From positions 1 to 35,784 of the forward strand of contig JAGQHJ010000020.1 of assembly GCA_020431915.1 (NCBI GenBank): a DNA stretch of 35,784 nucleotides, given 5' to 3'. Position numbers and translations under genes: made by a program. This document shows positions 1 through 35,784 of the stretch, in pieces. The stretch's first letter is position 1; each line of letters begins with the position of its first letter. The notes beneath the pieces are model-generated. The model worked only from the letters and a program-made list of their open reading frames with translations. It had not been told where the DNA came from and did not search any database. The DNA comes from Cyanobacteria bacterium HKST-UBA04 (GTDB taxonomy: Bacteria; Cyanobacteriota; Vampirovibrionia; Vampirovibrionales; JAGQHJ01).

Positions 1-619
1 CGGTGGTCAATGCAGAATTAAAAAAGATAGCCAAGCCCTTGGCTAACGTGTTGGTGCTCACGTCGGTTGAGCCCAGTACCAACCCGCCGGTGGAAGCGGT
101 TAGGTTGCTTAGCGCCGAAGCGATGTCCAGTACGTCGGTGCTGGTGGCAGTTGTGTCATTGCCCGACCCAATTTGGATACGAACGTTGGATGGTGCCGAG
201 CCGTTAAGCAGCTTGATGCCGTTGAAGTTGGCGGCATTGGCAACCCGTGTAATCTCGGATTTGAGCTGGTCAAGCTCGTTCTTGATTTGGGTTCGTTCTT
301 CGCTGCCGTAGGTGTCGTTGGCGGCCTGCTTGGTCAGTTCGCGCATACGCTGCAGGTTTTTAACAATGCTTTGGGCGCCCCCGTCTGCAATGTTGAGCAT
401 GGCACTGCCGTCCTGGGCGTTTTTAACCGCCTGGCCCATGCCTCTAATATCAGTGGTAAATTGGTTGGCGAGGGCCAGACCTGCTGCGTCGTCACCGGCA
501 CTGTTGATGCGCTTGCCGCTGGATAACTGGCGGAAGCTTTTTGACAGGTTGACGTTGACCATCGACAAATTGCGTTGGGCGTTGATCGAATCGAGGTTGG
601 TATTAACGACTAAAGGCAT
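1..619 (-). CDS. fliC: Flagellin, N-terminal part (gene runs off the left edge)
   Basis: This is the structural subunit of the flagellar filament, exported through the flagellar type III apparatus. Translating the minus strand from the ATG at 619 gives MPLVVNTNLDSINAQRNLS, followed by the classic D0/D1 region: the SSGKRINSAGDDAAGLA motif near residues 33-49, then ADGGAQSIVKNLQRMRELT and NFNGIKLLNG. All of these are hallmarks of bacterial flagellins. About 206 codons are present; the central part and the C-terminal D0 helix lie outside the window. A GGAG stands about 10 bases before the ATG. The following genes on the right are not flagellar. I found no sigma-28 promoter of consensus form upstream. 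The family assignment is secure; which flagellin paralogue this is cannot be told. Confidence 0.96.
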   Translation of the reverse strand, partial: MPLVVNTNLDSINAQRNLSMVNVNLSKSFRQLSSGKRINSAGDDAAGLALANQFTTDIRGMGQAVKNAQDGSAMLNIADGGAQSIVKNLQRMRELTKQAANDTYGSEERTQIKNELDQLKSEITRVANAANFNGIKLLNGSAPSNVRIQIGSGNDTTATSTDVLDIASALSNLTASTGGLVLGSTDVSTNTLAKGLAIFFNSALTT

Positions 620-1309
620 AGGATTCTATCTCCATAAACTCTCTGTTCATCCGTGTTATGAACGTGTTACTAACCTAAGGATTTTTCCGCATCGATTCCC
701 TTACCGGTTTGTCTACACAACGCCGAGGCTGTCCGTGGCTAAGATTGGATACCCGTGTGTTCGTACGGCCGGTTCTATTCCTGCTTTGCCCAACCGAACA
801 GCGCCAGGGTATTTGCATGGGCTGCGGACCACAGTCAAGCGGAAGCAGCCTGCTTGACCCCGTGCACTGAACGGTTCTCGAGCAGAAATTGAGGAAAGGA
901 AACAGCTTAATGAACCAATGCTTTAGATTGGCAAGAGCGTTAATCGTTGTTTGTACGTGACAGATAAAGCATCGAAGTATCCAATCGAAAACCGTGGTGC
1001 TAAACGTTGTATTGGCTTCGGTTCAGGTTTCGACTTAGATAAATTAGTTATTGGCAAAGGGGGGTGGCTACTTCAAAAGAAGTAGTGTAATGTTACACTT
1101 TTTAATAATAACAGCCAAAAAGGCCTGCCTGTGGCTGGGTGGCTGGGGCAGGCGGAGAGGTTTGTGCGGCCCGTGTATGTGTCAAACTGTTTCAGTTTTG
1201 TCAAAAATCGGTGACAAGCCGTTCCAAAACACCTTATAGTTTGTTTTTTTATTTTAAAGAGACCTAGAGACGATGTAAGCCCCCGCAACCAGAAGCGATT
1301 TTGAGAGTT
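620..1309. other. Gene-free region between flagellin and the C39-like gene
   Basis: About 690 bases with no reading frame of convincing composition on either strand. It should hold the flagellin promoter (minus strand) and the promoter of the protease-like gene (plus strand), but neither shows a clear consensus. It contains two adjacent perfect hairpins at 1068-1098 and a GC-rich 7-base-pair stem at 1123-1153 (GCCTGCC / GGCAGGC). Confidence 0.5.
1068..1098. other. Two abutting perfect inverted repeats
   Basis: CTACTTC-AAAA-GAAGTAG (1068-1085) is followed, sharing one base, by GTGTAA-TG-TTACAC (1085-1098) and then a short T run. The shape resembles a terminator, but no gene ends here on the plus strand. 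An operator, an attenuator in the leader of the downstream gene, or the end of an unseen small RNA are all possible. Confidence 0.45.
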
Positions 1310-2272
1310 ATGCAGCCTTATACGTCCGCGTATTACGGTCGTTATCCGACCTACCCGACCTATCAGAGTACCCCTTATTCATCTTATACGCCTTATAGCC
1401 CGGCCCAGTTTGGTTCAATGACGCCGTATCCGTATGCGGGGTATGCCACGCCCTCCTACGCATCGAATCCCTATGCGGCCTATTATACGCCATCCGCTTT
1501 TTCCAGCTATGCGGTTCCTTCCGCCAGTCCGGTTTCGGCTCCAGGGTTTAGCAATCCGTTTGCGGCTCAATCGGTACCCGGTTTTTCCGCCAGTCCGTTT
1601 CCGTTGGCCAGTAGCCCCGGTATTACGAACAACGTTTACAGCCAAGGTAATTCGGCTCCTGTTGCCCAAACCTCGGGCATGGCTTGCGGAATTGCGTGTC
1701 TGAGCTACATGTTTAACAACCTCGGTATCGAGGCGACGTATGCCGGTCTGGATAAGTATTTCCGTGGTGATACCGACATGGGGCTATCCCTGCAATGGAT
1801 TGCCGACGGCGTCAACCGTTCCGGTCAGGCTTTTGCCAAGGTGTACAACAACACCAACCTCAATTTCATGGCTCAGCAACTGGCTGCCGGTAACCAAGTG
1901 ATGATTGCCTACGATAAGTGGCATGATGCAGGTAGTCCCTATGCCGATCAGGACGGTGGTCCGCAACGCGATCCCGGTGATTCGGCCGGGCACTATGCCG
2001 TACTGAAAGGTATTGAAATCCGTCAGGATGGTGGTCTTGACCTGATTACCATGAACCCCGACGGTGGCAAAATGCAGCGGCGCGATTACAACGAGTTTAG
2101 GGAGTTGATGGAAAACATCGACTTTAGCGGCCGTAATACCGGTATCAACAACGCCGTGGTGGTGGTGGGCAAGCAGCCCCTGCCCGATATACCACAGTAT
2201 GCTTTTACCGGTGCCGCCAAGGCGTTTGATGATTCCTCCTACCGGTATAACCAGCAGAATTTTGGTCTCTAA
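1310..2272 (+). CDS. Papain-like C39-family cysteine protease-like protein with Tyr/Pro-rich N-terminal tail
   Basis: Residue numbers here count from an upstream TTG at 1301; the ATG at 1310 is chosen as the more likely start, though neither has an ideal ribosome site. Residues 1-120 are low complexity, rich in Tyr, Pro, Ser and Ala (YGRYPTYPTYQSTPYSSYTP). The remainder resembles the C39 peptidase fold. An oxyanion Gln and nucleophile Cys lie in QTSGMACGIACLSYM (Q123, C129, the Q-x5-C spacing of the family), the expected His in GHYAVLKG (H231), and an Asn/Asp in MNPDGG (N252-D254). There is no signal peptide, ABC transporter or double-glycine substrate nearby, so bacteriocin processing is unlikely. 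Peptidase or transglutaminase-like activity is inferred from motif order only; the substrate is unknown. Confidence 0.75.
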   Translation: MQPYTSAYYGRYPTYPTYQSTPYSSYTPYSPAQFGSMTPYPYAGYATPSYASNPYAAYYTPSAFSSYAVPSASPVSAPGFSNPFAAQSVPGFSASPFPLASSPGITNNVYSQGNSAPVAQTSGMACGIACLSYMFNNLGIEATYAGLDKYFRGDTDMGLSLQWIADGVNRSGQAFAKVYNNTNLNFMAQQLAAGNQVMIAYDKWHDAGSPYADQDGGPQRDPGDSAGHYAVLKGIEIRQDGGLDLITMNPDGGKMQRRDYNEFRELMENIDFSGRNTGINNAVVVVGKQPLPDIPQYAFTGAAKAFDDSSYRYNQQNFGL

Positions 2273-2341
2273 TCAACCGCTTATCGTCGAAAACCGTTGA
2301 AAACCGCTTCGAACCGAGCCCGATCAGAAGGTGTTTTGAAT

Positions 2342-3793
2342 TTAAGACAACAGCAGGCCCAGGGTGAACACCAGGGCCGAGACGATCATGATGACGGTCG
2401 TGTAGGGCAACAGCTGTGTTGGCCGAAGCCCTGTAATGGCTAACAAGGGCAGTGCCCAAAATGGTTGCACCATGTTGGTTAGCTGGTCGCCATAGGCAAA
2501 CGCCATGACCATTTTGCCCATGGGCACATGCAGCTTTAGGGCCAGCTCCGCCAGTAAGGGGCCTTGTACCGCCCACTGCCCGCCGCCACTGGGCACAAAC
2601 ATGTTAACCACACCTGCACTGAGCAGGGTACCAATTGGCATTAGTGTATTGGCGGAAGCCGGCAACTGTTCGATTAATCCCACGATACCGGCCGAAAACC
2701 AAACCAGTAGCCCTGACGAGGTAAAGATTCCCATTAACCCGGCATACAGCGGAAATTGAAGCACGATATCCACGGTGTGTGCCATGGCTTGCCGGGCCCC
2801 TTCGAGCAGCGGGGTTAACCGGCCATAGGACCATAGAACCAGCCCGTAAAGAAGGAAGTTGATGCTGTTAAGCGTAATGGGGGTTGAGGTAGTCGGATCG
2901 GGTAAGTGGTACGCCTGGACGACGGTCCAAAGCCATAACCCCATGATGATCAGGCCACTGCTTTTGAGCAGAACCTGCTCGAAGCGGTACCAGCCCTGAT
3001 GGGGTGGCAACGCTTCTTCTGGCAGGGTTGGTTTTTCAAGGGCTTTTATGGGGGGCGGCTGCGATGGATTGGGAACCTGGCTGTCAGGCCACCAGCGTTG
3101 TTGGGCCATGCCCACACCGGCCATTGACAGAGGTACTGCAATCAGGCAGGTCGCCACAATGGCCAGGTTCATCGGGGAAAACAGGGTTTGTGAAACAGGC
3201 ACCACCCCCATGGTGGCGGCCAAAAAATGGCCGGGCTCGCTTACCAGTAATGGGGCCGAGCCGGACAGGCCGGCATGCCAGATCACCATGGCGCTGTAAC
3301 CAGCCGAGGCAATTAAGGCATACCCCATGGGCTGGGCTGGGCCTTTGCTGCTGCCACCGTCTTTGCCTACGGGGGAGGCATGGGCGGTAGAGGCACGGGT
3401 AACAAACACCACGTGGTGGGCCAGCAACGCCCCGAAAATTAAGCCCAGACTCCAGTTGAACAGCCCCATGATCATGGCGCTCAGGGAGACCACGGCTGCT
3501 GCAAGGGGGGTGGTGGTGCAAAACCGGCCAATGTATTCAATTAGCTTTCGGCACAGGGGGGTGTTGGCCAGCAGTTGCCCCATCACCAGCATTACCACCA
3601 TTTGCATCGAAAAGGACAAGAGTCCCCAGAAACCTTGCTGCCAATAGCCCAGCAAGGTTAACCCATGCATGGCCATGGACTGGTGGGCTGGCCGGACAAC
3701 CAGCAGGGCCAATAAAAACGTTAGCCCGCTCAGGCCCAGTGCAAACACAAAGGGATGTATCAGGGTTTGGGGTGGTCGGAAACGGCGTATCAT
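2342..3793 (-). CDS. atoE: Short-chain fatty acid transporter, AtoE family
   Basis: A 483-residue polytopic inner-membrane protein with about ten hydrophobic segments. The stretch FSMQMVVMLVMGQLLANT near residue 60 and the FNWSLGLIFGALLAHHVV region match the AtoE/TIGR00366 family, whose E. coli member takes up short-chain fatty acids such as acetoacetate and butyrate. A VPSGGGQWAVQGP motif in the C-terminal half is another family hallmark. It is slightly longer than the usual 440 residues because of a hydrophilic loop around residues 240-275. No acetoacetyl-CoA transferase or thiolase genes are adjacent, so it stands alone. The start ATG at 3793 lacks a clear Shine-Dalgarno. The family call is good; the exact substrate is inferred. 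Confidence 0.88.
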   Translation of the reverse strand: MIRRFRPPQTLIHPFVFALGLSGLTFLLALLVVRPAHQSMAMHGLTLLGYWQQGFWGLLSFSMQMVVMLVMGQLLANTPLCRKLIEYIGRFCTTTPLAAAVVSLSAMIMGLFNWSLGLIFGALLAHHVVFVTRASTAHASPVGKDGGSSKGPAQPMGYALIASAGYSAMVIWHAGLSGSAPLLVSEPGHFLAATMGVVPVSQTLFSPMNLAIVATCLIAVPLSMAGVGMAQQRWWPDSQVPNPSQPPPIKALEKPTLPEEALPPHQGWYRFEQVLLKSSGLIIMGLWLWTVVQAYHLPDPTTSTPITLNSINFLLYGLVLWSYGRLTPLLEGARQAMAHTVDIVLQFPLYAGLMGIFTSSGLLVWFSAGIVGLIEQLPASANTLMPIGTLLSAGVVNMFVPSGGGQWAVQGPLLAELALKLHVPMGKMVMAFAYGDQLTNMVQPFWALPLLAITGLRPTQLLPYTTVIMIVSALVFTLGLLLS

Positions 3794-3891
3794 TGGACTG
3801 GGTGCTTATGCTTTGGCGACAGCAGGGGGGCTTTTTTCTATAGTACCCGAGACATGCCGTTATTGAGGGTTGGGCGAAAAAGGCCAGCCGA

Positions 3892-3949
3892 AAAACCGGT
3901 TCTGCACGTTATTCTGGCTTAAGGCGGGGGGTGTGCAGTAACCGGTTTT
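3892..3949 (-). terminator. Strong stem-loop terminator, T-rich on both strands
   Basis: AAAACCGGTTCTGCAC (3892-3907) pairs with GTGCAG-T-AACCGGTTTT (3933-3949), giving a stem of about 16 base pairs with one bulged base. On the minus strand the stem runs into TTTTTCGG, placing it as the terminator of the gene that ends at 4066, before atoE. Confidence 0.75.
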
Positions 3950-4065
3950 GAAGGCTGAGATAGCGTAAAAAAAATTGACTCAAGATGGATGGGGGCGCAT
4001 GTTGTGGCAAAGATGTGCAGGAAGGATGCAGAACATCAGGCCGGCCACAGGGTGGGACTATACCG

Positions 4066-4800
4066 TTACCAGTTCTCCCTGTTGTCCATGTTGTCCCAAT
4101 CCTGCCAGTCGTCGCCGTAGAGGGTATTGGTGTGGTCCATCGGGTCGTCAAACCACCCATGCCAGATGTCTTCGTCATGGGCTGGGTGGGCCGAGTGGAT
4201 CGGTTGATCATGAGGGGCCAGGCAATAGGGATCGGCGTCACTGAAGAGGGCTTCGTAAATGTCGGCTGCCACGGCATCGTGGTGGGACTGGCGAAGGGTG
4301 TCTTCCACGTATTCGGTAATTCGCTCCCGCAGCAGTTCTATCAAGGCTTCGTGGGGATCGCTTTGTTCGTCGATGTAGGGCTGATCGAGAAAGTCGGCAT
4401 ACAACCGGGGTGGCTCCAGTTCGTCGGACAAATCCTCGATCAGATCGTCTACGACGGCCTGCGGAAGCTGATCCAAATCCAGCCGGGTATCGACAACCAC
4501 GTCATGCAGGGCCGAGTGAAGCGATGCTGTGTCAAACACCATGGCCCCGGCTTGTTGGTTAACCTGGGGTGGCTTACTGGGAGTTGGTTTTAAACGAGTG
4601 TCATCAAACCCCGTGTGAGGATGCCGTTGATGGGCAAACGGATCGCCTGTCCCGTGACTAGCGCTGTGACGAGTGCCGTGATCAGATTCCTGACGGGCTT
4701 TGGGTAGAGGATTTTGGCCGTTCGGGTTTGGGGCCCCTTGGCTTGGGGGGCTCGTCGACAGAGGACGGGATTCGGGGGCGGAGTTTCCCTGTTTGGCCAT
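4066..4800 (-). CDS. Acidic hypothetical protein
   Basis: I do not recognise this 244-residue protein. The first 90 residues are Pro/Ser/Asn/His-rich and probably disordered. The middle (FDTASLHSALHDVVVDTRLD onward) is acidic and helical, with phrases such as DLIEDLSDELEPP and LIELLRERITEYVEDTL. The C-terminal 50 residues are rich in His, Asp and Trp (DDWQDWDNMDNRENW ends it). There is no signal peptide or membrane segment. The start at 4800 is chosen because AGAGGAAG lies 13 bases upstream; a TTG at 4857 would add 19 residues but has no ribosome site. A strong terminator follows at 3892-3949, supporting a real transcription unit. The function is unknown. Confidence 0.7.
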   Translation of the reverse strand: MAKQGNSAPESRPLSTSPPSQGAPNPNGQNPLPKARQESDHGTRHSASHGTGDPFAHQRHPHTGFDDTRLKPTPSKPPQVNQQAGAMVFDTASLHSALHDVVVDTRLDLDQLPQAVVDDLIEDLSDELEPPRLYADFLDQPYIDEQSDPHEALIELLRERITEYVEDTLRQSHHDAVAADIYEALFSDADPYCLAPHDQPIHSAHPAHDEDIWHGWFDDPMDHTNTLYGDDWQDWDNMDNRENW

Positions 4801-5149
4801 GGCGGTCTGTTGGCTTCCTCTACAATAGGGGTGGGGGGCATTGCAGACACCGGTCAACCGGGTGCTGCATCACACCCCCTGATCGGTGTCGTTACCCGTT
4901 GGCCTAACCAGCGTTTTTTTCGGTGTCGGCCGCTTAGAGAGCACGGGTTGTGGGGGTGCTTGCTGTAGGGTGTGTCGCAAATTAACCTGTAACATACCCG
5001 TGTGTGCCTGTATTCCCATAGCCCCATGGCCGTAATAACCCGGTACGGTGCCCTGGTGCCAGACAAGAGTATGTATAATAATAAAAACAATATTTCAGGC
5101 AAATTGATCTACTCGTCCTTAAGAAATCATTAAGGACGAGTGGCAGGGG
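4801..5149. other. Gene-free region
   Basis: About 350 bases. An AT-rich patch at 5070-5097 (TATTATTATACATAC on the minus strand) could hold the promoter of the acidic protein gene, but no good -35 is visible. A perfect 12-base-pair hairpin lies at 5111-5141. No convincing reading frame is present. Confidence 0.4.
5111..5141 (-). terminator. Perfect 12-bp stem-loop just past the TPR lipoprotein gene
   Basis: ACTCGTCCTTAA and TTAAGGACGAGT flank a 7-base loop, 9 bases beyond the end of the gene at 5150. The stem is strong, but the minus-strand sequence after it (AGATCAATTTG) has no long T run, so it could be a transcript-end stabiliser or a weak terminator. Confidence 0.5.
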
Positions 5150-5914
5150 CTAGGACGGGTTGTCTTGGGTGAGATCGGTTTGGCTCAATGTCTTGACGGT
5201 TTCTTCCAGTGTCAGGACTTGTTGATGGGCATCGTCACGTGCCTTGTCCAACTCCGAGGCGCTGCTCAGAAAATCTTGGTAGGCCTTGATGGCGGCCTGA
5301 TATTGCTTGACGGCCTCGCCCTTCAGGGCATTGGCATCCAGTTTGCCCCACGCTTCGGGCAGGGCCATGTCCGTCAGGTTTTTGGCCATGTCGGTCCTAA
5401 AGTCGTCGAGGCTATCCTGGCGTTGGGCTGGTGCTTCTGTCTGGGTGGCTTCAGCCAGTTCGTGGGACCATTTGTTGAGGGTATCGGCCAGTTCGTGGTG
5501 GGTAATGGCCTTGGTGTAATACAGGTCGGCCGGCTCTGATGGATTCGTAGCCAAGGCCTTCTCAAAGGCCTGGAGGGCGGCCATGTACTGCTGTCTTTTT
5601 CGGTACAGGATGCCCATGTTATAGGTAATTTCAAAGGAGTCGGGGGTTAGCGAGGCAGCCGACTCCAGGCGGCACAGTGCTTCATCAAGCTTGTCTTCAC
5701 TGGCCAGCGATTGGGCGGATTTGAGCAACTCCAAAGCGGCCGGCTTGTAGACGGCATCTTGCGAACATCCTTGAACGACTATTTGCCCAACCAAAAGCCC
5801 CATTAACAGCCCGATTGCAATGAAACGGCGTCTCGGTCTGGCATGTAATCTGGCAGTACGGCAAACGGACGTGGGAAACATGGCGGGTGTGGCGGGTGGA
5901 ATGCGATCAGTCAC
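5150..5914 (-). CDS. TPR-repeat lipoprotein
   Basis: About 254 residues. The start is a GTG at 5914, chosen because AAGGAG lies 9 bases upstream; the TTG 24 bases earlier has no ribosome site. The N-terminus carries a basic stretch (RPRRR), a hydrophobic segment (FIAIGLLMGLLVGQIVV) and Cys50 in VQGC, an imperfect lipobox. It is therefore probably lipidated and anchored in a membrane facing the periplasm. At least two tetratricopeptide repeats follow (about residues 60-128, including YNMGILYRKRQQYMAALQAF), then a helical, charged C-terminal half without clear repeats. Such proteins act as scaffolds; the partner is unknown. It follows the PurH-like gene after 71 bases and may share its transcript. 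Confidence 0.78.
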   Translation of the reverse strand: MTDRIPPATPAMFPTSVCRTARLHARPRRRFIAIGLLMGLLVGQIVVQGCSQDAVYKPAALELLKSAQSLASEDKLDEALCRLESAASLTPDSFEITYNMGILYRKRQQYMAALQAFEKALATNPSEPADLYYTKAITHHELADTLNKWSHELAEATQTEAPAQRQDSLDDFRTDMAKNLTDMALPEAWGKLDANALKGEAVKQYQAAIKAYQDFLSSASELDKARDDAHQQVLTLEETVKTLSQTDLTQDNPS

Positions 5915-5950
5915 GTCACAAGGCTCCTTGGGTTTCAAGCGGTCTCAAAC

Positions 5951-5977
5951 GTTCTCAATGTTCTCAATGTTCTCAAC
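5951..5977. repeat. Three tandem copies of a 9-bp unit
   Basis: GTTCTCAAT, GTTCTCAAT and GTTCTCAAC are tandem in the 71-base spacer between two minus-strand genes, with related TCTCAA words on both sides. It may be a simple replication-slippage repeat or a regulatory spacer. Confidence 0.8.
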
Positions 5978-5985
5978 AAAAGGTC

Positions 5986-7548
5986 TCAACTAGAGGCGCC
6001 CATCGGCTCGGTTTCGGCGGATAAGGCCACTTTGGGTAAATACGTTCCCATAAAAAAGTCCACGTGGCCAAACGACAGAACGTCGCGTTGTGCCAGGGCC
6101 AACGGGCTCAGGCTAAGCAGCCCCTTTATCCGGCCCTGGACCAGGGCATTGATGCCAAGCCGATCCAGGCCTTCGCCGTTGACGACCGCCACGGCTTGGG
6201 TGGTTTGTCCGGCCACCGCGTTCAGGGCCGACTCAATGGCCAGGCTGGGCAGTCCCTGACCTTGGCTAATAGCCATAACGTGCTGGTGTTCAACCAGGAT
6301 GGCCGAGGCCGGCATCAGCAGATCGCTGATAATTAACCCCAGCTCGATGTCCATCAGTTGCGGGTGGGTGGGTTTTCCTACCAGCCAGTCCGCTTGGCGA
6401 CAGTCGTCGGCTACCGTCACGGGACGCACCCCCATGCCCGGTGTTGGCTGCAACATCATGGTCCCCACCTTCAACCGATCCACGTCGAAGGTGGTGGGCA
6501 AAAACGGCAGGTTCCCATCGGTCAGCAGTTCCGCCGTCCAAACCGGGCAAACCACTTGGGCCAGGCCGCATTGTTTCAGGTAGGCCAGCATCGATTCGTT
6601 GACCGGCTGCGAAACCATCAGCGTTCCGCCCATAATCAAGGGACTGCAGGTGGTCAGCATGGCCGTAAAGGCTTGTTCAAAGTTGGCATCGGTGCAGATA
6701 ACCTGGACGGGTACGCCTTGTTGCACCAGCACGAGCTGGAAGGGGCTGAGGGCTTGTGCCTGTGCCAACTGAAGCCAGCAGTAGGTGGCGCTTAATGCGT
6801 TTTGCCAGTGCCCCGTTGTAAACGCGTTCGGGGTGGCCTGGGTATGAAACGTCAGTGCATCCTGCCAGCCGGGGTTGGTGGTGTACAGGTTGCTTGGGTG
6901 GCCCTCCGGTTGGCATTCGGGCGGCGGGGTGGTTCGTCGCAGTAGTAACAAGTCGTCGGCATGCAGGCTTTCGAACAACTGGGTGCACAGTTGCTCGTAG
7001 CGTCCGGCGTCGATCACCAGGTCGGGTTCCAGTACGTTAAGCTGGGCCGGATGGGTTACGACCAGAACTTGTCGGGTCAGCGCCGGGCAAGAAGCCATAT
7101 AGGCCAGCATGGCATTGACCTCGGCTTGGGCGGCCTGGGCCATGGCGGGCGACGTTAGGGCATCTTGCCGTGGCGGGTGGTTATCCGTGTCGGGGTCGGT
7201 GGTCTGGTTCAGGGCAATAATAATCAGGCGCTTCGGCGACGCTTCGTCTCCATCCAAATCCATGGTTGTGGGCAGGGTGTCCTGAACAAAGGACAGGGGC
7301 GTGCACGTGTGCAGCGTATCAAGCTGTAAGTCGGTGCACTGGTCCATGTAGGCCTGCAGGCTGTTGGTGGTGTAGAGGGTGCAGGGATACTCGGAAAAGC
7401 GGTTCAGGTACGGCAACAACTGTTGGGCAGTGGTCGCCTGGGCTTTGGCGTCGGTTGCCGGCCCCAGACGGGCCACAAAAAAAGTAATTTCCGGCGGGCG
7501 ATGCAAGGCGGAGGTCATGGTGGCAGGGGGGGGCGTGTGTTCAGGCAT
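5986..7548 (-). CDS. PurH-like protein (AICAR formyltransferase/IMP cyclohydrolase fold), apparently catalytically degenerate
   Basis: The 520-residue length matches bifunctional PurH (about 510-530), which performs the last two steps of IMP synthesis. Landmarks align in order. NLYTTNPGWQDALTFH (220-235) sits where PurH has RYGENPHQxAAFY. VQQGVP (275-280) replaces the catalytic VKHANP. CSPLIMGGTLMV (301-312) replaces DPxSAFGGIIAF. DCRQADW (382-388), followed by IISDLLMPASAILVEHQHVMAISQG, replaces the KHVKSNAIVxA region. The N-terminal 200 residues also look like a worn IMP cyclohydrolase domain ending VIDAGRYEQLCTQL. The Lys-His pair needed for transformylation is Gln-Gln, so normal catalysis is improbable. 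Homology is my inference from motif order. If correct, this is a pseudoenzyme that may bind nucleotides or pair with an authentic PurH encoded elsewhere. The start at 7548 has no clear ribosome site. Confidence 0.65.
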   Translation of the reverse strand: MPEHTPPPATMTSALHRPPEITFFVARLGPATDAKAQATTAQQLLPYLNRFSEYPCTLYTTNSLQAYMDQCTDLQLDTLHTCTPLSFVQDTLPTTMDLDGDEASPKRLIIIALNQTTDPDTDNHPPRQDALTSPAMAQAAQAEVNAMLAYMASCPALTRQVLVVTHPAQLNVLEPDLVIDAGRYEQLCTQLFESLHADDLLLLRRTTPPPECQPEGHPSNLYTTNPGWQDALTFHTQATPNAFTTGHWQNALSATYCWLQLAQAQALSPFQLVLVQQGVPVQVICTDANFEQAFTAMLTTCSPLIMGGTLMVSQPVNESMLAYLKQCGLAQVVCPVWTAELLTDGNLPFLPTTFDVDRLKVGTMMLQPTPGMGVRPVTVADDCRQADWLVGKPTHPQLMDIELGLIISDLLMPASAILVEHQHVMAISQGQGLPSLAIESALNAVAGQTTQAVAVVNGEGLDRLGINALVQGRIKGLLSLSPLALAQRDVLSFGHVDFFMGTYLPKVALSAETEPMGASS

Positions 7549-7584
7549 GGGGTCAGGTATAAGGGTTGGGGGCAGGGGGTTGGG

Positions 7585-7612
7585 CTGACAAGGGGTATGT
7601 TTCGTGTATGGT
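7585..7612 (+). promoter_or_regulatory. Candidate sigma-70-type promoter for the TusA operon
   Basis: CTGACA, 16 bases, TATGGT, on the plus strand in the space between the divergent PurH-like and TusA operons, about 120 bases before the first gene. The match to consensus is moderate. Confidence 0.35.
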
Positions 7613-7729
7613 AATGGTATGACAAACCCCGGCTTGATGTATACCGGTTAATCAGGTGCTCAGGCTCCTTGTTTCAGTGGATTGCCGGCCTTAACCCTCC
7701 CCCTTCCTCCATGGTAGTGCCCGAACACG

Positions 7730-8011
7730 ATGACCACCCCGCCGTTTTTTACGTATCAATGCGATGCCACCGATCGGCCGTTCTGTGACCGCATTGCCAT
7801 CATGAACCTGGCGCTGGACCAGGTATCAGACCAGTACTGCCTGGAAGTGTTGGCCGAGTCGCAGGCCATGGCGCCCAAGGCGTTTTTCGATCGCATGTAC
7901 GTCTATATCCAGTCGCGGGATTGTTTTAAAACCCCATGGGAAGCATTCGACCCTTCCCCATGCCCGCGTATGGCCGAGGGGTCATGTTTCTGCACGCCGC
8001 TAGCCGGGTAG
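7730..8011 (+). CDS. Small Cys-rich hypothetical protein, first gene of the TusA operon
   Basis: A 93-residue soluble protein that I do not recognise. It has seven cysteines, including QCDATDRPFC near the N-terminus and a C-terminal CPRMAEGSCFC cluster, with a helical middle (IMNLALDQVSDQYCLEVLAES). There is no signal peptide. It ends 10 bases before a TusA-like gene that itself overlaps an acetyltransferase gene, so the three are very likely co-transcribed. That context suggests a sulfur-handling or metal-binding role, which is inference. The ATG at 7730 has no clear Shine-Dalgarno; Met25 is an alternative start. The coding call rests on operon context and composition. Confidence 0.6.
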   Translation: MTTPPFFTYQCDATDRPFCDRIAIMNLALDQVSDQYCLEVLAESQAMAPKAFFDRMYVYIQSRDCFKTPWEAFDPSPCPRMAEGSCFCTPLAG

Positions 8012-8021
8012 GAGCCTGCCG

Positions 8022-8288
8022 ATGCCTGAGCCGATGGAAAACAAGCCCGTAGCGACCCTGGATGTACGGCAAACCAAATGCCCCCTTAATTTTGTGCAGA
8101 CCCGGCTGGCCCTTGAAAAAATTGCCGTTGGCCAAGTGCTTGAGGTGTGGGTGGACCCGGCCTCGCAGTCGGTGATGAACATTCCCAGCAGTCTGCGTGT
8201 GGAGGGGCAGGCCGTGATTTACGAAGAGCTTGACGAGGCCATGCCTGGTGGCCACGCCTTGAAACTGGGGGTGAGACGGTTGAAATGA
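8022..8288 (+). CDS. tusA: TusA/SirA-family sulfur carrier protein
   Basis: An 88-residue protein of the TusA/YedF/SirA family, small cytosolic carriers that hold sulfur as a persulfide for tRNA thiolation, molybdenum cofactor or related pathways. The family signature is clear: LDVRQTKCPLNFVQTRLAL contains the reactive Cys-Pro pair (C20-P21), followed by the beta-alpha-beta-alpha-beta-beta pattern ending with the glycine-rich turn and KLGVRRLK. The start at 8022 has TAGGAG 7 bases upstream, a good ribosome site. The stop overlaps the next start by 4 bases (ATGA), so it is translationally coupled to the acetyltransferase. Which thiolation pathway it serves cannot be told; no sulfurtransferase or cysteine desulfurase lies in the window. 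Confidence 0.88.
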   Translation: MPEPMENKPVATLDVRQTKCPLNFVQTRLALEKIAVGQVLEVWVDPASQSVMNIPSSLRVEGQAVIYEELDEAMPGGHALKLGVRRLK

Positions 8289-8803
8289 GCGACACCCTTT
8301 CCACTGGCACGTCGGTGTTACGTATCGAGGTCGTCGATGACCCGGCCCTCTTCGACGCCATTTGGCCGTTTTTTCAGGCCATCGTTAAAGACGGTCGTAC
8401 CTATGCCCTGGACCCTGCTCTTAGCAAGGCCGAGGGGCAGGCCATGTGGTTTGCCCCCCATTGCCAAACCTATGTGGCCCGGTTTGACGGGCGGGTGGTC
8501 GGGTCGTTCATCATCAAGCCCAACCAGGCCGGTCCCGGCAGCCATGTGTGCAATGCGGCGTTCATGGTGGATGCCAGCAGCCGTGGCTTGGGGGTTGGGC
8601 GACAAATGGGGCAGTTCGCGCTGGTCGAGGCCCGGCGCCTGGGCTATCGGGCCATGCAGTTCAACATGGTGGTCAGCACCAACACGGCTGCCGTTCGCCT
8701 TTGGAAATCGCTGGGCTTCGAGGTTATCGGCACCATTCCCGGCGGGTTTGCGCACCCCGATTTTGGGGATGTTGACGGACTGATTATGTATCAGTGCCTG
8801 TAA
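8285..8803 (+). CDS. GNAT-family N-acetyltransferase
   Basis: A 172-residue member of the Gcn5-related acetyltransferases, which move an acetyl group from acetyl-CoA to an amine. Motif A, which binds the CoA pyrophosphate, is SRGLGVGRQMGQFAL (about residues 98-112). Downstream, FNMVVSTNTAAVRLWKSLGF is the motif-B region with the typical Asn and LGF. The sequence resembles uncharacterised YhhY/RimI-like relatives; the substrate is unknown. The start overlaps the tusA stop by 4 bases. The 3' end overlaps the convergent terC gene by 20 bases (8784-8803), so the two transcripts must overlap. Confidence 0.88.
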   Translation: MSDTLSTGTSVLRIEVVDDPALFDAIWPFFQAIVKDGRTYALDPALSKAEGQAMWFAPHCQTYVARFDGRVVGSFIIKPNQAGPGSHVCNAAFMVDASSRGLGVGRQMGQFALVEARRLGYRAMQFNMVVSTNTAAVRLWKSLGFEVIGTIPGGFAHPDFGDVDGLIMYQCL

Positions 8804-9521
8804 TCGATTGGTCGGCGGGGCGTTTTTGGGTTTTGATGTTGAGCCATTCCACACCGGCAGAAAATGCCAGGGCAAAATAAATGTAGGGCCGGGGCACATG
8901 GACGTGGAAGGCGTCGGCGACGAGCATGGCCCCAATCAGCATCAGGAAGCTCAGGGCCAGGATCTTGATGGACGGGTGGCGATCGATCAGGGTGCTGATA
9001 TGCTCAAGGGCCACCATCATCACCACGATGGAAATCAGTACGGCCGTGACCATGACCCACAGTTGCTGGGCCAGCCCCACGGCGGTAATAACCGAATCGA
9101 GCGAGAACACAATATCGATGAGCACGATTTGCAACACAATCATGCCAAGATGCTCCGTGTAGGACTGAAGCCGGTTGCAGTCTGGATTGCCGGCGCATTC
9201 CGTCTCGACGTGGATCTCCTTGGTGGCCTTGTACAGCAGAAACAGCCCACCGAGCAGCAGGGTAATGTCCTTGCCGGACAAGGGTACTTCGGCCACCTGC
9301 AGCAGCGGGGTTTGTAGTTTAAGCAACAGCCCGAGGGAGAACAACAGCGAGATTCGGCCAAAAAATGCCAGGCCCAGGCCGATTAACCGAACCCGTTTTT
9401 GCAAGGGCTTTGCAACCCGGCCCACCAGAATGCTGATAAAGATGATGTTGTCGATACCCAGCACGATTTCCAGCACCGTGAGGGTAATGAGACTTAAAAC
9501 CCAGTCGAGGTGTGTGGGCAT
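8784..9521 (-). CDS. TerC-family integral membrane protein
   Basis: A 245-residue polytopic membrane protein of the TerC family (tellurium-resistance-associated; several members are metal exporters, including manganese). Two conserved acidic transmembrane motifs are present: VLEIVLGIDNIIFISIL (D24, N25) and IVLIDIVFSLDSVITAVG (D136, D142), in the usual pseudo-symmetric arrangement. About seven hydrophobic segments alternate with a short charged loop containing ETECAGNPDCNRLQS near residues 107-120. The gene begins 8 bases after the response regulator stop, so it is the last gene of a kinase-regulator-transporter operon. This suggests its expression or activity is tied to the signal that kinase senses. 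Metal export is inferred from the family. Confidence 0.9.
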   Translation of the reverse strand: MPTHLDWVLSLITLTVLEIVLGIDNIIFISILVGRVAKPLQKRVRLIGLGLAFFGRISLLFSLGLLLKLQTPLLQVAEVPLSGKDITLLLGGLFLLYKATKEIHVETECAGNPDCNRLQSYTEHLGMIVLQIVLIDIVFSLDSVITAVGLAQQLWVMVTAVLISIVVMMVALEHISTLIDRHPSIKILALSFLMLIGAMLVADAFHVHVPRPYIYFALAFSAGVEWLNIKTQKRPADQSITGTDT

Positions 9522-9529
9522 GGGCGGCG

Positions 9530-10198
9530 TTAAATCAGTCCGTGCTTGTGGGCATAAACGGCCGCCTGGGTCCGGTCGTCCACGGCCAACTTGCCAATGA
9601 CGTTGCTGACATGGTTTTTAACGGTGTATAAGGAAATGCTCAGGCGATCGGCAATGTCCTTGTTGTTTAGCCCTTCGGCCATCAGCTTCAAGATTTCCAG
9701 TTCCCGTTCGGTCAGGGCGGTCGGTAGGTCATCGCCGGCCGATTGCTGTTGCTTGAGCGCCATTAGTTTGGGTAGCGCCCCGACAATATACTGGGCAATA
9801 TCCGGGTCAATCCACAGCCCGCCGTCGTTAACCAGTTCGATGACGCCCACCAGGCGATCGAGCTTGATATCCTTCAGGCAGTAGCCGTCGGCTCCGGCAC
9901 TAAACGCTTCGAAGACCTTGTCCTCTTCGCCGTGGGACGTAAGCATGATGATGCGCGTGTCGGGTCGCTCTGCCTTGATTTGTGCCGTGGCCCCAATGCC
10001 GTTGAGCACCGGCATGACGATGTCCATCAGGATGACGTCGGGTTTCAGGTCTTCGGCCATGGCGACGGCTTCCTGCCCATGTTCGGCTTCGCCCACCACC
10101 GTCAACCGGTCGTGTTTGTTCAGGCCATATATCAAGCCCTGGCGGCTGAGTTCATGGTCTTCGGCAATCAGTAGTCGAATTGGGGTGGTCTGGCTCAT
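9530..10198 (-). CDS. NarL/FixJ-type response regulator
   Basis: A 222-residue two-component regulator. The N-terminal receiver domain has the acidic pocket in LLIAEDHELSR (E13, D14), the phospho-acceptor D59 in VILMDIVMP, a Thr/Ser pair in IIMLTSHGEED and the conserved Lys in YCLKDIK. A linker of about 25 residues leads to a LuxR-type helix-turn-helix: LTERELEILKLMAEGLNNKDIADRL, then TVKNHVSNVIGKL (about residues 160-215). It should therefore be a DNA-binding transcription factor switched by phosphorylation. It overlaps the histidine kinase stop by 4 bases (ATGA), which makes that kinase its cognate partner. Targets are unknown; the downstream terC is an obvious candidate. Confidence 0.95.
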   Translation of the reverse strand: MSQTTPIRLLIAEDHELSRQGLIYGLNKHDRLTVVGEAEHGQEAVAMAEDLKPDVILMDIVMPVLNGIGATAQIKAERPDTRIIMLTSHGEEDKVFEAFSAGADGYCLKDIKLDRLVGVIELVNDGGLWIDPDIAQYIVGALPKLMALKQQQSAGDDLPTALTERELEILKLMAEGLNNKDIADRLSISLYTVKNHVSNVIGKLAVDDRTQAAVYAHKHGLI

Positions 10199-12120
10199 TG
10201 GGTCGTAGGGGTCCTGTCTTGGGGCTTTTGGGGCGCGGTTGCCTGTGGGCTTAAGGGCAGGGTTACCGTAAAACAGGTGTATTGCCCCGGCTGGCTGTCT
10301 ACGCTAATGGTACCGCCGTGGGCTTCAACATACAATCGGCAACTGTACAGCCCCAGGCCGGACCCTATTTTTCGCGTGTCGCCCATGCCGGCCGAATAAC
10401 GATCAAACAGCAGGGCCTGCTCGGCTGGTGGGATACCCGGTCCGTTGTCGTGGACGCGGATATGTACCACCGACCCGTCGGTGTCGGCGCTTAGGGTCAC
10501 GGTGCTTTGGGCCGGAATGTTTTCCAGGGCGTTGGCCAGCAGGTTCAACAGGACCCGTTTCAGGCCTTTTTCATCGGCATGGAAGGCGGGCATGGGGTCG
10601 GCCAGATCGGTTTCCAGGGTAATTTGCCGTTGGCTGGCCATCGAGGTTACCTGCTCCAGGCATTCGCCAACCAGAGCCGACAGATCGATGGGGTGCGGGC
10701 TTAACTGAAGCTGGCCGGCTTCCAGCTTGTACACGTCCAGCAACTGGTTCACCATGCCCAGCAGGTGCTCGTTGTTGCGGCGCATGCTGGCTGCCAGCTT
10801 TTCTTGCTCCGGCATGGACAGGGCCTTGAATTCCTCGGCCAGTAGATCCAGCGAGCGGTGTTGGGCAATGAGCGGTGTTCTGAAATCGTGGGTCAGGTTG
10901 GCAATAAAGTTTCGCCGCAAGGCTTCTTTTTCCTGAAGGCCTTCGACCATGGTATTAAACGCGGCCAGGGTGCGGGCCATGTCGGCCTGTTTTACGTCGT
11001 CGGTTTCCACGCGGGTTTTCAGGTTGCCATGGCCGACGGCCTGGCTGGCCATCGAAAGGCGCAGAACGGGATCGACAAAATTGCGTTTCAGGTAGTGGCC
11101 CGCCAGTAGGCTACCCAGCACCGTGGTAACCAGAATCACCAAGCTTAGCCATTTTTTCATGCCACCGGCCTGCCAGGGATTGAGCGACAAGTCCTCGTTT
11201 TCAAGCTTGGCCAGGTGCAGCACAACGGTGGCTACCGGCTGGTTGGTGTGGTCCGTAATGACGACCTGGGTGCTGGGGCCATTGAGCGACAGCGGCAGTG
11301 GCAGCGGCGGTGATGATTCGGGTGAGGGGTTCGTAGTTGCTTCGGCAAGCGTGTTGCTGTTGGGCATGGGTGTTTCCGGCGACAACGCCTGATCCGCCTG
11401 ATCCGCATGGTTCGCTGGGTTCGCCGGGTTCAGGCTCGGGCCATGGGCCAGCATTTTTCGGCGTTGTTGCTCGAAGCGTTTCAGGCGTTGTTTTTGTCGG
11501 TCTTGCCGGCCCCGGCCCCGGCGGTCGTGTTGATGCGGCGGCGAGAGGCTGGCGATTTGGTGGGTATCGTCGGTTTGGGTGCCGCTGAAAATACTGGTCT
11601 GGTAAGGGCCAATGGGGGTTAATTTATGCAGGGGTACGGGGTGTACCACCAGCAGGCCGTCGTAGGGGCCGTTGGGCAGCGGGAGCATGGTGGCCAGCGA
11701 GACCTGGTCGTGGGGGGCATCGAGGGCCTCGAAATAGGAAACGCCGCCTTGCTGGTCCGCTTGTTGATGGGTGGGGAAATAGTCCACCAGGTTCTTGAGC
11801 TTGTCCGGCAGTGGGTCGTCGCCGACAAAGGTATGGGCCTTGAACCACCATGCCCCGGTGGCATGCAGCGAGGTTTTGACCCGGCTCAAGGGGGTGTCAA
11901 CCGACATCAGGTAAACCGCTTGCAGCGTTCGTTCGGTTTCCTGCTCCAGAAGCCGTTCCTGCCGGTTGCCCAGACTTTGGGCCCCTACGCTCAGGGCCAG
12001 TTGTTGGCGGGCCTGGTGGGCCGAGTGCAGGTTGACCTGGTCCCACAACAAAATAGCCGCCACGGGGATGACGGTAATCAGGAAGAACAGGATCAGGAAG
12101 TAGCGTGAGAATCGAAGCAT
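10195..12120 (-). CDS. Membrane sensor histidine kinase with a large, partly low-complexity sensor region
   Basis: A 641-residue sensor kinase. It has a first membrane segment (about 6-26), an extracytoplasmic region of about 300 residues, a second membrane segment (323-344), HAMP, then HisKA with the phospho-accepting His411 in FIANLTHDFRTPL. The ATP-binding domain shows N530 (LLNLLANALENI), the G1 box HDNGPGIPP and the G2 box GSGLGLYSCRLYVEAHGG. The sensor region carries an unusual charged and Pro-rich stretch (about 192-280) with DRRGRGRQDRQKQRLKR and the repetitive NPANPANHADQADQA. The remainder may be a dCACHE- or PAS-like fold, but no ligand motif is recognisable. This HisKA class more often pairs with OmpR-type regulators, so its NarL-type partner is slightly unusual. 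It heads the operon with the regulator and terC. Confidence 0.95.
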   Translation of the reverse strand: MLRFSRYFLILFFLITVIPVAAILLWDQVNLHSAHQARQQLALSVGAQSLGNRQERLLEQETERTLQAVYLMSVDTPLSRVKTSLHATGAWWFKAHTFVGDDPLPDKLKNLVDYFPTHQQADQQGGVSYFEALDAPHDQVSLATMLPLPNGPYDGLLVVHPVPLHKLTPIGPYQTSIFSGTQTDDTHQIASLSPPHQHDRRGRGRQDRQKQRLKRFEQQRRKMLAHGPSLNPANPANHADQADQALSPETPMPNSNTLAEATTNPSPESSPPLPLPLSLNGPSTQVVITDHTNQPVATVVLHLAKLENEDLSLNPWQAGGMKKWLSLVILVTTVLGSLLAGHYLKRNFVDPVLRLSMASQAVGHGNLKTRVETDDVKQADMARTLAAFNTMVEGLQEKEALRRNFIANLTHDFRTPLIAQHRSLDLLAEEFKALSMPEQEKLAASMRRNNEHLLGMVNQLLDVYKLEAGQLQLSPHPIDLSALVGECLEQVTSMASQRQITLETDLADPMPAFHADEKGLKRVLLNLLANALENIPAQSTVTLSADTDGSVVHIRVHDNGPGIPPAEQALLFDRYSAGMGDTRKIGSGLGLYSCRLYVEAHGGTISVDSQPGQYTCFTVTLPLSPQATAPQKPQDRTPTTQ

Positions 12121-12256
12121 AGGGCTCTATCAGCCGTAGCCTATGGTTGTGGGGCAATACAAAAAGGATGCCGGATCGGATCGCTGCCTTATGATGACCG
12201 CTTCCCTCAAAAAAGCCAAGGGGCTTAAGGGCCATGGCGGCCTAGTGCCCAAGAAC

Positions 12257-12294
12257 CAGGTTGTTTCGGTTTGGATGAGCTGTCAAACAACCTG
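12257..12294. other. 10-bp inverted repeat with 18-base loop
   Basis: CAGGTTGTTT and AAACAACCTG are perfect complements around CGGTTTGGATGAGCTGTC. No T run follows in either direction, so an operator or RNA structure is more likely than a terminator. Confidence 0.5.
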
Positions 12295-12415
12295 TATGGT
12301 TGTGGCTTTCCGGTTATGACGGTTCTGTCGGGGGCCATGGCGTGATATAGAAAGGATGACAGCGGCCCCTGGATCATTGAGAAATATCAAAATATTAAGG
12401 TTCTGGTTGTTTCTA

Positions 12416-12444
12416 TTGTCAAACGCCTTAAAATACGGTATACC
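12416..12444 (+). promoter_or_regulatory. Candidate sigma-70-type promoter
   Basis: TTGTCA, a 17-base spacer and TATACC on the plus strand (5/6 and 4/6 to consensus, ideal spacing). It lies 530 bases before the gene at 12973, upstream of the direct repeats and the 22-codon frame. Confidence 0.45.
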
Positions 12445-12520
12445 ATGGTCTCAAGGACGTCCCAAGGATAACCGTTTCAAAGTTTTACCGGGGTTGTCCG
12501 TCAAGGGGATCCTGTATAAA

Positions 12521-12569
12521 TCCGGTTAAGTCCGATTAAGTCCGGTATAAGAGCGTAGGTAGCGTAGGT
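12521..12569. repeat. Tandem direct repeats with 10-base period
   Basis: TCCGGTTAAG, TCCGATTAAG and TCCGGTATAAG follow one another directly, then GCGTAGGTA and GCGTAGGTT. A 10-11 base period places each copy on the same helix face, the form of direct-repeat operators used by PhoB/OmpR-type activators. No such regulator is known to act here. Confidence 0.6.
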
Positions 12570-12654
12570 TTAGAACGCCCATTAACCATTCAGTACCATT
12601 CTCAGTCTCTATTTAGGTTTTTTCTGTTCGTGGATGTGACTAAGCGGGAGGAGT

Positions 12655-12723
12655 ATGCCTGGGGTCACGTTGAGTAAAACCAAATGGGTGTCTCTCTTGA
12701 GGGACCGGCGTGCTGATTTTTAG
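12655..12723 (+). CDS. Possible 22-codon small frame or leader peptide
   Basis: ATG at 12655 directly follows GGGAGGAGT, one of the strongest ribosome-binding sequences in the window, though the spacing is tight. The frame encodes 22 residues (MPGVTLSKTKWVSLL...) and stops at TAG 12721-12723. It is basic and has no run of one amino acid typical of attenuation leaders. It could be a regulatory upstream frame or chance. Confidence 0.3.
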   Translation: MPGVTLSKTKWVSLLRDRRADF

Positions 12724-12972
12724 TGCGGCCTGGGCCCGGCATCGGTACCGTTGCCTGTTGCGCGGTGTGTGCTGTTGCATTCTGCCTACCCCCGTTGTTG
12801 GTTAAATGAGCTTGGTAATCGTTGAGACAAAGAAAAGGAGGCCGTTGGAACCGGGTTAAGAAACAAGGTATTTAATCATCACCCTTCCCACTGATGGAGG
12901 GGATTAGGTCCCAGCGTGGAACTATTTTAGGACGACTTTAAAAGCAAACGACGGTATTGATCCGCGAGGTCG

Positions 12973-13551
12973 ATGCATATGAACCTGAGTGTTGGGCAGG
13001 TGGGTTACCGGCTGCCTTGTGATTTGAATTCTTCAGTCCCGGCTGCCGCAGTACGGTTTGCTGCACAGTTGTTTGCGTACAAGCCCACACATATAGAGGG
13101 GCTGGATAAGCGCCTAAGCAAGGCGCAATCGCTGCTAGAGGGTGTGGTTGGTCAGGGCGAGGGTCACGCCCTGATGGCCACACCCGGCAGCGATACCTTG
13201 GTGTTTACCCTGGAGGCCGCCAACCAGGGCAAGGGGCTGACGGCCGACAGCCCCATCCGGCTGACTTACCGCTTCCCCGAATTTACCGGCGAGGGGGCAC
13301 GGTTTGACACCCAGACACCGGTGTCCAGAGACGCCCTGCACAAGGGGCTGCAAACCGGGTTTTGGAGCTGGCTGCACCGTTTTGAACCGGTTATGCCGTA
13401 TTCGCCGGTCCGGCCCAAATCGGCAGCCGTCGCCAAACGGCTTGGTGAAGTGATTCCGCCCGATGTTCGTCAAATCACGGCGGCCACGGTTCGAAAAACC
13501 TTGCGGCAATTGGTCGAGCCGGCCAGCCCGACCCCTGTAATGACTGCTTAA
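12973..13551 (+). CDS. Hypothetical protein
   Basis: A 192-residue protein that I do not recognise. The ATG at 12973 follows GAGG by 3 bases; an ATG at 12979 is an alternative. There is no signal peptide or membrane segment. The middle (GEGHALMATPGSDTLVFTLEAA, in part) looks like a small beta-rich domain with LTYRFPEFTGEG. The C-terminal third is basic and helical (KSAAVAKRLGEVIPPDV, TAATVRKTLRQLV). Its stop is followed at 13665 by a good terminator, so it is probably a monocistronic unit, perhaps read from the distant promoter at 12416. The function is unknown. Confidence 0.68.
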   Translation: MHMNLSVGQVGYRLPCDLNSSVPAAAVRFAAQLFAYKPTHIEGLDKRLSKAQSLLEGVVGQGEGHALMATPGSDTLVFTLEAANQGKGLTADSPIRLTYRFPEFTGEGARFDTQTPVSRDALHKGLQTGFWSWLHRFEPVMPYSPVRPKSAAVAKRLGEVIPPDVRQITAATVRKTLRQLVEPASPTPVMTA

Positions 13552-13664
13552 CAAACCCTGTCGCCCGTTCAGAAGCTATGGTATAACCACAGTATTGAGT
13601 GGATTATACTGTTTTACGTGTATTTTCCCTAGTTTTATATGCGTGTGGGCTTTTGCGCGTATAG

Positions 13665-13704
13665 GTAACCGAGGCCAGGCGATGCCTTTGCTCGGTTACT
13701 TTTT
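13665..13704 (+). terminator. Rho-independent terminator
   Basis: GTAACCGAG (13665-13673) pairs with CTCGGTTAC (13691-13699) and is followed by TTTTT. The T run is on the plus strand only, so it ends the gene stopping at 13551. A weaker bulged hairpin precedes it near 13579-13608. Confidence 0.75.
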
Positions 13705-13748
13705 ATATGTGGGTTTGGACGATACAAGCGCAGAAACTTTGCGTGCGC

Positions 13749-15029
13749 CTAGCGCTTGAGCCGCAGGGCGGCTTCGGCAAAGGCCATGGGTTTTACGTAG
13801 CGCTTGGTGTCGTCGGTGTAGGCGACAATTCCGAGTTTGTTCACCAGGTCTTCAATGGCATTGCACACGGCCTTGTCGTTGGTGTCCTTGAAGAAGCCCG
13901 TGATACTGGCCACAGGCATATCACCCAGCATCCGGTTGGTGCCTTCCACGATCAGGCCCAGCACGTCCCAGCCGCTAATCGGGCCCAGGTCGTCCTCGAT
14001 GAAGAAGATGGTGTTCAGGATAAAGATGTGGTTGCGTACCTTGTTCAGGGCGTCTGCGTGGGCCTGCTGTTGGGCCTTGAGTTTTTCGGGATCGGTTTCG
14101 GCAGGGGCCTGCAGCTTTTGGCGCCACTGGCGCAAGAGGGTACCAAACATCGATTCGTGGCCCGTGGCCTTTGGGCTGTACGGATGCAGCAGCCGGGTAT
14201 GATCGGCCGATTCGATGCGGATCAGGCCCAGCCGTTCCAGTTCGTTTAAGGCCGTATCAAGCGAATCGAGTGCCTCGAAGGCCGCCTTGTCAATCGCGGC
14301 CTGATCCAGGGGGGGCACGTCAACGGCATCAACCGGTTCGGTGTCTTCGCTCGGGGGGGCTTCGTCTTGTTGTGGCTGCTGTTTTTGCTCCTGTTCCTGA
14401 TCCGGGTTGATGGCGGTCTCGATGACGGGGGCCATCACGGCGGCATCGGGATCGGCTGTTGGTTCAATGGCCACGGCAATGGTTGTGGGCCCACCTTTTC
14501 CGCCGATTTCGATGGCCTTGTTAAACGGCACCAGGGGTTGGGTTTCATCCCACGCGCCAAGCATCTGGGCCATGAAGTGGTTGGTTAGCACACAGTTGGG
14601 CCGCTGCATGGCCCCGGCCTTGATGAGCCCGAGCAGTGTGCGGCCACTGATGGAGCCGTAGTCGGCATGCTTGAGGCAATGCTTGCTTAAGGCTTGCTGT
14701 ACGCTGGGCCGCAGGGTGTTGAGGGTTTCCAGGGCGATGCGGCCGTAGCGGGTTAAAACGGCCCGCTTGCTGCGGTACTGGTAGCGGTTGAACAGCTTGT
14801 TGTAATAGGTGGCCAGGGCGGCGGCCTGTAGGTGAATCTGATCCGGCGGGGTGACAAAGGTACCTGCCGCAGGCTGGGTAATGCGGGTGTCGGGGATGAT
14901 GGCAGTTGGAACGACGTTGGGCGGTGGGGTAATCCAGCTGATGTTGGATTTGGTAATGGACATCGTGCCAACGGGTGGGCCAGGGTTAAAGAACGGATTG
15001 GGGGTGGCGGGGCTAATCGGGCTAGACAT
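13749..15029 (-). CDS. Hypothetical protein with two winged-helix-like repeats
   Basis: About 426 residues from the ATG at 15029, which has AGGAG 13 bases upstream; extending to 15155 would add a basic tail without support. Two related halves are visible. The first has ISGRTLLGLIKAG (127-139) and later ELERLGLIRIESADHTRLLHP (about 263-283). The second has ISGWDVLGLIVEG (351-363) and DLVNKLGIVAYTDDTKRYVKP (about 394-414). The second repeat reads like a winged helix (helix, helix, LGI, hairpin). Between the motifs of the first repeat sits a disordered acidic/Gln-rich insert (EQEQKQQPQQDEAPP). The N-terminal 60 residues are Pro-rich. DNA or protein binding is possible, but I do not recognise the family. 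Confidence 0.72.
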   Translation of the reverse strand: MSSPISPATPNPFFNPGPPVGTMSITKSNISWITPPPNVVPTAIIPDTRITQPAAGTFVTPPDQIHLQAAALATYYNKLFNRYQYRSKRAVLTRYGRIALETLNTLRPSVQQALSKHCLKHADYGSISGRTLLGLIKAGAMQRPNCVLTNHFMAQMLGAWDETQPLVPFNKAIEIGGKGGPTTIAVAIEPTADPDAAVMAPVIETAINPDQEQEQKQQPQQDEAPPSEDTEPVDAVDVPPLDQAAIDKAAFEALDSLDTALNELERLGLIRIESADHTRLLHPYSPKATGHESMFGTLLRQWRQKLQAPAETDPEKLKAQQQAHADALNKVRNHIFILNTIFFIEDDLGPISGWDVLGLIVEGTNRMLGDMPVASITGFFKDTNDKAVCNAIEDLVNKLGIVAYTDDTKRYVKPMAFAEAALRLKR

Positions 15030-15690
15030 GGGTGGGTTCAGGCTCCTAACTCTCTGATTCTTTTTTCGCGCGCACGTTTTTGCTGGGTCTTTTTTAGGGC
15101 ACGATACTTGACAAGCACTTGAGAAGCGGGTTGGCTTGTGCCGGGTAACGCACACTAGGGGGCGAGGCGGGCGGCGGGATGTGCGAGCGGCAAGCGGTTT
15201 ACCCTAAAACCTCAAGGATCGGTGCAAGCATGGGCTCGGACGATCCGCGATACCGGTTTACTGTGGAAACAGCAGCCAAAACAATCTCATTTACGAAAAA
15301 GAACGGTAAAACAACGGGTGATTCAATAGAGATATTGTGCTGAAAAATACTCCCAGTAACTATTCATCCCGGGGTTAGTCTTCGAATACACCCTGTGGTC
15401 TATGGGCCTCAGGCACAATCCGTGATTGTCAGGGCACTGGGGCGTGTACCTCATTCCACATCGCGGGCGATCCGAGAGAACCAACCATGGTGCACCCGTG
15501 TATTGGGTGCCATGGATGATTGTAATACTACGATAGCAACTTTTTTGAAAAAGGCCAGAGGGGCAGTAAATACAGACTATATAGCGCCGTCTATCAATTA
15601 GTGGGGCCAATGCCGACAGCAGGCATGCCCACTTCGACATGAATTTTAAAATTGCTGTAAGGCCTGCGGGTAAAGGCACGGGGCTTGTTT
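15030..15690. other. 660-base gene-free region with hairpins
   Basis: A 118-codon minus-strand frame crosses it (15323-15679), but its composition (many Cys, Tyr, Arg and His with no domain pattern) does not look like a protein. Several stems lie close together: ACAATC-CGT-GATTGT near 15415-15430 and a long bulged stem at 15485-15515. A structured RNA is possible. No tRNA fold was found. Confidence 0.4.
15485..15515. other. Bulged 11-bp hairpin
   Basis: CCATGG-TG-CACCC pairs with GGGTGCCATGG around a 7-base loop, the TG being bulged. There is no T run after it. It lies in the gene-free region downstream of gltX and could be part of a non-coding RNA. Confidence 0.4.
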
Positions 15691-17172
15691 TTAAGGCTTG
15701 GGAAGCGCCTGGGCCAGGTGATGACTCAGGGCGTAGTCGACGCGCGATGCAATGGCGTCTTTACCCAGTATGTAGAGGGTAATGGACAAGTCGGCACCCC
15801 GTACCCGTCCGGTCAGGGCAGAGCGGATGGCCCACATCACGGTTTTTGTTTTCAGCCCCGCCTCGCTTGTTAGGGTGTGGGTCAGGGTTTTCAAATCCTC
15901 GGCCAAGGCCTCAGGCGTGTCAAAGCGGGCCGAGGCGAGAAAATCGGACTGGAAGGCTTCGAGTACCCGTTTGGTATCGGCCTCGGTAAACACCTGTTGG
16001 CTTTGCTCGGACAGCTTGGGGTGATCCTCGAAAAAGTAGGCCACGTCTTCTGTAATGTCACTCAGAACCGTCAGGGGTTCGCGCACGGCTTCGAGCATCA
16101 TCAAGAGGCGACCCTGGTCGTAGCGTGACACGTCGTACGCGCTCAGGTAGGGTTGGCAGCGTACCCAAAGATCTTCGAGGGGGAGCTGGCGGATGTACTG
16201 GCCATTGAGCCACTTGAGCTTGTCAATGTCGAACACGGCCGGGCTTTGGGCGAGCCGATCGAAGCCGAACTGGGCGGCAAACTGCTCAAGACTGCCCACT
16301 TCCTGTCCGTCGGGGGGCGACCACCCCATCAGGCTCAGAAAGTTGCAGAAGGCTTCGGGCAGGTAGCCCTGATCGACGAATTCAGCTACTGCCGTGGCCC
16401 CATGGCGCTTGGACAGCTTGCTGCGATCCGGGGCCAGGATCATGCCCACGTGTGCAAACACCGGCGGAGAAGCCCCCAGGGCTTCGTAGAGCAGTAGTTG
16501 TCGGGGGGTGTTGGAGATGTGATCCTCGCCGCGGATGACATGGGTAATGCCCATGGTCATGTCGTCGACGACCACGGCAAAGTTGTAGGTGGGGGTCCCG
16601 TCGTTTTTCATGATGACGAAATCGCCCAGTAGCGCTAAATCAAAACTCAGCTCGCCCCGAACTTCGTCATGGAAGGTCAGGGTGCCAGGGTTGTCGGGCA
16701 GGCGAAACCGCAGGGACGGTTTTCGGCTGGCGTCTTTGGCCAATTCCTCGCGAACTCTTGGGTCACGGCATTTACCCGAATACACGTAGGGCCGCTTTTG
16801 AGCCTTGGCTTGCTCCTTTTCGGCTTCCAGTTCGTCCTGGGTCAGGTAGCACGGGTAAGCCAAGCCCTTGTCGATAAGCTGCTGGGCATACTGGGGGTAT
16901 AGATCGAAACGTTCCGATTGGCGGTAGGGGCCGTATTGCCCACCGCAGTCGGGGCCTTCATCCCAGTGCAGACCCAGGCTCTTGAGGCCCTTGAAGATGT
17001 CGTCCACGTACTGCTCTTCGGAACGCTGGCGGTCGGTATCCTCGATGCGCAGAATAAACTGTCCCTGATGCCCTTTGGCGTACAGGTAGTTAAACAGCGC
17101 GGTACGAGCTGTTCCTACATGCAGGTTGCCTGTGGGACTGGGGGCAATGCGTACACGAACCGGGACGGACAT
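15691..17172 (-). CDS. gltX: Glutamyl-tRNA synthetase
   Basis: A 493-residue class I aminoacyl-tRNA synthetase charging tRNA-Glu with glutamate in the cytosol. The start SVPVRVRIAPSPTGNLHVGTA carries the HIGH-type motif as HVGT (18-21). RIEDTDRQRS and the KMSKS-type loop SKLSKRHGA (KLSKR 252-256) follow in order, and IRGEDHISNT lies between them. The C-terminal third is the helical anticodon-binding part. The start at 17172 is preferred over a TTG 27 bases earlier, since AAAGGT stands upstream and the conserved core begins at once. It follows an orphan gene after 59 bases and probably shares its transcript. Whether it also misacylates tRNA-Gln (non-discriminating type) cannot be judged here. 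Confidence 0.97.
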   Translation of the reverse strand: MSVPVRVRIAPSPTGNLHVGTARTALFNYLYAKGHQGQFILRIEDTDRQRSEEQYVDDIFKGLKSLGLHWDEGPDCGGQYGPYRQSERFDLYPQYAQQLIDKGLAYPCYLTQDELEAEKEQAKAQKRPYVYSGKCRDPRVREELAKDASRKPSLRFRLPDNPGTLTFHDEVRGELSFDLALLGDFVIMKNDGTPTYNFAVVVDDMTMGITHVIRGEDHISNTPRQLLLYEALGASPPVFAHVGMILAPDRSKLSKRHGATAVAEFVDQGYLPEAFCNFLSLMGWSPPDGQEVGSLEQFAAQFGFDRLAQSPAVFDIDKLKWLNGQYIRQLPLEDLWVRCQPYLSAYDVSRYDQGRLLMMLEAVREPLTVLSDITEDVAYFFEDHPKLSEQSQQVFTEADTKRVLEAFQSDFLASARFDTPEALAEDLKTLTHTLTSEAGLKTKTVMWAIRSALTGRVRGADLSITLYILGKDAIASRVDYALSHHLAQALPKP

Positions 17173-17231
17173 AAACCAAGCACCTTTATAGACTGACAAA
17201 AGCTGCTAATAACCTAACACAAACCGTTGGA

Positions 17232-18461
17232 TTAAACGGCTTCGAGTTGGGTCGTGTCCACTTCCAGGCTTAACTCAAGCTTTTCAAGGCCTTCGGTTAA
17301 ATCCCGCTCCAGGGTGTCGTAAATCATGTCGATGCGGCGGTATTTTACTTCCTCGGCTTCGGCCACCTTCAGTTTTTTCCGGTTCTTGAGCTTGCGTAAC
17401 CGGATGCGGTACTGCCGGTCGATGTTGTCCAGCGATTTGGCGAAATCCTGCTGGATGGGCTGGAATTTCAGGAAGCCCAGACGGATTTTTTCCTGCTGTT
17501 TAAGGGGCTCGCCGAGGCTGTCGTGTGGACTGGTATAGAACTGCACGACCATGTGTTTGACCAATTGGCGGAAGGCTTTGATGTCCTGTTCCTTGGCGCG
17601 GTTCTGTTTTTCGGCTTGCCGGAGTTTGCGCAGGTAGGCTTTCAAGACCACGGCCTGGGCCACGGAAGGCAGCTTGCTGAAATCCTGGTGCAGGGCCGAC
17701 TGGAACTCCAGCAGGGCATCGAGCGGAACCGAAGCCAGGGCTTCGTACAGCATGGCCCGGCCCACGAGGCCCTCGTTGAGATGAGTGGAAAACAGCATCA
17801 ACTTCATCTGGGTATGGGGCGAGAGCTGTTGAAGCGATTCCTGGCCGGTGTAGGTCAGGTAGGCACCCAGCAGGCTCAGGGCTGATTCGCGGGTAATGCT
17901 TTGGGTGCTGGCAATGGCCTTGGCCCAGGCCTGGCTGATGTGGAAGGCCTTGTCGTGTCTCTTCAGGCTAAACAGTGCCCGCTCAAACGGGCTTTCGGCA
18001 TATTGCTCGATGTTGTCGGCCCAGCGCTTCTGTTCGGGGGTTTGAAACTGCAGCGTCTTGGAAACCTGGGCCGGCAGGGCCACGGTTTGGGGCCAAAACC
18101 GTTCGGTCAACGATTCGCCGGTTTGCCGAAGCCAGTTGAACATGGGGGTGGCATTGCCTTGAAGCAGTTGCCATAGCGTGGCGGTTGCCGAAGAAGAGGC
18201 CGAAGCTGTGCCCGGCATGCCTTGGGGGCTTTGTGTCCAGCCCAGGCGTGCGCCCAGGGATTTTGCTGGTAACCGTGCCGAAGTGTCTTGGTGGTCGGCC
18301 AGCGCCTTGGCACGGATGGAGACATCCGGGAAGGGTTGAGCCCGGTTGCCAAAACCAAAGGTCGTTTCTGCAAGGCCGGATTGGGTGGCAATCGTAGCAG
18401 TCTTGGGTGCGGCCTTGGGTGCGGTTTGGCCGGGACCCTGGAACGACACAAGTTTAGGCAT
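17232..18461 (-). CDS. Hypothetical protein with disordered N-terminus and C-terminal coiled coil
   Basis: About 409 residues, not recognised. The first 95 or so are Ala/Thr/Ser/Pro-rich and likely disordered (PGQTAPKAAPKTATIATQSG). The middle is helical with HISQAWAKAIASTQSITRES and LLGAYLTYTGQESLQQL. The C-terminal 100 residues form a strongly charged helix suited to a coiled coil (DRQYRIRLRKLKNRKKLK), ending in an acidic ERDLTEGLEKLELSLEVD. There is no signal peptide or membrane helix. The ATG at 18461 is taken as the start; a GTG 15 bases earlier is possible. It sits between a membrane-protein gene and gltX in the same direction, with a candidate promoter at 18682-18710. Confidence 0.75.
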   Translation of the reverse strand: MPKLVSFQGPGQTAPKAAPKTATIATQSGLAETTFGFGNRAQPFPDVSIRAKALADHQDTSARLPAKSLGARLGWTQSPQGMPGTASASSSATATLWQLLQGNATPMFNWLRQTGESLTERFWPQTVALPAQVSKTLQFQTPEQKRWADNIEQYAESPFERALFSLKRHDKAFHISQAWAKAIASTQSITRESALSLLGAYLTYTGQESLQQLSPHTQMKLMLFSTHLNEGLVGRAMLYEALASVPLDALLEFQSALHQDFSKLPSVAQAVVLKAYLRKLRQAEKQNRAKEQDIKAFRQLVKHMVVQFYTSPHDSLGEPLKQQEKIRLGFLKFQPIQQDFAKSLDNIDRQYRIRLRKLKNRKKLKVAEAEEVKYRRIDMIYDTLERDLTEGLEKLELSLEVDTTQLEAV

Positions 18462-18681
18462 AAAGAACGACACCACTTTGCGAAGAAACGACTAGTAACA
18501 GCACCGGGTATTTGCAAGGACAGAGCGAGGCAAAGAGCGGGAGAGGGGGAAAAAGGTCACATCATAAGGGACGCAGACAACCGGCAAAACCGACAAAACA
18601 GGCCCCGGCCAATAGGCACAAGGCTGAAATGGCTTGACGGCCGTACTTTATGAAACTCTATCCTTGAAATCAGTGTGTATC

Positions 18682-18710
18682 ACTTTAACACCCAAACTTA
18701 TCTTTGACAA
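18682..18710 (-). promoter_or_regulatory. Candidate sigma-70-type promoter for the 17232-18461/gltX unit
   Basis: On the minus strand TTGTCA (18705-18710), 17 bases and TAAAGT (18682-18687), 5/6 and 4/6 to consensus. It lies in an AT-rich strip of the 290-base spacer between two minus-strand genes, about 220 bases before the next start. Confidence 0.45.
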
Positions 18711-18753
18711 TAATAATACCTCTGGCGGGCTTTGGGCGGCTGTGCCCGTCGGT

Positions 18754-20315
18754 TTACAGGGCAGGAAGCTGGGGGCGGGCTGGTAGGGGTTGGGTGCCAA
18801 GTTGCAGCTGTTGGGCCGGAACCGATGACCAGAGGTAGGGACGTGGCAGATAGGCGACGGGCGGTGGTGGTACGTAGACCCATTTGTCGGGGTTGTAGGC
18901 CGACTCGTCGAAGCGGGCAACGCGTTTGGTGGCAGGATCATCGTTGGGGGCAGTCCCGTCTTTGCCGGAATTTACGAGCTTATCCAACTGGTAGCGCAGT
19001 TGTTCCTGCTCCTTGCCTTGGCGAAACCGTTCTTTGGTCCAGAGCTGGTTAAGCTTGGTGACAACGATGCCGACCCCGACCACGCCGATGCCCAGGGACA
19101 GGAAAAAGTGTTTGAGCTTCATGTTGCGCAGGCTGTTGTACAGCTCCGGGCTGGTGGCTTTGAGGGGTTCAAGGTCCTGGAAGCTCTTGATTTGTTGGGA
19201 AGCCGTCAGCCATTGGTTGCCAATGAAGTTTTTGCCGAAGACCTTGTGGAGGAAGCGTTCCTCGATGGTATGGTCCACCTGGTGCTGGTGGTTGATTAAA
19301 GGCTTGTACCAGTGCTTGGCCATGGCGCCGCTAATGGCGTCGGCCCCGAAGGCCAGGTAGGGGGCCACCACGGCAGCAACCCGGCTCAGGATTTCGAGGG
19401 TTTCCAGGTGGTCGCGTGACGCGTCGAGGTAGCCGAGTACCCCGGCCAGGATGGTCATTCTCATTTGTGTCCGGCTTAGGCCGAATACGGCATCCTGCAC
19501 CTTTTTTCCGTTCTTCAGGGTTTTGGTGACGCCGTTAAAGCTGAAATCGAAATTCCGGACAAATTTTTCCAAGGGTTTTTCGAGCCATTTGGCCCGGTGC
19601 CCGAACGCGGCCAGTGCCAAGCCGCTACCGATAAGGGTGGCTGCCAGGCCGACGCTTTGTTTGATACGGCGGTGGGCCTTTTGGTGGGCGGGGGAACCTC
19701 CCCTTCTTTCATGGATTTGTTGGACAGGGCGACGACGGAGCTGAAATCGCTTTTGTTGAAGAGGTTTTCGGTCAGCAGGTTTTTGACGAAGCTTAGGCTG
19801 TACTCGGCGGCAATAACCCCGCCCGAAGCCAGCAAAATGCCGGCTTTGACCGGAAGCAGGGCTTTTTGGCTGCCCTTTGGAATGGCTTTCAAGGGGCTGG
19901 CCAGGTATTTGGCCAGGCCAGGCTTCTTGGCCAGGGGGGAGACCTGCTTCATGGCTTCCTTGAAGAGGTACTGCCCGAAAACGGCCGGGGCAAAGTAGAA
20001 CAGGGCCGACTCGATGAATTCGAGGAAGGTCAGCTCGGTTCGCTCGGCCCAGCTTCGGGCAATGATAATCTTGGGACACCAGACCGACAGGGTGTCCTGG
20101 GTAAATTTGGCTACGGACTGGTTGGCTTCGGCGGTGGCCACATAGGTGGCTGCCGGCGAGCGCAGAAAGGCTCCCACCCAGCCGCCAGACGAAAAACGCA
20201 CGGCATTCGGGTTAACCGGCCGTGCGTTACTGGGTTTTGGCTGCGCTTCAACCGAAGCTGCCTGTAGCGTTGCTACAGGGCGTTTATGCAAAGGTTGTAA
20301 GGGCGAGAGTGACAT
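18754..20315 (-). pseudogene. Multi-pass membrane protein gene interrupted by a one-base frameshift
   Basis: Two overlapping frames make one protein of about 520 residues. The first part starts at the ATG 20315 (MSLSPLQPLHKRPVATLQ) and runs in one frame to about KSMKEGEVPP. The remainder (HQKAHRRIKQSVGLAATLIG onward) continues in the frame that ends at 18754. The switch lies between about 19683 and 19706, where the coding strand has GGGG and CCCCC runs, and fits loss of one base. Hydrophobic segments occur on both sides (FIESALFYFAPAVFGQYLF, SGGVIAAEYSLSFV, LIGSGLALAAFG, FFLSLGIGVVGVGIVV), so this is an integral membrane protein of unknown family. The tail is Pro/Tyr-rich (VYVPPPPVAYLPRPYLW). 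The cause could be a true mutation, a sequencing error in a homopolymer, or phase variation. The start lacks a clear ribosome site. Confidence 0.75.
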
Positions 20316-20364
20316 AATGGGCGTAAAATCCGGGTTTGATAGGAAAAATATCGATAAAAAACAA

Positions 20365-20411
20365 GAACAGCGGGTGTTGGTCTGGTTGGACCGGAGGGGT
20401 ACCCGCTGTTC
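20365..20411 (-). terminator. Rho-independent terminator after Met-rich frame B
   Basis: GAACAGCGGGT (20365-20375) pairs with ACCCGCTGTTC (20401-20411), with a smaller inner stem GGTC/GACC. On the minus strand the stem is followed by TTGTTTTTTATC. It ends whatever is transcribed leftward from 20442-20549 and insulates the membrane-protein gene that starts at 20315. Confidence 0.8.
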
Positions 20412-20441
20412 TATCGGCATTAAGCTTGTATTGGCTAATGG

Positions 20442-20549
20442 TTAGACGAAGCGGGCCCCCTTGTTCATCGAGGGCATCATCATCATCATCATCATCGACC
20501 CCTGGGGGGCGGATGGGGTGGTATAGGTGGTGATGAGGGGCAATAGCAT
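20442..20549 (-). CDS. Methionine-rich micropeptide B (35 residues)
   Basis: A minus-strand frame from the ATG at 20549 to the TAA at 20442-20444. It begins MLLPLITTYTTPSAPQGS, then has seven consecutive Met (19-25), then PSMNKGARFV. Nine of 35 residues are Met and there is no Cys. The Met run comes from seven ATG triplets (20470-20490 region), which could slip during replication. Its own terminator follows 31 bases beyond the stop. A second Met-rich frame with its own terminator lies just upstream, so the arrangement repeats. No clear Shine-Dalgarno is seen, so an sRNA with an accidental frame remains possible. Metal (for example copper) or membrane interaction would be conceivable; that is speculation from composition. 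Confidence 0.5.
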   Translation of the reverse strand: MLLPLITTYTTPSAPQGSMMMMMMMPSMNKGARFV

Positions 20550-20598
20550 CGTCTAATTGCTAGGGTTTTGGGTCGTATCTTGGTGGGATTGGGTTAAT

Positions 20599-20644
20599 AA
20601 AAAACACGGGCCACTGGGAATTGTCCTTGTGGCCCGTGTTTTTT
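20599..20644 (-). terminator. Very strong terminator, bidirectional in form
   Basis: AAAAAACACGGGCCAC and GTGGCCCGTGTTTTTT form a perfect 16-base-pair stem including the A/T runs, with a 14-base loop. It lies 21 bases past the stop of Met-rich frame A and is the strongest terminator in the window. Confidence 0.88.
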
Positions 20645-20665
20645 AGGAACAGTGTTGCGCTTGGG

Positions 20666-20761
20666 TTAACAAACAGGCCAGGATGCGACAGGCATGCCGC
20701 ACATCATGCGGCACATCGGCATCATCATCATCGGCTGGTTGTTGAACGAAGCGGTAGACAT
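20666..20761 (-). CDS. Methionine- and cysteine-rich micropeptide A (31 residues)
   Basis: A minus-strand frame from the ATG at 20761 to the TAA at 20666-20668. The product begins MSTASFNNQP, followed by MMMMPMCRMMCGM, then PVASWPVC. Nine Met and three Cys occur in 31 residues, with M-x-C and C-x-x-M-C spacing that would suit soft-metal binding. It is framed by a plausible promoter (20826-20853) and a 16-base-pair terminator (20599-20644), so a transcript of about 200 bases is likely. TTAGGA lies 14 bases before the ATG, a weak and distant ribosome site. The similarity to frame B (P-Met-run-P/S-M) suggests a family. Function unknown; a non-coding RNA is the alternative. Confidence 0.55.
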   Translation of the reverse strand: MSTASFNNQPMMMMPMCRMMCGMPVASWPVC

Positions 20762-21144
20762 TTTAAAGACGCAAGTCCTAAGAGGAGCGGCCCATTGAGG
20801 CCGTGGAGAGTATTAAGTGCCTAGCAGTCTAACACATCCACCACAAAACGCAAGCGTTCCAACGTTTTGCCGGTTAGGCCCATGGCCCCCTGCCCATGGC
20901 CTCTAGGCCGGGGCGGAATCTTTTTGAGGCGGCCGACGTCATGGGAAAGGCAACCTTATCCCATACGTCTCAGGCACCCCTTGCCGGCCGGTTTGGTGGT
21001 GCCGGGGGTTTTGTGTGGGCAGCTCTGGTGTGGCCAGGGCGTCTTGGTTACAATAGCCCGTATTGACCCAGCCACTGTTGGCGCCTTGTTGGTATACAAC
21101 GGGTGTACAACGGGGGTTCTCGACAAGTAGGAGTTTTAAGTGCC
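20762..21144. other. Divergent intergenic region
   Basis: About 380 bases between micropeptide A (minus) and the TPR gene (plus). On the minus strand it holds the promoter at 20826-20853 and a small GGCC-CATTGA-GGCC stem in the leader. On the plus strand, a doubled TACAACGGG word (about 21094-21114) precedes the TPR gene ribosome site. No other reading frame looks coding. Confidence 0.45.
20826..20853 (-). promoter_or_regulatory. Candidate promoter for micropeptide A
   Basis: On the minus strand TTGCGT (20848-20853), a 16-base spacer and TAGACT (20826-20831), about 65 bases before the ATG. The -35 overlaps a short AACGC-TT-GCGTT inverted repeat, a possible operator. Confidence 0.45.
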
Positions 21145-22005
21145 ATGGTTCGTTGTCAGGTTCGTTGTCAGCCGCTTTGTCAGGTTTTTCGTCAGGTGCT
21201 TCCCGTTACGGTTGCCCTGTGCTTGGCCGTGGGTACCTTTGTGGCCGCACCTTCGGTCTGCGTTAGGGCCGAAACGCCTGATTCGGGTAGTTCTGCCAAT
21301 GTGACCCCCTCCTCCGACGGGGCTAAAACCGTTCTGGTGGATGAAAACGGGGTCTTTTCCGGTCAAATCCAGGAAGACGTGCTGAACATGACCGACAATA
21401 TCACCCTGGCCCATGAGCAGTTAAAGGAACACCCCAACAACGCCGAGGCCCATTTCCTGTATGCCGTGGCCCTGAGCCGAAGCCCCTACCTTGAGGAGGC
21501 CTATAACGAAATGCGGCAAATCCGGTCGCTGCTTAAGCAAAGCCGGGATTTTGGCCTGATGGATCGAACCATCGAACAATACGAAGGGCTGCTGAAAAAC
21601 CACCCCAATCACGATGTGGCCATTTATCGGCTGGCTTTTGCCAACTATTTCAAGGGCTACTGGATAGACAAGGAACCGGAAGATGCCAAGCTGTTTGAGC
21701 ATGGGCCTTCTTCCGAGTATTACGCCAAGGCCAAGACATATATGCGCGAGGTGGTTAGCCTGAAGCCCGATGATGTTTGGGCCCGGAACTACCTGGGTCA
21801 TATTGTGCTTGAGCACGACAAGGACGTGAATTCGGCGATTGCCATTTGGCAGGAATCCTTGTCGGTCAATGACAAGCAGAACCCGGGGGCCTTGCTGATG
21901 CTGGCCAGGGCGTACACCATTCAGGGCGACATCCAAAAAGCCTTGATATATGGGGCCAAGGGGCTCCAGCAAAAGCAGTTGATGGGCCTTAGTGTCCCCA
22001 AATAG
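21145..22005 (+). CDS. Secreted TPR-repeat protein
   Basis: A 286-residue protein with an N-terminal signal peptide: basic start, hydrophobic core VLPVTVALCLAVGTFVAA, likely cleavage after VRA at residue 42. After a Ser/Thr/Asp-rich linker come several tetratricopeptide-type helices (EHPNNAEAHFLYAVALSRS, NHPNHDVAIYRLAFANYFKG, PDDVWARNYLGHIVLE, NPGALLMLARAYTIQGD). It should lie in the periplasm or outside, as a protein-binding scaffold. The start at 21145 has TAGGAG 11 bases upstream. It ends 16 bases before an LptC-like gene and appears to be the first gene of a three-gene operon, which points to a role in envelope assembly. The N-terminal coding region has an odd run of TGTCAGG words. Confidence 0.82.
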   Translation: MVRCQVRCQPLCQVFRQVLPVTVALCLAVGTFVAAPSVCVRAETPDSGSSANVTPSSDGAKTVLVDENGVFSGQIQEDVLNMTDNITLAHEQLKEHPNNAEAHFLYAVALSRSPYLEEAYNEMRQIRSLLKQSRDFGLMDRTIEQYEGLLKNHPNHDVAIYRLAFANYFKGYWIDKEPEDAKLFEHGPSSEYYAKAKTYMREVVSLKPDDVWARNYLGHIVLEHDKDVNSAIAIWQESLSVNDKQNPGALLMLARAYTIQGDIQKALIYGAKGLQQKQLMGLSVPK

Positions 22006-22021
22006 CGTATAGGGCCCTCTT

Positions 22022-22657
22022 GTGAACCCTCTCAAGCACCTCACCACCTGGATAAAGAACCTGAACGTACAGCAACTGGGTTTTGCCACCTTTCTGCTGT
22101 TTTTGGCCGGCTTCGTGCTGGCCTCTATCGGGTATTCCATTATTCGGCTTAACGCCCACCCCGAGCTGCTCGAAGAGACCCATACCCTGACCGATGTGGC
22201 TGAGCAGACCAGCGGGGACCTGATTTCCTTGACGGAAACCCGAAATGGCAAGCCGAAATGGATTATCAAGGTTAAATCCATCCAGTACAACAGCGAAAAC
22301 ACCCAGGCGGCGATGGAAATGGTGACCGGCACCATTTATAACGAAGAGGGGGGGGTGCTGCTTAATTTTATTGCCCCAAAAGGCCGATTTTACAAAGAAA
22401 ATAGCCGGATAGAGCTAACGAAAACCGTTGAGCTGCAATCGCCTTCGGCGCAAATTACCATGAAGGCGCCGTTCATGACGTGGTCCAGCCTGAAAGACGA
22501 AATTGAAGCCTCCGGGGGCATCGTGTTTTCGAAGCAGGACTTTGGCCGAACCCTGGCCAACAAGGCGGTATTTGCCATGGATTTTTCGGCGATCGAGCTC
22601 TACGGCAATGTACAGACCTGGTTGGGAAATACTGCATCTGCCGGATCTCAAACCTGA
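22022..22657 (+). CDS. lptC: LptC-like lipopolysaccharide export protein
   Basis: A 211-residue bitopic protein: a cytoplasmic N-terminus, one membrane helix (LGFATFLLFLAGFVLASIGY, about 20-39) and a periplasmic part with repeated beta-strand patterns. Among these are KWIIKVKSIQYNSE, GGVLLNFIAPKGRFYKENSRI and ELQSPSAQITMKAPFMTWS. This is the layout and length of LptC (DUF1239), which takes lipopolysaccharide from the LptBFG transporter and hands it to LptA. The start is a GTG at 22022 with AGGG about 7 bases upstream. LptA and LptB are not adjacent; instead TPR genes flank it on both sides. The assignment rests on topology and strand pattern, so a related LptC/LptA-fold protein with another cargo is possible. 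Confidence 0.72.
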   Translation: MNPLKHLTTWIKNLNVQQLGFATFLLFLAGFVLASIGYSIIRLNAHPELLEETHTLTDVAEQTSGDLISLTETRNGKPKWIIKVKSIQYNSENTQAAMEMVTGTIYNEEGGVLLNFIAPKGRFYKENSRIELTKTVELQSPSAQITMKAPFMTWSSLKDEIEASGGIVFSKQDFGRTLANKAVFAMDFSAIELYGNVQTWLGNTASAGSQT

Positions 22658-22771
22658 GGCGCTATTACTATACTGGAGGTAAGAGACCCTCAAGCTGGGG
22701 GGTCGTGTGGCTTGCTGTTGCTAATGGGCGATGGCGGGCGCTGGTTGAAGCAACCCCGGTGCTGTAACCCG

Positions 22772-23746
22772 ATGAACGCGTTATTTAACAATCTGTTTAG
22801 CAAACTAATGGGCCGAGGCCCTGAGCACTACTTTGACAAGGCGGTTGACGCCTTTCATGCCCACCAGTTTGCCAAGGCTTTGGAACTGTTCAACACCTAC
22901 GAGGAGTTGAGCGGGGATGGGTCTGTGGCCCTGTACTACAACAAGGCCCAGTGCTATGAGGGCATGGAAGAGTGGAAAGAGGCCGAGGATACCTACCGAT
23001 ACTGCATTGAAGCGGTGCCAGAAGACCCCGAAGCCCAGTACATGATGGGTCGGTTTTACTATGACCGGGGCGAACCGGAAAAAGCCTTGCAGCACCTGGT
23101 TAATGCCAATGCCTACAGCGATCAGCAGCAGGGCGACGTGGATGCCTTGTCGGTACTCGGGTTTGTTTACGAGGACCTTCAGGATCCCGAGCAGGCCATT
23201 GCAACCTACGAAAAGGTGCTCAGCCTGGATCGTAATCTGATGATGGTGCGTATCTTCCTGAGCAACCTGTACATCAGAATGAAGAAGCTGGACAAGGCCC
23301 GCGAATACCTGCCCCGGCCCGAGGAGATAGATGCCACCGACGTGGATTTGAACCTGGAGCTGGCCACCACCTACGGGCGGTTGGGCAGTTGGCCCGACAC
23401 GAAAACGTGCTGCCACCGGGCCCTGCAGATTGACGAGCGCAATGCCCAGGTATACAACCAGTTGGGCTTGGCTAATTACTGCTGCCACGAATACGACAAG
23501 GCGGTGGAGCACTACCAGAAAGCCCTGGAGATAGACCCTAGCTACGACATTGCCACGAACAACCTAGCCTATACCTTTGAGAAAATGGATCGCTTTGAAG
23601 ATGCCATCCGCATCTTTAACCAGTACCTGATACTGGTCAAGGACGACCCGCAGGAAGCCAGCGACGTGAAGGACCATATCGCGTACCTGGTGGAGGCCAT
23701 GGAAAACGAGCGTCAAGCCCAGCAGGCTGCCTCCGACGCCGATTAA
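22772..23746 (+). CDS. Cytosolic TPR-repeat protein
   Basis: About 324 residues from the ATG at 22772. An upstream TTG at 22712 would add 20 atypical residues; neither start has a clear ribosome site, though GGAGGT occurs near 22675. It is made almost wholly of tetratricopeptide repeats, about seven, for example LYYNKAQCYEGMEEWKEAE, ALSVLGFVYEDLQDPEQAI, VYNQLGLANYCCHEYDKAVE and ATNNLAYTFEKMDRFEDAI. There is no signal peptide or membrane segment. It is the last gene of the TPR/LptC-like/TPR run, so a chaperone or scaffold role in the same envelope process is a reasonable guess. No catalytic domain is present. Confidence 0.85.
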   Translation: MNALFNNLFSKLMGRGPEHYFDKAVDAFHAHQFAKALELFNTYEELSGDGSVALYYNKAQCYEGMEEWKEAEDTYRYCIEAVPEDPEAQYMMGRFYYDRGEPEKALQHLVNANAYSDQQQGDVDALSVLGFVYEDLQDPEQAIATYEKVLSLDRNLMMVRIFLSNLYIRMKKLDKAREYLPRPEEIDATDVDLNLELATTYGRLGSWPDTKTCCHRALQIDERNAQVYNQLGLANYCCHEYDKAVEHYQKALEIDPSYDIATNNLAYTFEKMDRFEDAIRIFNQYLILVKDDPQEASDVKDHIAYLVEAMENERQAQQAASDAD

Positions 23747-23808
23747 GCCCCCCAGGTTTAGGCAGGATTCAGGCCGGAGGAAGGCTGGCGGGGATACAGG
23801 TTTTGGGG

Positions 23809-25146
23809 TTACAACAGCAGGGTGGGTTCGGCAAGGGGCTGGTTGCTTTCGTCAAGGGTGTAGGCGGCTTCAACAGCTTGCCTGGCTTCCTCAATGCCCT
23901 TGTCGTTGGCCCAAAGTGTGGCCAGTGTTTCGCCGGCCTGGACATGGTCGGCAATCTTGCGGTGGCACACTACCCCCACGGCCAGGTCCAGGGTGTCCGT
24001 CTTGTGCTGGCGGCCGGCCCCCAGGTATTTGGCGGCCTGGGCAATGCCGCGTGCATCGCATCGGCTGATGGTGCCTGATTGGCGTGCGGTAATGTCGATG
24101 GTTTGCTTGGGGTGGGGCATTAGGTTGTAGTTGTCCATAATGGCGGGGTTGCCACCCTGGGCCGTCACCATAGCGGCAAAGGCGTCGAGCGCCTGGCCGT
24201 TTTCCAGAACCGCCTGCATTTGTGCCCTGGCTGCCTCGTGGCTGGTTTGGGGGCGGGCCTGGTGCAGGGCCTCGGCGCCCAATGCCACGCACAGGGTTTT
24301 TAAATCTTGTGGGCCATTGTTCTTAAGGGTTTCAATGGCCTCGATGATCTCCAGGGTGTGCCCCACCGATTGCCCCAGCGGTTGGGCCATCGATGAAACC
24401 AGGCATGACATGGACCGGCCCAGAGCGTTGCCGACGCTTTGGCACGAGGCGGCAAGGCGGCGGGCATCGGCTTCGGTTTCCATAAACGCTCCCGACCCGC
24501 ATTTGATATCCAACACGATGACGTCGGCGCCAGCGGCGATTTTCTTGGAGACAATCGAGGCGGTAATCAATTCGATGCTGTTGACGGTGGCCGTGACGTC
24601 ACGCAGGGCATACAGCCGGGCATCGGCCGGGGCCAGCTCGGCGGTTTGCGTGCCCAGAGCCAGACCGGATTGGGCCACGAGTGACTTGAGCGTGTCCAGA
24701 TCCAGGTTGACGTTGAAGCCGGGGATGGCTTCGAGCTTGTCGGCCGTGCCACCGGTAAATCCCAGTCCCCGGCCGGACAGTTTGGCAATGTGCAGCCCGC
24801 ATGCGGCCAGCATGGGCATTAATACCAGGGTGGTTTTGTCCCCAACGCCACCGGTGCTGTGCTTGTCGACAATGGGCTTCAGGGCTTCGTCAAAGTGGAG
24901 GCGCTGGCCACTGTCGATCATCGCGGCGGTCAGCTCGACGGTTTCGGCTTCGGATAATCCTTGGCAGCAAACAGCCATTAACCAGGCCGAAACCTGGTAG
25001 TCGGGAATCTCGTCAGCCATCAACGCTTCGATAAACTGGCGGATGTGCCCTGGGCTATGGGGCTTGCCTTGCCGCTTGGTAAACAAAAACTCGTTGATGC
25101 GGAAGGGGGCGGTGGTGGCGGATGTGGAAGAGGCGGGGGCAGGCAT
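23809..25146 (-). CDS. pdp: Pyrimidine-nucleoside phosphorylase
   Basis: A 445-residue enzyme of the thymidine/pyrimidine-nucleoside phosphorylase family, splitting (deoxy)uridine or thymidine with phosphate into base and sugar 1-phosphate for nucleoside salvage. KHSTGGVGD (95-103) is the phosphate-binding loop. SGRGLGFTGGTADKLE (124-139) is the family signature. APADARLYALRDVTATVNS and SKKIAAGADVIVLDIKCGS follow. The sequence AIETLKNNGPQDL and the C-terminal DLAVGVVCHRKIADHVQAGE domain look more like the Bacillus-type enzyme than E. coli DeoA, hence the pdp name; substrate preference is not proven. The start at 25146 precedes a low-complexity Ala/Ser/Thr leader of 14 residues. It converges with the TPR operon. 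Confidence 0.93.
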   Translation of the reverse strand: MPAPASSTSATTAPFRINEFLFTKRQGKPHSPGHIRQFIEALMADEIPDYQVSAWLMAVCCQGLSEAETVELTAAMIDSGQRLHFDEALKPIVDKHSTGGVGDKTTLVLMPMLAACGLHIAKLSGRGLGFTGGTADKLEAIPGFNVNLDLDTLKSLVAQSGLALGTQTAELAPADARLYALRDVTATVNSIELITASIVSKKIAAGADVIVLDIKCGSGAFMETEADARRLAASCQSVGNALGRSMSCLVSSMAQPLGQSVGHTLEIIEAIETLKNNGPQDLKTLCVALGAEALHQARPQTSHEAARAQMQAVLENGQALDAFAAMVTAQGGNPAIMDNYNLMPHPKQTIDITARQSGTISRCDARGIAQAAKYLGAGRQHKTDTLDLAVGVVCHRKIADHVQAGETLATLWANDKGIEEARQAVEAAYTLDESNQPLAEPTLLL

Positions 25147-25252
25147 AAGGGGGTAGGGCCGTCTTGATAAAACACACACAGGAGAGCGATGCCCCTGATT
25201 GTATCAAAACCGGCCGTTTTTTTTCTGGATGACGGGTTTGGCTGGGTCTGGC

Positions 25253-26152
25253 CTATAGGTACTGCAGAATATTGCTGAAGTAGGTCGGGAAACCAAAGAC
25301 GGAGGTCTGTGCATTAAGGCCCAGCGAAGCACCGATACTGCCATAGTCACCGACACCGCTAAAGCCGCCGATACCACCGCCGTTGAGCAGTTGGTTATTG
25401 TAGTTCAGGTAGGCTTGCAGATCACCGACGCCGCCGTAGGGCATCGAGAAAGCGTTGCCCAAATAGGGGGTATAGCCGCCGCCAACAGGCAGGCCATACC
25501 CGCCATAACCACCATAACCACCATAACCACCATAACCACCATATTGGCTAAGGCCACCTAGGCCGTACAACTGGCTTATTTGGTAGTCGCGCAACAGCAT
25601 GGCCGTAATGTAATCAACCTGCTGGGGCTGCTGGTAGACGGGTTGCTGATACACCGGTTGCTGGTAGACGGGCTGCTGGTAGACGGGTTGTTGGTAGGTT
25701 GGTTGCTGATACTGCTGGCTCAGGTTGTACAAAACCTGGAAAAACTGGGTGTAGGCATCGTCGGGCAGTTGCGGGGAGACGGCAGCCGGGGCCTGTACCT
25801 GTACCTGTGCTTGTGCCGGGGCGGCAATGACCGAATTGTTATTCAGCCAAAAGGCAAGGTCTTGTTGCGAGAGGGTTGGCTGGGGTTGCGCGTACACGGT
25901 CTGGTTGTCAAAAACGCTGGTAAAGCTGGGTATGGTTACAACGGTGGCTTGTGGTGGTGCCACGACAGCAGCCACCGGGTTGGTGGCGACAAAGGTCGGG
26001 GTGATGTAATCCTGGCTCGTGCCAAACGGGGTGCTGGGGCCCAGTATCTGGTGGCTCAGCGGCACGGGTTGAGGGTCTGCCGGTGGACGAAGTGCACCGG
26101 CATGAGTAAACAGTGATGCGTGGGCGAAGCCAGAGTCATTTCCAGCAAACAT
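25253..26152 (-). CDS. Repeat-rich hypothetical protein with YQQPV and GGY tandem repeats
   Basis: A 299-residue protein with no recognised domain and no signal peptide. The N-terminal half is Pro/Ala/Val/Gln-rich. The middle contains about five tandem YQQPV units. Further on come six YGG units, then a Gly/Tyr/Asn/Leu-rich C-terminus ending FPTYFSNILQYL. Such sequences are typical of adhesive, matrix-forming or phase-separating proteins, or of substrates for non-Sec export; that is inference. AGGAG lies about 16 bases before the ATG, an unusually long spacing. It resembles in style the proteins at 1310 and 27038 (Tyr/Pro/Gly/Ala-rich N-termini), suggesting a shared localisation or evolutionary habit. 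Confidence 0.75.
   Translation of the reverse strand: MFAGNDSGFAHASLFTHAGALRPPADPQPVPLSHQILGPSTPFGTSQDYITPTFVATNPVAAVVAPPQATVVTIPSFTSVFDNQTVYAQPQPTLSQQDLAFWLNNNSVIAAPAQAQVQVQAPAAVSPQLPDDAYTQFFQVLYNLSQQYQQPTYQQPVYQQPVYQQPVYQQPVYQQPQQVDYITAMLLRDYQISQLYGLGGLSQYGGYGGYGGYGGYGGYGLPVGGGYTPYLGNAFSMPYGGVGDLQAYLNYNNQLLNGGGIGGFSGVGDYGSIGASLGLNAQTSVFGFPTYFSNILQYL
25503..25542. repeat. 9-bp tandem repeat encoding GGY
   Basis: CCATAACCA is repeated about four and a half times almost without change, inside the repeat-rich gene. The DNA identity suggests recent expansion by slippage. The number of copies may vary between strains. Confidence 0.85.
25627..25701. repeat. 15-bp tandem repeat encoding YQQPV
   Basis: About five units of the form TGCTGGTAGACGGGT, with small changes, inside the same gene. 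One unit has diverged (TGATACACC). Confidence 0.8.
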
Positions 26153-26382
26153 GGGGGCGAGTGGGGGTCTCCTCGTTTGTGATCAGAATGCAGTAGCCAC
26201 GAAGCCCACAGGGGCGGGACATGGCCGAAGCGGTTCAAAAAAGGGGGTGAACCAAAAAAACGAACACAAAATTCTCTCTATAAATATATAAACAGTATTA
26301 AGCCGGTTTTTGATAGTTTTTGACGAATTGTTAATGCGCTTGTTGCAAAGAGTTTTACCTGAATCGGTGAGCTGAAACACAA

Positions 26383-26418
26383 AACCCACCTACCCATAGG
26401 ATGTGGGCGTGGTGGGTT
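26383..26418 (-). terminator. Rho-independent terminator
   Basis: AACCCACC (26383-26390) pairs with GGTGGGTT (26411-26418). On the minus strand the stem runs into TTGTGTTT. It lies 45 bases beyond the small gene ending at 26464. Confidence 0.6.
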
Positions 26419-26463
26419 ACCGTTGTTGGGACGGATTTTTGGTGTTGTAAACGGTGTTGCGGC

Positions 26464-26679
26464 CTACTGCATGGCGCTGCCGTTGCCGTCCATTTCGTTG
26501 GTGCGCTGAACAAACTTGTCCGCATCGGCTTTTGCCTTGAGCAAACTGGTATAGGCCGCCATTTTATCTTTGTCGTCCTTCACCTTCTTTTGCTCGCGTG
26601 CCCCAAAATGCATCGAGCCGGCCTGGGCCATGCTCAAGGCATTGGGCTGTTGCGGATGCGGTACATTTGAAGGAAACAT
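26464..26679 (-). CDS. Small hydrophilic hypothetical protein
   Basis: A 71-residue protein: a short Pro/Asn/Gln-rich start (MFPSNVPHPQQPNAL), then a charged helix (REQKKVKDDKDKMAAYTSLL, KAKADADKFVQRTNEMD) that could form a coiled coil. There is no signal peptide or known family. The terminator just downstream and the sensible amino-acid make-up argue that it is real. The ribosome site is weak. It lies between two low-complexity protein genes and might be a partner of one of them, though nothing proves this. Confidence 0.55.
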   Translation of the reverse strand: MFPSNVPHPQQPNALSMAQAGSMHFGAREQKKVKDDKDKMAAYTSLLKAKADADKFVQRTNEMDGNGSAMQ

Positions 26680-27037
26680 GGTGATCTAACTCGCTTTCTG
26701 GCTGCCGGGCCCGCGGGGCGGGTTGATTACCATACGACTGCAAGGGTTGTGGCAGCTCGGACAAATTAACCTGTTAGGTAAAAATTCCTGTTTACAAGCC
26801 ATACGGGTGGCTTCTATACGCATAAAACCGTAAATTATTAATTTTATGTTAAGAATGAATTGTTACTTTTACAATTTGTTACCAAATAGCATTAAGCTCT
26901 CTGGAAGGGCTTTTTGACGATTTTTTTGGGGCGGTTTTTCTGTAACGGGGCAACGAAACAGGAGAACTTAAGCAAATATTTATTATATCTGTTTTTTATA
27001 TAATTAAGCATATTAGGGAAGAGGACATACAGGATCA
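26680..27037. other. AT-rich gene-free region upstream of the 27038 gene
   Basis: About 360 bases, clearly more AT-rich than the genes around. It has an AAGCCA-TACGGG-TGGCTT stem (26795-26812), an AATTGT-TACTTTT-ACAATT inverted repeat (about 26860-26880) and a terminator-like stem with T runs at about 26891-26915. A perfect TATAAT lies at 26999-27004 and could be the -10 of the next gene, though no good -35 precedes it. A small RNA is possible. Confidence 0.4.
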
Positions 27038-28291
27038 ATGCTGTTTAACCCTTACGGTAACCAAACTGCTATGACAGTGCCTATGGGCAGCCCCGAAGCC
27101 TATGCGGCGGCTCCTTTTGGTACGGGATCCGTTGACCCGATGGCCGCTTATGGCGCCGGTAGTTTCCCGATGGCTCAGTCTTATACCACGCAGGCCCCGG
27201 TGCAAATTAACATTGCCCTGGGTGGCGGTTATGTGGTGGCCCCGTTCGCCAACCCTTACGACACCTCCTATGGCTCGACCGGCATGTCCGGCGGGTTGTC
27301 GGTGCCCTCCCACTTGCAGGGGTTGTATCCGGGCACCGAGTTGAACGGTCATGTCAACAGCATGGTTGCCCTCAACGCCCATCTTTGGAACCAGTTTCAG
27401 CGGCTGTTGCCGGCCACGATGAACCAGTTGGTTAACAACTTCGGTGGTGGTTTTGGCATGGCCCCCTACATGCCCTACCAATCGCCTTTTGGTGGTTTAA
27501 CCCCAACCCCGGCTACCCCACCGGTACCGGAACCCGAAGCGCCCGAGCCGCCCCAGCCGAGCGAGCCTGAGGTGAACCAAAGCGAAGAAGAATTGTTCAG
27601 CATCATCTCCACCTTTATTACGGCGATGAAAAACAACCAGATCAGCGGTTCGTCGGCACATCTGCCGGCCGATCCCGAACAGCAGTTTGTGATGTCTTCG
27701 CTGGAAGTTTTTCGCCAGGAAGTTCCCACGGCCATTTATAACCAGTTGCGTGCGCTGACGGGCCAGTACCGCAGTGCAGTGGGTGCTCTCGATGGCGTGT
27801 CCCTGCTCGATCAGCTTCAGGGCCTTGATGCCGCCGAAGCCCGTGACGTTTTGCGCGGGTCGATTCTCGAGGATCAATTCGGCCTGGTGGTTGACGACAC
27901 CGGCACCATTACCGAAGGTGCGTTGGCCGGCAAAACCCTTGATGAGCTGACCATGGCCGATTTGCGCGATAATACCGCCTTTTTACCCTTCAGTACCAGC
28001 GAGCTGGAATTCAGCCATCGCCTTGCCGACGGAGCAATTAGGCCCTTTGGCTCGAACAATGCGGTTCACGGTACCCTGGATGCCGCCCTGGCTGACGATG
28101 GGGCCAACCCCGTGGCCGTGTACTTGCTGGGTCAAAGCCAGCATGCGTTGGATCTGAAGGACGACGTCAAGGTTTTTGTTCAGCAGAACGGGGGCCGGTT
28201 GCCCTACCAGCTGCGCACCCATATGTGGGCCATCATGACGGAACTGGATCGCTACGGCGAGCAAACCTATCGGTTGGCTCAAAAAGCCTAG
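27038..28291 (+). CDS. Hypothetical protein with Tyr/Ala/Gly-rich head and helical C-terminal domain
   Basis: A 417-residue protein, not recognised. Residues 1-75 are rich in Ala, Gly, Tyr, Met and Pro. Residues about 85-150 form a small helical stretch (HVNSMVALNAHLWNQFQRLL). A Pro/Glu linker (PVPEPEAPEPPQPSEPE) then leads to a C-terminal domain of about 240 residues. That domain has ordered helices (EELFSIISTFITAMKNNQ, LRALTGQYRSAVGALDGVS) and ends VFVQQNGGRLPYQLRTHMW. There is no signal peptide or membrane helix. Its AGGA lies 5 bases before the ATG and TATAAT 33 bases before. The stop codon sits inside a palindrome, AAAAGCCTAGGCTTTT, that may help end transcription against the convergent holB. 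Confidence 0.8.
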   Translation: MLFNPYGNQTAMTVPMGSPEAYAAAPFGTGSVDPMAAYGAGSFPMAQSYTTQAPVQINIALGGGYVVAPFANPYDTSYGSTGMSGGLSVPSHLQGLYPGTELNGHVNSMVALNAHLWNQFQRLLPATMNQLVNNFGGGFGMAPYMPYQSPFGGLTPTPATPPVPEPEAPEPPQPSEPEVNQSEEELFSIISTFITAMKNNQISGSSAHLPADPEQQFVMSSLEVFRQEVPTAIYNQLRALTGQYRSAVGALDGVSLLDQLQGLDAAEARDVLRGSILEDQFGLVVDDTGTITEGALAGKTLDELTMADLRDNTAFLPFSTSELEFSHRLADGAIRPFGSNNAVHGTLDAALADDGANPVAVYLLGQSQHALDLKDDVKVFVQQNGGRLPYQLRTHMWAIMTELDRYGEQTYRLAQKA

Positions 28292-28309
28292 GCTTTTGTT
28301 TCCGGTTTT

Positions 28310-29464
28310 TTAGGCAGACAGAATCAGCTCGTCCAGACATGCTTCGGGGCGCACGCGCTGACGCAGCATCGATCGCACATCGGCCAGCTTCCTGAGCCGA
28401 TCACCGAGGCGCCAGACCATGGCCCGGTCATCGGCACAGTCCACGATGGCCTGCCAGGCCCAGTGCATGGCCCAGTCGAGGCCTTCCTCCAGGCCCAGCC
28501 CGGCTTCTTGAAGCTGGTGAAGAATGGCGGCGGTCTGATCCAGCCACAACTGGTTGGGGTCGGGAAGGACCATGGTTTGCAGGCAGGCGGCCAGCTGGGG
28601 CGGATAACTTGGGGTTTGGTTGTCGGCCGGTGTTCTGAAGGGAATCGTCTGGCACCTGGAGCGGATGGTGTCGATGACCTTTTGCGTGTCGTCACACAGC
28701 AGAAAAAACAAGACGTTGGCCGGGGGCTCTTCAAGGGTTTTAAGAAATTTGTTGGCCGCCTCGTCTCGCAGGATTTTGTGGTTCAGCGAAACCAGCTCGA
28801 AGCGCTGATCGGCCTTCATTCGTTGGGCAATGCAGGCCGGCGCAATAAAGCGCGGGGTGGCCGTGGGAGTGGTTGCGGCGGTATTTGGGGCTTCCGTTTC
28901 GGGTGCTGTTTCAGGATCTGTTTTAGAGACCGTTTCAGAATCGGTTTGGTGTACCACTTGGCCCCCGGCCACAATAACCACCCGTATAAACTGCGGGCTG
29001 GTGCTGCCGATGGCCTGCTGAACGGCGGCCACCTGTTTGACGCTGATATTCTGGTTGGTGGTGGAGGTTTTTTCAATAAGGCCCTTGTCCTTGTCGAACT
29101 CCCACAGGTAGCTGGTGTTGGTCAGGGTAATGACGTCCGGATGCCGGTTCTTGGCAATCCATGAACATGGCTGGCACTGGCCGCAGGCCGTGGTGCTGTT
29201 GGGGCGGTTCTGGCAGTTGATAAGCTGGGCCAGCCGCATGGCAAACCGGCCCATTTCGTCGAGGGGCTGGCCCAGCAGCAGGTAGGTGCTGACCAGGTGG
29301 CTGCCCGAGGTTTGATCCAGGGCGTTGGTAAAAAACCGGGTGGCAAACGGCTGGCTGTCGGCAAATTCATCGAGTCCTACCGGTTGGCCGGTTGGCTGCA
29401 TAGCCTGGCTTGGCTGTTCAGAGACGGTTGGGGGGGGCGACAAATTCAACAGGGATTGGGTCAT
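28310..29464 (-). CDS. holB: DNA polymerase III delta' subunit
   Basis: A 384-residue clamp-loader subunit from the ATG at 29464. YLLLGQPLDEMGRFAMRLAQ sits where the degenerate Walker A region lies. A four-Cys zinc module follows (C84, C94, C97, C100: the CGQCQPC part is clear), then the helix DEAANKFLKTLEEPP (about 234-248) and the SRC motif in IRSRCQTIPF (269-271), the arginine finger. Between the second and third blocks is an insert of about 35 residues rich in Thr, Glu and Pro (SKTDPETAPETEAPNTAA), unusual for this enzyme. It follows holA directly (37-base gap), so both clamp-loader genes are co-transcribed. The C-terminal domain is helical and divergent, as usual for delta'. Confidence 0.9.
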   Translation of the reverse strand: MTQSLLNLSPPPTVSEQPSQAMQPTGQPVGLDEFADSQPFATRFFTNALDQTSGSHLVSTYLLLGQPLDEMGRFAMRLAQLINCQNRPNSTTACGQCQPCSWIAKNRHPDVITLTNTSYLWEFDKDKGLIEKTSTTNQNISVKQVAAVQQAIGSTSPQFIRVVIVAGGQVVHQTDSETVSKTDPETAPETEAPNTAATTPTATPRFIAPACIAQRMKADQRFELVSLNHKILRDEAANKFLKTLEEPPANVLFFLLCDDTQKVIDTIRSRCQTIPFRTPADNQTPSYPPQLAACLQTMVLPDPNQLWLDQTAAILHQLQEAGLGLEEGLDWAMHWAWQAIVDCADDRAMVWRLGDRLRKLADVRSMLRQRVRPEACLDELILSA

Positions 29465-29501
29465 CGGTTTTTTCCAAGGCGTTAGGGGAGGGAGAGGGTG
29501 A

Positions 29502-30497
29502 TTAGCTGGTAAAGAGGACTTCCAGGGCAGTGTGGCCATCAAGCTTGCCGCTTTTCAGCAGCCATTCGACATCCGTCAGGGTGTGTTTGACATGCAGCCA
29601 CCGCTGGGGCGAAACCCGGCCAAACTGTTGCAGATGCTTCTTAACGGCAAAGGGTTTCTGCTTGGTGCGCTGGGCAATCTGGTCCGGGCTTAAACCGGCC
29701 TGGGCCAAGCGGCATGAGGTGAAGATGTTGTTGACGTAGGTTTGGATGGGGGCAAGGATCATCGGCACATAGGGTCGGGCCATGAGCATGGTGTTGAGGT
29801 CGTCGAGCAGTTGGGCCTGTTGCTTGGCCCAGGCCGGTTGGCTGGTGTTGGGCCCCGGTAGCCAGTGGTTGACCATGGCAAAGAGGTTATCGCTATGGTA
29901 CCCCAGTGCTTCAATGACCTTTGGCGTGATGGTGGGGAAGGTGTCCCTGAGCAGGGCCAGCTTCAGCGCTTCGTTGTACAGGGTTCGCTTGTCCACGCCC
30001 AACTGGGTTACCAGGGCATGGGCGGCAGGGGCGGTTATGTTTACGTCCAGGTGGCGGGCGGCCTCAAGCAGGAAGGCCTCGGCTTGGTCGGTTTGCCAAA
30101 ACTGGAGGGCCTCGAACTTTTGGCTCACGATGCCCGGCTGCTTGGTTAGCCAGCGGTTGATTTTGATTTTGCCATCGAACTTACGGGCCACCATCAACAC
30201 GGACTTGTCGTCGGGGCAGGTTTCAAGCAGTGCCTTGAGCGACTCGATGTCCGCTTCGTCGGCCTCGGTTTTGGCCGCCTCGTGCAGAAAGGTGGGGGTG
30301 TTTAGCTCAACCAGGGTATGCTGGCCAAAGGCCATCGGGATGCTGCCAATGGCTTCCAGGGCTTCGGGCAACTGTGGGTGATCCAGTTTTTTATGGCACA
30401 GGCTGGCAAAGGCCGGGTTGACCAGTTTTTGGCGCAGGGTTACCACGGCCTGTTCAAGGGCGAAATCGTCGTTGCCGTAATACAGATAAACCGTCAT
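29502..30497 (-). CDS. holA: DNA polymerase III delta subunit
   Basis: A 331-residue wrench subunit of the clamp loader, which opens the sliding clamp for DNA loading. Its start, MTVYLYYGNDDFALEQAVVTL, matches the delta N-terminus. Later parts fit the family: VLMVARKFDGKIKINRWLTKQ, then LGVDKRTLYNEALKLALL (the helix region before the collar), LFAMVNHWLPG, and the C-terminal QIAQRTKQKPFAVKKHLQQFG. It is near the typical length of 330-350. It lies immediately before holB in the same direction. The upstream 128 bases separate it from the divergent SAM-hydrolase gene and should hold both promoters; none is obvious. Confidence 0.9.
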   Translation of the reverse strand: MTVYLYYGNDDFALEQAVVTLRQKLVNPAFASLCHKKLDHPQLPEALEAIGSIPMAFGQHTLVELNTPTFLHEAAKTEADEADIESLKALLETCPDDKSVLMVARKFDGKIKINRWLTKQPGIVSQKFEALQFWQTDQAEAFLLEAARHLDVNITAPAAHALVTQLGVDKRTLYNEALKLALLRDTFPTITPKVIEALGYHSDNLFAMVNHWLPGPNTSQPAWAKQQAQLLDDLNTMLMARPYVPMILAPIQTYVNNIFTSCRLAQAGLSPDQIAQRTKQKPFAVKKHLQQFGRVSPQRWLHVKHTLTDVEWLLKSGKLDGHTALEVLFTS

Positions 30498-30625
30498 CAG
30501 ATCTTCTCAATGCTTGTTTGATGCTTGCTGAGTGTTTGCTGGATGCTTGACCGGTTTTGGCGGCTTCACCCACAATATCAGCGTGGCCCGTGCTGTAGCC
30601 AAGACAGAAAAGGACGCGTTTTTCG

Positions 30626-31510
30626 GTGACATCCGCCGCCTCTCAATCCCCAACATCGTTTGTTGCCCTGCTAACCGACTTTGGTGATCGCGATGGGTAC
30701 GTGGGGGTTGTTAAAGGGGTCATACTCCGACTCTGCCCGAATTGTACCATAGTCGACCTGGCCCACCATATTGACCCGCAGGATGTAAACCATGCCGGCT
30801 GGGTTCTGAACCAGTGCTTTGACGCCCTGCCGGATCAGACCGTCATCATTGCCGTGGTCGATCCGTACGTGGGTGATGCCACGCAACGCTCGGTGGTGCT
30901 GGTTTTCGAGGCCGGGCAGAAGGTGGTAGTGGTGCCCGATAATGGCTTGGCCGGCCGGCTGCTGGCCCGGTACGAACCGGTCGAGGTTCGGGTCATCCAA
31001 AACCCCGCCTTGCAGGGGGCGGGGCAAAGCACTACCTTCCACGGACGTGATCGGTATGCCCCGGTGGGTGCCCATTTGGCCCGGGCCATAGCCGAAGAAA
31101 CCCTGCCGGCTATGCTGGCGGCTGTGGGGCCAAGCTTGCCGGCTGCCGACTTGAAACGGCAGGGCCACGCCATGGCCCCTGTCCTTCGGGAAGACGATCG
31201 GTTGATTCAGGGGGCCATCGACGCCCTCGATCGTTACGGTAACCTGTTGACCAATGTGCCCAATACCATGTGGCCGGGGACTTGGACGGAAGCCGACGTG
31301 GCCACGGCCCAGGTAAACGATCGAACGATCCCCGTGGTGTGCTGCCTCAGCTATTCTGCTTTGCAGAAACCCAATGAGGGCCCAGCCCCGATTGGGCTGA
31401 TTCGAGGCAGTCACGGGTGTCTGGAGTTGGCGGTTGACGGGGCCTCGTTAAGCGAAACGCTTGGGATTCGGGCTGATGAGTTGCCTACACCGTTTGAATT
31501 ACGACTTTAG
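30626..31510 (+). CDS. S-adenosyl-L-methionine hydroxide adenosyltransferase family protein (DUF62)
   Basis: A 294-residue member of the DUF62 family, related to bacterial fluorinase and chlorinase, most members of which split S-adenosylmethionine to adenosine and methionine using water. The signature LLTDFGDRDGYVGVVKGVI includes D18. The Asp-Arg-His triad of the hydroxide-forming enzymes is visible as D79 and R88 (VVDPYVGDATQRSVVLV) and H139 (TTFHGRDRYAP). The C-terminal domain shows IDALDRYGNLLTNVP and ends PTPFELRL. The start is a GTG at 30626 with AAAGGA 11 bases upstream. It appears to be a single-gene unit. The triad argues for hydrolysis rather than halogenation; the biological purpose is unclear in most bacteria. 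Confidence 0.92.
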   Translation: MTSAASQSPTSFVALLTDFGDRDGYVGVVKGVILRLCPNCTIVDLAHHIDPQDVNHAGWVLNQCFDALPDQTVIIAVVDPYVGDATQRSVVLVFEAGQKVVVVPDNGLAGRLLARYEPVEVRVIQNPALQGAGQSTTFHGRDRYAPVGAHLARAIAEETLPAMLAAVGPSLPAADLKRQGHAMAPVLREDDRLIQGAIDALDRYGNLLTNVPNTMWPGTWTEADVATAQVNDRTIPVVCCLSYSALQKPNEGPAPIGLIRGSHGCLELAVDGASLSETLGIRADELPTPFELRL

Positions 31511-31933
31511 TCATTCTAAATTAAGAAGATATAAAGGACGTGTAAAAATCTTATATGTGGGTGCAAAGACAGGGGGGTGGTTTTTACATGGCCAGAAGCT
31601 GTCAATAAACAGCTTAATGTATAGGATTATGGGGCTTTTGGCATCCGCTGCCATGGGCCGTGCGGACGGCGTGGTCAAAGACCATATAAAGAAGGGTCAA
31701 GGATGTTCGTGTCAGGTCGGCACGAAGCCCGACCCATGCCATTGCACCAAATTTTAAATTTCGTTATAACGGTATAAACGCAGACAGGCCGTTGAAGGGA
31801 TCGCGTCTTCAAACTGTTTTCAAACCAGCTTCGAGTTTAGAGCACGGTTTCCCTGTCTGCCCCGTTTGGCAATCACTTCATTTTTACCGTCTCCCCCCCC
31901 CAACGTCAGTTTTGTATCTGGAGAGTTCATCGC
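31511..31933. other. Gene-poor region with a possible small Cys-rich frame
   Basis: About 420 bases between two plus-strand genes. The first 100 are AT-rich. A GCTGT-CAATAA-ACAGC stem lies at about 31598-31613, just before the possible frame at 31617-31757. The final 170 bases show no clear structure apart from the ribosome site of the HEAT-like gene. Confidence 0.4.
31617..31757 (+). CDS. Possible small Cys-rich peptide
   Basis: A frame of up to 46 residues from the ATG at 31617 (other ATGs at 31629 and 31653). Its C-terminal part, KKGQGCSCQVGTKPDPCHC, holds four Cys as two C-x-C pairs, plus His, and looks like a compact metal-binding peptide. The hydrophobic MYRIMGLLASAAM start could be a short membrane or signal segment. 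No good Shine-Dalgarno precedes any of the ATGs, and no terminator follows. The composition is striking for random sequence, but the call is tentative. Confidence 0.35.
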   Translation: MYRIMGLLASAAMGRADGVVKDHIKKGQGCSCQVGTKPDPCHCTKF

Positions 31934-32377
31934 ATGACACCGACCAATACGGTGAGTCTGGATTCCATCCGACTTCGGTTGATAGAGGGTAAGCAGGCCC
32001 AGGCCCAAGGTGCTTCGAATGAAAGCACGGTCACCTTATCGAAGGAAGGGGTCAGCTATTTGATTAAGTCCCTGGCGTATGCCGATACGGCTTTTGCCTC
32101 GGAAATCGAGCATTTGCTGGTGCAAATTGGTGAGTTGGCTGTCCCCCAGTTAATCAAGGGACTGCTGTCCACCAACATGACGGTGCGCTCGGTATGTGCC
32201 ATGGCCCTCATCCGTTTGGGCCGCGTGGCAGAGAAGCCTTTAATCGAGGCGTCCATGCGCGCCACGACCAGCCGTTGGATTTTTAACTTCCTCTTCGAGG
32301 AGTTGGGCTTGCCGCAGTATATGGTTCAACCCGTTCAAGTGGTTCAATCATCTTCGGTAGCGCTTTCCAACGCTTAG
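31934..32377 (+). CDS. Small HEAT-repeat-like protein
   Basis: A 147-residue soluble protein. The core has paired amphipathic helices of HEAT-like type: EIEHLLVQIGELAVPQLIKG, then LLSTNMTVRSVCAMALIRLG, where the pattern of Pro, Val-Arg and Ala-Leu-x-x-Leu-Gly is typical of HEAT/PBS-lyase repeats. The start at 31934 has TGGAGAG 8 bases upstream, a good ribosome site. HEAT repeats form protein-binding surfaces; the partner is unknown. The N-terminal 35 residues are polar and the last 20 are Val/Gln/Ser-rich. No catalytic motif is present. Confidence 0.8.
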   Translation: MTPTNTVSLDSIRLRLIEGKQAQAQGASNESTVTLSKEGVSYLIKSLAYADTAFASEIEHLLVQIGELAVPQLIKGLLSTNMTVRSVCAMALIRLGRVAEKPLIEASMRATTSRWIFNFLFEELGLPQYMVQPVQVVQSSSVALSNA

Positions 32378-32821
32378 ACCAAAAGAGCGACCACAATCTT
32401 AAGGTGCGCTGTATCTGTGGGTTTTTGTAACAGCCGCAGGCCTCAAGCTGTCAAAAAATCGAGCACACACGTTTCTATATAACTGTTGTGTCACCAAAGG
32501 GGGAAGTGTTTTCGTCTGACTTGCGTGACGTGGTTGCTCTGTCCTTGAGGGGGCCGCTTGTTTATCGGGCAACCCGCCATGGGGTTCGAATCGACCAAGG
32601 CCTGTGTTAAACGGGGTGTTGCCAAGCGTGCACTGAACCGGTGACGCAGGTACGAAACAGGCGTTATTTGGAGCGTGTATGAAAGGGGGGCAACCTAACA
32701 CCATGGTGTTTGGTGCGGTTCAAACGGTTGATTGTTGTCGGTTAGAGCCCAAGCAGGGCTGGATAACCGGTGTCGGTCCACGAATGCTGATGGCCCCCAG
32801 GGAATTGAGGGAGGTCTTCTA
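32378..32821. other. Gene-free region upstream of the Gly-tailed protein gene
   Basis: About 445 bases. I see no convincing promoter, tRNA or reading frame. A small AGCCC-AAGCA-GGGCT stem lies at 32746-32760 in the leader of the next gene. Confidence 0.4.
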
Positions 32822-34378
32822 ATGACGGACGTGTCAACCTACTCGTCACTGGTGCCGGTCGCGGACGCCACAAATGGTGGTCCCTCGTCGGAGGGTAACC
32901 CGTCGTCGCCATGGGCAGCCGCCTTGCAGCAATCGCAAGACCAGGCCCAACAGCAGTTGGAAAACCGCTACCGTTTTCGGCTATCGTACCAGGCCGGTTG
33001 GTTGTTCAACACGCATATGAGTGGCCTGCTCAACGGCATGAACTATACCGTGACGTCGATGGGCGACTACCTGAATGCCACCCAGACGTTTTTCAACAAC
33101 GGCAACAGCTACTCCCAGTTTGAGCACATGTCCAGCTACGGGGTGTATGTCACGGTCTCCAACCCGGCCTATGGTAACCAGACGTTTTCTCTGGCCTTTG
33201 GATCCCGGTACGTGTCGTTGGCCGGAACGGGTGATTTTGGTGGGTTTGACTTGTCCACGGCCATTGGGTCTATCAATATTGCCTCGAATCTGGGCGCGAT
33301 TCAGGCGGCACTGGGCCAGGATGGGCAGGCTCAGCAGTGGGTCAAGGCCCAGCAAAAAGAACAGGCGGTCCAGGCCTTGGAACGGCTGTTGTCCGATTCG
33401 TCGAGTTTGCAAGTGCTTGAGATCAAGTACAGTATTCTGGACGACATCAAGGAAGGCAAAAGTCTGGAAGAGGCCCTCCAGGATCTTCGACCCAACGAGC
33501 AGACGATTCTGGCCAAGGCGCTGCATCGCTTCAGTCGCCAGAAGGGCGCGTTTGCACCGGATGGGACGGGTTATTTGCTTAAGCTGGTGGGACAGTTTAC
33601 CGATTACAGGGTGTCGCCGGCCGACGAGTTGATGATGACCATGCCCGAATGCGAAGGGGACTACGACGAGGAACGGTTGACCGGGGCCAAGAAAATCCTG
33701 TCCTTGCTGGGCCAGGGGCAATCCCTTCAGCAAATTTATGCAGACCACCACGAGCTTGGCCTGGACGATGTCGTACAACTTCGCTCCGTGGCCCAGGCCA
33801 TGTCGTCGCGGGTAGTCAATCCGCAGTCGCCGCTTAAGCTGTTTGCCGATGACGTGGTGGCCCAGGCCAACGCCTTGATTGGCCAGGAACGCAAAAAGAA
33901 TGAGAACAACCCGTTTACGATTATTAGACGCATGAGTGCATTGCAGGCTTATCAACAGACAGAGGCGGCCTTGCAATTTGCCCGGCAATTGTACGCCATC
34001 GTCGACCCGCAGGAGGCCGCCGACCATGAGGCGTTTGCAGCCCAGTACGGCGTGCCTCCCAGTCTGAACAATACTGACGATGCCTTGCAAGGGGTTCAAC
34101 AGCCTACTCTGACACCGGCTGTGACGCCGGTCGGTACAAGCCGACCGGGTGGTGGGCCAATGGGATTGGATGCCTTGATTCAGCGGTATTTTCCGTTGTT
34201 GCAGGCTGACGGAATGACGTCGGTTGACGCGTCCCTATCGGTGGCTGATTTTGGTACCGGTAGCTCGGCTGGCTTGACCAGTGCTGGTGCAACGGCAACT
34301 GCCGGCAGTGGTGGTGGGGGTGCTGTGGCTGCTGCGTCCGCCGGTGGCGGTGGCGGTGGTGGCGGCGTGGCTTTCTAA
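32822..34378 (+). CDS. Large hypothetical protein with glycine-rich C-terminal tail
   Basis: A 518-residue protein that I do not recognise. The start at 32822 has GGGAGG 7 bases upstream, the best ribosome site of the region; a longer frame from 32732 is not needed. Residues 1-45 are Ser/Gly/Pro/Gln-rich. A middle region with aromatic and Asn residues (FNTHMSGLLNGMNYTVTSMG, FNNGNSYSQFEHMSSYGVYV) may be beta-rich. It is followed by a long helical section (QAVQALERLLSDSSSLQVLE, ILSLLGQGQSLQQIYADHHE). The tail is Thr/Ser/Ala and Gly-rich, with runs of four and eight Gly (about 493-518), ending VAF. There is no signal peptide. It may be a surface or exported protein of a lineage-specific type; function unknown. 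Confidence 0.82.
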   Translation: MTDVSTYSSLVPVADATNGGPSSEGNPSSPWAAALQQSQDQAQQQLENRYRFRLSYQAGWLFNTHMSGLLNGMNYTVTSMGDYLNATQTFFNNGNSYSQFEHMSSYGVYVTVSNPAYGNQTFSLAFGSRYVSLAGTGDFGGFDLSTAIGSINIASNLGAIQAALGQDGQAQQWVKAQQKEQAVQALERLLSDSSSLQVLEIKYSILDDIKEGKSLEEALQDLRPNEQTILAKALHRFSRQKGAFAPDGTGYLLKLVGQFTDYRVSPADELMMTMPECEGDYDEERLTGAKKILSLLGQGQSLQQIYADHHELGLDDVVQLRSVAQAMSSRVVNPQSPLKLFADDVVAQANALIGQERKKNENNPFTIIRRMSALQAYQQTEAALQFARQLYAIVDPQEAADHEAFAAQYGVPPSLNNTDDALQGVQQPTLTPAVTPVGTSRPGGGPMGLDALIQRYFPLLQADGMTSVDASLSVADFGTGSSAGLTSAGATATAGSGGGGAVAAASAGGGGGGGGVAF

Positions 34379-34420
34379 GGCGTCAATTCTTTTTAGACAA
34401 CCGGTGTCAGACAAAGGGTT

Positions 34421-35404
34421 TTAGACCACCGATTCACGGTTTTTGCTGATGGCCCGTTCCAGCAGGCGGGTCTGGCGACGAACGTCGGCATCCTTGTACC
34501 GTTGTTGCTGGCGTTCGGTGACGGGCACAAAGGGGGGGATTTTTCTGGGGCGGGCCTGTTCGTCCTGGGCGACGAGGACCAGAAAGCTGGAGGCAATCAC
34601 CCGCTCCTCGGGGCTGCCGGGTGACGTGGCGACCACGTCGACCTGGACTTCCATCGAGGTGGTCCAGGTGCGGGTCAGGTTGGCCAGGGCGGTGACGGTG
34701 TCTCCTATGGCCGCCGAAGCCTTGAAGCTCATGCGATCCTGCCGGACGGTAATGACTGGCCCGTTGACATGGGCCTGGGCAGCGGCCACGCCGGCTTCAT
34801 GAATCAGTTCGAGGATGGCGCCGCCAAAGACCTTCTGATGGATGTTGCTGTCGTTGTCGGTCATTACCCGGCTGATGATGGCCGGTGCACAGGTCGGCAA
34901 AATTCGGGTGGCGTCGCGCTGGCTGGCCAGCAATTCCTCCTGCTTGCGCGACTGCTTGCGCACCTCGGCATCGGTGGCCAGCAGTTTATCTTCGGCGGTT
35001 TCCAGCGCCAGCGGGGGAACGGTTGTCGGGCGCATGTCGTCGTCCATGGCCACAAACACCAGGTATCCCTTGGCCAGCATGCGCTTGTCCATGCTGCGCA
35101 CGTTCTGCGTGTCGACGGTTACCTCGATTTCCATCGAGGTGTGCCACGTTTGGGTCAGGCGACAGTGGGCCGTGACAATATCCCAGACCCGTGCCGAGTC
35201 GACAAAATTCATGTAGTCCAGGCATGCCGTTACTGTGCCCCGGCCCGCGTGTTTGTGGGCACTGAAGCTGGCGGCCACATCCACCAGTTTTAATACCGGG
35301 CCAGCCCGGGCCAGTTTCAGTTCGTTGGTATACCGGGGATAGATGATCTGGTTGACGGCGGTTTGCGAGTCTTTCCAGGATTTGGCTTGGGGTGGTTTGT
35401 CCAT
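34421..35404 (-). CDS. Acyl-CoA thioesterase with two hotdog domains
   Basis: A 327-residue protein built from two copies of the hotdog fold used by acyl-CoA hydrolases, which release CoA from fatty acyl-CoA. The second copy is better conserved: DSNIHQKVFGGAILELIHEAG (about 185-205), then DRMSFKASAAIGDTVTALAN and TRTWTTSMEVQVDV. The first copy is parallel (ARAGPVLKLVDVAASFSAHK, DYMNFVDSARVWDIVTAHC, TQTWHTSMEIEVTV) but lacks the N-x-HG-x-x-FGG pattern, so it may be structural. Each copy is followed by a charged linker helix with the similar phrases ATDAEVRKQSRKQEE and YKDADVRRQTRLLE. This suits the duplicated cytosolic thioesterases. The ATG at 35404 is taken as the start; a GTG lies 6 bases earlier. 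Confidence 0.88.
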   Translation of the reverse strand: MDKPPQAKSWKDSQTAVNQIIYPRYTNELKLARAGPVLKLVDVAASFSAHKHAGRGTVTACLDYMNFVDSARVWDIVTAHCRLTQTWHTSMEIEVTVDTQNVRSMDKRMLAKGYLVFVAMDDDMRPTTVPPLALETAEDKLLATDAEVRKQSRKQEELLASQRDATRILPTCAPAIISRVMTDNDSNIHQKVFGGAILELIHEAGVAAAQAHVNGPVITVRQDRMSFKASAAIGDTVTALANLTRTWTTSMEVQVDVVATSPGSPEERVIASSFLVLVAQDEQARPRKIPPFVPVTERQQQRYKDADVRRQTRLLERAISKNRESVV

Positions 35405-35571
35405 GCACACCAGTTAAGCACAGCCTGGCAGCAGGCGCTATGAGCCACATCTATGTATGGTGTAAGATGAGGCAACAGGATGGTGTCGCGCACCATCCGG
35501 CAAAAGACCCGGTTTTGTCTTTGTCTTGTTCCCTGGCTGCGCTGCCGGTTTTTCTGGAGATTTATTGGCTT

Positions 35572-35784
35572 GTGATTAAAGGGTATGCAACCCCTGAGGG
35601 TACGGCACGGTATGCCCAGCGGGCCGTTGAAACAAAGAAGCTACCGCCCGAGCATTTCAGGTTGACGGCTACCGGGCACACCTTGTCCAGTTTGGGCATG
35701 GGCAGCTACTTGGGCGAGCCCGACGATGAAGACAGCGAGATGATGGAATCGGCCGTACGGCGATCCGTGACGTCGGGGGCTGTT
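35572..35784 (+). CDS. Aldo/keto reductase family protein, N-terminal part (runs off the right edge)
   Basis: From the GTG at 35572, with GGAGA 11 bases upstream, the frame is open to the window end (71 codons). The start reads VIKGYATPEGTARYAQRAV, then HTLSSLGMGSYLGEPDDED, then MESAVRRSVTSGA. This GYATPEGT head and the SSLGxGTYLGEPDD pattern are typical of an aldo/keto reductase subgroup using NADPH. The catalytic Tyr and Lys lie outside the window. The family call comes from motif recall only; the substrate is unknown. It is divergent from the thioesterase gene. Confidence 0.75.
   Translation, partial: MIKGYATPEGTARYAQRAVETKKLPPEHFRLTATGHTLSSLGMGSYLGEPDDEDSEMMESAVRRSVTSGAV

Follow-up and report, generated by a model that had tools for sequence, protein, structure and literature searches.

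Tandem methionine-rich leader ORFs as putative ribosome-mediated attenuators of a membrane-protein gene family in Vampirovibrionales

Here, we present evidence that two short methionine-rich ORFs (A and B), encoded side by side in Cyanobacteria bacterium HKST-UBA04, are very probably the leader peptides of two tandem ribosome-mediated transcription attenuators of the membrane-protein gene that starts at 20315. The assessment draws on comparative sequence analysis of a 35,784-nucleotide stretch of DNA (the window, referring throughout to the whole stretch) and of related genomes. Relatives retain the Met/Cys cluster, the complementary RNA segments and the terminator, the units are located before one gene family, and the last part of the ORF pairs with the terminator behind it, which together favors cis-acting attenuators over stand-alone genes or small RNAs. 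A previous sequence-only reading had proposed independent micropeptide genes with a possible Cu(I) role, or alternatively sRNAs, and did not include the gene at 20315, which lies on the same strand downstream of A and B.

Two putative leader ORFs followed by terminators

Both frames are present on the minus strand as previously described, including the Met runs and the Cys count of A (Table 1). In Met plus Cys content, A and B rank first and second among the 350 window ORFs of 20 to 60 amino acids, and ATG runs of at least four codons are confined to these two frames within the window. The strong terminators claimed within about 30 bases of each frame start 22 nt (A) and 29 nt (B) past the respective stop codons, both with a T tract, and the downstream gene starts about 50 nt past terminator B. 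Two features expected of an attenuator, clustered codons of one amino acid in a short upstream ORF and an intrinsic terminator between that ORF and the gene, are present. As previously noted, neither ORF has a convincing Shine-Dalgarno sequence. No strong promoter was found at A or B; the "plausible promoter" once proposed for A is a weak candidate without a match in a consensus scan, though a clear TTGACA element occurs in several homologous units of relatives.

Table 1. Features of the two putative attenuators and the downstream gene (window coordinates)
Feature	Position	Strand	Description
Leader ORF A	20666..20761	minus	MSTASFNNQPMMMMPMCRMMCGMPVASWPVC; 31 aa, 9 Met, 3 Cys; same-position Met/Cys leader ORFs before homologous genes in other genera
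Met/Cys codon cluster of A, MMMMPMCRMMCGM	20693..20731	minus	Proposed stall site
Strand 2 of A, core TGGCCTGT	20672..20691	minus	Within 3' end of ORF A
Intrinsic terminator A (strands 3:4)	20600..20643	minus	-28.8 kcal/mol; T-rich on both strands
Leader ORF B	20442..20549	minus	MLLPLITTYTTPSAPQGSMMMMMMMPSMNKGARFV; 35 aa, 9 Met including a run of seven
Seven consecutive Met codons of B	20475..20495	minus	Proposed stall site
Strand 2 of B, AAGGGGGCCCGCTT	20449..20462	minus	Final codons of ORF B
Intrinsic terminator B (strands 3:4)	20364..20412	minus	-23.5 kcal/mol
Putatively controlled gene, helical membrane protein	18754..20315	minus	Profile matches 19677-20237 and 18901-19698, in two frames
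Third terminator-like hairpin with T tract	20195..20228	minus	-19.6 kcal/mol; inside first 40 codons of the gene

Methionine and tryptophan versions in relatives

Most homologues of the downstream protein have a short ORF-terminator unit upstream, and the complete arrangement, in which a terminator separates a short ORF bearing a Met/Cys or Trp run from the gene, is present at about 40 homologues across the class. These occur in other genera of the window organism's order, the Vampirovibrionales, whose related genomes belong to Vampirovibrio, and in another family of the class (f6), which by our own assignment is probably Gastranaerophilales. Met/Cys leaders include MFLTAYNFAGMMMCPMLPRRIG (G003), MNAMITFTALLIGMMMMCPMILREDRPTSCAEG (G015), MNTTPTFTALLSYRMMMCPITPMGDRPKCCETR (G013), MEFFTIFAIVMIMCPIILRECGPMRCEEI (G012, G014 and G017) and, in f6, MTKNNNTMMMQMMMCGSFRGGHCSASRMC and nine others, with Met mixed with Cys and Gln in some units. 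Trp leaders include MFIPLVQLNTFCWWCLAIEGPPFSR in G012, many f6 leaders of the types SWWRL, QSWWHL or NWWWL, and a WWW leader, MVLLLFNQSNQSTLSADTNRHGWWWA, at a paralogue in the window organism's own genome (G000:C137). By the labelled loci, a Met-led and a Trp-led paralogue, one of each, coexist in thirteen genomes (G000, G005, G007, G012, G013, G014, G030, G044, G053, G100, G107, G115 and G131). Besides the window, tandem units occur in G005, with two Met leaders, and in G009, with two Trp leaders. A leader is lacking at some paralogues, and the leader-like ORF at G000:C126 contains a single Trp and shows no pairing (z +0.88). Leader type tracks paralogue clades, with two Met/Trp changes among 41 labelled genes on a tree of 46 homologues, a score never matched by shuffled labels; near-copies aid this figure and several branches are long, so the tree is to be read as label clustering and not as a precise history.

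Pairing between ORF end and terminator

Candidate antiterminators were assessed as the best duplex that the RNA lying between the Met/Trp cluster and the terminator could form with the terminator 5' arm plus loop, relative to dinucleotide shuffles. The first set of 21 units gave a mean z of -2.09 and a Stouffer value of -9.6, such values overstating independence because units of one family are related. Less exposed to kinship are the covariation of strands 2, 3, and 4 and the mismatched-partner test, in which cognate pairs reached -17.2 kcal/mol vs -13.2 kcal/mol for mismatched ones (z -5.8, permutation p 1e-5, 19 non-redundant units). Ten ordinary gene-end terminators had no such pairing (z 0.06). 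The f6 set, analyzed afterwards, gave a mean z of -3.69, with 22 of its 23 units at -2.4 or below, and its Trp leaders covary, with GAA, AGA, AAA, ATA, and TAA before CAGGTC set against TTC, TCT, TTT, TAT, and TTA. In most units, strand 2 falls within the ORF, after the Met/Trp codons and before the stop. As a class, the units possess an antiterminator pairing that is mutually exclusive with the terminator. Within the window, the pairing is clear for B, whose strand 2 has its partner in AGCGGG-TA-CCCC of the terminator (z -2.34, p 0.027; duplex -22.9 kcal/mol). It is weak for A taken alone, with a possible duplex of -17.6 kcal/mol between strand 2 and the terminator 5' arm (z -1.12, p 0.14).

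Folds of A and B with a stalled ribosome contain the antiterminator before the 3' arm of the terminator exists, but at full length the terminator still wins at equilibrium (stem probability 0.97 for A and 0.84 for B), so that the switch would need co-transcriptional kinetic trapping. Such trapping during transcription is generally accepted for classical attenuators. Several Trp units and the unit found at metY (below; G010/G008) flip at equilibrium too, the antiterminator of the latter winning if the ribosome stalls early. Many terminator loops of Vampirovibrionales contain CCUCC (L023, L034, L121, L109, L024, L032, L016 and L031), which resembles the anti-Shine-Dalgarno sequence and in several units is also what strand 2 pairs with.

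Leaders before methionine-linked genes and the proposed signal

A search for the pattern ATGATGATGTGY across the order was the source of leaders before other genes. In G010, a Met leader precedes metY (PF01053, E 4e-127), and G008 has a 95% identical metY with a diverged Met leader that keeps the Met/Cys cluster and the pairing GGCTTAG, while the C-terminal ends diverge in a different frame; the leader of this candidate metY attenuator (L075/L101 and L102 in G010 and G008) has a GTG start. In G003, a Met leader precedes a gene for a SAM-hydroxide adenosyltransferase (PF01887 and PF20257), and in G009 one precedes a SAM_HAT_C-like gene whose product is 30% identical to the C-terminal part of the G003 enzyme; these leaders at SAM-hydrolase-type genes fall in two genera (L055 and L054:9897-10700). 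SAM-hydroxide adenosyltransferases release methionine from SAM. No Met run was found upstream of the window's own SAM_HAT-like gene (30626-31510), no general Met leader was seen upstream of metH, and none was seen at metY of G004 and G006 or at the distant metY-like genes of G002-G003. Auxotrophy for Met or Trp was rejected as a general explanation of the leaders: trpA, absent in G000, G005, G007 and G009, is found in G012-G015, G000 has MetH, and V. chlorellavorus has been described as making both amino acids (PMC4451040).

An attenuator of the same architecture might instead respond, for example, to slower translation in general, to a drug or to nascent-peptide arrest, as Met and Trp are the sole amino acids with a single codon and each recurs among the leaders, and Met is combined with Cys and Gln in some of them. 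We regard such a signal as unlikely, since Met leaders stand at metY and at SAM-hydrolase-type genes, each in two genomes, and, in contrast to arrest peptides, the residues flanking the run are not conserved. SAM or other known riboswitches and T-boxes were also considered, and rejected as the units had no Rfam covariance-model match.

Conservation of the leaders

Between genera, the cluster, the complementary segments and the terminator are kept and the remaining peptide varies freely, whereas the leader ORF shared by G012, G014 and G017 differs at two synonymous sites only. In the search of relatives recommended by the sequence-only reading, peptides A and B had no sequence homologue. Hairpins kept alongside broken frames, named there as evidence against peptides, were not what relatives displayed, as the frames are kept. 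Exact or near motif A occurs in this genome only among 386 genomes of the phylum, peptide-A matches in relatives were rejected as off-frame or unrelated, and a TPR-protein scan of GTDB contigs returned nothing. Another Met-rich frame of the same genome, MMMVMMMC at G000:C107 (L056, about 1487-1560), was rejected as a leader because neither a terminator nor a gene lies directly behind it.

These patterns bear on the suggestion that A and B are independent short transcription units for functional Met/Cys-rich micropeptides, for example binding Cu(I). Their composition and own terminators would suit such a role, yet we find it highly improbable: the peptide outside the cluster is not conserved between genera, the C-terminal frames of the G008 and G010 leaders differ, Trp occupies the same place in paralogues, metY and SAM-hydrolase-type genes, but no copper gene, were seen among those that follow Met leaders, and the ORF end pairs with its own terminator. 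Equally improbable are terminated small RNAs whose CCUCC-rich loops act on Shine-Dalgarno sequences in trans, with incidental ORFs. Strong terminators and CCUCC in several of their loops would be expected of such RNAs, but CCUCC is missing from terminator A of the window and from the f6 terminators, one leader ORF varies at synonymous sites alone, Met/Trp runs recur at about 40 loci, and the units sit directly upstream of a gene, a placement better explained by cis-acting attenuators. Functionless chance ATG repeats beside terminators are a negligible prospect even though a trinucleotide repeat yields a Met run in one frame, given the class-wide recurrence, the clustering of Met/Trp labels, the pairing statistics and the excess of ATGATGATGTGY over its reversed pattern (36 vs 6 occurrences in 18 genomes); the earlier view that two tandem units of like odd composition are not accidental was well founded, with the Met run as the meaningful part.

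Proposed mechanism and known systems

For the proposed tandem attenuators, sequence and statistics establish the anatomy, its conservation, the pairing of cognate segments and the existence of Met and Trp versions in parallel. The proposed mechanism is that of the classical leader-peptide attenuator, for which we infer translation, stalling, the identity of the signal and the downstream gene as the in vivo target. When charged tRNA-Met is plentiful, the ribosome would cross the Met run to the stop codon and cover the ORF end, so that the terminator would form and transcription would stop. Under a shortage of methionine, and perhaps of cysteine too, the ribosome would stall in the Met/Cys cluster and leave the ORF end free to pair with the terminator 5' arm, and the polymerase would read on. 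The usual location of strand 2 in the final leader codons suits both outcomes, as it would be covered by a ribosome at the stop and exposed by one on the Met run. A and B would apparently act in series on one transcript.

In the E. coli his and trp attenuators, a run of codons for one amino acid is followed by an alternative pairing with the terminator 5' arm and then by the terminator. The window units have the same succession of short ORF, codon run, alternative pairing and terminator, and the seven consecutive Met codons of B are comparable to the seven His codons of hisL, but the window units differ in their Met/Cys run, tandem copies, phylum (Cyanobacteriota) and target, an uncharacterized membrane protein instead of a biosynthetic operon. 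The predicted methionine-dependent leader peptide metL upstream of metNIQ in Streptomyces lividans has a similar Met/Cys cluster (CMCRRMC), though a typical Rho-independent terminator is not present according to that paper (PMC8079986), whereas the window units have terminators and antiterminator pairing, are in tandem, and belong to another phylum with another target. Two leader ORFs in one leader region also occur in the tandem attenuators of Salmonella mgtCBR (PMC3641672), where they control one transcription unit, but with different signals and operon and no methionine run. Cysteine leader ORFs of Actinobacteria share a run of a sulfur amino acid, but conserved terminator hairpins, present here, were not reported for the mycobacterial ones, and the same survey of Actinobacteria did not find RNA elements at methionine operons (PMC1262725).

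The membrane-protein family and implications

Homologues of the downstream gene occur in 11 of the 18 genomes of the order and 46 of the 117 genomes of the class. The predicted structure is all helical (AlphaFold pLDDT 76, pTM 0.68), family members have one to four strongly hydrophobic segments, and no relatives were found in Pfam, NCBIfam, PDB sequences or PDB folds. The protein might transport the amino acid that is sensed, a plausible suggestion that goes no further than conjecture. In this assembly, the reading frame of the window gene shifts near 19690 in a C-rich stretch, which may be a sequencing or assembly error or may be real (a pseudogene); the two profile matches in different frames overlap at the frameshift (19640-19760). 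The third hairpin coincides with the codons of an N-terminal RFSSG motif, and a short N-terminal motif of F-x-G type (RFSG, RFQG, NFKG) is common to the A1 proteins, the L055 SAM_HAT protein and many f6 homologues, and could be a targeting signal of the class.

No paper on attenuation or leader peptides in these bacteria was found in the open-licence literature, a coverage within which absence is no proof of novelty. Our findings extend leader-peptide attenuation to non-photosynthetic Cyanobacteriota, add methionine attenuators that have both terminators and antiterminator pairing, and provide a first functional clue, amino-acid supply, for an uncharacterized membrane-protein family. We give an even chance to the broader proposal of one family divided class-wide into Met-attenuated and Trp-attenuated paralogues that are borne together by one genome after another, the Trp version having emerged independently in two lineages. 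Such a system would sense the two single-codon amino acids and deploy sister membrane proteins when their supply from prey or host is short. Vampirovibrio, an algal predator, belongs to this class of non-photosynthetic cyanobacteria. Since V. chlorellavorus NCIMB 11383 carries both the Met and the Trp version, control of predatory-lifestyle genes by amino-acid starvation would be testable in this organism.
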